The notes under the pieces are model-generated. The model was given only the letters and a program-made list of their open reading frames with translations. It was not told where the DNA came from and ran no database searches. Positions 1 through 64,000 of a stretch of DNA of 64,000 nucleotides are shown here, one piece after another. The position numbers and the translations under genes are program-made. The DNA is from an uncultured Dokdonia sp. Its GTDB lineage: Bacteria; Bacteroidota; Bacteroidia; Flavobacteriales; Flavobacteriaceae. The first letter of the stretch is position 1, and the number at the start of each line of letters is the position of its first letter. The DNA lies in NCBI RefSeq assembly GCF_947492535.1, contig NZ_CANLNH010000001.1, positions 186,001-250,000 of the forward strand, read 5' to 3'.

Positions 1-555
1 AAAGATGATGAGTTTATAAAACCTACGACATCTAAAGAAATACTGGCAAAATTACGTCCCGCTTTTAAGAAAGAAGGAGGAAGTGTGACTGCAGGGAATA
101 GCTCAGGATTAAATGATGGCGCAGCAGCTACAATTATTGCAAGTGAAGATGCAGTGAAAAAATACGGATTAAAACCATTAGCAAGAATAGTGAGCTCAGC
201 AGTAGTAGGTGTAGAGCCACGTATCATGGGTATAGGACCTGTACAAGCTTCAAACAAAGCTTTGCAAAAAGCAGGACTTACTATGGAAGATATCGATGTG
301 ATTGAGCTTAACGAAGCCTTTGCATCACAAGCATTAGCTTGTATTAGAGAGTGGGGACTGGCAGATGACGATCCTCGTATCAATCCAAATGGAGGATCTA
401 TTGCGATTGGGCACCCACTTGGGGTCACAGGAGCACGTATTGCCTATTCGGCAGCTTTAGAACTTCAAGAACAGAAGAAAAAATATGCCTTAATCACGAT
501 GTGTGTAGGCGTAGGACAAGGATATGCAGCAATTATTGAAAATGTAACTTTATAA
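1..555 (+). CDS. paaJ: Thiolase, C-terminal part (3-oxoadipyl-CoA / 3-oxo-5,6-dehydrosuberyl-CoA type)
   Basis: The reading frame is open from base 1, so the gene is cut by the window edge and only its last 184 codons are present. They contain the thiolase C-terminal motifs: NEAFASQ, NPNGGSIAIGHPLG with the catalytic His, and the Cys motif TMCVGVGQG. The GVGQG form, rather than GGGQG, is what I associate with PcaF/PaaJ thiolases. Thiolases of this type cleave 3-oxoacyl-CoA to acetyl-CoA and a shortened acyl-CoA in the last steps of phenylacetate or adipate-type degradation. PaaZ and PaaY downstream support the phenylacetate assignment. It could instead be a general acetyl-CoA acetyltransferase; the thiolase family itself is certain. 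Confidence 0.85.
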   Translation, partial: KDDEFIKPTTSKEILAKLRPAFKKEGGSVTAGNSSGLNDGAAATIIASEDAVKKYGLKPLARIVSSAVVGVEPRIMGIGPVQASNKALQKAGLTMEDIDVIELNEAFASQALACIREWGLADDDPRINPNGGSIAIGHPLGVTGARIAYSAALELQEQKKKYALITMCVGVGQGYAAIIENVTL

Positions 556-607
556 GCTTTCACGAAGGTGAAGTTTATGCTGAGCCAGCCGAAGTACGAA
601 AGCGTAT
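556..607. repeat. Dispersed repeat, long form, copy 1
   Basis: This intergenic segment between the thiolase and the SDR gene shares 27 of 32 positions with the reverse complement of a segment near 34814-34845 (GAAGTTTATnCTGAG, four variable bases, CCGAAGTACGAAA). It starts with GCTTTC and ends with GAAAGCGTAT, which are the two halves of the short palindrome found elsewhere in the window. It may be a longer relative of that palindrome. Confidence 0.55.
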
Positions 608-622
608 TTAAAATATACTTAT

Positions 623-1225
623 ATGAAAATACTAATCATAGGAGGAAATGGAACTATAGGGAAAACAGTAATACAGCGTTTTGCTGAAAATCATGAAGTA
701 CTTATTGCAGGTAGATCTTCAGGAGATGTAACTGTAGATATTGCTTCATCAGCATCTATTCAGAAAATGTTTGAAACTGTAGGTAACGTAGATGCCATTG
801 TAAATATAGCCGGAGATGCAAAATGGGACAAATTTGATAACTTATCTGAAGACGACTTTTATATAGGTGTCAAAAGTAAGATGATGGGGCAAGTCAATTT
901 AGTTCGTCTTGGAAGAGCCTTTTTAAATGATGGAGGGTCAATCACATTAACCACAGGGATCCTAGCCGATGAACCGGTAGATATGACCACAAGTGCTGCA
1001 ATGGTCAATGGAGCGATTCAAAGCTTTACAAAAGCAGTCGCATTGGAGTTAGAAAGAGGTATTCGTGTCAATGTAGTTTCGGCAGACCTTGTAGAAGATG
1101 CCTACGAAAAATATAAAGATTATTTTCCAGGCAATACACCAGTACCTATGCATAAAGTCGTGGACGGCTATGTAAAGAGTGTACTTGGTAAAATTAACGG
1201 ACAGATTATTAGAATACGTGGTTAA
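623..1225 (+). CDS. Short-chain dehydrogenase-fold protein lacking YxxxK
   Basis: This 200-residue protein has a Rossmann N-terminus (GGNGTIGK at residues 8-15) and an NIAG motif matching the NNAG motif of short-chain dehydrogenases. Its C-terminal part (QSFTKAVALELERGIRVNVVS) follows the normal SDR pattern after the active site. When that helix is aligned, the catalytic Tyr and Lys of YxxxK are replaced by Ala and Asn (around SAAMVNGAIQ). It is also shorter than the usual 245-260 residues. It probably binds NAD(P) but may not be a normal oxidoreductase. It lies 67 bp after the thiolase and about 90 bp before paaZ in the same direction, so a role in the phenylacetate operon is likely but unknown. 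Confidence 0.8.
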   Translation: MKILIIGGNGTIGKTVIQRFAENHEVLIAGRSSGDVTVDIASSASIQKMFETVGNVDAIVNIAGDAKWDKFDNLSEDDFYIGVKSKMMGQVNLVRLGRAFLNDGGSITLTTGILADEPVDMTTSAAMVNGAIQSFTKAVALELERGIRVNVVSADLVEDAYEKYKDYFPGNTPVPMHKVVDGYVKSVLGKINGQIIRIRG

Positions 1226-1245
1226 TACGCTTTCGCGAAAGCATA
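1226..1245. repeat. Short palindrome, intergenic copy
   Basis: TACGCTTTCGCGAAAGCATA, one base off the perfect palindrome, starts just after the SDR stop codon. It is one of three non-coding copies of the short palindrome in the window. Confidence 0.85.
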
Positions 1246-1262
1246 CTAACAAACAAAGAATT

Positions 1263-1303
1263 TTTCGATTTCGATTTCAGTTTCGATTTCAGTTTCAATT
1301 TCA
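1263..1303. repeat. Imperfect 6-bp tandem repeat upstream of paaZ
   Basis: About seven units of a TTTCGA/TTTCAG-like hexamer fill the gap just before the paaZ start at 1319. The low-complexity tract could vary in length by slippage and change spacing in the paaZ leader. No clear TAnnTTTG box is seen here, so paaZ is probably read through from upstream. Confidence 0.6.
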
Positions 1304-1318
1304 AAAACGATAGTTTTT

Positions 1319-3853
1319 ATGATTTTAGAATCTTATATAAATGGCAATTGGGTAAAAGGAGATAATACCAATACTCGTAATATGTATGACGCTATTACTG
1401 GAGAAGTAATAGGTCTAACAAGTACTGAAGGTCTTGATGTCGCAAGTGCTCTGCAATACGGTCGTGATCATGGAAAAGCGTTGCGTACTATGACCTTTCA
1501 GCAGCGTGGGAATATGATCAAAAAATTAGCTTTGTATCTCAATAAACGTAAAGAGCAATTTTACGAAATCAGTTATAAAACAGGAGCTACACGTGTAGAT
1601 AGTTGGATTGATATAGAAGGAGGCTTTGGTAATTTATTTGCCAATGCAAGTTTGCGTAAACTATTTCCAGATCAGTCCTATGCCGTAGAAGGAGATCCTA
1701 TTGACTTGTCAAGAGGTGGCCGATTTATGGCGCATCATATTTTGGTGCCAAAAAAAGGAGTAGCTGTACATATCAATGCGTTTAACTTTCCTGTTTGGGG
1801 GATGTTAGAGAAATGCGCTGTCAACTGGATGGCAGGAATGCCTGCGGTAGTACTTCCTGCACCACAAACTGCATTTTTAACAGAAGCTGTTGTTCGAGAA
1901 ATTATCAATAGCGGCATACTTCCTCCGGGAGCATTACAATTGTTGTCAGGACTTACGACCTCAATCCTAGATACGGTAGCGAGTCAAGATGTTGTTACGT
2001 TCACAGGAAGTGCACATACAGGACGTTTGTTGAAGGCACATCCTAGATTATTGGAAGAAAGTGTGCCATTTACTATGGAAGCAGATAGTTTAAACGCTGC
2101 TGTTTTAGGACCTGATGCTGTTCCGGGCACTCCGGAATTTGGTATTTTCATCAAAGAAGTGCGTAAAGAAATGACGGTGAAGTGCGGTCAAAAATGTACG
2201 GCTATTCGCCGAATTATTGTTCCAGAAAACTTAATGGAAGACGTACAAATAGCCTTAGGGAAGCAACTGGATAGAACGGTTATAGGTGATCCTAAGCTTA
2301 AAGAGGTACGTATGGGGTCATTAATTAATACAGATCAACGAGATACCATAAAAACACAAGTTGAAAAAATCTCAAAAACGGCCGATATTGTATATGGTTC
2401 TTTTGATCCTGTAGAAGCGATAGGTGCCGATGGAGAGAAAGGTGCTTTTATGCGTCCTATCTTGATGCGTGAAGATCAACCATTTAAAAACACACAAGTA
2501 CATGAAGTAGAAGCCTTTGGTCCTGTGAGTACACTCATGCCGTATAATGGTGTAGAAGAGGCAATAGAACTTGCTCAAATGGGGAAAGGTTCATTGGTAA
2601 GTTCTGTGGTGACGGCAGATAACGCTTTCGCGAAAGCGTATACCGTAGAAGCTGCATCTCATCATGGACGTATATTAACACTCAATAGCGAAAGTGCTCC
2701 ACAAAGTACAGGGCACGGTTCGCCACTGCCATTGTTAGTTCATGGAGGTCCTGGACGTGCAGGAGGAGGAGAAGAAATGGGAGGATTACGAGGAATCAAA
2801 CACTATATGCAACGATGTGCGGTTCAAGGAAGCCCTACAAGTCTAACTGAAATTACGGGAATATATCAACCTAATGGTGCCTATACTGAAGCTGAAAAGC
2901 ATCCATTTGCTTATCATTACGAGGATATCAAGCCTGGAATGAGTTTACAAACCCATAAGCGTACCTTAACCGATACCGATATTCAGAATTTTGCAAACCT
3001 TACATGGGATCATTTTTACGCCCATACAGATATCACGAGTTTGGATGGAAGTATTTTTCAAAAGCGTACCGCTCATGGATACTTTATTATTTCGGCAGCA
3101 GCAGGATTGTTTGTGTATCCTAACAAAGGACCCGTTTCTGCAAATTACGGATTGGAAGATATTCGCTTTTTAAGACCGTTATATCACAATGATACGATCT
3201 ATGTACGATTGACTTGTAAAGAAAAACGTGAACGCGATGTAGCAGGAAGAGAACATCCAAGCGGGATTGTAAAGTGGTATGTAGAAGTTTTTGATGCAGA
3301 ACCTGTAGATTACGAAAATGGAAAAACAGATGAAGAGGCAACTGCATTAGTTGCTGTAGCAACCATCCTGACCATGGTTGAGAAAAAACAAAGCACCTTT
3401 GTTGAGATGAAAGACGAAACAATAAAAACGTGTCTCTCAAAATTAACTAAAGATAGTACGCCAAGCTGGGGAATGATGACTGCACAGCATATGGTAGAGC
3501 ATTTAGAATTTAGTTATCGTGTCGCTGGAAATCAATGGCAAGATTTTGACATTGCAACTCCAGAAAAATACATAGATAAAGTGGCTGCTACTTTATGGAA
3601 TTATAAAAAAATGCCACATGACTATGAGATGCCTCTGATGAAAAAAGGAATGGTTGAAGACTTGCGTCATCCGGATTTTGAGACTGCTATAAAGAAGTTT
3701 TGGGAAGCAAAGGAAGTATATAATGACTTCTACAAGAAAAACCCTAAAGCTAAAGCAAAGAGTCCTGTTTTTGGATATTTAACTAAATATGAATGGTATT
3801 TACAAGAACGCAAACACTTGAACCATCATTTTGAACAATTTGGTTTGTTGTAA
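1319..3853 (+). CDS. paaZ: PaaZ: oxepin-CoA hydrolase / 3-oxo-5,6-dehydrosuberyl-CoA semialdehyde dehydrogenase, with DUF1569-like C-terminus
   Basis: PaaZ opens the oxepin-CoA ring and oxidises the resulting aldehyde in aerobic phenylacetate degradation. Residues 1 to about 520 form an aldehyde dehydrogenase domain with catalytic Glu254 (FTMEAD) and Cys293 (KCGQKC). Residues 535-685 form a MaoC-type hydratase domain with Asp564 and His569 (TWDHFYAH). Both pairs match the known E. coli PaaZ positions within a few residues. The E. coli protein has 681 residues and this one 844: residues from about 688 to the end form an extra domain resembling DUF1569/DinB-like proteins (WGMMTAQHMVEHLE, HFEQFG). 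A palindrome copy encodes NAFAKA at residues 435-440. The gene ends at a convergent terminator. Confidence 0.95.
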   Translation: MILESYINGNWVKGDNTNTRNMYDAITGEVIGLTSTEGLDVASALQYGRDHGKALRTMTFQQRGNMIKKLALYLNKRKEQFYEISYKTGATRVDSWIDIEGGFGNLFANASLRKLFPDQSYAVEGDPIDLSRGGRFMAHHILVPKKGVAVHINAFNFPVWGMLEKCAVNWMAGMPAVVLPAPQTAFLTEAVVREIINSGILPPGALQLLSGLTTSILDTVASQDVVTFTGSAHTGRLLKAHPRLLEESVPFTMEADSLNAAVLGPDAVPGTPEFGIFIKEVRKEMTVKCGQKCTAIRRIIVPENLMEDVQIALGKQLDRTVIGDPKLKEVRMGSLINTDQRDTIKTQVEKISKTADIVYGSFDPVEAIGADGEKGAFMRPILMREDQPFKNTQVHEVEAFGPVSTLMPYNGVEEAIELAQMGKGSLVSSVVTADNAFAKAYTVEAASHHGRILTLNSESAPQSTGHGSPLPLLVHGGPGRAGGGEEMGGLRGIKHYMQRCAVQGSPTSLTEITGIYQPNGAYTEAEKHPFAYHYEDIKPGMSLQTHKRTLTDTDIQNFANLTWDHFYAHTDITSLDGSIFQKRTAHGYFIISAAAGLFVYPNKGPVSANYGLEDIRFLRPLYHNDTIYVRLTCKEKRERDVAGREHPSGIVKWYVEVFDAEPVDYENGKTDEEATALVAVATILTMVEKKQSTFVEMKDETIKTCLSKLTKDSTPSWGMMTAQHMVEHLEFSYRVAGNQWQDFDIATPEKYIDKVAATLWNYKKMPHDYEMPLMKKGMVEDLRHPDFETAIKKFWEAKEVYNDFYKKNPKAKAKSPVFGYLTKYEWYLQERKHLNHHFEQFGLL
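2622..2640. repeat. Short palindrome inside paaZ (reads AFAKA)
   Basis: ACGCTTTCGCGAAAGCGTA lies in frame in the aldehyde dehydrogenase domain and encodes Ala-Phe-Ala-Lys-Ala. Confidence 0.9.
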
Positions 3854-3864
3854 CGATAGAAGAG

Positions 3865-3924
3865 AAAAAATAATATAATTTGTAAATAAAGACAGGTCTT
3901 TATTTACAAATTATATTATTTTTT
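3865..3924. terminator. Bidirectional terminator, 29-bp perfect stem
   Basis: The arms at 3865-3893 and 3896-3924 are perfectly complementary around a 2-base centre, beginning with an A6 run and ending in a T6 run. It ends both paaZ and the convergent tail-fibre operon. The last codons and stop of the minus-strand gene (stop at 3916-3918) lie inside the right arm. Confidence 0.9.
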
Positions 3925-5658
3925 AGATATTTTTTTTAATTTCTTTTGTTGTTCCTCTAGTAATTCTATTTGTTCTTGTTGCTCTTGAATAGCATTAGCT
4001 AGTACAGGGATGAGCTCACTATAACTTAGGCCATATCTAATCATTTCTTCTTTTTGAAGTTGCCCTAGATTTTCTTCATATTCTCTCCAATGATGGGTTT
4101 GTACAATTTCAGGTAGAATTTCAAGTATTTCTTGAGCTATAAATCCAAGTTTGGTTTCTTGTTGGTCTTCAGGTATAATGAAATCATCCATAAGTTCTAT
4201 TTTCCATCTAAACGAGATAGGGCGTAATTTAAGTACTTCTTTTAATCCGTATGATAGTGGCTGAATATTTTCTTTTAATCTTTTGTCTGATGTGTTGATG
4301 ACTCCATTGTCAGAAAAAAGAGCTGTCCATCTATTAGTAGGAGAACCTATATTTATACTATTAGAATTGATAGGAGATACTAAATTGTTGAACTCTAAAA
4401 ATCCATTATTATCATTAACTTCTTCAACAGATCCCCAATACGTATTTGTTCCAGAGATGTTATTACCTTGTTGGACATGTAATGTATGCTGAGCTATATC
4501 AAAGTCTCCAATTTTCACAGGACCTTGGTGGAAAATAGGATCTAGATTAGTGAAGTTTTGTGGGTTTTGAAATTCCCAATCATCTTGAAAATTTACAGAA
4601 TCAATATCTTGCCAAGAAGCATTTCCATTTGCATCAGATACAAGAATTTTACCTATGTCTTCATTCCCATCTACAATTCGTAATGGAGAAAACCCATTAT
4701 CTTGTATCAAAATATTATCAAGTGTGATACCATCAAGACGTTGTCCTATGTAAGTAAATCTTAAAGAATAAAGATTTTCAGGTATTGTAATAAAACTATC
4801 ACTAAAACTTAAATCAATTGCTTCTGATTCTAATGTAAATAATGTTGTTTCTTCTGTTTGTGTGGTTTCATTAAATAAGAAAACTCTGAAATTAGGAGGA
4901 AAAAAGCTAACTGTAGCGGGATCAAGACTATAATCAAAATCTATTTGAACTGAATTTCCTTGGCTAGAGAAAGAACCCAAAACTAATGTTGCGTTTTGAT
5001 TGCAAAAAGACGAGAAGCTATTTAAAATAGCTCTATTCCCGTTACAATTAGTACACACTGCATCTGAATCATTAAGTTGTACTTGCCAATCATCATTGTT
5101 ACCGCAATTCGATCCATTGTTTAAATTTATCCAATAAGGATCTATAGAAGGATCTTGATTTATAGTTCCTGTAGGAATGGTTTCAAAATCTTGTGAATAT
5201 ATAACAGTAGGAGTGTTTTGGTTTACAATATGTAATGGTGTTAAAGGGTTTGTAGTGCCTATTCCGACATTCCCATTACCTAAAATTCTCATAAGTTCGC
5301 TATTTTGAGTACCTATCGCAAGATCTTGATTGTCAATTGTACCAGCAAAGTTGTCGCCAGGGCTCGTTCCATCATTCCCAGTAAGTAACCATCCAGAGTC
5401 ATTAAATGGAATCCAATTTATACTATTAAAATAATAAAACCCTGGATTACTATTTGTTTGATATATCAATAAACCTGTAGCTGGATTTTGAATTGCATCA
5501 CGTTCAGTAATTGTCATTCTGGAAATGAGCAATCCTTTGTCCTCTGACTGTATATGGAGAATGCTACTTGGGTCGGGAGTGTTAGTGCCAATACCCACCT
5601 GTGCTAAACTTGGAATAGCATAAAAAATAAAAACTATTATGATTAAAACCTGTTTCAT
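3916..5658 (-). CDS. Secreted tail-fibre-like protein with S74 intramolecular chaperone domain (third of operon)
   Basis: The 580-residue protein begins with a signal peptide ending near SLAQ, followed by the conserved N-terminus VGIGTNTPDPSSILHI that it shares with its neighbours and with the gene at 16711. The middle is a unique beta-rich region with a Cys-rich patch. The C-terminal 124 residues form a peptidase S74/endosialidase-type chaperone domain: TSDKRLKENI with Ser457 and Lys462, then KLGFIAQE, then a coiled-coil end. In phage fibres this domain trimerises the protein and then cuts itself off. It overlaps the upstream gene by 4 bp. It is probably a surface-exposed trimeric fibre; the ligand is unknown. 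Confidence 0.8.
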   Translation of the reverse strand: MKQVLIIIVFIFYAIPSLAQVGIGTNTPDPSSILHIQSEDKGLLISRMTITERDAIQNPATGLLIYQTNSNPGFYYFNSINWIPFNDSGWLLTGNDGTSPGDNFAGTIDNQDLAIGTQNSELMRILGNGNVGIGTTNPLTPLHIVNQNTPTVIYSQDFETIPTGTINQDPSIDPYWINLNNGSNCGNNDDWQVQLNDSDAVCTNCNGNRAILNSFSSFCNQNATLVLGSFSSQGNSVQIDFDYSLDPATVSFFPPNFRVFLFNETTQTEETTLFTLESEAIDLSFSDSFITIPENLYSLRFTYIGQRLDGITLDNILIQDNGFSPLRIVDGNEDIGKILVSDANGNASWQDIDSVNFQDDWEFQNPQNFTNLDPIFHQGPVKIGDFDIAQHTLHVQQGNNISGTNTYWGSVEEVNDNNGFLEFNNLVSPINSNSINIGSPTNRWTALFSDNGVINTSDKRLKENIQPLSYGLKEVLKLRPISFRWKIELMDDFIIPEDQQETKLGFIAQEILEILPEIVQTHHWREYEENLGQLQKEEMIRYGLSYSELIPVLANAIQEQQEQIELLEEQQKKLKKISKK

Positions 5659-6890
5659 TCTTCTAACAATTTACGTATCACTACTTCTTGCTCTTTAAGT
5701 TGTTCTATTATTTCCTGATGTTCCTGAATTGCTTTGACAATAACAGGTAAAATTTCAGAATAACTTATAGCAAATTCTTTTTTGTTTTTTTTGTAAGTGC
5801 CATTTTTGTCTCTTATCCAATAGTATTCTTGGACAACCTCAGGTAATATTTTCTGTAATTCCTGGGCAAGAAATCCTATTTTTTTGCTGTTGTCTAAAGA
5901 AGTTAAATTTCTTGTTTTAGCTTTTGAATTCCATTGGTAACTTACAGGTTTAAGTTTGAGTAACTCTTTGATTCCATATTTGATTTCTTGGATTTCTTTC
6001 TTATCTCTTAAGTCAGAAGTGTTAATAGTTCCATTTGTGGCAAATACTTCATTCCATCTATTGGTAGCATTTCCTATTGGAATAGAATTATCTACAATAG
6101 GAACTAGATCATTTGAAAAAGTAAATTCACTTCCTAAATCAGTATAGAATTCTGTAGATCCAAGTCCTATGGAAGAACCTGAAATTTCAGTGTCTAATTG
6201 AACATCCAATAAAGCTCTAGCATTTCTTCCAGTTACAATTGGATTTCGACCTATAAGTACTCTTCCTGTCCTGGCAAGTGGATCTGTATTTTGATTTTGA
6301 TTTACATAAGACCAATCTCCATCTGAAATGTTTGCAAAATCTTCTGGATCAATCCACGTAGCATTACCTTGCATATCTGAAGTTAGTACACTTCCTTCAG
6401 TTTGATTACCATCATTTAGTCTAAGGGCAGGTGACGTAGTGCTTTCTAGATGCACTAGATTTTGAGCTGTTTGAGCTCCTATTGCTATAGATCCTGATGC
6501 CGTTATTCTGAAAACTTCTATATTATTTGCTTTGACGATAAAGTCTTCATTATCAGAAGTTCCTAGTAAATTTGAGGTCACATCTGTATTTGCGTTTCCA
6601 ACGGTTTTCCAGAAGTTAGCATTAATTAAAGGAACCCATGTTGCACCATCGTAAAAATAAAATGTATTTTCTGCCCCAATTTGGAAAATAAGTAATCCTG
6701 TTGCAGGGTTAGTAATGTTATTTCTTTCCGAAAGCGAAAGTCTAGGGATTAGTAGACCACTATTAGTACTTTTAATTTCTAGCATAGCGCTAGCATCTGG
6801 TGTTGTGGTTCCTATGCCAACTTGTGCTAAAACAGATAAGTGGAAACTTATTGAAAATAAAACAATGGTGATCATGTGATTTAATTTCAT
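5655..6890 (-). CDS. Secreted tail-fibre-like protein with S74 chaperone domain (second of operon)
   Basis: This 411-residue paralogue has a signal peptide (cut near SVLAQ) and the N-terminal block VGIGTTTPDASAMLEI followed by PRLSLSERNNITNPATGLLIFQ. The C-terminal S74 domain starts at TSDLRDKKEI (Ser292, Lys297) and continues with KIGFLAQELQKILPEVV and a coiled coil. It is shorter than the gene after it because the central region is smaller. The start is 2 bp beyond the stop of the upstream gene and the end overlaps the next start, so the three genes are translationally coupled. Function beyond a fibre-like surface protein is unknown. Confidence 0.8.
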   Translation of the reverse strand: MKLNHMITIVLFSISFHLSVLAQVGIGTTTPDASAMLEIKSTNSGLLIPRLSLSERNNITNPATGLLIFQIGAENTFYFYDGATWVPLINANFWKTVGNANTDVTSNLLGTSDNEDFIVKANNIEVFRITASGSIAIGAQTAQNLVHLESTTSPALRLNDGNQTEGSVLTSDMQGNATWIDPEDFANISDGDWSYVNQNQNTDPLARTGRVLIGRNPIVTGRNARALLDVQLDTEISGSSIGLGSTEFYTDLGSEFTFSNDLVPIVDNSIPIGNATNRWNEVFATNGTINTSDLRDKKEIQEIKYGIKELLKLKPVSYQWNSKAKTRNLTSLDNSKKIGFLAQELQKILPEVVQEYYWIRDKNGTYKKNKKEFAISYSEILPVIVKAIQEHQEIIEQLKEQEVVIRKLLEE

Positions 6891-6892
6891 CT

Positions 6893-8125
6893 TTAGTTGT
6901 TTTTTAGTTTTTCTATGAGTTTGCGATTCTCTTCCAATAAAATTAGTATTCGCTGATGTTGTTCTTGTTTTACTTTTATGAGTAAAGGAATGAGTTCATC
7001 ATAATTTATTCCAAGATAATTGCTTTCTACCACTTCATACTCACCGTTTTCAATCCCATCCTTAAGTACTCTAGAAGTGCTGGATACGACTTCTGGAATT
7101 AACTCTTTTACTTCTTGAGCTATGAATCCTAATTTTAGTTCTCTTTCTGATTTTGGAATAATTAAATTATTTCGTTTTTCTTCTTTCCATAAGAAACTAA
7201 TAGGATTTAAATTCATTAATTCTTTAGTGCCATAATTGAGTTTTTTAATATTTTTTTTTAAGGTCTGGTCTGAAGTTTGTATGGTGCCATTTATAGCATA
7301 AATTGTATTCCATAATAGATTGGATTGCCCTAAGTCTATAGGGGTGTTTCCTGGTAGTTGAAGTCTAGGTACTGGAGAATGACTAAATTGTGTTTCATTA
7401 TTTCCGTCTCTTATGAACTCAATATCTCCTATTCCAAAAGTGGTGCCTTCAAGATTACCATTATCAATATCTAAATTTCTTATGGTTGTGCCGGTTCTTC
7501 CTATAACTACACCTCCATTTTGATGATAAATGGGATCTGCAGTAGTACTTCCAGATTCAAAACGCCAATCATCATCGTTACCGGAAGGGCTTATAAATTG
7601 AGTCCAACTAGTATTTCCAAAGGTGTCAGAAGCAAGAAATGCATTGTTAGATTCATTTCCGTCTTGATATCTTAAAAAAGGAGCATTTCCTGAAAGATGT
7701 AATTTTGCTGTAGGATTGAGTTCTCCAATTCCTAAATTCCCAGCTGGTGAGGCACGAAGGATTTCAGTATTATTTGTTCCGATAGAAAAACCTTGATTAT
7801 CTGTAGTTCCAATAAAATTGATAGTACTATTTGATCCCGCTTGTCCACCAAGAGTCCAACCTTGTCCACCAAAATTAACCCAAGAAGTAGCGTCATAATA
7901 ATAAAATCCACTAGTTCCATCCGTTTGAAAAATAAGTAACCCTGCAGCAGGATTTGTAATTGAATTTCTCTGTGCTTGAGTTATTTTAGGAACTATAATT
8001 CCCTTTTCAGTACTTAGAATATCTAGAGCAGCACTAGGATCAGGTTCATAAGTGTTTATGCCTACTTGTCCATAAAATTCATAAGGAACGATAAGGATAA
8101 CTAAAATGAATATAATAATCTTCAT
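6893..8125 (-). CDS. Secreted tail-fibre-like protein with S74 chaperone domain (first of operon)
   Basis: The 410-residue protein has a signal peptide (cut near FYGQ), the N-terminal block VGINTYEPDPSAALDI, and a C-terminal S74 domain at TSDQTLKKNI (Ser285, Lys290) with KLGFIAQEVKELIPEVV and a terminal coiled coil. It is the promoter-proximal gene of a three-gene operon running against the phenylacetate genes. The leader is very AT-rich and I see no clear TAnnTTTG box. Copies with the same N-terminus and different middles suggest tandem duplication with diversification of the central domain. Confidence 0.8.
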   Translation of the reverse strand: MKIIIFILVILIVPYEFYGQVGINTYEPDPSAALDILSTEKGIIVPKITQAQRNSITNPAAGLLIFQTDGTSGFYYYDATSWVNFGGQGWTLGGQAGSNSTINFIGTTDNQGFSIGTNNTEILRASPAGNLGIGELNPTAKLHLSGNAPFLRYQDGNESNNAFLASDTFGNTSWTQFISPSGNDDDWRFESGSTTADPIYHQNGGVVIGRTGTTIRNLDIDNGNLEGTTFGIGDIEFIRDGNNETQFSHSPVPRLQLPGNTPIDLGQSNLLWNTIYAINGTIQTSDQTLKKNIKKLNYGTKELMNLNPISFLWKEEKRNNLIIPKSERELKLGFIAQEVKELIPEVVSSTSRVLKDGIENGEYEVVESNYLGINYDELIPLLIKVKQEQHQRILILLEENRKLIEKLKNN

Positions 8126-8826
8126 AAACTTTTAATTGATTTTTAAATATAATTTAAATGTTTTTTAATTAAATAATAATTTGATTTTTGTCAAAGAATA
8201 TCGTTCAAGTATATTGGAAAAAGGGTGAAAAGCTCTTTGAAAGAAGTTTTTTAAATTTTTTGTACAGTTTATTTCAATTTTTTCTAAAAAAATAGTCTAG
8301 AGGTAGATTGTATTTGTTATATAATATTAATTTTCCTTCTGTATTTTGACCTAGATGTATATAAAGTAACAATTAACTTTAAGAGTATATTTTTGTTTTT
8401 AGATATAAATAAACGATTAAAAAGTACCTTGTAGCTATTGAAAATGCTTTAAATGGAAAAGTCAACTTTAAAACGGAAATAAAACACATTGGTTTAATCC
8501 GAATTATGTATTAAAGAATTTGTTGCGTATTGAAATTTCTACAAAATGAAACACTTTATTTTATGGAATCTTTATTACTCATGACAAATTTCTAGTATGT
8601 AATTTGAGTTTAATCTTATAATGTTTAATTCCATTTGGAGCTTGCGTCAGAATTTTTTAAAATATTTTCACTTTAACATCCCTGTATACTTACATTTGAG
8701 AAGCTTATTTAAAATATAAAATAGAGATAGTTTTTTAGTGATTTATTTTTCTGAAATTTGAATAATTTATTATACTAACCGATTCAGGAATCAAGAAATA
8801 TAATTCCTAAATCATGAATCAAGAAT
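8126..8826. other. 701-bp AT-rich gap without a recognisable gene
   Basis: This gap lies between the divergent tail-fibre operon and the enoyl-CoA hydratase. It is very AT-rich and has many stops in all frames; I found no small gene, RNA or terminator. Near its right end two similar 10-11 base segments (GGAATCAAGAAATA and TGAATCAAGAATATG) flank the hydratase start region. Confidence 0.6.
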
Positions 8827-9579
8827 ATGAGTGATCCATACGTAAAAGAAGACATACAAAACGGAATCTCAACGATCACGTTTTTTCACCCTGCGCATAA
8901 TAGTTTGCCAGGAGATATCTTAGCAAAACTAGCACATACAATAACAGAAGCTGGAACAAATGATGAAGTAAAAGTAATCATTCTTAAAAGTGGCGGAGAT
9001 CGTACATTTTGTGCAGGAGCAAGTTTTAAGGAACTTATCAATATTAATGATGCAGAAACAGGACGTGTATTCTTTTCTGGATTTGCCAATGTAATTAATG
9101 CGATGCGTACCTGTCCTAAATTTATCATAGGACGTGTACAAGGAAAAACTGTTGGCGGCGGTGTAGGTGTAGCGAGTGCGACAGACTATTGTATGGCAAG
9201 TAAATTTGCGAGTATTAAACTAAGCGAGCTCAACGTAGGAATAGGTCCTTTTGTAGTTGGCCCTGCAGTTGAGCGAAAATTAGGACTTACTGGAATGTCA
9301 CAAATAGCGATTGATGCAAATACATTTTATGATGCTGAATGGGCGAGACAAAAAGGATTATATGCACAGGTATATGAAAGCACAGAAGCATTAGATGAAG
9401 CTGTGCAGGCGTTTGCAGAAAATCTATGTACTTATAATCCTGAAGCCATGCGAGAAATGAAAGCGATCTTCTGGAAAGGAACCGAAGATTGGGATACACT
9501 TCTAGCCGAAAGAGCTGCTATCTCTGGACGTTTGGTATTAAGTGATTTTACAAAAGAAACATTAAAGAGATTCAAGTAG
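8827..9579 (+). CDS. Enoyl-CoA hydratase/isomerase family protein
   Basis: This 250-residue crotonase-fold protein has the oxyanion-hole motif FCAGASFKEL and the second loop KTVGGGVGVASATDY. Compared with classical enoyl-CoA hydratase, the first catalytic Glu (after GGG in the form CELA) is replaced by Gly, while the second Glu is kept (SELNVGIGP). One-Glu patterns are common in isomerases and some other crotonases, so the reaction is not certain. Its position between paaZ and paaY suggests it acts on a phenylacetate ring-opening intermediate in the manner of PaaF or PaaG. It starts after a 700-bp gap, so it probably has its own promoter. Confidence 0.85.
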   Translation: MSDPYVKEDIQNGISTITFFHPAHNSLPGDILAKLAHTITEAGTNDEVKVIILKSGGDRTFCAGASFKELININDAETGRVFFSGFANVINAMRTCPKFIIGRVQGKTVGGGVGVASATDYCMASKFASIKLSELNVGIGPFVVGPAVERKLGLTGMSQIAIDANTFYDAEWARQKGLYAQVYESTEALDEAVQAFAENLCTYNPEAMREMKAIFWKGTEDWDTLLAERAAISGRLVLSDFTKETLKRFK

Positions 9580-9583
9580 ATGG

Positions 9584-9874
9584 TTAATCTACTTGAATAA
9601 TCCTTTTAATAGGTAGGGTAACACCTTTCTTTAAAATGACATCGTTTTTTGTAACACCCCATACAGTTGTGTATACAAAAATGACTCTGTTTAAGGAATC
9701 TTTGAAATAGATGCGAACCTTGTTTTTCACAACATTACCTAGACGCATAGCTCTATTTATAGCGTGTAAACGTAATTCTTTTTCTTGTTGATTTTTGATG
9801 ACATCTTCATCAGGAAATTTCAAGGTGTATAGAAATTCTTTTTTGGTGGGATAGATTTTTTCTAAAGTATCCAT
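9584..9874 (-). CDS. Conserved hypothetical protein, 96 aa
   Basis: The protein is small and mixed-charge with the pattern LHAINRAMRLGNVVKNKVRIYF, then VYTTVWGVTKNDVILKKGVTLPIKRI. I recall similar short proteins in many Flavobacteria, apparently all-beta after an N-terminal helix and without a signal peptide. It is convergent with the hydratase gene, with only 4 bp between the stops. No function can be assigned. Confidence 0.7.
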   Translation of the reverse strand: MDTLEKIYPTKKEFLYTLKFPDEDVIKNQQEKELRLHAINRAMRLGNVVKNKVRIYFKDSLNRVIFVYTTVWGVTKNDVILKKGVTLPIKRIIQVD

Positions 9875-10161
9875 GAATGTTTAAGTTTTAAGTTGGGTGA
9901 GTGTGTTTTATTTCTAATAAATAATAGGATACATTGATTTTGGTTAAAAAATATTTTTGCACCTATTTATATAAAATGTGTTTTGTCAAATTATAATATG
10001 TTATTTATTTAGAACTTAGTTGTAATGTTAACGTAAATACTTACAGAATTATGTTTTTCTTTATGGTGTTTTAACATTTTTATTAACAATAGTGTTAATT
10101 TTTTTTGATTAGCACTTGTATTTTGGAACGTTTAGAAATAACTCAAGTAATTTTAAGAATT

Positions 10162-10758
10162 ATGATATATAGTTTTAAAGGCCATATCCCCGTAATACAT
10201 CCTTCTAGTTTTGTTCACCCTTTAGCTGCAGTAACGGGTAATGTTATTATAGGGAAAGATTGCTATATAGGTCCAGGTGCTGCGATACGTGGTGATTGGG
10301 GCGAGATTATACTAGAAGATGGTGTGAATGTTCAAGAGAATTGTACAGTACATATGTTTCCAGGGAAATCTATACGCTTTCGCGAAAGCGCACACATAGG
10401 TCACGGCGCTGTAATTCATGGGGCAAATTTAGGACGTAACTGCCTTATAGGAATGAATAGTGTCATTATGGATGACGCAGTGATAGGAGATGAATGTATT
10501 GTGGGTGCGATGGCATTTGTAAAGGCAGAAACTGTGATTCCATCTCGGAGTTTAGTAGTAGGCAATCCTGCAAAAATTATTAAAGAAGTAAGCGATGAAA
10601 TGATCGCTTGGAAAACCGCTGGCACAAAATTATATCAACAACTCCCTTCAGACTGTCATGAGTCATTAAGAGAAGTGGAGCCACTAAGTGAAATTCCCGA
10701 AAATCGACCTATACAAGAAGATTTTTACAAAACACTCCAAGAGTTTAAAGGGAGATGA
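10162..10758 (+). CDS. paaY: PaaY-like left-handed beta-helix thioesterase/gamma-carbonic anhydrase family protein
   Basis: The hexapeptide-repeat protein of 198 residues closely follows the E. coli PaaY pattern: SFVHPLAAVTGNVIIGKDCYIGP, then NVQENCTVHMFPGK, then HIGHGAVIHG with the metal-binding histidines, then IVGAMAFVKAETVIP and VVGNPAKIIKE. PaaY is a thioesterase that removes dead-end CoA products during phenylacetate degradation. I start at the ATG at 10162 (MIYSFKGHIPVIHP) because it aligns with PaaY; an in-frame TTG 57 bases earlier would add unrelated residues. A palindrome copy encodes RFRES in a loop where PaaY proteins vary in length. Confidence 0.88.
   Translation: MIYSFKGHIPVIHPSSFVHPLAAVTGNVIIGKDCYIGPGAAIRGDWGEIILEDGVNVQENCTVHMFPGKSIRFRESAHIGHGAVIHGANLGRNCLIGMNSVIMDDAVIGDECIVGAMAFVKAETVIPSRSLVVGNPAKIIKEVSDEMIAWKTAGTKLYQQLPSDCHESLREVEPLSEIPENRPIQEDFYKTLQEFKGR
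10373..10390. repeat. Short palindrome inside paaY (reads RFRES)
   Basis: TACGCTTTCGCGAAAGCG is in frame in paaY and encodes Arg-Phe-Arg-Glu-Ser between the two metal-site histidine motifs. Confidence 0.9.
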
Positions 10759-10890
10759 TCTAAGTGTAATATTAACACTTGTGAGATGTCTCGTTAATTT
10801 ATTGGTAATTATGTGTTAATTCGCTCAACCTTTTCAAAAAATAGCGTCTAAAGAGTATAAAGGAATTATGAACTCTTAAAGACAGAAATT

Positions 10891-10989
10891 ATGAAAAGAT
10901 TATTGAAAATTTTTCGAGAAAAGGTAAAAGAACTATCCAGTTATTTACAGGATTTAGCAGACGGAGCTAGTTATGCGATTCATAGATGA
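10891..10989 (+). CDS. Possible small protein, 32 aa
   Basis: An ATG follows an A-rich stretch and opens a 32-codon frame encoding a basic, helical peptide (MKRLLKIFREKVKELSSYL at the start). A strong terminator lies 57 bases downstream on the same strand, which fits a short independent transcript. The same transcript could be a non-coding RNA. I do not recognise the sequence and have no family support. Confidence 0.3.
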   Translation: MKRLLKIFREKVKELSSYLQDLADGASYAIHR

Positions 10990-11045
10990 GATACTTTATT
11001 AATGAAAAAACACTAAAGTATTAATCATGAGAGTAGCTATTTAAT

Positions 11046-11082
11046 AAGTGATAATAACTTCCCAGTTATTATCACTTTTTTT
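11046..11082 (+). terminator. Rho-independent terminator, 14-bp perfect stem
   Basis: AAGTGATAATAACT pairs with AGTTATTATCACTT around TCCC, followed by a T run. In the plus direction it would end the short transcript covering 10891-10989. It also lies just beyond the stop of the minus-strand Lrp gene and may serve both. Confidence 0.85.
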
Positions 11083-11551
11083 ATGCCAAAAATGATAAAT
11101 CTACCTCATTAGTTTCTTTACTTGTAGATAGTACAATATGGCTTTGTACATTCCCTAAATAAGGAAGTAAGGTAAGTTTTGTAATAATAAATGTTTCGTA
11201 CGCTTCAATATCTTCAACTACAAGTTTAAGTAAATAATCAAAACCTCCACTTACACGATGACATTCTACTACTTCTGGAAAATCGTTGATTTCTTTTACG
11301 AATTTTTCAAGATAACTTCGCGTATGACCTTGTAATGAAATTGCTATAAAAACGGTCTGTTTAAGGCCAATTTTTTTTGTGTTTAATCGAGCAGAATACC
11401 CTGTAATTAATCCTTCTTTTTCAAGTTTTTTAATCCTTTCAAAAATGGGAGTTGTAGACTTCCCTAATTTTTGAGATAATGATTTTACAGTCTGGTTAGA
11501 ATCCTTCTGTAAAAGATCTAGTAATTTTTGATCTGTAGCATCTAGTTTCAT
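11081..11551 (-). CDS. Lrp/AsnC family transcriptional regulator
   Basis: This 156-residue protein has an N-terminal winged helix-turn-helix (LDATDQKLLDLLQKDSNQTVKSLSQKLGKS, then IFERIKKLEKEGLITGYSA) and a C-terminal RAM ligand-binding domain (VVECHRVSGGFDYLLKLVVED). That is the full Lrp/AsnC layout and length. It is divergent from the E2-IlvE-E1 operon, and the intergenic region carries an Lrp-like palindrome. It most probably responds to a branched-chain amino acid and controls the operon and itself. The effector is inferred from context only. Confidence 0.92.
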   Translation of the reverse strand: MKLDATDQKLLDLLQKDSNQTVKSLSQKLGKSTTPIFERIKKLEKEGLITGYSARLNTKKIGLKQTVFIAISLQGHTRSYLEKFVKEINDFPEVVECHRVSGGFDYLLKLVVEDIEAYETFIITKLTLLPYLGNVQSHIVLSTSKETNEVDLSFLA

Positions 11552-11623
11552 AAATAATAGTTTGCTATTTTAATGAATAAAGAATGGTAAAAATAGAATA
11601 AAAATCTTTTTAAAATAATATAA

Positions 11624-11638
11624 AAGAATAATATTCTA
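11624..11638. promoter_or_regulatory. Predicted Lrp operator
   Basis: AAGAATAATATTCTA holds a perfect palindrome, AGAATA-A-TATTCT, and fits 13 of 15 positions of the E. coli Lrp consensus YAGHAWATTWTDCTR. A weaker site lies at 11594-11608. The 11-bp inverted repeat AAAAATAGAAT (11589-11599) / ATTCTATTTTT (11633-11643) spans both. The position between the divergent Lrp gene and the branched-chain operon suits control of both. Confidence 0.55.
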
Positions 11639-11719
11639 TTTTTAATTTATATAGCAGGGTATTAGGCTTTTTTTAAGGAGTTTATTAGTATTTTGTGTTA
11701 GTTGTAAATAAAATTGTAA

Positions 11720-13057
11720 ATGACAGAAGATCAGCTTTTAATGCCCAAAATGGGGGAAAGTATTACCGAAGGAACCATATTAAACTGGTTAGTAGCAGAA
11801 GGAGAAACTTTTGATGAGGGAGATATTTTACTAGAAGTTGCTACAGATAAGGTTGATAATGAAGTGCCTGCTCCGTCTTCAGGAGTGATGAGAAAACATC
11901 TTTTTGAGCCTAAAAGCGTGGTTGCTGTAGGTGTTGCTATTGCAAATTATGAGGTTGTGGAAGGAACTGTGGCTAAGAAAAACGCTACAGAAGAAACTAC
12001 TGCAACAAAGAAGACAGAAAATACTACTAAAAAAGTAACTAAAAAAGTAACTAAAAAAGTAACTAAGAAAGTAGTTGCAAAACCTACAACTACAATGTCT
12101 CAAAATGCTGCTTTTACAATTCCTGATGGAACGATGTTTATAAGTCCGCTTATAAAAAGCATAGCACAACAACATCATGTCTCTTATGAGGAGTTAGCAC
12201 GTGTGCCAGGAACAGGAAAAGAAGGCCGTCTTCGTAAGAGTGATCTCATGCAATATCTAGAAGAAGGACGCCCTTTTCAATTTGCACAACCTGTTGCCCA
12301 AGCAGATCCTACTGCCTATAGAATTCCACAATTAAATCTTGACAAAGGAACTGGAAAAATAGTAGAGATGGATCGTATGCGCCAAATGATTGCAGATCAT
12401 ATGGTGTATAGTAAACATACGAGTCCGCATGTAACCGCCTATGTAGAAGCAGATCTTACAGAACTTGTTGCTTGGCGTAATGCTAATAAAGTTGCTTTTC
12501 AAGAAAAACATAGTCAAAAACTAACGTTTACACCACTATTTGTCGAAGCGGTGGCAAGCGCAGTGAATGATTTCCCTATGATCAATGTATCTGTAGATGG
12601 AGCTAATATTATCGTAAAAGAACATATCAATATAGGAATGGCTACAGCCTTGCCATCAGGAAATTTAATAGTGCCTGTAGTCAAAGATGCAGATAAAAAG
12701 AATTTAGTAGAGATAGCCTCCGAAGTAAATAGACTAGCAGCGCTTGCCAGAGAAAATAAATTAAGCGGAGATGATATTAAAGGAAGCACATTTACGATAA
12801 GTAATGTTGGAACTTTTGGAAGTGTCATGGGAACTCCTATCATTAATCAACCAGAAGCTGCGATTCTTGCCACGGGAATTATTAAAAAACGGGCAGAAGT
12901 AATGGAACGTCCAGAAGGTGATACTATCGAAATTAGACACATGATGTATCTCTCTTTAAGTTTTGATCATCGTATTGTAGATGGTTACTTGGGAGGAAGT
13001 TTCTTAAGACGAATAGCAGATAATTTAGAACAATTTGACGTAACAAGAAAAATATAA
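11720..13057 (+). CDS. 2-oxo acid dehydrogenase complex E2 (branched-chain dihydrolipoyl acyltransferase)
   Basis: E2 moves the acyl group from lipoyl-lysine to CoA and forms the core of the complex. A single lipoyl domain (residues 1-80) has Lys44 in TDKVDNE. A Lys/Thr-rich linker contains four VTKK repeats. A peripheral subunit-binding domain lies at about 141-180 (ISPLIKSIAQQHHVSYEELARVPGTG). The catalytic domain ends with SFDHRIVDG, giving His417 and Asp421 of the HxxxD motif. It is first in an operon with IlvE and a fused E1, which points to branched-chain keto acids rather than pyruvate. No E3 gene is present, so E3 must be encoded elsewhere. Confidence 0.93.
   Translation: MTEDQLLMPKMGESITEGTILNWLVAEGETFDEGDILLEVATDKVDNEVPAPSSGVMRKHLFEPKSVVAVGVAIANYEVVEGTVAKKNATEETTATKKTENTTKKVTKKVTKKVTKKVVAKPTTTMSQNAAFTIPDGTMFISPLIKSIAQQHHVSYEELARVPGTGKEGRLRKSDLMQYLEEGRPFQFAQPVAQADPTAYRIPQLNLDKGTGKIVEMDRMRQMIADHMVYSKHTSPHVTAYVEADLTELVAWRNANKVAFQEKHSQKLTFTPLFVEAVASAVNDFPMINVSVDGANIIVKEHINIGMATALPSGNLIVPVVKDADKKNLVEIASEVNRLAALARENKLSGDDIKGSTFTISNVGTFGSVMGTPIINQPEAAILATGIIKKRAEVMERPEGDTIEIRHMMYLSLSFDHRIVDGYLGGSFLRRIADNLEQFDVTRKI
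12026..12073 (+). repeat. Four 12-bp tandem units in the E2 linker
   Basis: Four units of ACTAAAAAAGTA (the last ACTAAGAAAGTA) encode Thr-Lys-Lys-Val each, forming a flexible basic linker. Unit number could vary between strains. Confidence 0.85.
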
Positions 13058-13071
13058 ATAATCTCAATCTT

Positions 13072-13109
13072 CTCTCCCTTTGGGGAAATGTCCATAGGAC
13101 AGAGAGGGA
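13072..13109. repeat. Intergenic hairpin element between E2 and ilvE
   Basis: The segment contains TTTGGGGAAA and the palindrome TGTCC-ATA-GGACA flanked by CTCTCCC and AGAGAGGG. From memory, similar TTTGGGGAnATGTCC elements are scattered in flavobacterial genomes. Only this copy is seen in the window, so the repeat status is inferred. Confidence 0.4.
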
Positions 13110-13124
13110 TAAAGCATACCTATT

Positions 13125-14234
13125 ATGAATATAACAATCACTAAGACTTCAGCGTCAAGAATAGATAGTATCGATTTTGATAATATCCCGCTAGGACGCA
13201 CTTTTACAGACCATATGTTTATTTGTGATTATGCAGATGGAAAGTGGCAAAATCCAAGAGTAACACCTTTAGAGCTTATTCCTACACATCCAGCTGCGAT
13301 GGCGTTACATTATGGGCAAGCTATTTTTGAAGGAATGAAAAGTACGCTTTCGCGAAATCGAACCAGTGAGACTCACGACCAAAGGAAGAGCGAAACGGTA
13401 AAGCGAGAACCTCTTTTATTCCGCCCAGCAGAAAATGCATCGCGTCTTAATGCAAGTGCACGGCGTATGGGCATGCCTGAATTTCCAGAAGAACTATTTG
13501 TTGAAGGCTTAAAAGCACTTGTCAATGTAGAACAAGGCTGGATTCCACCAGCAGATGGAAGTGCTCTTTATCTAAGACCATTTATGTATGCTGACGAACC
13601 GTTTATAGGAATGCGAGCGGCAACAAGTTTTAAGTTTATTATCATCGCTTCGCCAGCAGGTCCGTTTTTTAGTAAGCCTGTTAAATTATGGGCAGAAAAG
13701 AAGTATATACGCGCAGCTTCAGGAGGAACAGGAGAAGCAAAAGCGGCTGGAAATTATGCAGCAGCGATTCGACCTACAGAAATTGCAAAAGCAAAAGGAT
13801 TTGATCAAGTACTATGGTTAGACGCACATGAGCATACATATATTCAAGAAGTAGGAACAATGAATATCTTCTTTAAAATTAATGGAGAATTTATAACGCC
13901 TAATCTTGATGGATCAGTATTGCATGGTATTACTAGAAAAAGTGTAATGGATCTTCTCAAACATAAAGGATATACGGTTACTGAAAGACCTATAACGATA
14001 CATGAAATTGCTGAAGCTTCTCAAAATGGAAGTTTAGAAGAAGCTTTTGGCACAGGTACTGCGGTAGGTATTGCCTATATTCAAGAAATAGGATGGGGAG
14101 ATGATACTATAAAAGTGTCAGATACGTATCCCGTTGGTAAAGCTATAAATGATACGCTAAATGCAATTAAAACAGGAAAAGAAGAAGATGTCTTTGGATG
14201 GATGATGCCTGTAACATCAAAGGAATTAGTATAA
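13125..14234 (+). CDS. ilvE: Branched-chain amino acid aminotransferase
   Basis: IlvE interconverts Leu, Ile and Val with their 2-keto acids using PLP. The protein shows the class IV pattern: HYGQAIFEGMK near residue 62, the PLP lysine at 206 in EAKAAGNYAAA, QEVGTMNIFF, and GTGTAVGIAYI. Placed between E2 and E1, it supplies keto acids to the dehydrogenase. Residues about 74-95 (from LSRNRTSETH) are an extra loop where homologues pass directly from GMKA to the LFRP region. This loop is encoded by a degraded palindrome plus adjoining sequence, so it looks like a repeat insertion that stayed in frame. Confidence 0.93.
   Translation: MNITITKTSASRIDSIDFDNIPLGRTFTDHMFICDYADGKWQNPRVTPLELIPTHPAAMALHYGQAIFEGMKSTLSRNRTSETHDQRKSETVKREPLLFRPAENASRLNASARRMGMPEFPEELFVEGLKALVNVEQGWIPPADGSALYLRPFMYADEPFIGMRAATSFKFIIIASPAGPFFSKPVKLWAEKKYIRAASGGTGEAKAAGNYAAAIRPTEIAKAKGFDQVLWLDAHEHTYIQEVGTMNIFFKINGEFITPNLDGSVLHGITRKSVMDLLKHKGYTVTERPITIHEIAEASQNGSLEEAFGTGTAVGIAYIQEIGWGDDTIKVSDTYPVGKAINDTLNAIKTGKEEDVFGWMMPVTSKELV
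13343..13360. repeat. Degenerate palindrome inside ilvE (reads LSRN)
   Basis: TACGCTTTCGCGAAATCG differs by one base from the perfect copy. The following 45 bases (to about 13405, ending CGAAACGGTAAAGCGAGAA) also look foreign to the gene and belong to the same in-frame insertion. Confidence 0.75.
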
Positions 14235-14256
14235 ATAGTCATTAACTCAAAATAGT

Positions 14257-14274
14257 TGCCTGTCTTCACAGGCA
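14257..14274 (+). promoter_or_regulatory. Hairpin just before the E1 start codon
   Basis: TGCCTGT-CTTC-ACAGGCA forms a 7-bp stem whose end is six bases before the ATG at 14281. There is no T run, so it is not a terminator. It could affect ribosome access or mRNA processing between ilvE and E1, or be another dispersed hairpin. Confidence 0.4.
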
Positions 14275-14280
14275 CTAAAG

Positions 14281-16332
14281 ATGAATAAAGAGATACTTAA
14301 AAAAGGATTTGAAAACCTGTGTACAGCAAAGGCAATGACCGAGTTGTATGAAGAAAATTTTAAAGTAGTTTCAAAGTATGTGCATGCAACAAGCCGTGGT
14401 CATGAAGTAATTCAAACTGCGATAGGAATGCAATTACTACCACAAGATTATGCGTTTCCGTATTACCGGGATGATGCTATGTTGCTTGCAGTAGGAATGA
14501 CGCCACATGATTTGATGTTGCAAGTACTTGCTAAAAAAGACGATCCTTTTTCAGGAGGACGTACCTATTATTCGCATCCTAGTCTAAAAGACGATGATAA
14601 ACCCAAAATACCACATCAAAGTAGTGCAACAGGCATGCAGGCTATCCCAGCTACAGGAGTGGCTATGGGATTTTGGTACTCGGAGGCCGAAAATCTTTCT
14701 AATCACTCTGAAGGAGAAGCGCCATTTGTAGTATGCTCATTAGGAGATGCATCTGTTACCGAAGGAGAAATTGCTGAGGCATTCCAAATGGCTGCTTTAA
14801 AACAACTTCCTATCTTATACCTTATTCAAGATAATGGTTGGGATATTAGTGCAAATGCCGCAGAAACCAGAGCACAAGATGCCTATGAATATGCGCGCGG
14901 TTTTAATGGACTAGAGGCTGTTACCATAGATGGAACTGACTTTGAAGAAAGTTATAACACATTACAAGAGGTTATTCATAAAATACGTACAGAACGTAGA
15001 CCTTTTCTCGTACACGCTAAAGTACCGTTATTAAATCACCACACTTCAGGTGTGCGTATGGAATGGTATCGCGATGATTTGGAAGAAGCACGTAGTCGTG
15101 ATCCGTATCCAAAAATGATTCAGCTCCTTTTAGATAATGGGGTAACTCAAAAAGAGATTGATGCTATTATCGCTTTCGCGAAAGCGGAAACAGCAGAAGC
15201 TTTTTCTAAAGCACAAGTAGCAGAAGATCCAAAACCAGAAGATTTATTTACGCATGATTTTGCACCAACACCCATTACAGAAGAAGTAGGGGAACGTTCT
15301 CCAAAAGATGGAGAGCCTGTGGTCATGGTAGATTGTGCCTTGTTTGCTATCGAAGAGTTAATGCGTAAACATCCAGAATGTTTAATGTACGGCCAAGATG
15401 TAGGAGGACGATTAGGGGGTGTTTTTAGAGAAGCCGCAACACTTGCTCAGAAATTTGGTGATAACCGAGTGTTTAATACACCTATCCAAGAGGCTTTTAT
15501 TGTAGGCTCTACGGTAGGTATGAGTGCCGTAGGTTTAAAACCTATTGTAGAAGTGCAATTTGCAGATTACATCTGGCCAGGATTAAATCAATTATTTACA
15601 GAAGTGTCTCGTTCTTGTTATTTGAGTAATGGGAAGTGGCCCGTATCAATGATATTACGTGTGCCTATTGGAGCGTATGGATCTGGAGGTCCGTATCACT
15701 CGTCTTCTGTAGAAAGTGTGGTGACTAATATACGCGGACTTAAAATAGCATACCCTTCTAATGGCGCTGACTTAAAAGGGCTTTTAAAAGCAGCGTATTA
15801 CGATCCGAATCCTGTGGTGATTTTTGAGCATAAAGGGTTGTATTGGTCTAAAGTACCAGGCACAAAAGGAGCCACTTCTATAGAACCTTCTGAAGATTAT
15901 GTGCTTCCTTTTGGAAAAGCATGGGTCTTGCAAGAAATCTGGAAGCAAGAAGATGTAGAAACTATTTCTATTATTACGTATGGTATGGGCGTGCATTGGG
16001 CTATGAATGCTAGTGCAGAACTAGGAATGCAAGATCGTATAGAAGTAGTAGACCTTAGAACATTACATCCGCTTGATTATGAAACGGTATTCAAGAGTGT
16101 TAAAAAATGTGGGAAGTGTCTTGTGATAACAGAAGAACCATCAGATAATGGATTTAGTCGTGGTCTCCAAGGAAGAATTCAGGAAGAATGCTTCCAAGAG
16201 TTAGATGCTCCTGTTATGTTGATAGGATCTGAAAATATGCCGGCAATTCCTTTAAATAGCACCTTGGAACAAACAATGATTCCTAGTACAGAAAAAGTGA
16301 AAGTTAAATTAGAAACTTTATTAGAGTATTAA
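14281..16332 (+). CDS. Fused E1 alpha-beta subunit of branched-chain 2-oxo acid dehydrogenase
   Basis: E1 decarboxylates the 2-keto acid with thiamine diphosphate and acylates the E2 lipoyl group. Residues 1 to about 330 are the alpha part with the ThDP motif GDASVTEGE...QDNGWDIS; residues 345-683 are the beta part (MYGQDVGGRLGGVFREA, NTPIQEAFIVGSTVGMSAVG, VPIGAYGSGGPYHSSSVES). Most bacteria have two separate subunits; a fused 680-residue form is common in Bacteroidota. It is the last gene of the operon. A palindrome encodes AFAKAE in the connector between the two halves (near residues 299-304). Confidence 0.93.
   Translation: MNKEILKKGFENLCTAKAMTELYEENFKVVSKYVHATSRGHEVIQTAIGMQLLPQDYAFPYYRDDAMLLAVGMTPHDLMLQVLAKKDDPFSGGRTYYSHPSLKDDDKPKIPHQSSATGMQAIPATGVAMGFWYSEAENLSNHSEGEAPFVVCSLGDASVTEGEIAEAFQMAALKQLPILYLIQDNGWDISANAAETRAQDAYEYARGFNGLEAVTIDGTDFEESYNTLQEVIHKIRTERRPFLVHAKVPLLNHHTSGVRMEWYRDDLEEARSRDPYPKMIQLLLDNGVTQKEIDAIIAFAKAETAEAFSKAQVAEDPKPEDLFTHDFAPTPITEEVGERSPKDGEPVVMVDCALFAIEELMRKHPECLMYGQDVGGRLGGVFREAATLAQKFGDNRVFNTPIQEAFIVGSTVGMSAVGLKPIVEVQFADYIWPGLNQLFTEVSRSCYLSNGKWPVSMILRVPIGAYGSGGPYHSSSVESVVTNIRGLKIAYPSNGADLKGLLKAAYYDPNPVVIFEHKGLYWSKVPGTKGATSIEPSEDYVLPFGKAWVLQEIWKQEDVETISIITYGMGVHWAMNASAELGMQDRIEVVDLRTLHPLDYETVFKSVKKCGKCLVITEEPSDNGFSRGLQGRIQEECFQELDAPVMLIGSENMPAIPLNSTLEQTMIPSTEKVKVKLETLLEY
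15171..15186. repeat. Short palindrome inside the E1 gene (reads AFAKA)
   Basis: CGCTTTCGCGAAAGCG lies in frame in the alpha-beta connector, a region expected to tolerate insertions. Confidence 0.9.
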
Positions 16333-16710
16333 ACTTTTGTTTATTCATTGATAATTAGTTTCTTAGATTCATAAAAAACCATTTTTATATATAAAACCAT
16401 ATATAGAAATGGCTCTTTTCTGTTAAAATTTATTTTTTTTTCAAAAAAAGCCGTAAAAATATTTTGTTGATTTATAGTTCTTTGTGTTAACTCATGTTTT
16501 TGTACGTAAAGTCTTACTATTGCTAATATTTTGAGGAAAATTCTCACATTTTATATATTGTGAATTATGTGAAAACCGTATGTCTTTTGCGGCGTATATT
16601 ATTGTCTTGTAGGGTTTTATGTTTTTTTCTAATTTGGAATTCTATAACATAAAAACTACTTTGGGGTTATAAATCAATAATTTCCCAAATCAATGATTGT
16701 ATTATACTCA
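16333..16710. other. 378-bp intergenic region with terminator
   Basis: The left end holds the hairpin at 16379-16412 that ends the branched-chain operon. The rest is AT-rich. I see no gene and no convincing TAnnTTTG box before the disrupted gene at 16711; the nearest resemblance is TAATTTGG about 70 bases upstream. Confidence 0.5.
16379..16412 (+). terminator. Terminator of the branched-chain operon
   Basis: CCATTTTTATATAT pairs with ATATATAGAAATGG (one G-T wobble), followed by CTCTTTTCTGTT. It lies 47 bases after the E1 stop codon. Confidence 0.65.
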
Positions 16711-18225
16711 ATGAAGAAAGCTTTAGTCTCTACATTATTTTTAGTGTTTGTTTTTGCCCCAATAATAGCCCAAGTAGGCATAGGGACAACAACTCCATCT
16801 GCAGGTTCTATGTTAGATATTACATCGGCAGATAAAGGGGTGCTTCTTCCAAGAGTTGATATAGTAGATCTAGCAACAGTAGCTCCTATTATAGGAGGAG
16901 CTACTGTTGGTCTACTAGTTTATAACACAAATACAACTACTGGAGTAGGGTATTATTATTGGGATGGCTCTTCTTGGACTGCTTTATCTGATGCAGCTGT
17001 TAACGAAGATTGGGAATTAATAGGTAATTAAGGTACTACGCCAGGTACATCAGTAGGAGAGAATTATATAGGGACTTCAGATGCTCAAAATCTTATTATA
17101 GCTACAGATGCTACAGAACGAATCCGAGTTTTAAGCGATGGTCGTGTATCTATAAATAACACAACACCAGCTGCTACTAATCTTTTTACAGTTCAGGCTG
17201 CTACAAATGAATCTGCTATTAATGGTTTTTCGTCAGGTACAGGGATTGGAGTTTTTGGAGAAAATACTAGTTCAGGAATTGCAGTATTTGGGAATAATTC
17301 TGGAGGAGGTGATGCATTTGTGGGTCAAACGACGAGTAGTGGTGTATCTAACGCATTATTTGCTATAAATTTAGATACATCAGGAACAGCGATCTTAGGA
17401 GGGAATGGAACAACAACATATGCAATACCTACAGGAGGTTCAGGAGTGTCTGCATCTTCAGGGTCTTTAGGGTTGTTTGCGTATGCAGGGAATGGAACGA
17501 GAGATAATGCAAATTTAGGAAATGCAGCGGCTGAGTTTGATTTAGATGCAGATTTTGATCCTATAACGTCTAATGGAAATAATGCTAATAGAGCTTTTGC
17601 TAAAATAGCAGGTTTTGATAATGTAAGTCCAGATGGTTCTACTGCGGCAGCCGATAGTTACTATGGAGGATATTTTAGTGGAGGTCGTCAAACTGGGAAT
17701 CAAACTTTTGCATATGTAGGTATGCGCTATAGTACTAATAATAGCGGAAATGGAGGAACTGATTACAAAATTATAGGAACAGGTTCAGTTTCTACTATTA
17801 TCAAGGATGAGCAAAATATGCCTAGAGTTATGTTTGCTCCAGAAGCTCCAGAAATTGTATTTCAAGATTATGGAGTAGGGCAACTTGTGAATGGAGAAGC
17901 ACAAATAAAACTAGATGCTGTCTTGAAAAAATCACTACATATAGATGCTGATCATCCTTTAAAAGTATATGTAACACTTGAAGGAGATTGTAATGGAGTT
18001 TATGTGACCAATAAATCTATTGATGGTTTTACAGTGAAAGAACTTAAAAATGGGACAAGCAATGCTGCTTTTTCATGGCAAATAGTTGCTAATAGAGCAG
18101 ACACAAAAGATGCAAACGGACAAGTTATTTCAAAGCATGTAGGCTTACGATTACCTAACGGCCCTAGTTATTTAACGCCAAGACCTTTAAGAAGCAAAAA
18201 GCCAAAGTCAGCGATAAAAAGATAA
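16711..18225 (+). pseudogene. Tail-fibre-like secreted protein, interrupted by an in-frame TAA
   Basis: From the ATG at 16711 the frame encodes a signal peptide (cut near PIIAQ) and the N-terminus VGIGTTTPSAGSMLDI shared with the operon at 3916-8125. It then meets TAA at 17029-17031. The same frame continues open after that stop through GTTPGTSVGENYIGTSDAQ, matching the block that follows this point in intact relatives, and on to a stop at 18223-18225. Without that one codon it would be a 504-codon gene. The C-terminus is a non-S74 domain (QDYGVGQLVNGEAQIKLD). It may be a recent nonsense mutation, a sequencing error or a read-through site. An earlier ATG at 16693 is less likely because it precedes the signal peptide. 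Confidence 0.8.
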
Positions 18226-18290
18226 TTTAAAATCAAGATATTGTGATGTAAGTGATCTGATTTAACTCATTATAGAATATTATATAAACA

Positions 18291-18323
18291 AAAAAACACC
18301 GAAGAAAGGAGTTCGGTGTTTTT
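18291..18323. terminator. Bidirectional terminator
   Basis: AAAAACACCGAA pairs with TTCGGTGTTTTT around GAAAGGAG, with an A run on one side and a T run on the other. It lies between the convergent genes ending at 18225 and 18380. Confidence 0.85.
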
Positions 18324-18379
18324 CGGGATACAACATAAAAGTTGTATCATTTACAGGTCTTATCGTTTAAAAGAGAAGA

Positions 18380-18979
18380 CTATATTTTTTCGCGTGTTAA
18401 ATCCTTATTGTTACTTGCAAGTGCAGGTGGATATACTTCCATGATCTCTTTTACAATTTCTTGAATACGAGCCTCACGTTTGTCTACATTTCCAGAGACT
18501 AAGGATGCAGTTCCTTTACCTTGCCATACCAATTGTTTTTTATCTACATCCAACAGGTCTATGTATAAGATACCTTCTGTACGTTCAGAAATGTTGTTCC
18601 CATAAAAGGCGTTACCGCCCCACCATGGTCCAAATCCGCCCCATCCGAAACCTCCCCAGCCCCAGCCTCCTCTGAAGCCAAAGTTGTTTTGGTATACATT
18701 TACGCGTTTATTTGCTTTTGCAAAAATGCTAACTAGTACTGCGGGATTTTCTGATTTTGTAAATCCTTTTGCTTCCATTTCTTTTTCAATAGCTCTAAGT
18801 ACACGTTTTTTGTCAAGATCAGAAATCTCTGCTTTATCTATACCTGGTTTATAAAAGGCATAGGTTTTATATTCGTTAAAATTGACAGTTTGATCATAAT
18901 CTGATGCGACACGTACAGTGCTGCATGAAGATACAATGAGCATGATGGCTAATAGTGGGAGTAATCGTAATGCTTTCAT
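18380..18979 (-). CDS. DUF4136-type lipoprotein
   Basis: The 199-residue protein has a lipoprotein signal peptide with lipobox VSSC. It then follows the DUF4136 pattern: VASDYDQTVNFNEYKTYAFY, an amphipathic segment VLRAIEKEMEAKGF, and a late ILYIDLLDVDKKQLVWQGKGTA motif. A Gly/Trp-rich insert (GGWGWGGFGWGGFGPWWGG) occupies the middle. It probably sits in the outer membrane facing the periplasm. It lies 18 bp after hutU and is probably co-transcribed with it. No specific function is known. Confidence 0.85.
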   Translation of the reverse strand: MKALRLLPLLAIMLIVSSCSTVRVASDYDQTVNFNEYKTYAFYKPGIDKAEISDLDKKRVLRAIEKEMEAKGFTKSENPAVLVSIFAKANKRVNVYQNNFGFRGGWGWGGFGWGGFGPWWGGNAFYGNNISERTEGILYIDLLDVDKKQLVWQGKGTASLVSGNVDKREARIQEIVKEIMEVYPPALASNNKDLTREKI

Positions 18980-18997
18980 AGATTCCTTTTTTAAGTG

Positions 18998-20980
18998 TTA
19001 TTGTTCAAATAAACGATCTTCTACAATATTTGGTAATGTTACTTTCAAGTCGGGTTGTGATTCCATGGCTCTTTTGATAGCAAAAACAGCACCTTCATTA
19101 CGAGCCCAACTTCGACGTGCAATACCATTATTTACATCCCAGAAAAGCATGGATTGCAAACGTCTTTCAGCTTCATTACTACCATCAAGAACCATACCAA
19201 ACCCGCCATTGATTACTTCACCCCATCCTACACCTCCGCCATTGTGGATGCTCACCCAAGTAGCTCCTCTAAAACTATCGCCAATTACATTGTGTATTGC
19301 CATATCTGCTGTAAAGCGACTACCATCATAAATATTGCTTGTTTCTCTATAAGGTGAATCTGTACCAGATACATCATGATGATCACGTCCTAGAATTACA
19401 TATCCTATGTTGCCTTGAGCAATAGTATCATTAAAGGCTTGCGCAATTTTCATACGCCCTTCTGCATCTGCATACAGGATTCTAGCTTGAGATCCTACTA
19501 CAAGTTTATTTTCTTGAGCGCCTTTAATCCACTGGATATTATCTTGCATTTGCTGCTGAATTTCTTCAGGGGCTTCTTTTGCGAGTTGTTCTAATACATC
19601 ACATGCTATTTGATCAGTTTTCGCTAGATCTTCAGGCTTACCAGAAGCACAAACCCATCTAAAGGGACCGAAACCATAGTCAAAGCACATAGGTCCCATA
19701 ATATCTTGTACGTAGCTTGGATATTTAAAATCAATGCCATTTTCAGCTAGAATATCTGCGCCTGCTCTAGAGCTTTCTAAAAGGAATGCATTCCCGTAGT
19801 CAAAGAAATAAGTACCTTTCTCCGTATGTTTATTAATCGCTGCTGCATGACGGATAAGGGTGCTTTGTACGCTTTCGCGAAAGCGTGCCGGATCTTCTGC
19901 CATACAGGTATTTGCTTCTTCAAAGCTCATTCCTAACGGATAATATCCGCCTGCCCACGGATTATGAAGTGACGTTTGATCACTTCCTATATCGATATGC
20001 AGATGATGTTCGTCAAAGGCTTCCCATACCTCTACTATATTTCCTTGATAGGCGATAGAAACTGTTTCTTTAGCTGCTTTTGCTTTCTGAACTTTAGCTA
20101 CAAGTGCTGTAGTATCTGTGATTACTTCATCTACCCATCCTTGAGAATGTCTTGTATGAACCGCTTTGGGATTTACTTCAGCACACACAGTAATACATCC
20201 AGAAATGTTTCCCGCTTTGGGTTGCGCGCCACTCATACCTCCTAAGCCTGAAGTAACAAAAAGCCCTCCTTTAGGTGATTTTTTTATTTTTCGAAATGCG
20301 TTAAGTACAGTAATGGTTGTTCCATGTACAATTCCTTGCGGACCGATATACATATAACTTCCTGCAGTCATTTGCCCGTATTGCGTAACTCCTAGCGCAT
20401 TAAACTTTTCCCAATCATCAGGTTGCGAGTAATTAGGAATCATCATCCCGTTTGTGACGACGACTCTTGGAGCATCTTTGTGAGAAGGGAATAATCCCAT
20501 AGGATGCCCAGAATACATCACTAGCGTCTGATGGTCATTCATCTGAGCTAAATACTGCATGGTAAGCAGGTATTGTGCCCAATTTGAAAATACACCTCCA
20601 TTACCACCATACGTGATAAGCTCATGGGGGTGTTGCGCTACGGCATAATCAAGATTGTTCTGGATCATTAGCATGATAGCAGCAGCTTGCTTAGATTGCG
20701 CAGGATATTCTTCTATAGGACGTGCATATATTTTATACTCAGGTCTAAAACGATACATATAAATACGTCCATACGTGTCTAACTCTTCTTTAAATTCTGG
20801 AAGTAGTGTTGCATGATGTTTGGGATCAAAGTAGCGTAATGCATTACGCAATGCTAATTCTTTCTCTGCTGGAGAAAGGATTTCTTTACGCTTAGGCGCA
20901 TGATTTATAGAAGGATCGTATGTTTTTTTAGCGGGGAGTTCGTTAGGAATTCCTTGAAGTATGTGTTCTTGAAAAGTCAT
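18998..20980 (-). CDS. hutU: Urocanate hydratase
   Basis: Urocanase converts urocanate to imidazolone propionate in histidine breakdown with tightly bound NAD+. The 660-residue protein has the expected blocks: ITYGGNGGVFSNWAQY, MYSGHPMGLFP, the NAD-binding GLGGMSGAQPKAG, DQTSLHNPWAGGYYP, and FRWVCASGKPEDL followed by GRDHHDVSGTDSPYRET. It is about 100 residues longer than the Pseudomonas enzyme (about 556) and resembles the longer form common in Bacteroidota and eukaryotes. The other hut genes are not in the window. A palindrome encodes RFRESV around the middle (DPARFRESVQST). Confidence 0.95.
   Translation of the reverse strand: MTFQEHILQGIPNELPAKKTYDPSINHAPKRKEILSPAEKELALRNALRYFDPKHHATLLPEFKEELDTYGRIYMYRFRPEYKIYARPIEEYPAQSKQAAAIMLMIQNNLDYAVAQHPHELITYGGNGGVFSNWAQYLLTMQYLAQMNDHQTLVMYSGHPMGLFPSHKDAPRVVVTNGMMIPNYSQPDDWEKFNALGVTQYGQMTAGSYMYIGPQGIVHGTTITVLNAFRKIKKSPKGGLFVTSGLGGMSGAQPKAGNISGCITVCAEVNPKAVHTRHSQGWVDEVITDTTALVAKVQKAKAAKETVSIAYQGNIVEVWEAFDEHHLHIDIGSDQTSLHNPWAGGYYPLGMSFEEANTCMAEDPARFRESVQSTLIRHAAAINKHTEKGTYFFDYGNAFLLESSRAGADILAENGIDFKYPSYVQDIMGPMCFDYGFGPFRWVCASGKPEDLAKTDQIACDVLEQLAKEAPEEIQQQMQDNIQWIKGAQENKLVVGSQARILYADAEGRMKIAQAFNDTIAQGNIGYVILGRDHHDVSGTDSPYRETSNIYDGSRFTADMAIHNVIGDSFRGATWVSIHNGGGVGWGEVINGGFGMVLDGSNEAERRLQSMLFWDVNNGIARRSWARNEGAVFAIKRAMESQPDLKVTLPNIVEDRLFEQ
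19868..19886. repeat. Short palindrome inside hutU (reads RFRES)
   Basis: TACGCTTTCGCGAAAGCGT is in frame in hutU. Confidence 0.9.
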
Positions 20981-21097
20981 GTGTTGGTTTTTAAAATGAT
21001 ACTGATTTTAATCGGTGTATGTTTTAAAAATCAAGGATACCTCATATTAGCTCTATGATGGATCGTAGAAATACAGGTGCGATATGATACAATCGTA

Positions 21098-21295
<198 letters not shown>

Positions 21296-21370
21296 TTACA
21301 AATATACTAAGACTGTATGATGATTGCTATATATGGTTGTTAATAGATTGGTAGATAATTACTCTGAGGT

Positions 21371-21736
21371 TTGGTTTTGATTACTAAGATTATAGCGTAC
21401 TTTTGGGCTGTGTTTTTGATTGTAAATAAATACTTGTTGAGAAAACGTTTTGTGGGGCTTACACTATGGCCTTTTATTATTATGAAGCGTGTGGAGTTAA
21501 AAGATGATGTAGTCTTTATTAACCATGAGCGTATTCATTTGCGTCAGCAATTAGAAATGCTTGTACTTCCTTTTTTTATTTGGTATGTACTAGAATATAG
21601 TATACGATTAGTACAATATAAAAATAGTTATAAAGCATATAGTAATATCTCCTTTGAAAGGGAAGCATACCAAAATGAGGGTAATCTTGATTACTTAGAG
21701 CGTAGATCTCGTTGGTCTTTTATAAAATATCTTTGA
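21371..21736 (+). CDS. Conserved membrane protein with HERIH motif
   Basis: The protein has about 120 residues, with an N-terminal hydrophobic segment (IIAYFWAVFLIV), the sequence NHERIHLRQQLEMLVLPFFIWYVLEY, and the tail SFEREAYQNEGNLDYLERR. HERIH matches the HExxH zinc motif, with a downstream Glu in FEREAY. This is the arrangement of a small membrane metallopeptidase-like family I recall from Flavobacteria. No function is proven. The only upstream start is a TTG at 21371; GTG and TTG codons nearby make the exact start uncertain. Confidence 0.7.
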   Translation: MVLITKIIAYFWAVFLIVNKYLLRKRFVGLTLWPFIIMKRVELKDDVVFINHERIHLRQQLEMLVLPFFIWYVLEYSIRLVQYKNSYKAYSNISFEREAYQNEGNLDYLERRSRWSFIKYL

Positions 21737-21750
21737 ATAGATTAAGAAAC

Positions 21751-21758
21751 TATCTTTA
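21751..21758 (+). promoter_or_regulatory. Possible -7 box before the ACC deaminase-like gene
   Basis: TATCTTTA, one base off TAnnTTTG, lies 10 bases before the GTG start at 21769. If used, the transcript leader would be only a few bases long. Confidence 0.35.
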
Positions 21759-21768
21759 CTTTTAGATT

Positions 21769-22680
21769 GTGATTATAACATCTCAAAATCAAGCCATATC
21801 ATTACCTCATAATATACGTTTGTACCTTAAGCGAGAAGATCTTATTCATCCACATATTTCAGGTAATAAGTATAGGAAGCTTAAATATAATATCGCTTTC
21901 GCGAAAGCAAATAATTATAAAACCCTACTCACGTTTGGTGGTGCATATTCTAATCATATCGCCGCTACTGCAGCAGCAGGAAAAGCGTATAACTTTAGTA
22001 CTATAGGCATTATACGTGGTGATGAGCTAGAAAAAGAATTAGATAAAAACCTTTTAGAAAATAAAACCTTAAAACAAGCTGCTGTTGATGGAATGAAATT
22101 TAAATTCATATCAAGAGCATTATATAAGCAAAAAGAAGAAGAACAATTTCTAGCGACACTTAAAAAAGAGTTTCCTGAAGCGTATATCTTACCAGAAGGC
22201 GGAACCAATAATCTTGCTATAAAAGGGTGTGAAGAAATACTAACGCCATCAGATCTTTCGTTTGACTATGTGTGTTGTGCAGTAGGAACAGGAGGAACGA
22301 TATCGGGTATTATAAATGCATCTGCTGCTTCTCAAAGAGTACTTGGGTTTCCGGCATTGAAAGGTGATTTTCTAACGGATGAAATACAGAAACTTGTAAC
22401 AAAATCCAACTGGACGTTAGCAAAGGAGTATCATTTTAATGGGTATGCTAAAGTACCAGAAACCCTTGTGAAGTTTATGAATGGGTTTAAAAAATCACAT
22501 CAAATAGTGCTTGATCCAATATATACTGGGAAAATGATGTATGGGATTTTTGACCTCATATCAAAAGGATTTTTCCCGCAAAATTCTCGTATTTTAGCAA
22601 TTCATACAGGAGGCCTTCAGGGCATTGATGGTGTAAATAAAAAGCTCCTTAAAAAAGGACTTCAAACGATAGATATATAA
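21769..22680 (+). CDS. 1-aminocyclopropane-1-carboxylate deaminase / D-cysteine desulfhydrase family protein
   Basis: This 303-residue PLP enzyme of the tryptophan synthase beta fold has LKREDLIHPHISGNKYRKLKYN with the PLP lysine at about residue 34, the loop FGGAYSNHIAATA, and the phosphate-binding loop GTGGTISG. The family includes ACC deaminase and D-cysteine desulfhydrase; the sequence alone does not decide the substrate. It starts with GTG. The next gene begins 2 bp after its stop, so it is co-transcribed with the glucosaminidase and hemL. A palindrome encodes AFAKAN near residues 43-48. Confidence 0.87.
   Translation: MIITSQNQAISLPHNIRLYLKREDLIHPHISGNKYRKLKYNIAFAKANNYKTLLTFGGAYSNHIAATAAAGKAYNFSTIGIIRGDELEKELDKNLLENKTLKQAAVDGMKFKFISRALYKQKEEEQFLATLKKEFPEAYILPEGGTNNLAIKGCEEILTPSDLSFDYVCCAVGTGGTISGIINASAASQRVLGFPALKGDFLTDEIQKLVTKSNWTLAKEYHFNGYAKVPETLVKFMNGFKKSHQIVLDPIYTGKMMYGIFDLISKGFFPQNSRILAIHTGGLQGIDGVNKKLLKKGLQTIDI
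21894..21908. repeat. Short palindrome inside the ACC deaminase-like gene (reads AFAKA)
   Basis: CGCTTTCGCGAAAGC is in frame in a helix that normally varies among family members. Confidence 0.88.
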
Positions 22681-22682
22681 AA

Positions 22683-23498
22683 ATGATAAGACGAATTGTA
22701 CTTTTGTTTGTGATAGGATTAGTACTTGGAAGTTGTGGTTCTTCAAAAAGAACAACTCGTAAAGTAACTCCTAAAAAAGAACGAGAAGAACGAGTAGATA
22801 CTCGTCCCAATGATGATACGCCTAAAGAAGAAGAGAAGGTTGTTAATCCTGTTCCTAAAACAGGAGTAGATGGATATATAGAAACCTATGTTGATATTGC
22901 GCAAGAAGAAATGCGCCAATATGGAATACCAGCAAGTATCACATTAGCACAAGGAATATTAGAATCGGGTGCAGGAGATGGCGAATTGGTGCGAAAAGCT
23001 AATAATCACTTTGGAATCAAATGTCATGATTGGAAAGGCGCAAGAGTATATCATGATGATGATGAAAAAGGAGAATGTTTTAGGAAATATAGCCTAGCAA
23101 AATATTCATTTAGAGATCATTCTTTATTCTTGACAAATAGAGGGAGATATTCTAGTCTTTTTAAATTGCCTAAAGATGATTATAAAGGATGGGCAAAAGG
23201 ATTACGCGCTGCAGGGTATGCTACAGATAAGAAATATCCAGATAAACTGATATCCCTTATAGAACGTTATAAACTATATCGTTATGATGGAGAAGTCCTT
23301 GGTAAAAAAGAAAAAGATTTTAAAAAAGTAACAGATAGAAAAAACCAACATACGGTAGAAAAAGGCGAAACATTATATCGCATTGCTAAAAAGTATAAAA
23401 TTACTGTAGAAGATCTTAAAAAATATAATGGACTTGAAAGTAATGAGATTTTTGTAGGGCAAGTGCTGTATGTAGAACCATTTGATAGAGGATATTAA
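22683..23498 (+). CDS. Lipoprotein glucosaminidase with LysM domain
   Basis: The 271-residue protein has a lipoprotein signal peptide (lipobox LGSC), a charged low-complexity linker, and a glucosaminidase domain (residues about 60-195: PASITLAQGILESGAGDGE with the catalytic Glu, NNHFGIKCHDW, YSSLFKLPKDDYKGWAKGL). A LysM peptidoglycan-binding domain ends the protein (HTVEKGETLYRIAKKYKI). It should cut N-acetylglucosamine bonds in peptidoglycan from the outer or inner membrane. It sits in a tight operon between the ACC deaminase-like gene (2 bp) and hemL (3 bp). Confidence 0.92.
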   Translation: MIRRIVLLFVIGLVLGSCGSSKRTTRKVTPKKEREERVDTRPNDDTPKEEEKVVNPVPKTGVDGYIETYVDIAQEEMRQYGIPASITLAQGILESGAGDGELVRKANNHFGIKCHDWKGARVYHDDDEKGECFRKYSLAKYSFRDHSLFLTNRGRYSSLFKLPKDDYKGWAKGLRAAGYATDKKYPDKLISLIERYKLYRYDGEVLGKKEKDFKKVTDRKNQHTVEKGETLYRIAKKYKITVEDLKKYNGLESNEIFVGQVLYVEPFDRGY

Positions 23499-23501
23499 TT
23501 T

Positions 23502-24788
23502 ATGATATATAAAAGAAGTAGCGCATTATTTGTAGAAGCGCAAACTGTGATTCCTGGTGGCGTGAATAGTCCAGTAAGAGCATTTAAATCAGTAGGAGGA
23601 GATCCTATTTTTGTAAAAGAAGCTAAAGGAGCATATCTCTATGATGAAGATGGAAGGACACTTATAGATTATATCAATTCTTGGGGTCCTATGATCTTAG
23701 GGCATGCCTATCAACCTGTAGTAGATGCTGTAGTAAATAAAGCTCAAAAAGGAACTTCTTTTGGAATGCCTACAGAAATTGAAACAGATATAGCAAAACT
23801 AGCTATAGAAATGGTGCCTGATATTGATAAAATACGTTTTGTAAATAGCGGTACAGAAGCCTGCATGAGTGCTATACGTCTTGCAAGAGGATTTACAGAC
23901 AGAGAAAAGATTATAAAATTTTCAGGATGTTATCATGGGCATTCAGATTCTTTTCTGATCCAAGCGGGTAGTGGAGCGGTTACTTTTGGAACCCCTAATA
24001 GTCCTGGAGTTACTAAAGGTACAGCTAAAGATACTTTACTTGCTGACTATAATAATTTAGATCAAATAGAAGCACTTTTTAAAGCAAATCCCAATGAGAT
24101 TGCAGCAATCATTGTAGAGCCTGTAGCAGGAAATATGGGATGCATACCTCCTAAAAATGGATTTTTAGAAGGGTTGAGAACATTGTGTGATCAGAATAAT
24201 GCATTGCTCATTTTTGATGAAGTGATGACTGGTTTTCGATTGGCTAAAGGAGGTGTTCAAGAACTTAAGAACGTAAGAGCAGATATTGTCACTTTTGGAA
24301 AAGTAATAGGAGGTGGATTGCCAGTTGGCGCGTTTGCTGCTCGTAATGAAATTATGAATCATTTGGCGCCTCTAGGACCAGTGTATCAAGCTGGAACATT
24401 AAGCGGGAATCCTTTAGCAATGGCAGCAGGTCTAGCAATGCTTACAGAGATCAATAACGATGAAAAACTCTTTGCGCGTTTAGAGGAAAAAACGGCATAT
24501 CTTCATAAAGGTATTGCTGAAGCACTAACGTCTCATGGAGTAGTTCACACTATTAATCGTGTGGGTTCTATGATTTCTGTTCATTTTGCTGAAGATGAAG
24601 TGGTTGATTTTAAAACAGCTGCATTAGGGGATAATGAAACCTTTAAGAAATTCTTTCACGGTTTATTAGCCGAAGGGATATATATAGCACCTAGTGCTTA
24701 TGAGACTTGGTTTATTACCGATGCGTTGACATATAAAGATTTAGATACAACAATACATGCTGTACATAAAGTAGCGAGTACTTTGTAA
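23502..24788 (+). CDS. hemL: Glutamate-1-semialdehyde 2,1-aminomutase
   Basis: HemL converts glutamate-1-semialdehyde to 5-aminolevulinate in C5-pathway haem synthesis. The 428-residue protein has [32 protein letters not shown], the PLP-binding lysine at 267 in [15 protein letters not shown], and [16 protein letters not shown], all diagnostic for HemL rather than other class III aminotransferases. Length is normal. It is third in the operon and is followed by a strong hairpin terminator. Confidence 0.97.
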
Positions 24789-24805
24789 AATAGGATATAA
24801 AAACA

Positions 24806-24835
24806 AAAGGAGAGATTTTATAAAATCTCTCCTTT
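24806..24835. terminator. Bidirectional terminator
   Basis: AAAGGAGAGATTTTA pairs perfectly with TAAAATCTCTCCTTT between the convergent hemL and the gene at 24854-25264. Confidence 0.85.
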
Positions 24836-24853
24836 CTTCATACAACATCTGCG

Positions 24854-25264
24854 CTACCTTCTTCTGTGGTGTTTCTTTTTTCTTTTTTGCTTCTTTTTGT
24901 GTGCCATTTTACGCCATTGTTCAAACTGATCTGCGGTTAAGACTGCTTTCATTTCTTTTTGAATAGCAATCCTATTGTCGAGCTTTTTAGTTTCTAATTC
25001 AAAGCGTTGTTCTTTAGTTAATTCAGGACGACCTTCTTTTTTTCGTTCTGCCATAAAAGCCTTCCTTTTCTTTGCTTGCTCTAACTGGATAGTATAAATT
25101 TTACTTGCTTGTTGATCATTTAAATCTAAGGCAAGTGTCATCTTTTTTGTTTGTATAGTGGCTTGCTGTTCTGCACTTAATTGCATTCTACCTCCATCAC
25201 GACCTCTTTGAGCACTAACTGTTATTGTCATACAGAGAACAACCATTGTTAAAATATGTTTCAT
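24854..25264 (-). CDS. Small secreted LTXXQ/Spy-like helical protein
   Basis: The 136-residue protein has a signal peptide (cut near TVSAQ) and a charged all-helical body: LSAEQQATIQTKKMTLALDLNDQQASKIY, then LTKEQRFELETKKLD, then VLTADQFEQW. The repeated LTxxQ-like motifs resemble Spy/CpxP periplasmic proteins and DUF4890-type proteins of Bacteroidota. The C-terminus is a Lys/Arg/His-rich tail. It probably acts in the periplasm as a chaperone-like or envelope-stress protein; this is inferred. Confidence 0.75.
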   Translation of the reverse strand: MKHILTMVVLCMTITVSAQRGRDGGRMQLSAEQQATIQTKKMTLALDLNDQQASKIYTIQLEQAKKRKAFMAERKKEGRPELTKEQRFELETKKLDNRIAIQKEMKAVLTADQFEQWRKMAHKKKQKRKKKHHRRR

Positions 25265-25354
25265 TTTTTTAAATATGTTTTGTTATGCTAGTATGACCTT
25301 ATGTTCTTCATAAGGTTTAAACGGGTGCGTATAATTAACGTATCCTTAAGAAAA

Positions 25355-25377
25355 AAGCCCTCCAGAATGGAGGGCTT
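25355..25377 (-). terminator. Terminator of the metalloprotease gene
   Basis: AAGCCCTCC-AGAAT-GGAGGGCTT, with an A run on the plus strand (T run on the minus strand), lies 28 bases beyond the metalloprotease stop. Confidence 0.85.
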
Positions 25378-25404
25378 CATATAATACAAAAAATGTATAT
25401 GGTA

Positions 25405-27897
25405 TTATTTAGGGTCTAAAATTAAGTCAATACGTTCTATTAAATCAATAAGGTGTATTCTACTTATTTTATCTCTCATGCGTCCTGTATTACTTTGTAA
25501 AGTGCGTTTTAGGTCTTTAAGTTCTGAACGTACAATCGCACGTATATCACTTTGACTAGCGTCTATGTTAGTACGAGAAGAGAAACGTGCAAAACGACCA
25601 GAAAGGCGTGTTTGCTCTTTAGTCATTAACGTTTCTAAACGCTCTACATATGCTCTTTGTAAATTACGACGATAGATATCAATCTTTCTGCTATTTTTAA
25701 GTTCGCTAAATAATCCATTACGTAAATCTGCCATCATATCGATAGTTGAATATGCTTCTTCGCCATTCAGAGCTTCATTTTCTAGCATACGCGCAACTCT
25801 ACCAAAATCAAGTAAACTGTTAAGTGTACGTGTTTGGAAACGACGTATGCGCTCAACACTTCCTGCAGACTCTACTTTATCAAAAATACTTTCATCAATA
25901 AGCCATTGTGGAGTCTCAAATAATTGCTCTTGAAGAAAAGATAAAGCCTCTTGTTGTTTTACTTTAGGAACATGTGTGTAAACAGCACCATCTTGGTCAT
26001 ATGTTTTATAATACTCATATACACCACCAATATTTCCAGTGACATGTCCCATGTATCTGTTATACTGAGATAACACCTGAGTATACATGGTTTCTAAATC
26101 ATCATAGTTTTTACCATCTTCTGCAGTCCATTTAATAAGATTAGGCACAATACGCTTTAAGTTAGCAATACCATAAGTACTTGCTTTTACAGCATCATCT
26201 CCTAAATCTTCTGTTTGTGAACTTGGGTCAATCACACCAAATTGTTGCCTTCCGAAACGGTACATTGGATCACCTGCATGTTCTAAAATCCAACCATCTA
26301 ATGTTTTCTTTTCATCTTCTGCAGATTTGTCTAAAATAGGTTTGTACCCCCACTTAATAGCATATTTATCATAAATACCAATATTAGGCATCAACGCTAC
26401 ATCTCCATCTCCAGGTTGTGCTACATAATTAAAACGCGCATAATCCATAATAGAAGGTGCTGTTCCGAATTTTTTTGTAAACTCAGGATCACGTAATTTA
26501 TCTACAGGATATGCAACACTACTTCCCATGTTATGCGGTAAACCTAATGTATGTCCAACCTCATGAGAAGATACAAAACGAATTAAACGCCCCATTACTT
26601 CGTCTTTAAACTCAACACCTTGGGCATCTGGATTAATAGCTGCTGTTTGTACAAAGAACCAATTACGTAATAAGGTCATAACATTATGATACCAATTGAT
26701 ATCACTTTCTAAAATTTCTCCAGACCTAGGATCACTTACGTGAGGTCCGTTTGCATTTGGAATAGGAGACGCTAAGTAACGTACAACACTATAACGTACA
26801 TCTTCAGGACTCCAATCAGGATCTTCTTCTGGTGTAGGAGGGTCTTTTGCGATGATAGCATTTTTAAATCCAGCAGCTTCAAAAGCAACTTGCCAATCTT
26901 CAATTCCTTGTTTGATATATGGAACCCATTTTTTAGGAGTAGCTCTATCTATATAGTATACAATTTGCTTTTTAGGCTCTACAAGTTCGCCGCGATTATA
27001 TTTTGCAAGATCTTCGTCTTTTACTTCTAATCTCCATCTATCTAAATACGTGATGGTTTTACTTTTCTGAGCATCTTGTCCATAATCTGTTTGACCTCTT
27101 GCAAACCATCCTACACGCTGATCAAAATAACGACGTTTCATAGGTGTTTCAGGAAGTAAAATCATAGAGTTACTCATCATCACCGAAAGTGATCCAGTAG
27201 CACTATTACTTGGTGGTTCTGATGCGTTATATGTTTTTATGTGTCTTACCTCAATGTTTCTTGGGTAACTACGTATCGTATCTATATAAGAACGTTTGTC
27301 ATCAAGGCGTGTTACTTTATAACCTCTTCTTCTAGATTGTGGTAACCCTAAAGGCTTTACATCTTTTGTAAAAAGCTCTGAAGCATCTATTACTGTATTT
27401 CTAGTATCACTTACAGTGTCTTTGTGATACGCTTTTATATCAAAAGCATACAAAATAGGTTCAAAATTACTATTCTTTACAGCTTCAGAAATTGGTAATG
27501 AATCTGCCGCGTAAATTTGATGTGATACGACGCGAAGTAATACTTTTTTGTCTTTTACTTCCCAACGTAATACAGAGGTGTTTTGTTTACCGCCACCGAA
27601 ACCTAATCCAGTAGCCGTTTTTGCAATACGAGTTACCATAAGCATTTCTCTTCCAAAGAGAGAATCTGGAATTTCATAAAAATAGGAGTTGTCTATTTTA
27701 TGAACGGTAAAGAGACCTTCATCAGTCTTAGCGTCTTTAGTAATGACTTTTTTATAAGGCTTTATTTCCCCTTTCTTAGGTTTAGACTTGGGTTTTGTGG
27801 TAGCCGTAGCTTTTGATTTTTTAGGCTGAAATACTGCACAACCTGTGAGAGATACTGCAAGAAAAGCAAGTATCAGAAAATGTAACTTTATACGCAT
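25405..27897 (-). CDS. Secreted zinc-dependent metalloprotease (DUF5117/DUF5118 type)
   Basis: The 830-residue protein has a signal peptide ending in the lipobox-like LTGC, then a Lys-rich linker. A DUF5118-like N-terminal segment is followed by a DUF5117-like region (YEIPDSLFGREMLMVTRIAKTATGLGFGGG). The catalytic core contains SSHEVGHTLGLPHN, a complete HExxHxxGxxH zinc motif of the metzincin type, followed by SVAYPVDKLRDPEFTKKFG and PSIMDYARFNYVAQPGD with the Met-turn (SIMDY). It is a surface lipoprotein or periplasmic peptidase. The gene stands alone with its own terminator. Confidence 0.93.
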   Translation of the reverse strand: MRIKLHFLILAFLAVSLTGCAVFQPKKSKATATTKPKSKPKKGEIKPYKKVITKDAKTDEGLFTVHKIDNSYFYEIPDSLFGREMLMVTRIAKTATGLGFGGGKQNTSVLRWEVKDKKVLLRVVSHQIYAADSLPISEAVKNSNFEPILYAFDIKAYHKDTVSDTRNTVIDASELFTKDVKPLGLPQSRRRGYKVTRLDDKRSYIDTIRSYPRNIEVRHIKTYNASEPPSNSATGSLSVMMSNSMILLPETPMKRRYFDQRVGWFARGQTDYGQDAQKSKTITYLDRWRLEVKDEDLAKYNRGELVEPKKQIVYYIDRATPKKWVPYIKQGIEDWQVAFEAAGFKNAIIAKDPPTPEEDPDWSPEDVRYSVVRYLASPIPNANGPHVSDPRSGEILESDINWYHNVMTLLRNWFFVQTAAINPDAQGVEFKDEVMGRLIRFVSSHEVGHTLGLPHNMGSSVAYPVDKLRDPEFTKKFGTAPSIMDYARFNYVAQPGDGDVALMPNIGIYDKYAIKWGYKPILDKSAEDEKKTLDGWILEHAGDPMYRFGRQQFGVIDPSSQTEDLGDDAVKASTYGIANLKRIVPNLIKWTAEDGKNYDDLETMYTQVLSQYNRYMGHVTGNIGGVYEYYKTYDQDGAVYTHVPKVKQQEALSFLQEQLFETPQWLIDESIFDKVESAGSVERIRRFQTRTLNSLLDFGRVARMLENEALNGEEAYSTIDMMADLRNGLFSELKNSRKIDIYRRNLQRAYVERLETLMTKEQTRLSGRFARFSSRTNIDASQSDIRAIVRSELKDLKRTLQSNTGRMRDKISRIHLIDLIERIDLILDPK

Positions 27898-28081
27898 AAC
27901 GAGTTTTTTATGAAGGGCAAAAGGTAAGTATAGTTAGAAAGGGATTTTGTGAAGGTATTGTTAAACCTGCCAAGTTTTTTAAGGGTAATTTATAAAAATG
28001 ACAAAAATGCTATGTTTTGTGTATTTTGGAGTAGAGTTTCCTGATTAAAAATGTCAAATTGACAATTAATTGTTTCTTGAT

Positions 28082-29563
28082 TTAGAGTAGTTCCAGTGTC
28101 GTTTGATATAATGGTTTGTTTATTGTTTTTGAATAAACCCATGCGAAGTAACTTACCATAAAGATATCCTCTTTGGCTTTGTTTTCTGAGGTAAACAATC
28201 TTTTTACGCTTTCGCGAAAGCGTATACCTTTTATTTCTTCTGGATATGTGTAAATGGTTTCTAATGTTTTTAAGAAATCACGCAATCTGCTTTCATGTTT
28301 GATTACGTGTTTGTATTTGCGTTTGAAACGCTTTAATAGAGATGCAACAAGATCTATATTTTCTAATTCTATATGTGTAATGAGTTGTATTAAATCATGC
28401 TTAATCATCCAGTCTTCTCCCATTTTAGTTATATACCAAGCCGAACTATGTTTTAAGGTGTTAAGGGCACTAAGTGTTTGTTTGTATTGTTCCTGTTGTA
28501 TCAAACAAATGCATAGTACAAGAATAAGGTCAGGGTTTTGAGTTTTATTTTTTCGTTTTGCGATCTCAAAATGAGATGTAAGTAAGTCAATCGCGACAAG
28601 GCTATTTCCAGTATAGTTAAGAATAAGTGTACGCAGGAGGAGTTCGCTTTCGCGAAAGCGTAATTCATATTTACCCCGTTCGGCAAGCATGCGCTCTTTC
28701 ATCAAGTCGAGATATTTGGTAGCGCGTTCAAATTGCCTATTTCTGAAATACGCATTTGCCATGAAGTATACTAAGTGAATATGGTAATATAAGTGCTTAT
28801 TAGATAATGCTTTTTTAGAGGTGATCTCGTGATAGACTTTTTCGAAAAAAGGTAAAGCATCAACGTAATTATTTTCTAATCGAGCTACGGTATTTATAAT
28901 TTCTAATAACTGATATAACGATTTAAATGTAAGGGATGCATTAATAACAATATTGAATTTTTGGAATGCATCTGTAAGAAGTTGGGTTACATTTTCTGTA
29001 ACGGTACTGTTGGTTTGAGAGATACGGTCTTTAATATATGCATAGGCTAGATTGAGATTTTCTTGGTGCTGATGAAGTTTTTGATTGATTTGAAAATCCT
29101 TAATGAGTGACGAGAGTTCTATTTCTGAGTGAAGATGTGCATACTGTATTTGTGTATGGTATATCTCATTGAGCATACTGTATAAATCATGTGCTTTTGC
29201 TAGTATGGTTGCTTTTTGAAGTGTTTTTTGAGCGGCCTTATTAATGCCTTGTTCATAGAGAATACGAGAAGTAAGAATGAGTTTTAGAACCTCAAATTCT
29301 TCAGTAGTTTCAGTTTCTAAACTCCTACTGGCTATAAAATCTATTATAGTATCATGAAGTCTTTTGCATAAAGCATGATATGCGTTTTTAGAAGGTTTTC
29401 CATAAAGGACATGATCAATATTTGTGGGAAGTTCTGATTGCCTTAATAGTTTTAGTAATGCTAAGTTTTTGGTGTCTGATCGCTTGTTTTTACGACGCAC
29501 ATAAGATTTGAATTTTTCATAATCTTCTGTGGAAAGTGAATGTATCAATTCAAATAGTAGCAT
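28082..29563 (-). CDS. Helical-repeat protein of unknown function
   Basis: The protein has about 493 residues and is entirely helical in appearance, without a signal peptide or membrane segment. It begins MLLFELIHSLSTEDYEKFKSYVRRKNKR and carries TPR-like helix pairs in the middle (ALSNKHLYYHIHLVYFMANAYF, QFERATKYLDLM). I recognise it only as a flavobacterial family. I start at the ATG at 29563; a TTG 33 bases earlier lies next to the predicted -7 box (29598-29605) and would precede the transcript. Two palindrome copies lie inside, encoding RFRESV and RFRESE. Confidence 0.75.
   Translation of the reverse strand: MLLFELIHSLSTEDYEKFKSYVRRKNKRSDTKNLALLKLLRQSELPTNIDHVLYGKPSKNAYHALCKRLHDTIIDFIASRSLETETTEEFEVLKLILTSRILYEQGINKAAQKTLQKATILAKAHDLYSMLNEIYHTQIQYAHLHSEIELSSLIKDFQINQKLHQHQENLNLAYAYIKDRISQTNSTVTENVTQLLTDAFQKFNIVINASLTFKSLYQLLEIINTVARLENNYVDALPFFEKVYHEITSKKALSNKHLYYHIHLVYFMANAYFRNRQFERATKYLDLMKERMLAERGKYELRFRESELLLRTLILNYTGNSLVAIDLLTSHFEIAKRKNKTQNPDLILVLCICLIQQEQYKQTLSALNTLKHSSAWYITKMGEDWMIKHDLIQLITHIELENIDLVASLLKRFKRKYKHVIKHESRLRDFLKTLETIYTYPEEIKGIRFRESVKRLFTSENKAKEDIFMVSYFAWVYSKTINKPLYQTTLELL
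28205..28224. repeat. Short palindrome inside the helical-repeat gene, first copy (reads RFRES)
   Basis: TACGCTTTCGCGAAAGCGTA is a perfect 20-bp copy, in frame near the protein C-terminus. Confidence 0.92.
28644..28662. repeat. Short palindrome inside the helical-repeat gene, second copy (reads RFRES)
   Basis: TCGCTTTCGCGAAAGCGTA lies in the same gene 440 bases from the other copy and in the same reading frame of the repeat. Confidence 0.92.
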
Positions 29564-29642
29564 ATTATATCGTAAGAAATATTGTGTGTAAAACAAGTAA
29601 ATATAGTATTAAATGATATTATATCAATAATTATATCGTAAG
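29564..29642. repeat. 13-bp direct repeat between divergent genes
   Basis: ATTATATCGTAAG occurs at 29564-29576, touching the start of the minus-strand gene, and at 29630-29642. The repeat spans the control region of two divergent genes and might be a regulator site; it could also be chance in AT-rich DNA. Confidence 0.4.
29598..29605 (-). promoter_or_regulatory. Possible -7 box of the helical-repeat gene
   Basis: On the minus strand this reads TATATTTA, one base off TAnnTTTG. It lies 34 bases before the chosen ATG. Confidence 0.35.
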
Positions 29643-29660
29643 TATATGATGAATTTTTGA

Positions 29661-29691
29661 TTTTGTGACTTGTGTGGCTGTTGCATATTTG
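29661..29691 (+). promoter_or_regulatory. Predicted promoter of the membrane/zinc-ribbon cassette
   Basis: TTTTG at 29661-29665 and CATATTTG at 29684-29691 are 18 bases apart, close to the Bacteroidota pattern. The position supports the ATG at 29716 rather than a GTG at 29665, which lies inside the promoter. Confidence 0.45.
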
Positions 29692-29715
29692 CCTTGTCAT
29701 TTTAACGAATCAGAT

Positions 29716-30012
29716 ATGGAAATTGAAATCAATACTGTTGATATACATCGCAGAAGATTAATCTTTATAAACTTTAGTATTGTTGCTTATTTTATAGGTA
29801 TCTATTACATATTAGAAAACCAGATTTATCACACTCTTATAGTTACAAGCGCATTAGTATTTACAGTTCCATTTCTAATAGCTCAGGTAATTTTCATATT
29901 TGTCAGCTTGTTTTTTATGATTAAGAATAACAGATCAGACTTACTACTTATCGTCAGTCTTGGTACGTTAATAGCAAATCAATTATACATATTGATGACT
30001 TTTTTCTACTAA
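29716..30012 (+). CDS. Small membrane protein of unknown function
   Basis: The 98-residue protein starts MEIEINTVDIHRRR and has three likely membrane segments: INFSIVAYFIGIYYIL, TLIVTSALVFTVPFLIAQVIFIFVSLFFM, and LLLIVSLGTLIANQLYILM. I do not recognise a family. It is first of three genes in one direction with 40-bp and 11-bp gaps, so it probably works with the two membrane proteins that follow. Confidence 0.6.
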   Translation: MEIEINTVDIHRRRLIFINFSIVAYFIGIYYILENQIYHTLIVTSALVFTVPFLIAQVIFIFVSLFFMIKNNRSDLLLIVSLGTLIANQLYILMTFFY

Positions 30013-30052
30013 TTACAAGGTCAATTTTAATTAATCACCATACCACACAATC

Positions 30053-31147
30053 ATGGAATTTAATAATAAGAAACTCACACGTACGACCACTTTTATTCAT
30101 TATCTAATCAGTTTTCTTTTAGCTATTTTTTTAATAGGATTGGCTAACAGAATCATATGGGATATTGATGGAGAGGATAAGCGTCCTTATGTATCAGATT
30201 TTGAAATAAAAACTGACGTTAAAAAATATAAACTTTTACGAGAAAGTATTCAAGATTCTATACAAGGAAAACATATAGTGAAAGAAGATGTACAGCTTTC
30301 TATAAATCTCACTCAAAATGCATTAGATGAGCAACAGGCTTCTTTTAAGGCTTGGATATCAACACGTAATGCTACACGATCTTCAAAGATTAATACTGAA
30401 ATACAGCAACGTAATTATATCCTAGATTCCTTACGTACATCTCTTAAGAAACTAAAATCGAAAAAACTTTTAATTCAATCTAATATAGATAGTTTTCATA
30501 CAGAAAAAAGAAAGTATACTGATTTAGTAAATGAGGAAATGGCGAAAGCAAGAGCGTTGCATCTTACTGCAGAGAGAGCATATGATTTACAAGTTTTTTT
30601 AAGTCGTTTGTTATTTGTGGTTCCCGTATTACTTCTAGGGATTTGGATGCTCGTAAAGAAACGTAAACATAGTTATTGGCCTTTGTTTAGAGGCTTTGTA
30701 TTCTTTGCATTTTATGCCTTCTTTATAGGATTGGTTCCTTACTTACCCAGTTACGGAGGATATGTCAGATATATTATAGGAATCATAGTATCTCTATTAC
30801 TAGGTATATATGCTATTAAACATTTGAAAGCTTTTGTGAAAAAGAAAAAAGAAGAACTACAACTCTCTTCTTCAGAACGTTCCAACAAAATAAAAGAAGA
30901 AGTGGCAGAGAAAGCATTAGAAAATCATATGTGTCCAAGTTGCGGAAAAGATTACCTGATTAATGAGATTTTTCAAAGCGGAAAAGGTAAAAAAAAGTCG
31001 GGCATGCTAAAAGTTACCACCTATTGTCGTCATTGTGGACTCCAACTTTTTAAAAATTGTGAAACCTGTGATACTAAAAATTATGCACACCTACCACATT
31101 GTTATTCTTGTGGAGATCAGATTATAAATAAAATACACGAACAATAA
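30053..31147 (+). CDS. Membrane protein with coiled coil and C-terminal zinc ribbon
   Basis: The 364-residue protein has one N-terminal membrane helix ([17 protein letters not shown]), a long charged helical region probably in the periplasm (about 75-180), then membrane helices ([46 protein letters not shown]). A cytoplasmic tail carries four CxxC pairs (CPSC, CRHC, CETC, CYSC), a double zinc-ribbon layout. No family is recognised. It sits between a small membrane protein and a YiaAB protein. The zinc ribbons could bind a partner protein or nucleic acid; this is only inferred. Confidence 0.75.
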
Positions 31148-31158
31148 AACATACAACA

Positions 31159-31614
31159 ATGGAAAATCAAGTAAAAATTCAAACAGAAAAAAAGAATAAA
31201 ATAAAAGAAGAATTTAGTGCAAAACCAACACCAGCATTTATAGCTGCATCGTGGACTTCTTTATTGATTGGAATGGTCTCTTTTTGTGTCGGACTTTGGA
31301 ACGCAACCATGCAATTAAATGAAAAAGGATATTACTTCACAGTACTATTATTTGGCTTGTTTTCAGTGATTTCTGTTCAGAAAACAGTGCGAGATAAATT
31401 AGAAGGCATTCCTGTAACAGAAATTTACTATGGTGTAAGTTGGTTTGTAACTATAGTATCTATTTTACTATTAGTGATTGGATTATGGAATGCAACATTA
31501 GATTTGAGTGAGAAAGGTTTTTATGGAATTTCGTTTTTCTTAAGCCTTTTTGCAGCTATTGCAGTGCAAAAAAATACCCGAGATATTAAGTTTTTAGAAC
31601 AAAAAGAGAAGTAG
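31159..31614 (+). CDS. YiaA/YiaB-type inner membrane protein
   Basis: The 151-residue protein carries two copies of the YiaAB two-helix unit: [57 protein letters not shown], and a second unit with [35 protein letters not shown]. The repeated GLWNA.. L.EKG.Y motif marks the family. Its function is unknown in any organism I know of. It is the last gene of the cassette and is followed by hairpins. Confidence 0.87.
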
Positions 31615-31988
31615 ACAACAAAGTGCAATATGTGCATATTGCACTTTGTTGTGTGGTGTGAGAAACCCGTTAGTAGTAAAATGCTATCGGGTTTTACTAA
31701 AATAGAAAAGTGCTATAGTAAATTGCTCATGTCTAAATTAATAAATGCTAATTATCATTTACTGTTTCATAAAACAACTCGTCTATATGTAGTTTTGTAG
31801 TATAAAGTTAAAAAGTAAGTAAATCTACTATAGATTTTATGAAGTAATGATTTTTGGCTAAGTATCACTCTCATAGTTATTAATTAACAATACATTATTT
31901 ATCTCAAAATAGTAATGTATTTGAGAGTGGTGCTTCACAAAAAAAAGGATGGTTAATACCATCCTTTTTTATTTATATATGCATGTAA
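31615..31988. other. 374-bp intergenic region rich in hairpins
   Basis: No gene is seen. In order it holds: an 18-bp perfect stem at 31615-31652 (ACAACAAAGTGCAATATG and its complement, 2-base centre); a second hairpin with AAACCCG at 31663-31669 and CGGGTTT at 31688-31694, followed by a T run; a nested imperfect structure in which ATCACTCTCA (31864-31873) faces TGAGAGTGGT (31922-31931) and AATACATTA faces TAATGTATT; and the final terminator. The region may simply be two terminators, or may include a structured RNA. Confidence 0.55.
31941..31970. terminator. Bidirectional terminator
   Basis: AAAAAAGGATGGT-TAAT-ACCATCCTTTTTT, with A and T runs on its two sides, lies just beyond the stop of the minus-strand DCC gene. 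Confidence 0.88.
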
Positions 31989-32375
31989 TTATCCAAAATT
32001 AATAGTACAACTATTAGAAACTCCAAACCATTTTAATCTATTACGAGAAGCTGTTTTATAGACATAATCTCTAAGCATTCTAGGAATAAAAGCTAATAAG
32101 GCAGCAGCACGTTTCCATTTAGGTATTTCTGCGACAATTTTTAAGAAGCCGTCAGAATGTGTATGCATTCCTGTTTTATTAATAAGGATGACGGTGTCTA
32201 ATCGATCTGTTGCTCTATTATAATGGCGTAAGAGTTGCTGACCTTTGGGGGACTGAAAAGGCAGAAATTCAAAAGTTGCCGTAGGAGCAAACTTCATAAG
32301 CCATCCTATTACGCCATTACATAGATTGCATTCTCCATCAAATATGATAATATCTTTCTGATTATTAGTTTCCAT
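31989..32375 (-). CDS. DCC family thiol-disulfide oxidoreductase-like protein (DUF393)
   Basis: The 128-residue protein has the DCC signature at its N-terminus: IIIFDGECNLCNGVIGWLMKF, with Cys16 and Cys19 forming a thioredoxin-like CxxC, and a later pattern AALLAFIPRMLRDYVYKTASRNRLKWFG. Length and motifs are typical. Such proteins are predicted thiol-disulfide enzymes of unknown target. It is transcribed alone. Confidence 0.92.
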   Translation of the reverse strand: METNNQKDIIIFDGECNLCNGVIGWLMKFAPTATFEFLPFQSPKGQQLLRHYNRATDRLDTVILINKTGMHTHSDGFLKIVAEIPKWKRAAALLAFIPRMLRDYVYKTASRNRLKWFGVSNSCTINFG

Positions 32376-32541
32376 AACTTTTTTGAAATAAATGAGTTAT
32401 GAGTGTTGTGTCGCGTAAATATGAAATTCATTACGATATAAAAGGCAGAAAAGATAATTTTTAAATCTTCTTAATCATTTTGTAAGTACTCAGATGTTTC
32501 TATCGACTTAGTATGGTAAATCACCAAAAAAACAAATACGC

Positions 32542-33012
32542 ATGAAAAAGATAATACTCATAGTAGGCCTAGTTATAGCTACAGTTTTTAATATGCAAGG
32601 ACAAGAGATAAATGCAATTCCATATAGTAGTGATATTTCTCAATTACCAGATGGATGGCATAAGTTTACATTACAAGGCGCTAGTTTTGATGTAGAGGTA
32701 GCTTCTGGTAATCTTGTAAAAGGAAATGTAATTTGGTTTGACGGCACAAAATATTCAGGTAATCTAGCGGGTTCTGTAATTTCAGGAAGAGGAACGTATA
32801 CATGGCCAGATGGGACCCGATATGAAGGGGCTTTTAGAAATAACCAGCGTCATGGAAAAGGATCTATGATTTTATTAGATAACTCAAAATGGAGCGGTAA
32901 ATGGAAAAACAATAAGAAAAACGGAAAAGGAAAACAGTTTGATGCATCTGGAGAGATTGTACAACAAGGCGTTTGGGAAGGTGATCAGTTTTTAGGAGCT
33001 AAAAAAAAATAA
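32542..33012 (+). CDS. Secreted MORN-repeat protein
   Basis: The 156-residue protein has a signal peptide (cut near NMQGQ) and about four MORN-type repeats: GNVIWFDGTKYSGNLAG, GRGTYTWPDGTRYEGAFRN, GKGSMILLDNSKWSGKWKN, GKGKQFDASGEIVQQGVWEG. MORN repeats form beta-hairpin sheets that bind membranes or proteins. Its role in this secreted form is unknown. It is single, with a terminator right after it. Confidence 0.88.
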   Translation: MKKIILIVGLVIATVFNMQGQEINAIPYSSDISQLPDGWHKFTLQGASFDVEVASGNLVKGNVIWFDGTKYSGNLAGSVISGRGTYTWPDGTRYEGAFRNNQRHGKGSMILLDNSKWSGKWKNNKKNGKGKQFDASGEIVQQGVWEGDQFLGAKKK

Positions 33013-33033
33013 CCTTTAAAAGGTCTTGTAATA

Positions 33034-33068
33034 AAAAAGCCTTCTATTCTTAAAATAGAAGGCTTTTT
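33034..33068. terminator. Bidirectional terminator
   Basis: AAAAAGCCTTCTATT pairs with AATAGAAGGCTTTTT between the convergent MORN gene and the lipoprotein ending at 33084. Confidence 0.9.
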
Positions 33069-33083
33069 ATGATTTATAATGAC

Positions 33084-34727
33084 TTACTCTTTTGTAAGTG
33101 TTACTTGCCATACTTTATTGGAAGCAGCTGAGTTGCCAGAACCATAGGTTCCAGGATTTGCTTGATATGCTTCAATACCACCATATATATGACCTATCAC
33201 TACTTCTTTTGTACCATTAAAAGTACTATTTAAATCAATGATTTCAGTATTCTCAGAATTCATTTTATAAGCAATGCTACTACTACTTTTTATAAGAATA
33301 GATTCGGCGCCATAAAAATTTGGTGTACTTCCATATACATTTTTTAGTGTATCTACAATCTTACTTTGCATAGGTTTTTGTTCTACATTCATCGCAATAT
33401 GAAGCCCTGTATTTGTAAATCCAGAAAGATGTCCAGGAGGTGCAATTTCACCATCACCTATACCGCCAAATAAGAACGTGTGTAAAAGTTTTGTGTCTTT
33501 GTCATATCCAACAAAATTACCACATGCATATACATTATGATTTTTTTGATTGTAGGTAGTGTCGTAGGTATATAGTTTGCTTTCTGTTGCCCAATCTGGA
33601 TGCACATAGATCGCATCATTCCATGCCTGTAGGTCATTATCACTTCCGGGTTTAAATACGCCTCCATAAAACGTTAAGCTTTGCTCCATTTGATCATATG
33701 TTTTGTTGTAATACATAGAAGGAACTACAGGTCCGTCTCTACGACGGAAAATAGATAGATCGTCTGAAGATGGATCTGTAGGATCTGATACATCAGAAAT
33801 AGGAGCGCTTACATTAATATCCAATAACGTAGAACTACGACCAGATACCACTGTAAATGGATATACTGCATCTAGATATTTTTGGCTATTACTCGTGAAG
33901 TTGTGACCACCAGCAGCATATAATGTAATATTCGTTGAGTCTTGTAGTTTATGAATATTACTAAAAGAACCTTTTTTTACAAATACTTCTGCACCTGTAC
34001 TAATAAGCGATGTGCTAGTTCCATATCTAAATACTTTTGACCATTCATCATCTGTGAGTGTTTGGCCTTTTGCAAGTTTTATCATAGACTCTATATGTAA
34101 CCTAGCTACTTGATTATAGGTGATATATTCTTGTTTGTTCTTATCTGCTTTAGTAGTGTCTTTTTTCCAATTTGGAGTTTCTTCAAAATACTTAAAACTC
34201 TTTGGGCCAAATCCGCCTACTACATACATGTAGCCATGATCATCTTGTGCAACCAAAGGATTAGAGTTGACGAAAATAGATGTGAAATCATAATCCCCTT
34301 TTGATAATGATTGGCACATTTCAGAAGAAGGATCTTTACATAAATTTGATTTTAGATCCTCTAAAAATTTAGTGTAATTGATACTAGAGACTTTGTCTTC
34401 TGCTAGATTATAAGCAAAAATATTTTGATTAAAAGACTTAGGAATGAAAGACCTGTCTCCATAGTTTGCATCTAAGTTATGAAGTCCGCCTACTTTTTCT
34501 TCTCTATTCGTTCTACCTGCAAATAAGAGCCAGTCTGCTCCAGAAGTAGCGTGAGCAAAAGATTGTAATGCAGGTGCATTGGTAATGGATAAAGAGTCAA
34601 TACTCACTTTGTAAGATTGAACGGTAACGTCTGAGTTGTTTCCGGAATTGTGATTGTCAGGTCCAGGACAAGCAGTACATAAAAGCAACACAAGTCCAGC
34701 CGTAAAAAAAAGATACATTTTTTTCAT
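33084..34727 (-). CDS. Lipoprotein with kelch-like beta-propeller
   Basis: The 547-residue protein has a lipobox (LCTAC) followed by a Ser/Asn-rich linker. The rest contains kelch-like blades with paired glycines: WLLFAGRTNREEKVGG, YMYVVGGFGPKSF, LYAAGGHNFTS, TFYGGVFKPG, TFLFGGIGDGE. This predicts a beta-propeller on the cell surface or in the periplasm. The ligand is unknown. A perfect TATTTTTG box lies about 35 bases before the start on the minus strand (plus positions 34761-34768), so it has its own promoter. Confidence 0.75.
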   Translation of the reverse strand: MKKMYLFFTAGLVLLLCTACPGPDNHNSGNNSDVTVQSYKVSIDSLSITNAPALQSFAHATSGADWLLFAGRTNREEKVGGLHNLDANYGDRSFIPKSFNQNIFAYNLAEDKVSSINYTKFLEDLKSNLCKDPSSEMCQSLSKGDYDFTSIFVNSNPLVAQDDHGYMYVVGGFGPKSFKYFEETPNWKKDTTKADKNKQEYITYNQVARLHIESMIKLAKGQTLTDDEWSKVFRYGTSTSLISTGAEVFVKKGSFSNIHKLQDSTNITLYAAGGHNFTSNSQKYLDAVYPFTVVSGRSSTLLDINVSAPISDVSDPTDPSSDDLSIFRRRDGPVVPSMYYNKTYDQMEQSLTFYGGVFKPGSDNDLQAWNDAIYVHPDWATESKLYTYDTTYNQKNHNVYACGNFVGYDKDTKLLHTFLFGGIGDGEIAPPGHLSGFTNTGLHIAMNVEQKPMQSKIVDTLKNVYGSTPNFYGAESILIKSSSSIAYKMNSENTEIIDLNSTFNGTKEVVIGHIYGGIEAYQANPGTYGSGNSAASNKVWQVTLTKE

Positions 34728-34760
34728 GGGGATAATGGTTTAAGTTAATTAGTGAAGTTT

Positions 34761-34768
34761 CAAAAATA
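34761..34768 (-). promoter_or_regulatory. -7 box of the kelch-like lipoprotein gene
   Basis: On the minus strand this reads TATTTTTG, a full match to TAnnTTTG. No convincing TTG element is seen 19-21 bases upstream. Confidence 0.45.
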
Positions 34769-34813
34769 ATTAGAATACATACTTGATAATCAGGTATTTT
34801 TACGTGATTTTAT

Positions 34814-34880
34814 ATGCGTTTCGTACTTCGGTAAACTCAGGATAAACTTCTGTGTCATTTCATTCTTTGAAAGCATATAC
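34814..34880. repeat. Dispersed repeat, long form, copy 2 (minus orientation)
   Basis: Reverse-complemented, this begins GTATATGCTTTC and ends ACCGAAGTACGAAACGCATA, with GAAGTTTATCCTGAG inside. It matches the segment at 570-602 at 27 of 32 positions and is bounded by half-palindromes like the short repeat. Confidence 0.55.
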
Positions 34881-34883
34881 AGA

Positions 34884-34912
34884 AAAAGACCTACTATACA
34901 AGCAGGTCTTTT
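34884..34912 (-). terminator. Terminator of the FG-GAP/T9SS gene
   Basis: AAAAGACCT at 34884-34892 pairs with AGGTCTTTT at 34904-34912. It lies 35 bases beyond the stop of the minus-strand gene. Confidence 0.7.
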
Positions 34913-34946
34913 AAAGGTTTATATTCTATTTTACTAAAAAAGAAAC

Positions 34947-36572
34947 TTATCGTTTTGTGAATTTCTTTTGCGTTGTTTTATTATCTGTAGTTGTTACTTC
35001 TATGATGTATACACCAGACGCTAGATTGCTTACATTAACAGTATTATTTACAATGGTTATAGGAGTCGCTTTTCCTAATAAGTCATAAATAACACCATCA
35101 CTTTTTAGAATAGCTCCATTTGTTGGAGTGACATTTAAAATATCATTTGCAGGTATGGGATATATATTAAAAGTAGTACGCTCATTTTCTTCGATACTTA
35201 AAGGAGCACTGCCTTCTAAGACATAAATCGTTTGATTTGCATCTACATTTGTAAGCTGATCTGTAATTCCGGAAGGCCATTCTATCGTTACAGTTTCTAT
35301 AAAGTCAAAAGTCCCTAATCCGAAATGCGGATTTAGTGAATGCATATTTGCAAATCCCTCTCCACTTCTCACATTACGTACTTTAGTTCCAAAAGCGCCC
35401 TCTATTGTAATCACAGCGCCAATACCATTATTGTTACTCTCTACACCTTCAAGATTTAATTTAAACCAGGAATTAGCATTTCCATCATTCATATGTACAT
35501 TTCCGCCAGCATAAATATCTAAAAATCCATCATTATTAAGATCACCTACAGCGCCACCTCCTTGTATTTGCTGTGAATTTGGAGAGAATGTCATGTCTCC
35601 ATTATTTAATAGTAAGGTAGTTTGTAATTGAGAATAAATATCTAAATACCCATCATTGTTAAAATCAAATGTGACAATTTCTATAGCGCCTTCTAAGTTT
35701 TCAAAACCAGATCCAGTTGTGATATCTGCAAATGTACCATCCCCATTATTTTGATAAAATATAGTGCCAATTTCGTTAAAATGTTGATCAGCAACTATTA
35801 AATCCATATCTCCGTCATTATCAAAATCACCCACAGCACTAGACCATGACTGTGTTTTTGTATCAATTCCTGCTGTAGCACCAACTTCTGTATAGGTGCC
35901 ATTTCCATTATTGCGATATAACTGATTAGAACGTCTTGTGTCTTCTGGGTTATTAGAACCAACAACACATTTAGATAGATAAAGATCGGTATCTCCATCA
36001 TTGTCATAATCAAACCATATAGACCCATAGTTGTGCCCAGTAGGTGTATCTCCAAGGCCTCCTTGAATTTCATTTAAGAAACTCCCGTTTCCATCATTAA
36101 GGAAATAGACATTAGGCTCTACATCATGACAAGCAAAAGCATCTAAGTCACCGTCATTATTGATATCTATAAAATTAGTGCGTTGAGAAAAAATAAAGAT
36201 ACTACTCTGATGATCTTGAGAAAATGCAGTTCCATCACTATTTGCTTTTAAAAAACTTACTCCATTATTCCCTCCAAACATGATGTCATTGATTCCGTTA
36301 TTATCGTAATCGGCAACACTAAGAGACCAATCAGGTCCATTAGAAGTGCTAATAGAGATATTAGTAGGCATGAGACCTGTATCTGTTTGATGATGAATTG
36401 ACAGGTTAGATTGTGTAGGACTTATGACATCATCTAAGTAATCTCCATTAATATCTACAACGCCAATCTCTGAATTAGAACCTCCTATATTTTGCGAAGT
36501 AAACGTGGCGTTTTGTGCTTTGACGTAGGATACAGCACATAGCCCCAAGGCTAAAAGTGTAATTTTTTTCAT
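34947..36572 (-). CDS. FG-GAP/VCBS beta-propeller protein with UnbV-like region and type IX secretion signal
   Basis: The 541-residue protein has a signal peptide (cut near VKAQ) and about ten repeats of the FG-GAP/VCBS form: VADYDNNGINDIMFGG, FIDINNDGDLDAFAC, WFDYDNDGDTDLYLS, VGDFDNDGDMDLIVAD, TFDFNNDGYLDIYSQ. The Asp/Asn clusters are calcium-binding loops. An ASPIC/UnbV-like segment follows (GAVITIEGAFGTKVRNVRSGEGFANMHSLNPHFGLG, then VTIEWPSGI). The last 80 residues are a type IX secretion sorting domain (FNIYPIPANDILNV...YDLLGKATPI...LASGVYIIEV). It is therefore exported to the cell surface. Its ligand is unknown. Confidence 0.92.
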   Translation of the reverse strand: MKKITLLALGLCAVSYVKAQNATFTSQNIGGSNSEIGVVDINGDYLDDVISPTQSNLSIHHQTDTGLMPTNISISTSNGPDWSLSVADYDNNGINDIMFGGNNGVSFLKANSDGTAFSQDHQSSIFIFSQRTNFIDINNDGDLDAFACHDVEPNVYFLNDGNGSFLNEIQGGLGDTPTGHNYGSIWFDYDNDGDTDLYLSKCVVGSNNPEDTRRSNQLYRNNGNGTYTEVGATAGIDTKTQSWSSAVGDFDNDGDMDLIVADQHFNEIGTIFYQNNGDGTFADITTGSGFENLEGAIEIVTFDFNNDGYLDIYSQLQTTLLLNNGDMTFSPNSQQIQGGGAVGDLNNDGFLDIYAGGNVHMNDGNANSWFKLNLEGVESNNNGIGAVITIEGAFGTKVRNVRSGEGFANMHSLNPHFGLGTFDFIETVTIEWPSGITDQLTNVDANQTIYVLEGSAPLSIEENERTTFNIYPIPANDILNVTPTNGAILKSDGVIYDLLGKATPITIVNNTVNVSNLASGVYIIEVTTTDNKTTQKKFTKR

Positions 36573-36685
36573 GATTTCAATTTTGTAGTTTCCATTAAAT
36601 CTAATGAAATTTCCTTCTGAATGTTAACACTTTATGCGTTATAGGAAGAATTGACTAGTGTTTTTAGAAACGTAAAATTGTTTTA

Positions 36686-36705
36686 TACGCTTTCGCGAAA
36701 GTGTA
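36686..36705. repeat. Short palindrome, intergenic copy
   Basis: TACGCTTTCGCGAAAGTGTA, one base off the perfect palindrome, lies 15 bases beyond the stop of the pentapeptide-like gene, where it could act as a weak transcription stop. Confidence 0.85.
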
Positions 36706-36720
36706 TACAGAATGAAAAGA

Positions 36721-38115
36721 TTAAAGTCTAAATTTTCTAAAAGATTGGATCGTTTGATAAATTCCATATCCAATAAAAGCTTTTCCAAATATAAAAGCAA
36801 TGATTTGAAAAACATTTGAAAGAGCTGATTCTCCAAATGGAGATTTATAAGATGGAATTAAGTATTTGAAATATCCAGAAAAGAATTTATTAATTGATTC
36901 TAAGCTAAACTCGAAATCATAACTATAGAATTCTAATGGGAAGTATAATGAGTAAAATAAAAATCCAATTATAACTGTAAACTTGATTCCTTGAACCCAG
37001 TCTGTTCCATGTTTAGACGAAATATTATTAAGCCATAAGATGAATTTATCTTTCCACTCTTTATTATGAAGTTCTCTTTTAAATGCGTCTAATTCATATA
37101 TTTTAAATCTATTATAATCTATTCTGTTGTCTGATTTTTGTAGTTGATGTTTTATTATTCTTAATGATTTTCTAGAACAGTTCTCTGGACTTAGAACTTT
37201 AAAATCATCAAAGAAAGCAGCTTTTTCAAATACTGCTTGATCTATTTCTATTACATTACAACTTACGTTCTCGAATGACACAGAACCTTCAAAAATTGTA
37301 TTTATTAGTTTGATAGTACTAAACTCTGATCCATTAAATTTTGCTTTCTTTTTAAATAAAGAATCAGGAAGAGAGAATTTACTATTATTGATGTTTTTAC
37401 AATCAATAAAAAATACTTCTTCATTAAAAGTACATTCTTTAAAAACTGTTTTGTTACCAAAATCAACATTTGTAAAACTAATTTCGCTAAATATACAGTT
37501 TGAGAAATTGTCTTGAATTTCAGGTGATTTAAGTGAAATTCTTTCGAAGAAAAGATCTTCTTTAAAAGTATTTCCATAGAAATTAAAATTATTAAAATTA
37601 GAATCACTGATATAGGACGATAAAGGTGGATCTCCTTCTTCTCTTTGTATTGTATTATCTAAAAAAACAAAAGAGCCATGTTTTTGTTGAATACTAGCTA
37701 TATTTATATTATGTACAAATCTATTTTTTGAAATAAAAACTATTCCATTTAACTCTATTTCTTTACCGTAACTAAAGGTGAAAAACTTTATCTTATTATT
37801 AATAATTCTAATTTGTTTATCTGGTGCGATCTCACAATTTATAAATTTTAAAGTGTCTAAGTTGCAACCATCATAAAACAAGACATCGCAAAGAAATACA
37901 CAATCATAAAATTCGATTGATAATAATGGTCCATTAATGCTTTTGAATAGTAAATCTGAGTTTATAAAAGTACATTCTTTAAATTGAACGTCTTGTAAGT
38001 TGTTTCGAATGAAAAAATCTATTATACGATTGTTTCCTACGTCTATTTTTTTATTAGTTAGCGTTAATTCATCTTTTGTGTTTTCTAGAAGCTTAAAGAA
38101 TTCATTACTATCCAT
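36721..38115 (-). CDS. Pentapeptide-like repeat protein with C-terminal membrane helices
   Basis: In this 464-residue protein the first 290 residues carry loosely repeated FxxCxF/LxFxNCxF motifs (VQFKECTF, IEFYDCVF, LKFINCEI, SNCIFSEISF, TVFKECTF), the mark of a pentapeptide-like right-handed beta-helix. A helical segment follows (SLRIIKHQLQKSDNRIDYNRF, ELDAFKREL), then two hydrophobic helices near 375-395 and 430-455 with SYKSPFGES between them. This helix-loop-helix end resembles a two-helix ion-channel module, but no selectivity motif is seen. It probably sits in the inner membrane. Base composition is more AT-rich than its neighbours. Confidence 0.65.
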   Translation of the reverse strand: MDSNEFFKLLENTKDELTLTNKKIDVGNNRIIDFFIRNNLQDVQFKECTFINSDLLFKSINGPLLSIEFYDCVFLCDVLFYDGCNLDTLKFINCEIAPDKQIRIINNKIKFFTFSYGKEIELNGIVFISKNRFVHNINIASIQQKHGSFVFLDNTIQREEGDPPLSSYISDSNFNNFNFYGNTFKEDLFFERISLKSPEIQDNFSNCIFSEISFTNVDFGNKTVFKECTFNEEVFFIDCKNINNSKFSLPDSLFKKKAKFNGSEFSTIKLINTIFEGSVSFENVSCNVIEIDQAVFEKAAFFDDFKVLSPENCSRKSLRIIKHQLQKSDNRIDYNRFKIYELDAFKRELHNKEWKDKFILWLNNISSKHGTDWVQGIKFTVIIGFLFYSLYFPLEFYSYDFEFSLESINKFFSGYFKYLIPSYKSPFGESALSNVFQIIAFIFGKAFIGYGIYQTIQSFRKFRL

Positions 38116-38127
38116 ATAGTAAAAATA

Positions 38128-38157
38128 AAAAGACCCGCTTTATAAAAGCGAGTCTTT
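38128..38157 (-). terminator. Terminator of lysS
   Basis: AAAGACCCGCTT and AAGCGAGTCTTT form a stem with one mismatch, 28 bases beyond the lysS stop. It also lies just before the pentapeptide-like gene, so that gene needs its own promoter or read-through. Confidence 0.75.
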
Positions 38158-38184
38158 GTAAATAAGTTATTAACGTTTAGGAGT

Positions 38185-39876
38185 TTATCCTTCTAAAGTA
38201 ACTGTCAATCCAGTATCATCTTTAGTTACTTTTGCAACGCCAAGTTTAGTAAGACCTTTAATGCCTTTATCCCATCCTTTGTTGCTTAATCCAGATGCTG
38301 TTTTAAGGGCTCCTAATTCGATGCTGTTCTCTTTTTTGAGAACCTCATAGATGGCTTTTTCGTTATCATTAAGCTCTAATGCTTTCTTCTCAGGCTTCAT
38401 CTGTGGGAAGAACAATACTTCCTGTATCGATTGATTGTTGGTCATAAACATCGCTAGACGATCAATTCCAATTCCAATTCCAGACGTAGGAGGCATTCCA
38501 TATTCTAAAGCACGTAAGAAATCCTGATCAATAAACATCGCTTCATCATCTCCTTTTTCAGAAAGCTTTAATTGATCTTCAAAACGCTCACGTTGATCAA
38601 TAGGATCATTTAGCTCTGTATAGGCATTGGCAAGTTCTTTTCCATTGACCATGAGTTCAAAACGTTCTGTGAGTCCTTCTTTGCTTCTGTGTTTCTTCGT
38701 CAGCGGACTCATTTCAACCGGGTAATCGATGATGAATGTTGGTTGGATATATAGGTGTTCACACTTTTCTCCAAAAATCTCATCGACTAATTTTCCGATT
38801 CCCATCGTTTCATCTACCTCAAGACCTAACGCTTTGGCAGCGTCACGAATTTCTTCTTCAGATTTTTGGTATAAATCGTATCCTGTATGTTCTTTAATCG
38901 CATCTAGTATTCCGATACGCTTATAAGGTGCTTTATAGTTAATCATGTTTTCGCCGAAAGGCACCTCTGGAGTACCATGAAGCTTCATCGCTACTTTTTC
39001 AAGCAATTTCTCCGTAGTATCCATCATCCAGTTGTAATCTTTGTAAGCTGCATACATTTCCATCACCGTAAATTCTGGATTGTGTGTACGATCCATCCCT
39101 TCATTACGGAAATCTTTTGCAAATTCGTAGACACCATCAAAACCTCCTACAATTAATCGTTTTAAGTATAACTCATTGGCAATACGTAGGTATAAAGGAA
39201 TATCTAATGCATTGTGATGCGTCATAAATGGACGTGCAGATGCACCTCCTGGTATAGGCTGTAGTATAGGGGTTTCTACTTCTAAAAATCCCATCTCATT
39301 ATAAAAATCCCGTATTGCTGTTGTGATTTGTGTGCGTTTTACAAAGGTGTCTTTTACTTTTGGATTGACAACAAGATCAACATAACGTTGACGATAGCGT
39401 AATTCAGGGTCATTAAACTCATCATACACATTTCCTTGCTCATCTACTCTAGGTTGTGGTAATGGGCGTAATGATTTACTTAATAATGTAAACTCTTTTA
39501 CCATTACAGTAATCTCTCCTACTTTGGTAGTAAATAATTCACCTTCAATTCCTACAAAATCCCCAATGTCTAAAAGCTTTTTGTAAACATCATTATATTT
39601 TGATTTGTCGTCTCCTGTACAAATTTCATCACGATTAAAATAAACTTGTACACGCCCTTCAGCATCTTGAAGCTCGGCAAAAGAAGCAGAACCTTGAATA
39701 CGTCTAGACATTAAGCGTCCGGCAATAATCACCTTCTTCCCTTCTGTATAGTCCTGTTTTATCTTGGTAGATGTGTTATTAACTGGATATAAAGGAGCGG
39801 GATATGGGTTGATGCCCATTTCGCGTAAGCGTGATAATTTTTCACGACGTACTTGTTCTTGTTCTGAGAGTGCCAT
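38185..39876 (-). CDS. lysS: Lysyl-tRNA synthetase, class II, with C-terminal extension
   Basis: LysRS charges tRNA-Lys. The 563-residue protein has the OB-fold anticodon-binding domain ([20 protein letters not shown]) and the three class II motifs: [41 protein letters not shown], and [20 protein letters not shown]. Standard LysRS ends soon after the last motif at about 500 residues. Here about 60 more residues follow ([45 protein letters not shown]), which look like a small winged helix. A good promoter lies upstream. Confidence 0.97.
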
Positions 39877-39896
39877 ACACTATTGTTTTAAGCGTG

Positions 39897-39927
39897 CAAA
39901 GATACTCCTTACGTGATTAAAATTCAA
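39897..39927 (-). promoter_or_regulatory. Predicted lysS promoter
   Basis: On the minus strand TTG (39925-39927) and TATCTTTG (39897-39904) are separated by 20 bases, a full match to the Bacteroidota housekeeping pattern. The -7 box ends 20 bases before the ATG. Confidence 0.7.
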
Positions 39928-39929
39928 TC

Positions 39930-40841
39930 TTATTCTTCTACAGAATGCGTGTTTTTTATATTCTCTTCAATTGTGGCGATAGCTGTTGTTATTTTTTTGT
40001 TTGTAGGCTCTAATTCTAGCGCTTTTTGATAACTTTCTAACGCTTCCTGTAATTGATTTACTTTTGATTGTTTATTCCCAAGACTCATATAGGTTTTTGC
40101 ATCATTAGGGAAGAGCATGGTATTAAATGTAAGCACTGCAAGAGCTTTTTTTGTGTGGCCTGCATAAAAAAGTACATTGGCATAGGTATTCAGTTGATTT
40201 GTTTTATGCGCATGCTTTTGAAGTTCTTTTATATTTTTTTTTGATTTTTTAAGGAATTTCTCAGTTCCTTCTTCTTCAAGAAGCTGGTTGGTTAAAGTGA
40301 CTATATGATGGTTAGGCGTATAGTTTCCTTGAATGCTTTGAAGAAGATCTTCTTCTAAACGTGTTACAGGGGATTCTACAATACGATTGATTTCTTTCCC
40401 GTTTTTGTATATAATTATGGTAGGTACACGGTGTATATTTTGTCCTTCATGTTCTCCGCCTGGACTTTGTTTGTAGTTTTCTGCACTTCTGTCTACAGCA
40501 ATAAGAGTAAGTCGATCTAATGGAAATTGCGCCTCATCTAAGATTTTATAGAGTTTAGGAATTTCTCTTTTACTGTCACCACACCAAGTACCCATAAAAG
40601 CAGTAATGGTATACGAAGATACTTGCTCTTTTAAAGCATTGATTGTTTCTGTGTCTGGTGTATATTGGTTGTAGTTTTTAGTAAACCAATTGGAATGAGG
40701 TTCTTGACTAAGCGTTTCTTTGTTTATTTTTCCCAAGAGCATTGATGTATTATTCTGTTTTTGCTCATAATTGAATGATTGAGAAAATCCAATGATTTGA
40801 AAAGATAATGCTAGGATAAATACGAATGTATATTTTTTCAT
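39930..40841 (-). CDS. Periplasmic thioredoxin-fold protein with TPR domain
   Basis: The 303-residue protein has a signal peptide (cut near IGFSQ) and a thioredoxin-like domain at about 60-165 with FMGTWCGDSKREIPKLY in place of the WCxxC motif: only the first Cys is kept (WCGDS). A cis-Pro segment follows (HRVPTIIIYKNGKEI). The C-terminal part has TPR motifs (NDAKTYMSLGNKQSKVNQLQEALESYQKALELEP). With one Cys it cannot act as a normal dithiol oxidoreductase. It ends close to the lysS promoter region. Confidence 0.85.
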   Translation of the reverse strand: MKKYTFVFILALSFQIIGFSQSFNYEQKQNNTSMLLGKINKETLSQEPHSNWFTKNYNQYTPDTETINALKEQVSSYTITAFMGTWCGDSKREIPKLYKILDEAQFPLDRLTLIAVDRSAENYKQSPGGEHEGQNIHRVPTIIIYKNGKEINRIVESPVTRLEEDLLQSIQGNYTPNHHIVTLTNQLLEEEGTEKFLKKSKKNIKELQKHAHKTNQLNTYANVLFYAGHTKKALAVLTFNTMLFPNDAKTYMSLGNKQSKVNQLQEALESYQKALELEPTNKKITTAIATIEENIKNTHSVEE

Positions 40842-40941
40842 TGTTCTGTTTTTAAATGCGGTTTTAAAAGTGCAGTTAAAAATGGAAACTCCGAAGAAAC
40901 AGTGGGTGGGAAGAGGTACTAGACCTAGGTGGAAATTTAAA

Positions 40942-42009
40942 TTATGTAGTTTTGTAGAGTGATTTTACTTCGTCTCTATTAGATACATTTAGTTTTTTGT
41001 AAATACTATTAATATGTGTCTTTACAGTACTAACGCTAACAAATATTTCTGAAGCAATCTCTTTATTTGTTCGATTTTGAAGAATTAAGTCCAGTACTTT
41101 TTGTTCTTGCTTTGTGAGTGATGCGCTTATTGTATGCTGTTGTTCAGAAGATCTATTTCGTTTAAAAAAGAAATAATAGATGTTCATAAGAATAGAAATA
41201 CCTAATAAAGCAATAAGCATATAGACCCAATTTGGAATACCATTAGTTTGCGATTTCTGTATTAAGAAATAATCGGCAGCGAGTTCTTTTTTGTACTGTT
41301 TTGTAAAAGGTTGATCAGGATATGATGCTTCTAATCTTTGTAGAAGTTCATTATAATAGGTTGTATTATTTAAATCCTGTAAGTAGTATTTGTGTATATC
41401 TTTAGAACGATCGGATAAAAATGCATACGAGTAAAGTTCGGCAAGGGGTTCATTAAGTTGTTGTCCGTATTCTTGGAACTTAGTAAACCAATTTTTTGCA
41501 TTCAAATCCCAATTTGCTTGACTTCTATAAGATCCAAATTCATAACGCATGAGTTCTTTGAGGGAGTCTATTTTAATAAAGGTATTTGCTTTTTCATTGG
41601 TAGAGGTAACATTACAAAATATCTCTTGATCAAATGTAAAGGGTAATTTAATCGTATCAGTATTGTTTGCAACAAAGAGTACTTCTTTACTATTTAAACA
41701 ATGTCCTGTAAAGTGTGCTATGTCTTTTGTTTCTTCGGGACAACTATCTATATGAATACGATAGATATTGTTTTGAGAAGACAGATTGTTACCTGAAAAT
41801 GAAAAAAATCCTAATGAATCAGGTGTTGTTTTATTAATAATCTGTTCTGGATAGATGCCAGATATTTTTCTATAATCTTTTACAATAGATAGGTATACAT
41901 TCCCTTCCCATTTGTTTACATCTATATGACCAGAAAATTCATATTGTCCTATACACAACCATGAGAAGCTAAAGAATAGAATCGTTAAAATAAAATGTCG
42001 ATGTCTCAT
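40942..42009 (-). CDS. Membrane-anchored LuxR-type transcriptional regulator
   Basis: In this 355-residue protein a signal peptide or anchor is followed by a periplasmic region of about 225 residues without a known domain, a single membrane helix (WVYMLIALLGISILMNIYYFFF), and a cytoplasmic LuxR-type HTH (LTKQEQKVLDLILQNRTNKEIASEIFVSVSTVKTHINSIYKKLNV). The layout is a one-component sensor reading the periplasm. I take the ATG at 42009; a TTG six bases upstream would add two residues. It is divergent from the yqaE-like gene and lies upstream of the thioredoxin-TPR gene on the same strand. Confidence 0.88.
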   Translation of the reverse strand: MRHRHFILTILFFSFSWLCIGQYEFSGHIDVNKWEGNVYLSIVKDYRKISGIYPEQIINKTTPDSLGFFSFSGNNLSSQNNIYRIHIDSCPEETKDIAHFTGHCLNSKEVLFVANNTDTIKLPFTFDQEIFCNVTSTNEKANTFIKIDSLKELMRYEFGSYRSQANWDLNAKNWFTKFQEYGQQLNEPLAELYSYAFLSDRSKDIHKYYLQDLNNTTYYNELLQRLEASYPDQPFTKQYKKELAADYFLIQKSQTNGIPNWVYMLIALLGISILMNIYYFFFKRNRSSEQQHTISASLTKQEQKVLDLILQNRTNKEIASEIFVSVSTVKTHINSIYKKLNVSNRDEVKSLYKTT

Positions 42010-42146
42010 GATCAATTAAAATGCTAATATAGAAAAGATGGATTACTTCCTGTCAAGAGGTGTAACAATATCGAATAGTTATAGACATATAAGGTACATC
42101 AATCAATCATACCCTGCTGTAGAGCAGGATCTAAAATCAAAAATAT

Positions 42147-42308
42147 ATGAGTTTCTGGCGCGTACTTTTAGCCATTTTTTTTCCACCACTTTCAGTAATT
42201 GGAAGAGGATGTGGATCAGTATTAATAGTTTTCTTACTTTGGCTGTGTGGATGGGTGCCTGGCGTTATCGCTGCCCTAGTCATACTAAATAATCCAAAAC
42301 ATAATTAA
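42147..42308 (+). CDS. Pmp3/YqaE family small membrane protein
   Basis: The 53-residue protein starts MSFWRVLLAIFFPPLSV and continues with two hydrophobic helices and GWVPGVIAALVIL before the end NNPKHN. The FPP...G motif and the W.PG.I.A pattern identify Pmp3/YqaE proteolipids, linked in other organisms to salt and cold stress and membrane potential. The gene is short and overlaps longer spurious frames, so it is easily missed. It ends one base before the next ATG, so the two are translationally coupled. A small hairpin (CCTGCT-GTAG-AGCAGG, 42113-42128) lies in its leader. Confidence 0.88.
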   Translation: MSFWRVLLAIFFPPLSVIGRGCGSVLIVFLLWLCGWVPGVIAALVILNNPKHN

Positions 42309-42309
42309 A

Positions 42310-43167
42310 ATGACAAGAAGAATAGGAGTGTTATGTAGCCTGTTAGTGTTTTTACTAATAAGCTGTAGCGTTCAAGAACGCATTGTTTTTAATGAAAATA
42401 TGGGAGGTCGTTATGAGACTTCTTTTGATCTGTCTGCCATGATGACTATGGCTAATGAGATGGGAGGCGGCGCTTCTAGTCCTGATAAAGAAAAAACAAA
42501 AATGGATACGGTTGTCGTTTTTGCAGATCTCATTAGAGACCACAAAGATAGTATTGCAGGCTTGCCTGCAGAAGATCGTGCTAAAATAGAGATGCTTAAG
42601 GATTTTACTATGGCCATGAAAATGGACCAAGCCAATGGTGAGTTTAAAATGGATATTTCTAAGGAATTTAAAACCTTTTCAGAATTAGAACGTGTAGCTT
42701 ATGAGGTAGATGAAGTCTTTGAGCAAGCAAAAAGCGAAGCTCAAAAAGAACAGGCAGCACCTGGAGGAGATATGATGTCTTTAGATAAAGTGATATACAC
42801 CTTTGAAAATAATACATTCAGAAGGACAGATCCCAAAAGTTTAACTGAACATCTGGAAGATGAAGGACTCCTCAAAGAAGAAACACGCATAGATCTAGAA
42901 GAGCTAAAAAACAATCTAGCATCTAATGAAGAAGAAAGTCAAGAAGAAGCGATGCTTAAAGGAATGATGAGTCAGTTTACAAGCGAACTTGAAAATTCTA
43001 GCATGAAACTCGAATATGTGTTTCCAAGAAAAGTAGTTTCGGTATCTCCTGAGGGAGCTGTGATTTCTGAAGATGGAAAGACAGTAACTTTTGTGGTGCC
43101 ATGGAGTGATATTCTAGAAGAGAAAACAAAAATATTAGAAAACTTTGAGGTTGTTCTAGAAGACTAA
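42310..43167 (+). CDS. Lipoprotein of unknown function
   Basis: The 285-residue protein has a lipobox LISC and a mostly helical, acidic body with Met-rich stretches (YETSFDLSAMMTMANEMGGG, KEEKTKMDT-like segments, EEAMLKGMMSQF). The C-terminus is beta-like (MKLEYVFPRKVVSVSPEGAVISEDGKTVTFVVPWSDILE), as in many conserved flavobacterial lipoproteins. No family function is known to me. It is coupled to the Pmp3-like gene and followed by a terminator. Confidence 0.75.
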   Translation: MTRRIGVLCSLLVFLLISCSVQERIVFNENMGGRYETSFDLSAMMTMANEMGGGASSPDKEKTKMDTVVVFADLIRDHKDSIAGLPAEDRAKIEMLKDFTMAMKMDQANGEFKMDISKEFKTFSELERVAYEVDEVFEQAKSEAQKEQAAPGGDMMSLDKVIYTFENNTFRRTDPKSLTEHLEDEGLLKEETRIDLEELKNNLASNEEESQEEAMLKGMMSQFTSELENSSMKLEYVFPRKVVSVSPEGAVISEDGKTVTFVVPWSDILEEKTKILENFEVVLED

Positions 43168-43188
43168 AAATATAACATAGTTTAACAC

Positions 43189-43221
43189 AAAATCCTTCTA
43201 AGCAATGTTTAGAAGGATTTT
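43189..43221 (+). terminator. Terminator before lipB
   Basis: AAAATCCTTCTAA pairs with TTAGAAGGATTTT, followed by TGTTTCT. An ATG at 43205 lies in its loop, which argues against that ATG being the lipB start. Confidence 0.8.
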
Positions 43222-43231
43222 TGTTTCTCCG

Positions 43232-43239
43232 TATCTTTG
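43232..43239 (+). promoter_or_regulatory. -7 box of lipB
   Basis: TATCTTTG fits TAnnTTTG fully and ends 4 bases before the GTG at 43244. The predicted transcript would have almost no leader. Confidence 0.5.
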
Positions 43240-43243
43240 TAAT

Positions 43244-43945
43244 GTGAATAAAACGATTCAACTTCAGGATTTAGGAAACCGAGATTATAAAGATACTTGG
43301 GATTATCAAGAGGCGCTTTTTAAGGAGATTTTAGATATAAAAATCAAAAATAGAAGAGAAGATGCTGGACTTGAGACCCCTAATCATTTCCTATTAGTAG
43401 AGCATCCTCATGTATTTACACTAGGGAAAAGTGGGGATTTTGATAATTTGCTTGTCAGCGAAAAAGAACTTGCCGAGAAAAATGCTACGTTCTATAAGAT
43501 TAATAGAGGCGGTGATATCACGTATCACGGCCCTGGACAAATTGTAGGGTATCCTATTTTAGACTTAGAAAACTTCTTTACAGATATTCATAAATATTTA
43601 CGACTTCTAGAAGAAATGGTGATCCTGACACTCGCAGAGTATGGCCTTAAAGCTGAGCGTTCACCTGGAGAAACAGGTGTTTGGTTTGATGTAGGAACTC
43701 CATTTGCTCGTAAAATTTGTGCCATGGGTGTACGTGCCAGTCGATGGGTAACCATGCATGGTTTTGCCTTTAATGTAAATGCAGATTTAGGATATTTTGA
43801 TTTAATGATTCCTTGTGGTATCAAAGATAAATCAGTCACCTCTCTTAATGTAGAGTTAGGAAAAGCTACAGTTGATGAAGCAGAAGTAAAAAAGAAATTA
43901 TTGAAGCATTTTACAGAGCTTTTTGAAGCTTCTTTTGTAAAGTAA
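43244..43945 (+). CDS. lipB: Lipoyl(octanoyl) transferase
   Basis: LipB moves octanoyl groups from acyl carrier protein to lipoyl domains, such as the one on the E2 protein encoded at 11720. The 233-residue protein shows FLLVEHPHVFTLGKSGD, the signature RGGDITYHGPGQIVGYPILDL, the lysine-containing ARKICAMGVRASRWVTMHGFAFNV, and the catalytic Cys in IPCGI. I start at GTG 43244 (reads VNKTIQLQDLG) because an ATG at 43205 lies inside the terminator hairpin and upstream of the -7 box. Confidence 0.95.
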   Translation: MNKTIQLQDLGNRDYKDTWDYQEALFKEILDIKIKNRREDAGLETPNHFLLVEHPHVFTLGKSGDFDNLLVSEKELAEKNATFYKINRGGDITYHGPGQIVGYPILDLENFFTDIHKYLRLLEEMVILTLAEYGLKAERSPGETGVWFDVGTPFARKICAMGVRASRWVTMHGFAFNVNADLGYFDLMIPCGIKDKSVTSLNVELGKATVDEAEVKKKLLKHFTELFEASFVK

Positions 43946-44006
43946 GGCAACTGTTTTTTAGTATATAGAAGAGACAATACGCATCATTTGATGTTTATGA
44001 AAAGTA

Positions 44007-44032
44007 AAAGCCGAGATGTATATCTCGGCTTT
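44007..44032. terminator. Bidirectional terminator
   Basis: AAAGCCGAGAT pairs with ATCTCGGCTTT around GTAT, between the convergent lipB and the lipoprotein gene ending at 44058. Confidence 0.85.
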
Positions 44033-44057
44033 GCTGTTATTTAAGTGTAAAGAAATT

Positions 44058-44654
44058 TTAGTCAAGATCATAATAGTTAGCTACTTCTTCATACATATTG
44101 ATATCTACACCATTATCGTGTAAACTTTGTAAAACGTCTTCTTTAGAAGAAAAACCATTTACCCCTTCAGCTTCATTTGTAGGAATTATAAAGTACCTAA
44201 CTTTTAGGATTGCAGCATTTATTGGTCCAGCAGAGTCATAAGCATACACAGTAATGGTATCTTGTCCGTATGTATATGTAATGACTTCATTATCGCCATC
44301 GTCAAAAACAAAAGCATAGGTCATGGGAAACCATACTTCATCACTAGGAAGCTGAAAATAAACCAATACTAGGGCATCATCTGCCATTTCTTCTGTTAGT
44401 AATGGTTCCGTTATTTCTACAAAATTTGCTTGTTGTCCTAAATAAATACCTTCTGTCCAACTTGGAAACGGGTCTACAGTGACTCCTATAACGTTGGCAT
44501 TTCCATCTTCTCCATCTTGTCCATCTGCTCCGTTTTGCCCCGGAATTCCTTGTTCTCCATTTACACCATCCATTCCATCTTCTGCTTCACAAGAAGTACA
44601 TAGAATTGCGAGTATAACAAATGAGTAGTAAAATAATTGTTTCAAAGTTTTCAT
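44058..44654 (-). CDS. Lipoprotein with short collagen-like stretch
   Basis: The 198-residue protein has a lipobox (LCTSC) followed by acidic residues, then about eight Gly-x-x triplets (GMDGVNGEQGIPGQNGADG and on). The rest is beta-rich. It ends ...INMYEEVANYYDLD, a motif repeated in a decayed copy just upstream (44792-44857). The surface or periplasmic side is not clear. Collagen-like stretches right after the lipobox occur in many flavobacterial lipoproteins. The function is unknown. Confidence 0.78.
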   Translation of the reverse strand: MKTLKQLFYYSFVILAILCTSCEAEDGMDGVNGEQGIPGQNGADGQDGEDGNANVIGVTVDPFPSWTEGIYLGQQANFVEITEPLLTEEMADDALVLVYFQLPSDEVWFPMTYAFVFDDGDNEVITYTYGQDTITVYAYDSAGPINAAILKVRYFIIPTNEAEGVNGFSSKEDVLQSLHDNGVDINMYEEVANYYDLD

Positions 44655-44791
44655 AATATTGATTTAAAATGTTTTGTTTGATACTTTATGATGGTATTTT
44701 TTGAAAGGTTAACATAAGGCATGTAAATTTTAAAACTTTGAATATTGATATTGTAAGGTATGATCGCTTCACTAAGAATGATACGTGTTAT

Positions 44792-44857
44792 TTAATTCAA
44801 ACGATAATAAGCGGCTACTTCATTATAATTATTGCTGTGAATACCTTTTTCTTCAAG
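44792..44857 (-). pseudogene. Relic of a duplicate collagen-type lipoprotein C-terminus
   Basis: On the minus strand 21 codons and a stop read LEEKGIHSNNYNEVAAYYRLN. They align without gaps to the last 21 residues of the 44058-44654 protein, with about half identical (G, N, Y, EVA, YY, L). A stop codon directly precedes the segment, so it cannot be part of an intact gene. Confidence 0.5.
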
Positions 44858-44884
44858 TTAGTTTTTGATAATAGGTATGATCTA

Positions 44885-45424
44885 TTAGTTAGTGACCGAC
44901 GTAGGTTGATCTGCAATAGTGATATTTAAAACACCTTCTGTAATGTTAAAAGGAGGACCACTTTCACCTCCAAAATCTTCTACACGTATATAGAAGGTGT
45001 CAAGAATTAGATCTTCATTCATAAGCATAGTTGTAAATGATCCAGAAAGTAGTTGTGCCGTAATCGCATTGTTTGGGTCTCCGTTAAATCTCATAGTGGT
45101 AGTAAGACCATTATTGATTGTTACCCACGGAGCTGGTATGGGAGTTGTAATCTGAGTAATATCTGGCGTGTGTTGAAACTGAATTTGACGTACACCTCCA
45201 TTATCAATACCGCCTAACAGAAAATCGTACGAGACGCCTGCACGTAGATTAAGTTGTATGTTTTCAAGATCATCATCTTGTGTAAATGTCCTGTCAAATC
45301 CATCACCCGTCACTTTAAAAGAAAAAGCAGGAGCAATGGTATCTACTTCTGGCACATCTGTTTCACAACTTGAGATGCCAAATGCGATGAGTGTTAGATA
45401 GAAATATATAAGTGTTGTTTTCAT
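44885..45424 (-). CDS. Lipoprotein of unknown function
   Basis: The 179-residue protein has a lipobox (GISSC) followed by ETDVPEVDTIAP. The rest is beta-rich (FSFKVTGDGFDRTF, YDFLLGGIDNGGVRQIQF, TTTMRFNGDP, FYIRVEDFGGESGPPFNI). I recognise no domain. It is upstream of the collagen-type lipoprotein on the same strand, separated by the relic. Confidence 0.7.
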   Translation of the reverse strand: MKTTLIYFYLTLIAFGISSCETDVPEVDTIAPAFSFKVTGDGFDRTFTQDDDLENIQLNLRAGVSYDFLLGGIDNGGVRQIQFQHTPDITQITTPIPAPWVTINNGLTTTMRFNGDPNNAITAQLLSGSFTTMLMNEDLILDTFYIRVEDFGGESGPPFNITEGVLNITIADQPTSVTN

Positions 45425-45741
45425 GATATATTGGTTTAATTAGTTGAATTTTTTTGTATACATTTTTTGTGCTTTGACAGGCTAGTGCAAACTTAATTTT
45501 TGCGAAAATGTTATTATTATTAATTCAATATCATCACTTAGGACGCATCTAAGTCTAGCACCACACAAATACTTAGATGAGGTGTCCTTTGTGATTATAT
45601 TTATATCTGTTAAAACTCAAAATGAACTAATATTTGTTTCTGTTACTTTTATATTTAAGTAGAAAAAAACGTAATTATTGATGATGCTGTATTTGTGATT
45701 CAGTGGTTCTGACTAATAATATTTAAACAATTTAAAGTATA

Positions 45742-45761
45742 TAGTCTTTCGCGAAAGCGTA
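45742..45761. repeat. Short palindrome, intergenic degenerate copy
   Basis: TAGTCTTTCGCGAAAGCGTA differs at two bases in the left arm from the perfect form. Confidence 0.75.
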
Positions 45762-45769
45762 TAATGAAA

Positions 45770-45837
45770 AGCCCAATAATAGTTTAGTGAGATCGGTCTT
45801 ATTGACTGTAATACCGTGAGTTTTTTATTATTGGGCT
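45770..45837 (-). terminator. Long structured hairpin after the lipoprotein operon
   Basis: AGCCCAATAATA (45770-45781) pairs with TATTATTGGGCT (45826-45837), and the 44-base loop can pair again (CGGT..ATT with AAT.ACCG). It lies 14 bases beyond the stop of the last gene of the operon. Confidence 0.65.
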
Positions 45838-45851
45838 AAGATCTAGACTGA

Positions 45852-46532
45852 CTATAGGTAATCTGTTACTTCATTTAAGAGTGAACGGCTCATGAGTCTG
45901 CCATTTTCTTTATACGTTTCTTGTTTTACCATACCGATTCCTTCTGCAATCCAATCAGTGCATTGGTAACTTCTTGAAGCGACTCTTCCTCTCATTTCAT
46001 TGTTGTATGTAATGACATAGCAGTCAAAGGTGCCAGCAGGCGTTTCTATTTGCTCTCTACGTACTACTCTTCTATTTGATAAAACGATATCAAAGTTGAT
46101 TTCTAGAATCTGTGCATTTAAACTAATCGAAGCACTCGCATCAGGCAAGGTTTGTCCAATCTCTAAATCATTAGGAATCGCAAGCCTATCTGTAGTGGTC
46201 ACCGTATATTCCATATCTTCATATTGACTCAATAAATCGGTCATGATAGATTCTGGAGCTAGGTATGTTGTTCTGTTGTTACAACCTAATTCTAGCTTAC
46301 CTCCTGTAATATGTTCGCCGCGTTTATCCCAGAGATTAAAATTCATTTGGATTCCTGAAGAGTTGGCACTCTCTACATTATATTCTGTGGTCATGCTATG
46401 ACGCTCTCTCTTGTCATATACTTTGTGAATTAACTTTCTTCCAGGTTTTGAAGCATAGTATTTACTACAATTACTTTGTGCAGTTATTGGTGCAAAGACC
46501 AATACCGCAATAACAATTAATATTGTTTTCAT
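45852..46532 (-). CDS. Secreted protein of unknown function (DUF3108-like)
   Basis: The 226-residue protein has a signal peptide (cut near PITAQ) and a beta-barrel-like body: GRKLIHKVYDKRERHSMTTEYNV, then IEINFDIVLSNRRV, TPAGTFDCYVITYNNEMRGRVASRSYQCTDWIAEGIGMVKQE. The phrase TPAGTFDCY.I.. and the WIAEGIGMVKQETY ending resemble DUF3108/TapB-like periplasmic proteins. It is last in the operon that begins at 51753, 10 bp after its upstream neighbour. Confidence 0.75.
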   Translation of the reverse strand: MKTILIVIAVLVFAPITAQSNCSKYYASKPGRKLIHKVYDKRERHSMTTEYNVESANSSGIQMNFNLWDKRGEHITGGKLELGCNNRTTYLAPESIMTDLLSQYEDMEYTVTTTDRLAIPNDLEIGQTLPDASASISLNAQILEINFDIVLSNRRVVRREQIETPAGTFDCYVITYNNEMRGRVASRSYQCTDWIAEGIGMVKQETYKENGRLMSRSLLNEVTDYL

Positions 46533-46542
46533 GAGTTTCTTT

Positions 46543-47613
46543 TTAAAGGGTGAGATTGGTTTTTATAATTTGATGAGAACCACTAATAATAGACGATGCA
46601 TTGATCCAGAAATTTGTACCATCAAAGGCGATTCCATTTGCTCTGAATCCTTCTAGTTGAATAGCTTCAAGAATCTGAAAGGAAGAAGAGACGTCACATT
46701 TGTATATATTCCCATTGGAACATACATACAATAGACCATCTTGATAATCCAATCCATTTATACTTGCTTGTTCTAATGGTATCGTTCGTTCTATAACTTG
46801 AGAATTAATAAATGTATAATCAAGTAGGCTCAATGAACCAGGACTAGATAGCCATATTTGAGTGGAATTAATGGATGCCAATCCAAAAATACTAGAACCA
46901 AGTTCTATAGAGGTAAATGCTTCTTCATTTGTGTTTTCAAAGTTGGCTTGAATAGTTGTAGATACGCCACTAAATCTTTGAAAAATGTATTTATCAGGTA
47001 AATCAAACTTTTCAACTTCGACAGCTTGGGTAGCTAGAGTAGTTATAATCTCACCATCAAGTGTTAAAGTTTCTGGATTCAATAGGTCAATATTGTTTCC
47101 TGACTGAGAATTACTTAGCAGAATATGCGTCCCATTAAAGGCAATATCTGTAAATGCATTTCCAGCGGGTGCATCTACTTGTGCTAGAATCTCTAGTTTT
47201 GTAATCCATTCATCACTAGAAGGAGCTTCTGTATTTCTAATAAATGTACTTATAGTACCATTAGCTTGAAGTAATTCTAGTATATTATCTTCAATAGTAT
47301 AATTAAGTATATTAGGATTTCCAAGGCCAAATTGTATAGTTATTTGCCCTTCTGTGTTTGTAAAATTTCCTTTTCCTTCACCCCTAAATCCTAGATCATC
47401 CTCTAGTAGCATAGTTACAGTGTTATCAAGTGCTATATGGAGATAATCTGGTTCCGCAAATAGTAATGTTCCAGAAATTCGCTCCCAACTTCCTATAATA
47501 GAGGCTGTTTCGATTTCCATTTCTTGAGGTGAATTGGAATTGTCATCATCGTTTCCACAACTTATGAGTATAAGAAGTAGGAATAGGCTTGTGGTTTTTA
47601 AAAGTGTTTTCAT
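46543..47613 (-). CDS. Lipoprotein with lipocalin-like start and NHL-like propeller
   Basis: The 356-residue protein has a lipobox (LISC) followed by GNDDDNSNSP. Residues 40-110 resemble a lipocalin-like small barrel (ASIIGSWERISGTLLF, DNTVTMLLEDDLGF). The later part resembles an NHL-type propeller with repeated ITDIAFNGTHILLSNS / INGLDYQDGLLYVCSNGNIYKC / ANGIAFDGTNFWINAS blades. It is probably surface or periplasmic. It sits in the seven-gene secreted-protein operon, 19 bp after the OmpA gene. Confidence 0.75.
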   Translation of the reverse strand: MKTLLKTTSLFLLLILISCGNDDDNSNSPQEMEIETASIIGSWERISGTLLFAEPDYLHIALDNTVTMLLEDDLGFRGEGKGNFTNTEGQITIQFGLGNPNILNYTIEDNILELLQANGTISTFIRNTEAPSSDEWITKLEILAQVDAPAGNAFTDIAFNGTHILLSNSQSGNNIDLLNPETLTLDGEIITTLATQAVEVEKFDLPDKYIFQRFSGVSTTIQANFENTNEEAFTSIELGSSIFGLASINSTQIWLSSPGSLSLLDYTFINSQVIERTIPLEQASINGLDYQDGLLYVCSNGNIYKCDVSSSFQILEAIQLEGFRANGIAFDGTNFWINASSIISGSHQIIKTNLTL

Positions 47614-47632
47614 ATCTATTAATTTTAGCCTT

Positions 47633-48916
47633 TTAAAGTTTTATAAACTCAACACGCCTATTAAGTGCTTTTCCTTCTTTTGTGGTATTAGATGCGACAG
47701 GCTCACTGTCACCCATTCCATCTGTACTAATTCTAGATGCATCTATTCCGTAGGCAGAAGTCATCATTTTTTTTACAGCTTCGGCACGCTTTCGCGAAAG
47801 CGTACGATTGCTCTCTTTCTGTCCATCAGAATCGGTATGTCCTATAATTTTTATGCGTACCTCTGGATTTTGCTCTAAAACATTAGCAATTTCTCGAATC
47901 GTAGAAAATGAAGTGTCTTTAAGTGTTGCGCTCGCCGATTCAAAAAGAATATTATTGGTGGTGAGACGTCCTTCAGTGAGTAATTTACTACGATTATCCT
48001 CTCCAATTTTTGTCATGCTGAAATTGGCAATGTAGACTTCATCAAGCCCTTCAGGATCTCTAAGACCTCTCGTAGCAAGTTTAAAACTATTAGCTCCTTC
48101 AGGAATGAGTCTTGGTATATCGATAATCTTATTTTCATTAAGCCATACACGCATACGTGTTTTATTTACGGCAATAGAAATATGTGACTTCCCATTAATC
48201 GCATCTCTGTAGTCTTTCCCTATCTGATTACGAAGCTGTCGTTTTCCATTGGCTACTTTTTCTACTACACCTTGATTTCCTATAAACTGACAAACGGAAA
48301 GTTCTGTCATACACCAATTTTTAGATCTTGTAAACCCAGTATTATCTTCGATGAGTAATGTTAAGAACGCTTGAGAGCTTGTTTTTTTATCAAGGCCATT
48401 GGTAAATAGATCAAACTCTATGGTATAGTTTTCGGGAAGAGCTTCTTTAAGCATAGGCACATACTTAGATTTCCCACTTAGACGCATCCATTTTTCATTA
48501 TTTATCATAGCGACTTCACCACTGCCATTGGTGTCCCATTGTGCTGGAAAATCCCCCGGATTGTCTCTAGTAAATCGATCCTCAAATAGGATGATGTTTC
48601 CAGGTGTGAAATCAGAGCTTCGCTTTATTGTATACGTAGGTTCTGTAGTCTCATTGTCTGATGTTGAGCTGTCTTCTTTTCCTTTTTTGTTCTTGTTTTT
48701 ACGTTTCTTTTTCTTCTTCTTTTTTTTCTTTTTCTTACTGAAGACACTATCAAGTGCTTGATCTGTTTTTTTGGTAGTTTCTTTTTCTACTCTTCGTTCT
48801 ACTGCACGTTCGGCAGATTTTTCAGCAACTTCTCCTAATTTTTTTAAGAGCTGTGCTTTCGCTCCTGAACCACATAAAAGAAGACAGAAAACGAAAATGA
48901 TTTGTAATGCTTTCAT
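47633..48916 (-). CDS. OmpA-family protein with long lysine tract
   Basis: The 427-residue protein has a signal peptide (cut near GAKAQ). An unusually long run of lysines (about 11 Lys, then KRKNKNKKGK) fills residues about 60-82. A concanavalin-like or laminin-like middle region follows (ILFEDRFTRDNPGDFPAQWDTNGSGE). A C-terminal OmpA peptidoglycan-binding domain (EVRIKIIGHTDSDGQKESNRTLSRKRAEAVKKMM...GDSEPVASN) ends the protein. A palindrome copy encodes TLSRKRA inside the OmpA domain, where the native motif is N..LS..RA. It links outer membrane and cell wall. Confidence 0.88.
   Translation of the reverse strand: MKALQIIFVFCLLLCGSGAKAQLLKKLGEVAEKSAERAVERRVEKETTKKTDQALDSVFSKKKKKKKKKKKRKNKNKKGKEDSSTSDNETTEPTYTIKRSSDFTPGNIILFEDRFTRDNPGDFPAQWDTNGSGEVAMINNEKWMRLSGKSKYVPMLKEALPENYTIEFDLFTNGLDKKTSSQAFLTLLIEDNTGFTRSKNWCMTELSVCQFIGNQGVVEKVANGKRQLRNQIGKDYRDAINGKSHISIAVNKTRMRVWLNENKIIDIPRLIPEGANSFKLATRGLRDPEGLDEVYIANFSMTKIGEDNRSKLLTEGRLTTNNILFESASATLKDTSFSTIREIANVLEQNPEVRIKIIGHTDSDGQKESNRTLSRKRAEAVKKMMTSAYGIDASRISTDGMGDSEPVASNTTKEGKALNRRVEFIKL
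47786..47803. repeat. Short palindrome inside the OmpA-family gene (reads TLSRKR)
   Basis: ACGCTTTCGCGAAAGCGT is in frame at the N.xLSxxRA motif. Here the repeat-encoded residues match the normal OmpA consensus. Confidence 0.88.
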
Positions 48917-48920
48917 GATG

Positions 48921-49313
48921 TTATCCTTTGGTTTTTAAGTTGTCTTTTTCTTGACCTTCCTTCAGTGCTTTTTGTAGCATTTGGGATAGTTTACCTTCCA
49001 TTTCTTTCTTCTTTTTTGGATCGTCACTTAAAGCCATGATTTTATACTGTTCAGTAAATTTTTGCTTGAGTTCTGGAGATAAATTACTTTTCTTGAGAAG
49101 ATCCATATATCCATCGATACCTTGCATTTCTTTTACGCCTCCGATATCCCCAAATACATTACCTAATACCTGTGCTTGTTGGTCTAGTAAGTTTCCATCT
49201 GCAGGAAGGTTGTTTTGGGTTTTAGGTTTTTCTGTTGTTGAAGTAGTCTGTGCTTTCGCGAAAGCGCAAACCCCTATTATCAAAATTAAAGTGAGATAAA
49301 ATTGTGTTTTCAT
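48921..49313 (-). CDS. Small secreted helical protein
   Basis: The 130-residue protein has a signal peptide whose end (CAFAKAQ) is encoded by a palindrome copy, then a Thr/Pro linker and helices: LLDQQAQVLGNVFGDIGGVKEMQGIDGYMDLLKKSNLSPELKQKFTEQYK. A basic, Lys-rich C-terminus follows. I recognise no family. It is 4 bp upstream of the OmpA-family gene in the operon. Confidence 0.72.
   Translation of the reverse strand: MKTQFYLTLILIIGVCAFAKAQTTSTTEKPKTQNNLPADGNLLDQQAQVLGNVFGDIGGVKEMQGIDGYMDLLKKSNLSPELKQKFTEQYKIMALSDDPKKKKEMEGKLSQMLQKALKEGQEKDNLKTKG
49252..49265. repeat. Short palindrome inside a signal peptide (reads AFAKA)
   Basis: GCTTTCGCGAAAGC encodes AFAKA right at the predicted signal peptidase site. 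Confidence 0.88.
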
Positions 49314-49331
49314 GATATTGATTGTTTTGTG

Positions 49332-50384
49332 TTAGTTATTTATTTTTATAGAGCCAATAGCGCCAGAGAGTCCATCTTCTTGTACGCCTCCAAAAATCCA
49401 TAGTTCATCTTCATAGAAAAGAGTTTCATGCGCATAGAGTCCATCAAAAGGAATTTCTCCATCGTAGTTTATCCACGTAATTCCGTCTTGAGAATACCAG
49501 ATATGATTGTTGTATTGATTGGTACTACTCCATCCTCCTATAAGCCATAATGCATTGTCATAAGTGTTTAGGGAGTGAAAGACAATAGGATTTACAAAAC
49601 TTCCAGATGGGGTGACTTGCGTCCAGGTAATTCCGTCGTCAGACGTCCAGATATCGTTTAGGAAGTTCGTGTCATTAGTACCTCCAATGAGGTATATTTT
49701 ATTATTGAATACAACAGTTTCTGCGGCTGAACGAACAGGAAATACATCAGTAGCGATGAGGTCCCAGTTAAATCCATCATTAGATCTGTATATAGCCATC
49801 ATTTGAGTGCCATCATCATCTTCATAATCGTCTGTAATTAGATAAAGTTGATCGTTAAAAGCAACAGTACTATGAAACGATACAGAACCAAAAGGGAGAA
49901 TATCGGATCCTAAGGTCCAGAAAAAACCGTCATTACTTATCCATATTTCTTCTAGTTCGTTATCATCATTGTCTGCTCCTCCGATAAGAAATAAATCCCC
50001 ATTAAATTCAGTAACCGAATGACCTCTACGCTCACTTCCAAATGATGCGTCAGAATACCAAGCAACACCATCATCACTGTGCCATACGCCAAGGTTGTAA
50101 GGTGTTTCAGTAGTTGCGCCAAGTCCAGCTCCGTAATAGGAGTGTACACTTCCATTAAATACAGCCATTTGATGAAATGCAAAATCTCCTATTTGGTCTT
50201 GCTGCGTATGCATGGTAAATGTGAGATCAAGATTTGCAACATCATCATCATTATCAGGAGTGTCATCCATTGGATCTTCCATGCCTATTTCTGGTTGTGT
50301 GGCATCATCATCACTATTACAGCTCGAGAGTAGTACAATTAGCGATAATGGGATAATGAGTAATTTGATTATTGTGGTTTTCAT
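49332..50384 (-). CDS. Lipoprotein with kelch-like beta-propeller
   Basis: The 350-residue protein has a lipobox (LLSSC) followed by NSDDDATQPE and an acidic linker. Then come about six kelch/galactose-oxidase-like blades with paired Gly and a SxDG-W pattern: LFLIGGADNDDNELEEIWISNDGFFWT, IYLIGGTNDTNFLNDIWTSDDGITWT, LWLIGGWSSTNQYNNHIWYSQDGITW, LWIFGGVQEDG. It predicts a surface propeller. It belongs to the seven-gene operon, 22 bp after the PQQ-like gene. Confidence 0.8.
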   Translation of the reverse strand: MKTTIIKLLIIPLSLIVLLSSCNSDDDATQPEIGMEDPMDDTPDNDDDVANLDLTFTMHTQQDQIGDFAFHQMAVFNGSVHSYYGAGLGATTETPYNLGVWHSDDGVAWYSDASFGSERRGHSVTEFNGDLFLIGGADNDDNELEEIWISNDGFFWTLGSDILPFGSVSFHSTVAFNDQLYLITDDYEDDDGTQMMAIYRSNDGFNWDLIATDVFPVRSAAETVVFNNKIYLIGGTNDTNFLNDIWTSDDGITWTQVTPSGSFVNPIVFHSLNTYDNALWLIGGWSSTNQYNNHIWYSQDGITWINYDGEIPFDGLYAHETLFYEDELWIFGGVQEDGLSGAIGSIKINN

Positions 50385-50405
50385 AATTAATTGTTTTAGT
50401 AAAAT

Positions 50406-51596
50406 TTAAAAGAAAGAAGAAAGTGCATATCGGTTATTTTCTAAGAGTATATTTGCTCTTAGAATGGAAATATTATCGATAGTAATTTCATTTTCCCAAA
50501 TAAGGTTTTGCGTTTTATAATTAAGAAGTTGTGAGCGTGTAGCGCCTGTGTTAGGATCTGAAATAATGAGGAGGTAATCGTCAAAATTTATGAATTCTAT
50601 TTCGCTAGCATCATTTAATGCAGGAATTGCGAAATTAGAATTAGCAGTTCCGTTAGTTATATCCAGTTCATTGATTAAGAATGTATTATCTGAAAAGTCT
50701 CTAGTGACAGACCATGCCGTAGTATTCTCTGTAAAAAAATCTGATATAAATAGGTCAGGAAGATGTTGAGACCAGTTTATAAATCCGGTTTGAAGGTCAA
50801 GTGCGTAGATGAATTCATCTCTTGAATGAAAGAGAAATTGATTCCCTACAATAGCCCCTCGTTGTACATTTGAATTGTCAGTTTCAAATGTCCAGTTGAT
50901 AGACAGGTCTTCGTCAATACTATAGACCTTATTACTCCAAGACATGACAATAATTTCATTAGCACCTGGAATTATATGTGAGATACGTTCATCAACTTGC
51001 CATTGGTTTAGAATACTTCCATCTGAGATATCACGACTCGTAATGCGTGTTTCATTATTAAAAGTTTCTACCGTGATCATTCTATTATTGAGGATGGCGA
51101 TACGTGTAAACTCATATTCCGTTTGATTTTCTACCCAAATAGTAGTTCCTGTAGTTGCATCTACAGCTAAGAGTGTGGGAAATGGTGATGGTAAACTAGG
51201 GTTTTCAGTTACATAGTTTAGGTATAATACACCGTTATGAATGAGCATTTGAGATCTATTAAAATCAAACTCAATATCACTTCCGTCTACAAAATCAATT
51301 TCCCACAACTGCTCTCCTAAGAAGTCTACATCACTATTACGGACGATACGATTTTCTAATAACCCTATAAAAGAATTTTCATAAGTGACGCTAGCTATAA
51401 GTCTTTCGTTTTGTGTAGTAATGGGATTGCCTGTTTCCAAATCTATAGTAGCAAGTGTATTAAATGTGGCAACAGATGCTGTGGCATTTACAAGGTTTGA
51501 AGTATCAATTTCTTCATTAACTGCAGTATCATCATCATTATTACAAGAGACATATATGATGCATAGAAATAGGAATAATAGTTTGTATGTTCTCAT
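50406..51596 (-). CDS. Lipoprotein with PQQ-like beta-propeller
   Basis: The 396-residue protein has a lipobox (YVSC) followed by NNDDDTAVNEEIDTS. The blades match PQQ-like propellers: LLAVDATTGTTIWVENQ, VYSIDEDLSINWTFETDN, IYALDLQTGFINWSQHLP, LLNYKTQNLIWENEI. The acid-rich segment after the Cys is the usual surface-export signal of Bacteroidota lipoproteins. It is second in the operon, 4 bp after a small basic protein. Confidence 0.8.
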   Translation of the reverse strand: MRTYKLLFLFLCIIYVSCNNDDDTAVNEEIDTSNLVNATASVATFNTLATIDLETGNPITTQNERLIASVTYENSFIGLLENRIVRNSDVDFLGEQLWEIDFVDGSDIEFDFNRSQMLIHNGVLYLNYVTENPSLPSPFPTLLAVDATTGTTIWVENQTEYEFTRIAILNNRMITVETFNNETRITSRDISDGSILNQWQVDERISHIIPGANEIIVMSWSNKVYSIDEDLSINWTFETDNSNVQRGAIVGNQFLFHSRDEFIYALDLQTGFINWSQHLPDLFISDFFTENTTAWSVTRDFSDNTFLINELDITNGTANSNFAIPALNDASEIEFINFDDYLLIISDPNTGATRSQLLNYKTQNLIWENEITIDNISILRANILLENNRYALSSFF

Positions 51597-51600
51597 ATCC

Positions 51601-51753
51601 TTATTTTTTAAAAGTTGTTTTTTTAATGACCTTATTCTTATTAATAATCTTTAATTCATATTCACCTTCATGCAATGCATTTACATTGAGGTAAATTTTA
51701 TGATCAGGCATTGGAGGGAGTTTACCTTTGAGTTTTTTAGACTTTTTATTCAT
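51601..51753 (-). CDS. Small basic protein, first gene of the secreted-protein operon
   Basis: The 50-residue, very Lys-rich protein begins MNKKSKKLKGKLPPMPDHKI, with YLNVNALHEGEYELKI in the middle and a basic end. It has no signal peptide and no recognised family. The stop lies 4 bp before the next start, so it is almost certainly co-translated with the propeller lipoproteins. It looks like the short beta-strand proteins found next to TPR regulators in some Flavobacteria, but I cannot name it. Confidence 0.6.
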   Translation of the reverse strand: MNKKSKKLKGKLPPMPDHKIYLNVNALHEGEYELKIINKNKVIKKTTFKK

Positions 51754-51823
51754 AGATTCTAAAAAGGGAGATTACTAATGTTGAGACAAAACTATTTTAG
51801 AACTACCCTGAAGATTAGCACAG

Positions 51824-51856
51824 ATGTAACAAAGCCTGTCACATATGTAACAGGCT
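51824..51856. promoter_or_regulatory. TGTnACAT/ATGTnACA palindromes before the secreted-protein operon
   Basis: ATGTAACA stands at 51824-51831 and the near-palindrome TGTCACAT-ATGTAACA at 51837-51852, extended to a 24-bp inverted repeat AGCCTGT...ACAGGCT (51833-51856). The region is 70-100 bases upstream of the first operon gene and just downstream of the sensor gene. It could be an operator, a terminator of the sensor gene, or both. A second small hairpin (GGGGC-TTTA-GCCCC, 51866-51879) stands next to it. Confidence 0.5.
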
Positions 51857-51897
51857 AGTAATAATGGGGCTTTAGCCCCGATGAGAAAGGGGTGTTT

Positions 51898-54663
51898 TTA
51901 AGCCTTTTTGGCGTAATCAGAAGGGGAAACCCCGTAGTGTTCTTTGAAGCATTTTGTAAAGTAAGAGTGGTTATTAAAACCAACAGCATACCCTACTTGT
52001 GATACATTTATATCAGATTTTTTAAGTAGTTGTGCGGCTAATTTTAGACGCTGACTTCGTATAAATTCAGTAGCAGAAAGTCCTGTAAGTGCTTTTAGTT
52101 TTCTATGCAATTGCATACGACTCATACCTAATGCCTTTGAAAAAGATTCGGTTGTAAAATCAGATTCTATGATTTGTGTATCGACTATTTCTTTAAGATT
52201 GTCAAGAAAACGTTCATCGGCACTATTAACAGCAATGTCTTTAGGAATTAATACCACTTCTTGGCTAAATCGTTCTTGTAATCTTTTGCGTGTTTCTAAT
52301 AGATTATGCGTAGTGGTTTTAAGAATCTCTGTATTAAACGGCTTTGTGATATAAGCATCTGCACCAGTTTCTAAACCTATAAGTTGATTTTCATCACCTG
52401 CTTTAGCGGTAAGCATTACAATAGGAATATGAGAAGTGGTCTCAGAAGCTTTACAATTTCGCGTAAGCGTAATCCCATCATCTTTCGGCATCATCAAATC
52501 TGTAATGATCAAATCAGGAACGATAGAAGATGCCATTTCAAATCCTTCCTGACCATCTTGCGCTGTGTGAATAGTGTATTGATCTTCAAATAACGAACTC
52601 ACATACGTTCTTAAGTCTGCATTATCATCTACGATAAGAAGGATAGGATTGGTGTCTTTAGAGAAAATATCGACTTCTTCTTGGATGATTTCTTCGTTAG
52701 AGGTTGTTATTTTCGCTCCTGCATCGTTGGCAGGCAGGTTTGTGAAAGTGGACATTTCCATAACTCCTGGTGTTTTTTCACTATCTAAGAATGCCGATTC
52801 TGTCACTGGAATTGTAATGGTAAATGCCGTTGTGTTATGCTCACTTTGCGCATGAATGGTTCCTTTGTGTAAAGAAACTAACTCTTTTGAAAGCGCAAGG
52901 CCAATTCCCGTTCCTGCGGTCTGTTCATCTGTGCGGGCAAAACGATTAAATATGGTCTGTAATGCCTCGTCAGAGAGTGTAGCTCCAGAATTTTGAATAG
53001 TGAAGTGTAGTTTTTGATTTTCTATAGCGCCTGTAATTACTATAGATTCTCCATCTGGACTATATTTTAGAGCATTACTGATCAGATTTGTGATGATCTT
53101 TTCTAAGGCGTCAGCATCAAAATAATAGGTGTTTTCTGGGACGTTAATAGTAGCAGTGTATTCTTGATTGTTTTCTTGGGCTAGGTAAGTAAAAGAACTG
53201 GTTAATGATTTTAAAAAAAGCGGGAGATCACCTTGTTGTACGTTGAGTTTAAAATGCCCTGCTTCTACTTTTGAAAGGTCTAGTAATTGATCTACGAGGG
53301 TGAGTAAGCGTTTGGTATTGCGTTTTGCGATGCTTAGATTTTTCTTTTCAGACGTGTCAATATCAGGTTTCTGTAATTGTTCTTCTATAGGACCAGAAAT
53401 GAGAGATAGCGGTGTTCTAAATTCATGAGAGATGTTTTCAAAAAAGCTAGATTTCATAGTATCTAACTCACGTAATTTGTTATTTATTTTTTTGCGGTTT
53501 CTAAATCCTAAAAAGAGGAATATTCCTGCGATAGATGTGAGCCCAAGACCTCCTAATAAGAGGTTGCGTTGGTTTTTTTTCTGAGCTTCTACAGCTTTAT
53601 TTTGAGCTTGAAGTAAGGCAATTTCTTGTTCTTTTTTTTCGGTTTGATATTTGGTTTCGAGTTCTTTGGCTTTGTCTTTTCGATCTCGATTTGCAATGCT
53701 ATCGTCAACTATTTCATTTAAAATGATATACTGATAAGCATTCTTATAGTCCCCTATTTTACTATAAACATCTGATAAGTTTTTGTAAATACCAGATAAA
53801 CGACCATAATCAGGCGGATCTAATGAAGCAAAGAAATCGGCGCTTTGCTTATTCATAGTTATACTTTGATCGTATTTTTTAGAGAAAAAAAGTGCATTTG
53901 CATATTCCTTTTGGCCTAATGCTCTTACAAAATTAGATCTGCCATTATTTTTAATGTCATATGCAAGTTTAACATACTTAATATAATTAATTGTATCACC
54001 CATTTTGAGGTATAGCGATCCGTAATCATTATAATAGTTTCCTAGGTAAATATATTTTAAATAATGGTTTTCTACTTTATTAAAATATTTTTGCGCTTCT
54101 TCAAAATTACCTAGGTTACTTTGAACACTGCCTATTCTTGTATAAGTCTTTCCGATGTCTATAGAATCTTTTAAATCTTGTGCTACAATTAGTGCTTTCT
54201 TATAATAAAACATAGCATTGTTATATGCTTCTTTTTTTTCACTATCGGAGGTTATAGAACGTCTATATAGTTCTGCGCGATCTGAATGTGCTATGTATAA
54301 ATCTCTGTTCTTTATATTATGTTCCGTTAAGATAGAGTCAACTTTTTGATAATAACCCATTGCATCACCTATATTCCAACGATAGAATTCTACAGCACCC
54401 ATAAATAGATAGTTTCGCCCAATGGTTTCAGGGTCATTAAAACGTAATGAATAGGTTAATGCTTTTTTTGCATACATCATTGCGCTATCGGGTTTTGTAG
54501 CACGTCTATATTGGTTGCCTAGTTTTATGTAGTTTCTTGCAGTTATACTATCATTAGTTGAATTTTTTATAATAAAATTTAAGGAATCTATTTTCTGTTT
54601 GTTTTGCCCATTGGTAGAGTAGATAGTTAACAAAATAAGCGTTAGTGAGTATAAAATCCGCAT
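51898..54663 (-). CDS. Hybrid two-component system protein: TPR sensor, histidine kinase, receiver, AraC output
   Basis: In this 921-residue protein a signal peptide is followed by TPR-type helices (about 40-330, periplasmic), a coiled coil, a membrane helix (about 367-387), a histidine kinase with His413 (ENISHEFRTPLSLI), ATPase motifs (NLISNALKYSPDG, GTGIGLAL), a receiver domain with Asp722 (DLIITDLMMPKDDG, IVDDNAD), and an AraC-type double HTH (about 815-921, KLAAQLLKKSDINVSQVGYAVGFNNHSYFTKCFKEHYGVSP). Such one-protein systems sense periplasmic or surface signals and drive adjacent genes. It stands directly upstream of the secreted-protein operon and has a related palindrome before its own start. 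Confidence 0.95.
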   Translation of the reverse strand: MRILYSLTLILLTIYSTNGQNKQKIDSLNFIIKNSTNDSITARNYIKLGNQYRRATKPDSAMMYAKKALTYSLRFNDPETIGRNYLFMGAVEFYRWNIGDAMGYYQKVDSILTEHNIKNRDLYIAHSDRAELYRRSITSDSEKKEAYNNAMFYYKKALIVAQDLKDSIDIGKTYTRIGSVQSNLGNFEEAQKYFNKVENHYLKYIYLGNYYNDYGSLYLKMGDTINYIKYVKLAYDIKNNGRSNFVRALGQKEYANALFFSKKYDQSITMNKQSADFFASLDPPDYGRLSGIYKNLSDVYSKIGDYKNAYQYIILNEIVDDSIANRDRKDKAKELETKYQTEKKEQEIALLQAQNKAVEAQKKNQRNLLLGGLGLTSIAGIFLFLGFRNRKKINNKLRELDTMKSSFFENISHEFRTPLSLISGPIEEQLQKPDIDTSEKKNLSIAKRNTKRLLTLVDQLLDLSKVEAGHFKLNVQQGDLPLFLKSLTSSFTYLAQENNQEYTATINVPENTYYFDADALEKIITNLISNALKYSPDGESIVITGAIENQKLHFTIQNSGATLSDEALQTIFNRFARTDEQTAGTGIGLALSKELVSLHKGTIHAQSEHNTTAFTITIPVTESAFLDSEKTPGVMEMSTFTNLPANDAGAKITTSNEEIIQEEVDIFSKDTNPILLIVDDNADLRTYVSSLFEDQYTIHTAQDGQEGFEMASSIVPDLIITDLMMPKDDGITLTRNCKASETTSHIPIVMLTAKAGDENQLIGLETGADAYITKPFNTEILKTTTHNLLETRKRLQERFSQEVVLIPKDIAVNSADERFLDNLKEIVDTQIIESDFTTESFSKALGMSRMQLHRKLKALTGLSATEFIRSQRLKLAAQLLKKSDINVSQVGYAVGFNNHSYFTKCFKEHYGVSPSDYAKKA

Positions 54664-54735
54664 GGCAATAAGAAGTTAGTAAGTGTTATAAATGTACGCA
54701 ATTATAAAAATACCAACTACTTACTAGTATCAGTT

Positions 54736-54757
54736 ATGTAACAGATATGTGTTACAT
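54736..54757. promoter_or_regulatory. ATGTAACA-N6-TGTTACAT palindrome upstream of the sensor gene
   Basis: Two perfect 8-base half-sites, ATGTAACA (54736-54743) and TGTTACAT (54750-54757), face each other 73 bases before the sensor start. They share the half-site with the palindrome between the sensor and the lipoprotein operon, so both may be operators of the AraC domain. Confidence 0.55.
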
Positions 54758-54821
54758 ATATTATAATATGACTAAGATGTATGCTTTAACAAGGGTCAAG
54801 CGAAGATTTATGATAAATAAA

Positions 54822-54851
54822 AGGCTATCTAAAATACATTTTAGATAGCCT
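54822..54851 (-). terminator. Terminator of the double-glycine peptide gene
   Basis: AGGCTATCTAAAAT pairs perfectly with ATTTTAGATAGCCT, 64 bases beyond the peptide stop. It separates the peptide transcript from the sensor gene. Confidence 0.8.
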
Positions 54852-54915
54852 CTACTATTTTTAAACCATATATAATATGATTCGATTAGATTTTTGTTTT
54901 ATAATAACCTAATTG

Positions 54916-55089
54916 TCAAAAAGGAGTGCCAGGTTGGTTAACATATCCTCCATCAAATCTATGACAATCTGCACTTATATTTCCAAGATCATCGGTACAA
55001 AAGTTAGTGTCATTACCTCCATGTATTACTTTTAAACTAGAACTTTTCAATTCTTTGATTCCTTTAATTTGTAACATTTTCTTTATCAT
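54916..55089 (-). CDS. Short peptide with double-glycine leader (bacteriocin- or pheromone-like)
   Basis: The 57-residue peptide has a leader of about 25 residues ending in IKGIKELKSSSLKVIHGG, a good match to the double-glycine leaders cut and exported by peptidase-containing ABC transporters (L.-x-EL and a final GG). The predicted mature part has about 32 residues, starting NDTNFCTDD, with two Cys and a Gly/Pro-rich end. It has an A-rich leader typical of Bacteroidota and its own terminator. ATG at 55089 is taken; the ATG at 55077 would give the same leader without four residues. I recognise no homologue. No transporter gene is in the window. Confidence 0.72.
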   Translation of the reverse strand: MIKKMLQIKGIKELKSSSLKVIHGGNDTNFCTDDLGNISADCHRFDGGYVNQPGTPF

Positions 55090-55118
55090 AATTTTATTTT
55101 TTAAAATTAGTGTCTGAC

Positions 55119-55126
55119 TAAATATA
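55119..55126 (-). promoter_or_regulatory. Possible -7 box of the double-glycine peptide gene
   Basis: On the minus strand this reads TATATTTA, one base off TAnnTTTG, 30 bases before the ATG. No clear TTG element is seen upstream. Confidence 0.4.
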
Positions 55127-55190
55127 CAAAAAAGTATTGCTTTTAAAGCTTGTGTATCTATGAGATACTAAGGTGTCACCCTAAGATTAT

Positions 55191-57665
55191 TTAATTAATC
55201 TGATAAATCAAAATACTATTCGCATCTCCTTGTGTAACAAAACCTACATTTTTATTGCGTTCTAAATAATCAAAATGTGCGGGACCAATTCCGTATACTG
55301 GGAAGTTGTCTATAGATTCTCCTTTCTCATTAAAACACAATACCTGACTCGTTTCTGTATTGGTAAGTGTAATATATATGTTCTTACCTACTTTAAAAAT
55401 TTCTGGGGTTGTATAGGTGCCGTATTCTAATTCTATGGCTTTGTTATTAATGATTAAGTTGTTTTCTAATAAAGAGGTCATGGTATTTCCCCATGTGTTT
55501 ACAATAGTGTTAGTGGTATTGTCACTTTGAGTGCGTGTTAGTTTCCCACTGGTATTAATACTTATTTTGCCTCCATTGATGTCATAGGTGGTAAATGTAT
55601 TTTTCTCTTTGAAAATGGGTGTATCTCCAAATTGTATCGTTTCTTTTACAGTAACACGTGATTTTCCTGTACGACTTAAAATATTGAGTTTCCCACTGTT
55701 TTCTGCAATAACGATATAATCTTTGTTGCTTATTCGTATGTGTTTAGGCGGGTAAATAATAACACTTTCTGCTTTTGTAAAGCCAAATCCTTTGACAATT
55801 TTTGCTTCTTTATCAAACATCTGTAATTGTGTTCCTTGTGTGATGATAAAACGATACTTACGATTGTTTTCATAATCAAATACAGCGAGTGGCTGTGTGA
55901 TCGTCTCATTAAAGCTAATAGGAAAGGGTTTTACTTCATTACCATTACGATCTAAAATATAGAATGTCTTTGGAGTGACAAAGGCTAATTGGAGTCTGCC
56001 ATTACGATATAAATCTACTTGCTGTACATCTCCTAAAATAGGACCATCCAATTCTTTTTGCCACAATAATTTTCCACTATTGCTTATAAGGTGTAATGCA
56101 TTTGACTCGTCTTGTAAAAGCACATCTGCGCCCTTGGTACGGTGGTTTTTGACAAGTTGAGGAGCGCGTGCAATAGATTTTTCTAGTTTTGTACTCGCAA
56201 TTTGTGTAATAGCCCCTTCTTTTTGGGTGTTTTCATTTTTATTGATTACCGCATTCAAATGCATGAAATTTGAATCTTGAATAAGCTGTAATGCAGCAAA
56301 TGGATAGGCCGTGATTTCTATATTTTTAAAAGCCTTTGCTTCTTTCTCAGAAACCAAATCTTGATAAGCAATCTTTTCTGTATTTGTGATTCTCAGGAAG
56401 CTAGCAGCATCGCTTAATTGGGATTTCGTATTCTTATACGCTCCAGAAAATAGTAGCGTTGCGTTATTCTGATAGTTTGCAATAATAGTCTCTAAGTGTT
56501 CTTGCTCTTCTGCAAACACATAATAACTATCTAAAACGCAGTATCGTTGTGCGGAAGGTGTTTTGATAATAGACTCATACGTTTTTGTGAATAGTGTTTT
56601 CTCTTTAAAACGATATATAGGAACCTGTCTATATACCGTTTCTTCTTCTTTGAGAGAAGCAACAGCATCTTCTGTAAGTGTAGGGTCTATGGTATGTGCA
56701 GCAATTACAACCCCAGCATCTAATTGGATACTTCCTATTTCATCAAAAGTGCTTAATACATCTTCTGCTTTTATGTCAAATTTTAAAGGATCTATTTTAC
56801 GAAGATCTGCCAAGTTGTTTTTAAAAGCACTCCAATTATCATAAGAGATTGAGGTGACACTTTGAGCAACAATAGGTGCTATCTGATCTATCGTATTGGT
56901 AACAGGTTTCGTGTTTTTAAAGACTAATAAACGTTGCTCTGTCGAGTCTTTTGTAAGTGTAACACCGCTTATTTTAATATCATTCTGAGAAATGTCTAAA
57001 TCTCCTAATGACCATGAAAAAGCCTCTCGTAATGGATGCTCTTTGGATGTTGGATATAAGGTCGTCCATAGATCATCCATTTCACTCCCTTTTAAGAGAA
57101 TACTGGCTGTTGCATTACTCGTAGCATTATAAGCGGTTATAAAATCCTTGTCTGTTGCAAAGCTGTTATCTTCTTGCTCTCTAAGGGTATTCTCTAACAG
57201 TAATTGAGACGTACTCGCTATAAAAACATCATCTATGATCAGGGTATAAAAAGTAGCGTCAGGTGAGGTTATTTTTGTAATTGCAGGCGTTGTATTGCCT
57301 ATGGTCGTTTTTTTAATTTTAGTACTGTCTGGAGTAAAAACTTTTGCTGTTGCTTTTGTGATAACACTTACATCATAGGTGTTATTTCCTATTTGGGTGT
57401 AGCAAATTAAGGTTTCGTTTTTTGATTTTATATCTTGTAATAACGGAGTGCTACTGGCTAAAAAATCCTGATACCTTGTTTTTGCAAAAGCTTGCATAAG
57501 ATCATTATTCTTAATGGCAGATCGCAACCCTTTAAGATTAGTAGTTTTTACAATAACACTCGCTTTACGGGGGATATATTTTGTAAGTGTTGATGTTGCC
57601 GTAGATTGCTCTTGCTCACAAGCAATAAAACATAAGACCATTGCAATTAAAAAAAATCGTTTCAT
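55191..57665 (-). CDS. Large lipoprotein of unknown function
   Basis: The 824-residue protein has a lipobox (FIAC) followed by EQEQST. Residues 30 to about 440 resemble a DUF3352-like domain (LTKYIPRKASVIVKTTNLKGLRSAIK...). Residues 480 to the end look like a PQQ-like propeller (LLQDESNALHLISNSGKLLWQKELDGPILGDVQQVDL..., FYILDRNGNEVKPFPI, LNILSRTGKSRV). The same gene next to rnhB is a pattern I recall from Flavobacteria. A TACATTTG box (minus strand, 57685-57692) lies 19 bases upstream, so it need not depend on rnhB. It probably acts in the periplasm or at the surface. Confidence 0.75.
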   Translation of the reverse strand: MKRFFLIAMVLCFIACEQEQSTATSTLTKYIPRKASVIVKTTNLKGLRSAIKNNDLMQAFAKTRYQDFLASSTPLLQDIKSKNETLICYTQIGNNTYDVSVITKATAKVFTPDSTKIKKTTIGNTTPAITKITSPDATFYTLIIDDVFIASTSQLLLENTLREQEDNSFATDKDFITAYNATSNATASILLKGSEMDDLWTTLYPTSKEHPLREAFSWSLGDLDISQNDIKISGVTLTKDSTEQRLLVFKNTKPVTNTIDQIAPIVAQSVTSISYDNWSAFKNNLADLRKIDPLKFDIKAEDVLSTFDEIGSIQLDAGVVIAAHTIDPTLTEDAVASLKEEETVYRQVPIYRFKEKTLFTKTYESIIKTPSAQRYCVLDSYYVFAEEQEHLETIIANYQNNATLLFSGAYKNTKSQLSDAASFLRITNTEKIAYQDLVSEKEAKAFKNIEITAYPFAALQLIQDSNFMHLNAVINKNENTQKEGAITQIASTKLEKSIARAPQLVKNHRTKGADVLLQDESNALHLISNSGKLLWQKELDGPILGDVQQVDLYRNGRLQLAFVTPKTFYILDRNGNEVKPFPISFNETITQPLAVFDYENNRKYRFIITQGTQLQMFDKEAKIVKGFGFTKAESVIIYPPKHIRISNKDYIVIAENSGKLNILSRTGKSRVTVKETIQFGDTPIFKEKNTFTTYDINGGKISINTSGKLTRTQSDNTTNTIVNTWGNTMTSLLENNLIINNKAIELEYGTYTTPEIFKVGKNIYITLTNTETSQVLCFNEKGESIDNFPVYGIGPAHFDYLERNKNVGFVTQGDANSILIYQIN

Positions 57666-57684
57666 ACGTGTAAATCCCTTTACT

Positions 57685-57692
57685 CAAATGTA
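57685..57692 (-). promoter_or_regulatory. -7 box of the large lipoprotein gene
   Basis: On the minus strand this reads TACATTTG, a full match to TAnnTTTG, just beyond the rnhB stop. Confidence 0.45.
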
Positions 57693-57718
57693 AGGACTTG
57701 TATAAAAGAAATAAGCGT

Positions 57719-58381
57719 TTACTTTGAGGAGTTATCTACTGGGTTTTTAACAAGAGAATATCCTTCAAAATCTAGCTCATATTGCTCGGGAAGGAGTTTA
57801 AAGCTTTTACGATGATACTTGGTGATGCCATATTTTCTGATAGCTTCACGATGTTCCTTGGTAGGATATCCTTTATTTTTTTTCCAATTGTACATGGGAT
57901 ATTCTTCATGGATACGTTCCATAAAATGATCTCTTTCTGTTTTGGCAAGTACAGAGGCTGCGGCAATCGGTAGATATTTCCCATCTCCTTTGATAACACA
58001 TGTGTGCGGAATGTCTGGATACGGTTTAAATTTATTTCCATCTACAAGAATATGTTGTGGTATACGCTTTCGCGAAAGCGTATATAGCATCGTATCAATA
58101 CTGCGATGCATTCCCAATATGGAAGCATTTAAAATATTAATTTGATCAATCTCATCCATCATAATATGTGCAACTCCAAAGGCAATAGCTTCATGTTCAA
58201 TAATAGGTTTGAGCTTTTCTCTTTTATGTTCGGAGAGTTGTTTTGAGTCGGTAAGGATCTCATTTTTAAAATGATCAGGAAGGAGTACGGCAGCTGCAGT
58301 CACAGGGCCAGCAAGGCATCCGCGACCCGCTTCATCGGTGCCACATTCTATAAGATCTGGATGAAATTTAAGCTTTAACAT
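57719..58381 (-). CDS. rnhB: Ribonuclease HII
   Basis: RNase HII removes ribonucleotides from DNA-RNA hybrids. The 220-residue protein has the active-site motif TDEAGRG (Asp16, Glu17), [12 protein letters not shown], catalytic Asp114 in ILVDGNKF, and the late [14 protein letters not shown] region. A palindrome encodes YTLSRKRIP at residues 100-107, just before ILVDGN. Many RNases HII have a short loop there, so the repeat probably lengthens it without harm. It is divergent from the putative porin gene. Confidence 0.95.
58061..58084. repeat. Short palindrome inside rnhB (reads TLSRKR)
   Basis: TATACGCTTTCGCGAAAGCG and its completion to TATA give the longest perfect copy in the window (24 bp). 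It is in frame. Confidence 0.92.
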
Positions 58382-58422
58382 GGTTTTAGAGTTGTAAAAT
58401 ACGTGATTACGGGTAAAAAAAT

Positions 58423-58430
58423 TAACTTTG
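58423..58430 (+). promoter_or_regulatory. -7 box of the putative porin gene
   Basis: TAACTTTG matches TAnnTTTG and ends 17 bases before the ATG at 58448. It lies downstream of an in-frame GTG at 58403, which supports the later start. Confidence 0.45.
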
Positions 58431-58447
58431 GCTCTTCAAAATTATCT

Positions 58448-60406
58448 ATGAAGGCATTTTTCATTTTATTTTTTATACTCGTTGCGTCGTCTGTATATGC
58501 GCAATTTCCTACGCTGCAACAAGGAACTAGAAATACAGGAGCTCAAGGCAACATAAGTAATAATAAGGTCGCAGATTTTGTGAGGCCTCCTATCGAAGAT
58601 TATAAAATAATATCTATTAAGAGTGATACCATTACCGTAGATACATCACTTACCATTGCAAAAGATTATAAATTTAATTACTTGCGTAAAGATCGTTATG
58701 GGTTGTTACCATTTGCAAATACAGGACAAACACATAATACATTGGTATATCATTTTGATAAGCAATCGACACTTCCTAATAGTGTCGCACAATCCAGACA
58801 TTTTAATTATTTAGGGGTAGAAGATATTAAGTATTACTATTTACCCACGCCTGTCACTGAATTGTACTTTAGAAGTGCCTTTGAACAAGGGCAACAATTG
58901 GATGCTTTTTTTACAATGAATACGTCACCAAGACTTAATTTTTCTGTTGCTTATAAAGGATTGCGAAGTCTTGGAAAATATCAAAACGCATTAACAAGTA
59001 CAGGGAATTTTCGACTTGCGGGAAGTTATAGAACAAAAAATAATAGATACCGAATTAACGCGCATTGGGTTGCTCAAGATTTATTGAATCAAGAAAATGG
59101 TGGGTTGCAAGAACAAGCTATAGAACAGTTTACAAGCAATGATGACCAATTTAATGATCGATCAAGACTCTTAGTAAATTTTCAAGATGCCGAAAATATT
59201 CTTGATGGAACACGCGTATATGTAAAACATCATTATAAATTAATTGGCAAAAAAGATAGTATTGCTGATTATGCTCTCAAAATAGGACATGTTTTTAATA
59301 GTGAAAATAAGTTCTATGAGTATCGACAAAATGCAGCTAATGCTATTTTTGGAGATGCATTCCAGCAATCTAATTTTAGAGATAGAACCGATAATGAAGA
59401 GACCTATAATGAGTTGTATGCTGAATATAATGATAAGAATTTAGGAACGCTTACATTTCAAGCAAATACAACATATTATAACTATGGTTATAATTCAGTA
59501 TTGATACAAGATGTTGATAATGATGGGATAGAAGAACGTATTCCTAATAGATTACAAGGAACCATTATTGCCGTTGGAGGCGGGTATAAGAATACAATTG
59601 GAAAAATAAATATTGAAGGTACTGCTCAGGTTAATGTCACTGGAGATTTTGATGGATTTAATGTCTTTGGGAGAGCTTCTTATGATATTGCGCCAGATAA
59701 AACATTTTCGGCAAGTATACTGAGTAATTCTAGACCAGCAGCCTATAATCATTTATTGTATCAGAGTAATTATATTAATTATAATTGGCATAATGCTCCT
59801 ACCTATGAAAATGTACAAACAAATACACTCGCTGCGCGTTTGGAAGCCAATAAATGGATTAATATAGATGCTTCGGCGAGTACGATTTCTAACTATGCCT
59901 ATTTTGGAATAGATGAAACAGATGGTTTTGTAAATTCTTTTCAAACAGATGAAACTATAAATCATCTTAAGGTAACTGCAAATAGAGAAGTCACCGTTGG
60001 TAAATTTGGATTAGATGCCACCGTCACTTTCCAGAATGTAAGCGGAGCAGAAGGTATTCTTAATACACCAGATATTTTAACAAGAGGAAGTTTATATTTT
60101 ACGGATAGATTATTTAAAAGAGCATTGTTTTTACAAACAGGATTTACCGTACAGTATTTTACGGAGTATAATTTGAATTCTTATGACCCAGTTCTTGCAG
60201 AGTTTTATGTGCAAAATAATCAAGAAATAGGTGGTTTTCCTTTGATAGACTTCTTTGTAAATATGAAAGTGCGCCAAACAAGAATATTCTTTAAGGCAGA
60301 ACATTTAAATAGTGGTTTTACAGGGAATGATTTCTTTAGTGCACCTGGATATCCTTATAGAGATTTTAATGTACGATTTGGGATTGTATGGAATTTCTTC
60401 TTATAA
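58448..60406 (+). CDS. Putative porin
   Basis: The protein has about 652 residues from the ATG at 58448, with a signal peptide (cut near VYAQ). A conserved N-terminal segment follows (RPPIEDYKIISIKSDTITVDTSLTIAKDYKFNYLRKDRYGLLPFANTGQT), then alternating polar/hydrophobic beta strands rich in aromatic residues to the C-terminal ...YRDFNVRFGIVWNFFL. The Phe end is typical of outer membrane barrels. This is the 'putative porin' family of Bacteroidota; its substrate is unknown. Confidence 0.88.
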   Translation: MKAFFILFFILVASSVYAQFPTLQQGTRNTGAQGNISNNKVADFVRPPIEDYKIISIKSDTITVDTSLTIAKDYKFNYLRKDRYGLLPFANTGQTHNTLVYHFDKQSTLPNSVAQSRHFNYLGVEDIKYYYLPTPVTELYFRSAFEQGQQLDAFFTMNTSPRLNFSVAYKGLRSLGKYQNALTSTGNFRLAGSYRTKNNRYRINAHWVAQDLLNQENGGLQEQAIEQFTSNDDQFNDRSRLLVNFQDAENILDGTRVYVKHHYKLIGKKDSIADYALKIGHVFNSENKFYEYRQNAANAIFGDAFQQSNFRDRTDNEETYNELYAEYNDKNLGTLTFQANTTYYNYGYNSVLIQDVDNDGIEERIPNRLQGTIIAVGGGYKNTIGKINIEGTAQVNVTGDFDGFNVFGRASYDIAPDKTFSASILSNSRPAAYNHLLYQSNYINYNWHNAPTYENVQTNTLAARLEANKWINIDASASTISNYAYFGIDETDGFVNSFQTDETINHLKVTANREVTVGKFGLDATVTFQNVSGAEGILNTPDILTRGSLYFTDRLFKRALFLQTGFTVQYFTEYNLNSYDPVLAEFYVQNNQEIGGFPLIDFFVNMKVRQTRIFFKAEHLNSGFTGNDFFSAPGYPYRDFNVRFGIVWNFFL

Positions 60407-60506
60407 CATACTGTTGAATTCTAATTGTTTAACTTTTTATTATACATAATCTAGCTTTTTTTGTTTTATTAAACAATTAATTGGGTTTTTATTAGTTTTA
60501 ATAATT

Positions 60507-60863
60507 ATGATTTTAGATTATGATTTAGCAGATAATACGATTGCGTATGTATTTGATGGGCCTATGGATGCTTCAACCATTGAAGCATTACAAGGTCAAA
60601 TAGAGCGTAAATTAGAAATTCACGCACGTATTAATGTCTATCTAGAAGATAGAGGCGTTGAGTATTTTACATTATATTCTGTCATAGTAGGGATTATTTT
60701 TCCATTACAGCATTATAAGCGTTTTAATAGAGTTGCTATGGTGACAGATAGATCATGGATTCATTTGTTGTCAACTATTAATAATCAGTTTATTAGTGGA
60801 GATATACGTAATTATACCTCAGAAAAAAGGGTAGAGGCTATGCAATGGGTTTCAAATAGTTAA
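60507..60863 (+). CDS. SpoIIAA/STAS-like small protein, first of pair
   Basis: The 118-residue cytoplasmic protein has the pattern IAYVFDGPMDASTIEALQGQIERKLEIHARINVYLEDRGVEYFTLYSVIVGIIFPLQHYKRFNRVAMVTDRSWIHLLSTI. It matches the SpoIIAA-like fold (a lipid-binding/STAS relative) with its VTDRxWIH motif. It is about 50% similar by eye to the next gene, 45 bp away, so they are tandem duplicates. No function is established. Confidence 0.72.
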   Translation: MILDYDLADNTIAYVFDGPMDASTIEALQGQIERKLEIHARINVYLEDRGVEYFTLYSVIVGIIFPLQHYKRFNRVAMVTDRSWIHLLSTINNQFISGDIRNYTSEKRVEAMQWVSNS

Positions 60864-60908
60864 TTCTTATTTTGTATATTACAACATAATCGACTCCCCT
60901 AGATTACT

Positions 60909-61271
60909 ATGTTAGCAGATTTTAGCTTTGCCGATAATACTGTAGGTTACCTAATAGAAGGTACTATGAATAAAGAAGCCATCTTAGAGCTTCGTTCTCA
61001 AATTTTAGAGAAGTTTGAGACACACGATAAAATTAACTTGTATTTAGAAGATAGTAATATTGAGCATTTTTCATTGAGTGCTGCCACTATAGGTGCTCTT
61101 TTTCCATTAGAATATGCAAAACGATTTAATAAGATTGCGTTGGTAACAGATCGAAAATGGATTCATGCTCTTGCTGCGGTAGATAATGTCTTAATAGGCG
61201 CAGATCTTAAATATTTTCCTGTAAAAGATCGCATGTCTGCTATCTCTTGGATAGCAGAAGTAAATAGCTGA
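60909..61271 (+). CDS. SpoIIAA/STAS-like small protein, second of pair
   Basis: The 120-residue paralogue of the preceding gene has the same blocks: VGYLIEGTMNKEAILELRSQILEKFETHDKINLYLEDSNIEHFSLSAATIGALFPLEYAKRFNKIALVTDRKWIHALAAV. Both keep the LED and VTDR.WIH motifs. As a pair they may form a heterodimer; that is inference. The initiator tRNA gene follows. Confidence 0.72.
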   Translation: MLADFSFADNTVGYLIEGTMNKEAILELRSQILEKFETHDKINLYLEDSNIEHFSLSAATIGALFPLEYAKRFNKIALVTDRKWIHALAAVDNVLIGADLKYFPVKDRMSAISWIAEVNS

Positions 61272-61347
61272 TATATAGTAATTCATTCTCTTGTTTTTTG
61301 CCGCTAAAATCAATTTTTAAAAGAATAATAATTTTTTTTATTAAAAA

Positions 61348-61380
61348 GTTGTTTCTAACAAAAAAACGGTTGTATATTTG
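61348..61380 (+). promoter_or_regulatory. Predicted promoter of the initiator tRNA
   Basis: TTG (61349-61351) and TATATTTG (61373-61380) are separated by 21 bases, a good match to the Bacteroidota pattern. It would start transcription about 50 bases before the tRNA. Confidence 0.65.
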
Positions 61381-61438
61381 CCGTCCGCTAGCGCAGTACT
61401 GATGGCCTAATCAAGAAAAGTGTTACTGGAACATATAT

Positions 61439-61511
61439 CGCGGGATAGAGCAGTAGGCAGCTCGTCGGGCTCATAACCCGAAGGTCACTGGTTCGAGTCC
61501 AGTTCCCGCTA
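61439..61511 (+). tRNA. Initiator tRNA-fMet (CAT anticodon)
   Basis: The 73-base cloverleaf has CGCGGGA paired with TCCCGCT leaving an unpaired first pair (C1 against T72), GAGC/GCTC D-stem with A11-T24, anticodon stem TCGGG/CCCGA with three consecutive G-C pairs, loop CTCATAA, and T-arm ACTGG-TTCGAGT-CCAGT. The unpaired 1-72 position and the three G-C pairs mark an initiator tRNA. CCA is not encoded (genomic CTA follows A73). Confidence 0.95.
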
Positions 61512-61522
61512 CTAGAAAAATC

Positions 61523-61553
61523 AAGCCTTCACAGAAATGTGAGGGCTTTTTTT
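61523..61553 (+). terminator. Terminator after the initiator tRNA
   Basis: AAGCCTTCACA-GAAA-TGTGAGGGCTT, followed by a T run. Confidence 0.88.
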
Positions 61554-61647
61554 ATGAAATTTTCCCAACCTAAAATATATTGATAGAAAACGGTCTTCTG
61601 CTTTAAAACCAAGTAGTTCTACGTATTTAACAATGTGAAAATTTTGT

Positions 61648-61655
61648 TAAGTTTG
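61648..61655 (+). promoter_or_regulatory. -7 box of the CxxCH lipoprotein gene
   Basis: TAAGTTTG matches TAnnTTTG, 43 bases before the ATG. Confidence 0.45.
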
Positions 61656-61698
61656 TAATACCCTGAAAATGAAACATTAACCATTAACCGACTGAGTA

Positions 61699-63180
61699 AT
61701 GAAATTTAAATCTATTATTTTAAAAAGTGTATTAGCCTTAGGGCTTGTATTACTTTCTTTTAGCGCTTGTGATCAGAAAAAACAAGAAAAAACAACACCA
61801 GAAGCAAAACTTGAGGCCTATAGTGATTTAGCGGTAGCTACTTCTACGGCATCAACCTCTTGCGATTGTGAGACAAATTGGTTCCCACATTCACAAACTC
61901 CAGCACCTGAAGAAGGAAAAGGGAGTCCTTTTGACACAGAGAATACCACCAATTGTATGTTTCAGCAATGGTCGTTTCAAAAGTTTTTATGGTTGACAAA
62001 ACCTGAAGCAAATGGAAAACCACTATTCTTAAATACCTTAAAACAAGTAACAAACCAGATGGAAACTGTGAAGATTCCTTCTGGAACCTCTGTCGCATTA
62101 TCTAGTATTAATCAAGCAGGACTAGATGCTGTTTTGCAGACAGTCCCAGAATATAGCGCAGATGGTAAAACATCTGATACGGTCTACTATTCTATACATA
62201 TTAATGCTACGCTAGAAACTGCTATTACCAAGTATGTAGATAGTATAAAAAAGGGAACGCTGTCTAGGAATAACAATGCAACCTTCCCGATAGGATCTCT
62301 AGAAACTAAGGTTTCATGGGTGCCCGTAACATCATTACCAAGTGAGGATATTGCCAAAAACAACTATTATACAACCATGGCTGCTGTGACACAAGGAGAT
62401 GGAACAGTCGTAAAAGAACAAGTAGCTTTATTAGGAATGCATGTAGTAGGCGTTGTCATTAATCACCCAGAATTTATCTGGGCAACTTTTGAGCATAATT
62501 CTTTAGCTCCTGTATTTGATGTACCATCAAATACAGCAAGTTCAGATGTCAATACACTTATCTTTAAGAAAGGAAGCGTTACAGGTGTTGATGGTATACG
62601 TTGGAAATCTGGAAAAGCAGTAAAAGCAGAACAAACTTTCGGTCTGTTTAAATATGGAGTAGCTGCAAAAGGACCTAACAACTATGTGAAAACGAGTCAG
62701 CCAGAGCCAGATAACTATAATAAAATAGATAGTCTTAATATGTGTGTATCTGCTAATCTTAAGAAAGAAAGCGATGTATGGCAAAATTACCAATATGATG
62801 GTGCTATTTGGCTAAATATGGATGGTTTAACAACGACACAACAAGCCGATACTATTGTGTCATTGTATAGACATATTAAAGATGCAACACCAGGATCGAT
62901 GGCAAGAGGATCACTAGCTTCGGCAAATCTAACGATGGAAACATTTACGCAGACGTATCAAACAACTACAGATGAAATTACAGATGCATCAAAACTAATA
63001 AATTGCTTTAGCTGTCACCGTGGAGCTCCAGATACAGGAAGTGATACGATACGATCTCCGTTGTATTTAAGTCATGTGTTTAGTGGAAATGTTTCTCTTA
63101 TTGTAGACGAGCAAACGCCAACAGAAATTGAAGCTAATAAACTAAAAGCCTTTATGAAAGTAATGTCTAAATCTAAATAG
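61699..63180 (+). CDS. Lipoprotein with a single CxxCH motif
   Basis: The 493-residue protein has a lipobox (SFSAC) followed by DQKKQEK. Residues 50-430 have no recognised domain but contain Cys-rich and conserved patches (SCDCETNWFPHSQTPAP, FLWLTKPE, GMHVVGVVINHPEFIWATFEHNSLAPVFD). Residues 436-440 are CFSCH (CFSCHRGAP), a single haem c binding motif, and the last 50 residues may complete a small cytochrome c-like fold (LYLSHVFSGNVSL). It may be a periplasmic or surface electron-transfer lipoprotein. The haem assignment rests on the motif only. Confidence 0.75.
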   Translation: MKFKSIILKSVLALGLVLLSFSACDQKKQEKTTPEAKLEAYSDLAVATSTASTSCDCETNWFPHSQTPAPEEGKGSPFDTENTTNCMFQQWSFQKFLWLTKPEANGKPLFLNTLKQVTNQMETVKIPSGTSVALSSINQAGLDAVLQTVPEYSADGKTSDTVYYSIHINATLETAITKYVDSIKKGTLSRNNNATFPIGSLETKVSWVPVTSLPSEDIAKNNYYTTMAAVTQGDGTVVKEQVALLGMHVVGVVINHPEFIWATFEHNSLAPVFDVPSNTASSDVNTLIFKKGSVTGVDGIRWKSGKAVKAEQTFGLFKYGVAAKGPNNYVKTSQPEPDNYNKIDSLNMCVSANLKKESDVWQNYQYDGAIWLNMDGLTTTQQADTIVSLYRHIKDATPGSMARGSLASANLTMETFTQTYQTTTDEITDASKLINCFSCHRGAPDTGSDTIRSPLYLSHVFSGNVSLIVDEQTPTEIEANKLKAFMKVMSKSK

Positions 63181-63236
63181 GTGTAGAAATTAGTTTTATA
63201 AGGTGTAATAGGATTCGTTCGCATTTATAAAATAAG

Positions 63237-63323
63237 AAAGAGGCTGTCTAAAAAGATGTAACTATCGTCAAACTGAAATGAATTCAGAATCACGTATTAA
63301 GTTGCTTTTTAGACAGCCTCTTT
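63237..63323. terminator. Long-loop terminator between the CxxCH gene and argH
   Basis: AAAGAGGCTGTCTAAAAAG (63237-63255) pairs perfectly with CTTTTTAGACAGCCTCTTT (63305-63323) around a 49-base loop, with further T residues at its right end. It lies between the convergent genes. Confidence 0.8.
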
Positions 63324-63326
63324 TTT

Positions 63327-64000
63327 TCATATGCTAGTTTCATTCATTTTCTTCTGAATTTTATCCAAACACAAATTCCCCATACTTCCTATATGTGTAT
63401 GCTCTTTTGCAGATTCAGGACTATACATTCCAGATTGTACTTGAGATCCTATCTGTTGATAGGCATCCCTAAAAGAATGACCATCTATAACTAAAGTATT
63501 AATACTATCTACAGTATATAAATATTGATACTTTTCATCCTGTAGGTCAATATCTTTGATAATAATCTGTTTGATCGCATAATTAAAAATGTCTAGGATG
63601 CTTTCTACTTCTTGAAAAGCAGTTATACTATGTTCTTTCAATAGTTGAAAATCTCTATGATAGCCACTTGGAAGGTTATTTGTGATGAGAAGCATCTCTG
63701 TATGTAACGCCTGAATTTTATTGCATTTTCCTCTAATGAGTTCAAATACATCAGGATTCTTTTTATGTGGCATAATACTACTTCCCGTTGTTAATTGATC
63801 TGGGAAGGAAATAAATCCAAAATTCTGACTCATATACAAACAAATATCCATAGCAAACCTTCCTAAAGTATTACATAAACTACCTAAAGCACTTGCAATA
63901 GTACGTTCATTTTTTCCTCTACTTAATTGCGCTGCAATGACATTGTATTTAAGGGTAGAAAAACCAAGTTCTTTTGTGGTGAAATTTCGATCAATAGGAA
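63327..64000 (-). CDS. argH: Argininosuccinate lyase, C-terminal part
   Basis: ArgH splits argininosuccinate into arginine and fumarate. The frame stays open to the right edge, so the N-terminal half is outside the window; about 224 codons remain. They show the fumarase/ASL signature TTGSSIMPHKKNPDVFELIRG, and upstream of it LGFSTLKYNVIAAQLSRGKNERTIASALGSLCNTL. The C-terminal part of ASL (HTHIGSMGNL) is slightly short but plausible. An internal Met at 63851 is not the true start. Confidence 0.9.
   Translation of the reverse strand, partial: PIDRNFTTKELGFSTLKYNVIAAQLSRGKNERTIASALGSLCNTLGRFAMDICLYMSQNFGFISFPDQLTTGSSIMPHKKNPDVFELIRGKCNKIQALHTEMLLITNNLPSGYHRDFQLLKEHSITAFQEVESILDIFNYAIKQIIIKDIDLQDEKYQYLYTVDSINTLVIDGHSFRDAYQQIGSQVQSGMYSPESAKEHTHIGSMGNLCLDKIQKKMNETSI

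Follow-up and report, generated by a model that had tools for sequence, protein, structure and literature searches.

What does a 57-codon gene lying by itself between a lipoprotein gene and a hybrid sensor gene of an uncultured Dokdonia sp. encode, and does the sensor read its product? The preliminary description of this locus proposed a double-glycine (GG) peptide that might be a bacteriocin, a signal for the sensor, or a modified peptide. Here, we report an analysis of the gene, its relatives, and its possible exporters, starting from a 64,000-nucleotide stretch of DNA (the window).

The genome holding the window (G000; 73 contigs, 4.86 Mb) was placed in a genus set of 18 genomes, 4 with the peptide (G000, G002, G013, and G014, one for each of four species) and 14 others. 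The slot behind the lipoprotein gene was read in 16 of the 18, leaving out G012 (lipoprotein gene cut off by the contig end) and G015. Conservation and dN/dS comparisons are between species.

The peptide gene and its neighbors

The features of the locus are as follows.

55191..57665, minus strand: lipoprotein, 824 amino acids (aa), upstream of the peptide gene, given as context only (homologue in 18/18 genus genomes)
55119..55126, minus strand: promoter-like TATATTTA, resembling the Bacteroidota -7 box (matched by eye; stretch aligns in four species; putative function)
54916..55089, minus strand: precursor peptide gene, 57 codons plus stop (translation, syntenic copies in three species, dN/dS)
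55015..55089, minus strand: leader, 25 aa, ending in GG (leave-out leader HMM, leader family alignment)
54919..55014, minus strand: core, 32 aa, two Cys, net charge -4 (K/R minus D/E; translation)
54820..54853, minus strand: intrinsic terminator between the peptide and sensor genes (15-pair stem plus T run; aligns in four species)
54738..54755, no strand assigned: palindrome GTAACA-N6-TGTTAC upstream of the sensor gene, given as context with no tie to the peptide implied (motif search)
51898..54663, minus strand: hybrid sensor, TPR - HisKA/HATPase - REC - AraC (Pfam; membership in a peptide system only putative)
53644..54603, minus strand: TPR region of the sensor, strongly divergent among species (species comparisons)

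Along the direction of transcription, the order is rnhB (named from sequence), lipoprotein, peptide, terminator, and hybrid sensor; as first described, the peptide and sensor genes share a strand, and the peptide gene comes first. Translation of 54916-55089(-) gave the expected 57-aa precursor, composed of leader MIKKMLQIKGIKELKSSSLKVIHGG and core NDTNFCTDDLGNISADCHRFDGGYVNQPGTPF, and the GG leader and two-Cys core were both recovered. An HMM trained on the leaders of 16 paralogues (the peptide and its three orthologues excluded) matched the peptide at E 6e-10, ranking it first of 559 window open reading frames (ORFs) of ≥25 aa (runner-up, E 1.9; best reversed-sequence control, E 0.18). This score is partly circular, because some of the 16 leaders were first found via similarity to the peptide; conservation is therefore the stronger, independent argument for the gene. 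The frame is intact in the same syntenic slot in G002, G013, and G014, and counted dN/dS, covering four of the six pairs of the four species, was 0.18 (G000-G013), 0.30 (G000-G014), 0.23 (G013-G014), and 0.33 (G000-G002). The original claim was to be judged on leader and frame in relatives; both are conserved in the three other species, and it stands. The peptide gene is real, and its frame is under purifying selection; a chance ORF or a non-coding RNA is ruled out by dN/dS together with the leader score.

No above-cutoff match to the peptide was found in Pfam-A or NCBIfam, it was not among the matches of the NCBIfam lanthipeptide leader models, and its sole NCBIfam match, below cutoff, was to EntF, a bacteriocin induction factor (E 0.034). 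The core was absent from 298 other family genomes searched, a sample that held one other genus member (G003) and none of the three orthologue species. Among the matches listed in the literature searched, which took in few subscription papers, none describes the peptide or an expansion of GG peptides in Dokdonia.

The gene has its own terminator, as proposed: besides the aligned stem and T run, the stretch 54810-54920 folds at z -5.3. The possible promoter fared less evenly. A TTTGTA..TTTA stretch aligns in the four peptide-bearing species, and TATATTTA was likened by eye to the Bacteroidota -7 box, which we take to be TAnnTTTG; sigma-70-type matches, however, were not clearly above shuffles (7 found versus a mean of 4.1, standard deviation 2.4). 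The promoter is a consensus match whose function is putative.

The palindrome has no second match in the window (expectation, 0.25 at up to one mismatch), is exact in G013, G003, and G008, and has one mismatch in G014 and G002, so that it is kept in all six sensor-bearing genus genomes. It also stands behind the lipoprotein gene in G010, where no sensor follows (L055 4442-4459). It is a candidate regulatory site or a relic.

A membrane span was judged by eye to lie between the TPR region and the kinase of the sensor. The sensor matches HK_Porph_FimS (NF053520) across residues 4-616; it differs in scoring 138.6 bits against a cutoff of 600 and in adding REC and AraC domains. Its TPR region (53644-54603, compared with orthologues in L016, L031, L033, L056, and L064) has been replaced between close relatives, and TPR classes cross species and genus lines; that of G008 is nearest to one from another genus (G056, 45%). 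Downstream of the sensor lies a gene for a 50-aa protein (51601-51753(-); IYLNINHLxKGxYxLKIIHKNKVIKKTTFKK). By a loose pattern, written after the sequences were seen, such a gene stands behind the sensor at 32 of 45 loci (27/40 outside the genus, 5/5 inside). In one relative, the protein has a sub-cutoff resemblance to the end of a type IX secretion sorting domain, as if the sorting tail stood on its own; the copy in the window did not match the model of that domain.

The leader family and its candidate exporters

The searches first proposed for other GG-leader genes and for a leader family returned many. A leader profile built from 20 leaders had 44 matches at E≤1 in G000, 49 in G002, 53 in G013, and 53 in G014, versus 0-6 in each of the remaining 14 genomes of the genus. 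A stricter threshold of E≤1e-3 leaves 32 of the 44 G000 matches, at 25 places (neighbors within 5 kb merged). At that threshold, the leader occurs in 49 of 397 family genomes (G000 included), six of which, besides G000, have at least 9-19 matches; high per-genome counts are lower bounds, because at most 20 candidates were scored per genome. In one clade of four species, the leader family that includes the peptide numbers some 30-50 genes per genome. Six leader-type paralogues were scanned, with no above-cutoff match in Pfam-A or NCBIfam.

Among 36 G000 cores from examined loci, the number of Cys ranges from 2 to 7, with 31 at 5-7 and this peptide at 2, and the spacing C-(1-2)-[DN]-x-[DE]-C occurs in 11 of the 36 (shuffled mean, 0.3; maximum, 3). 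A G000-G002 comparison held 22 rows, of which 11 were used as single-copy syntenic pairs, in some of which the flanks matched on just one side; the 11 multi-copy rows (L027, two; L030, five; L023, three; L099, one) were dropped because orthology was unclear. Core identity was 77-100% in eight pairs; in the remaining three, which include this peptide, it was 41-43%. Its leader was 44% identical, versus 64-96% for the other ten, and in the family alignment it has no QK ahead of the last leader residues, where QK is usual. G000 and G002 share the tail YVNQPGTPF despite differing middles; G013 and G014 are without it.

The genome search for C39-peptidase ABC transporters returned five C39 matches in G000, two of them complete C39-ABC exporters (contigs C9 and C1) and three of them shorter C39-like proteins. 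All five lie outside the window, in agreement with the original remark that no exporter is nearby. Of the further suggestion that a transporter would act in trans, the availability of two complete exporters is borne out, and the action itself we infer from neighborhood and co-occurrence. A full-length C39 exporter is present in all four peptide-bearing genomes, and in the exporter tree the C9 copy clusters with one exporter each of G002, G013, and G014 (support, 100/99). No C39 match at E≤1e-3 was found in G003 and G008, which have the sensor and no peptide. An exporter is not sufficient for the expansion, because six genus genomes without it also have a C39 match.

The C9 exporter belongs to a class I lanthipeptide region (L024) that contains LanB-type and LanC-like genes together with several short precursors of the CC type that resemble one another; the C1 exporter belongs to a grasp-with-spasm cluster (L029).

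The three shorter C39-like proteins (L023 8095-9717, L030 5036-6655, and L030 12085-13686) lie near runs of Cys-rich GG peptides. The L023 protein carries VKOR and thioredoxin domains, and the other two are alike in length and N-terminus. In an alignment, five C39-like proteins (from G000, G011, and G017) were without the Cys-containing segment of the exporters' peptidase; because this segment is absent, they would bind leaders and help to oxidize cores, and not cut. A role in leader-guided disulfide formation is possible. In G012, a peptide of this leader type (E 3e-11) stands between an ORF named C39-VKOR-like on the basis of its N-terminus alone and the genes for a C39-ABC exporter and HlyD; G017, with leaders at E 1.8e-4 and 6.4e-4 at the locus, and G011, whose best leader reaches E 0.04, show comparable rows. 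Because G000 codes elsewhere for complete exporters and for C39-like proteins, one of them with VKOR and thioredoxin domains, and because the leader type directly adjoins such an exporter in G012, we consider export in trans and a disulfide likely.

Role of the peptide and the adjacent sensor

With somewhat better than even confidence, and from sequence comparisons, we take the gene to encode the precursor of a small secreted GG peptide that is exported in trans by a C39-ABC exporter and acts outside the cell. The leader would be bound by a C39-peptidase ABC exporter from another part of the genome, for which the C9 copy is a candidate, and cleaved off behind its GG. Together with HlyD and a channel in the outer membrane, this exporter would set free the acidic 32-aa peptide, whose one disulfide may be formed with the aid of a C39-like/VKOR/thioredoxin protein. 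Outside, the peptide would most likely act on other bacteria, through bacteriocin-like antagonism or communication, and such a role is our best guess. The adjacent sensor would, on present evidence, be a neighbor and not a dedicated receptor. Several observations count against this account, namely that the leader is the most divergent of 11 and without QK, that the core has two Cys where most have 5-7, that the tail is missing in G013 and G014, and that the C9 exporter sits in a lanthipeptide cluster. Classical bacteriocins are cationic, and the acidic two-Cys core does not point to one. No immunity gene was recognized by eye among the neighbors; its absence would be weak evidence, because bacteroidetocins also have no obvious ones, according to the accessible part of their description (PMC6671954).

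The chief alternative, which we consider unlikely, is that peptide and sensor form a signal-receptor pair, with the exported peptide binding the periplasmic TPR region, the sensor controlling downstream surface-protein genes, and the pair diversifying in the manner of pherotypes such as ComX/ComP and AgrD/AgrC. The two genes are adjacent in 4/4 species, and between G000 and G002 (150-base bins) identity is 71-98% in the flanks, 56% in the main peptide bin, 41-54% in the TPR region, and 79% in the sensor promoter bin between them. We kept the pair as a rival because the peptide gene and the TPR region are both islands of low identity in this comparison. Across all six pairs of the four peptide-bearing species, the TPR region is 15-33% identical while the kinase is 83-92% identical; G000 and G013 agree in peptide type as well as in TPR class, and G002 differs in both. 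Furthermore, a GG-leader peptide, though from a different class, stands behind eight of nine TPR-AraC regulators in G000. The broader form of this idea, a pherotype system of Gram-negative bacteria, with a membrane-spanning TPR kinase that would read a GG peptide in the periplasm, as one of several TPR/AraC-peptide pairings in the genome, strikes us as decidedly unlikely.

Occurrence speaks against pairing. Forty sensor homologue loci outside the genus (from 37 genomes, among the best-scoring matches listed) were searched for a GG-leader pattern within 2.5 kb upstream, and 0/40 had a GG peptide there; the three pattern matches were on the opposite strand and not leader-like. Of the 12 peptide-less genus slots read, ten have no sensor, and the other two (G003 and G008) keep lipoprotein and sensor with no peptide (0/2). 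Co-occurrence of the kind that would mark a dedicated receptor is thus not seen across species. Nor are leader places in G000 enriched near histidine kinases (1/25 within 5 kb, versus 2.2 expected). The terminator separates the two genes, and the sensor's common small neighbor (32/45 loci) is the different, 50-aa gene.

The divergence of the TPR region also has counterparts where there is no peptide. With 40 of 46 sensors usable, peptide-less pairs show TPR replacement (kinase/TPR identity, 73%/29% for G338/G174, 67%/25% for G225/G087, and 65%/22% for G003/G008), while other peptide-less pairs keep both regions alike (96/96, 77/76, and 74/75). G014 combines a G000-type peptide with a different TPR class that groups with another genus, and the TPR region of G002 is nearest to that of the peptide-less G003; peptide types and TPR classes are therefore only partly concordant. 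Cores diverge to the same extent in two of the ten other single-copy orphan peptides, neither of which lies within 5 kb of a kinase match. The suggestion that the sensor reads the peptide is not supported as a rule, and the sensor as dedicated receptor was set back to a rival by occurrence, kinase proximity, domain divergence, TPR classes, and the orphan-peptide control.

The TPR-AraC regulators form a set of their own. They are ~575 aa long, and in G000 the GG peptide lies 41-175 nucleotides behind on the same strand in eight of nine cases (L113, L114, L115, and L116; the exception is in L112); the same holds for 2/2 in a single G002 locus (L193) and 2/2 in a single G014 locus (L197). Three of these peptides were scanned, one reaching the cutoff of lanthipeptide leader model L1a and two falling below. 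TPR genes have been noted before in Bacteroidales ribosomally synthesized and post-translationally modified peptide (RiPP) clusters, in the accessible part of PMC10352776.

An improbable alternative is that the peptide is a decaying or neutral orphan, carried by duplication, with export or activity lost. In favor of this reading are a leader more divergent than the other ten compared, the small number of Cys, and the lack of the C-terminal tail in two of the four orthologues; against this, dN/dS is 0.18-0.33 in four pairs, the frame is intact in 4/4 species, and the terminator is kept.

We think it very improbable that the peptide is a lanthipeptide or graspetide modified by the LanB/LanC or grasp-with-spasm enzymes of the genome. 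Both full C39 exporters lie in clusters of these enzymes, and one peptide of this leader type is inside the LanB/LanC region; however, most peptides beside those enzymes carry other leaders, no lanthipeptide leader model matches the peptide, and in G012 and G017 peptides of the same leader type stand by C39-VKOR-like ORFs with no LanB/LanC seen at the locus.

Known systems and biological meaning

The secreted peptide favored here belongs to a known kind, the GG-leader peptides exported by C39 transporters, in which a leader of ~15-30 aa ending in GG is shared while cores differ. The peptide has such a leader, and C39 exporters are present in the genome, two complete and outside the window. The expansion is striking but not unprecedented. 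The closest models, leader_Chryseo (NF047798) and TIGR04149, also describe GG-type leaders of Bacteroidota small peptides; they differ in leaving the peptide unmatched and in matching two of six paralogues, both below cutoff.

Bacteroidetocins (proposed class IIf) are likewise Bacteroidota GG-leader Cys peptides with a C39-type exporter and a thiol oxidoreductase. As far as the accessible part of their description goes (PMC6671954), they have a leader of 15-16 aa and a compact four-gene region, and the two studied mature peptides have 42 aa, four Cys, and positive charge, whereas the peptide here has a 25-aa leader and a 32-aa core with two Cys and a net charge of -4, with no C39 domain in the window and no oxidoreductase recognized by eye among its neighbors. 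From class I lanthipeptides, the peptide differs in having no lanthipeptide leader match and in having LanB/LanC on another contig, not in cis. Prochlorosins and SyncA share the arrangement of many precursors and few enzymes; in the portions of PMC10783134 and PMC9872173 at hand, theirs are lanthipeptides made by one promiscuous synthetase, whereas here a disulfide is predicted and the shared part would be the exporter. Bacteroidales RiPP clusters also combine GG-type precursors with C39 exporters, and some contain TPR-domain or histidine kinase/response regulator genes for which pheromone binding has been suggested; according to the available part of that report (PMC10352776), their modification enzymes are in cis, whereas here the gene is a lone one in a flavobacterium.

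The G000 stock amounts to some thirty to forty genes with one export tag. The locus brings to light a set of Cys-rich peptides in a marine flavobacterium that are specific to its clade and probably exported, and the role of such peptides can readily be compared across the four related species. The adjacent sensor, in which the sensing domain has been exchanged between close relatives, makes it directly testable whether TPR kinases of Bacteroidota sense peptides.
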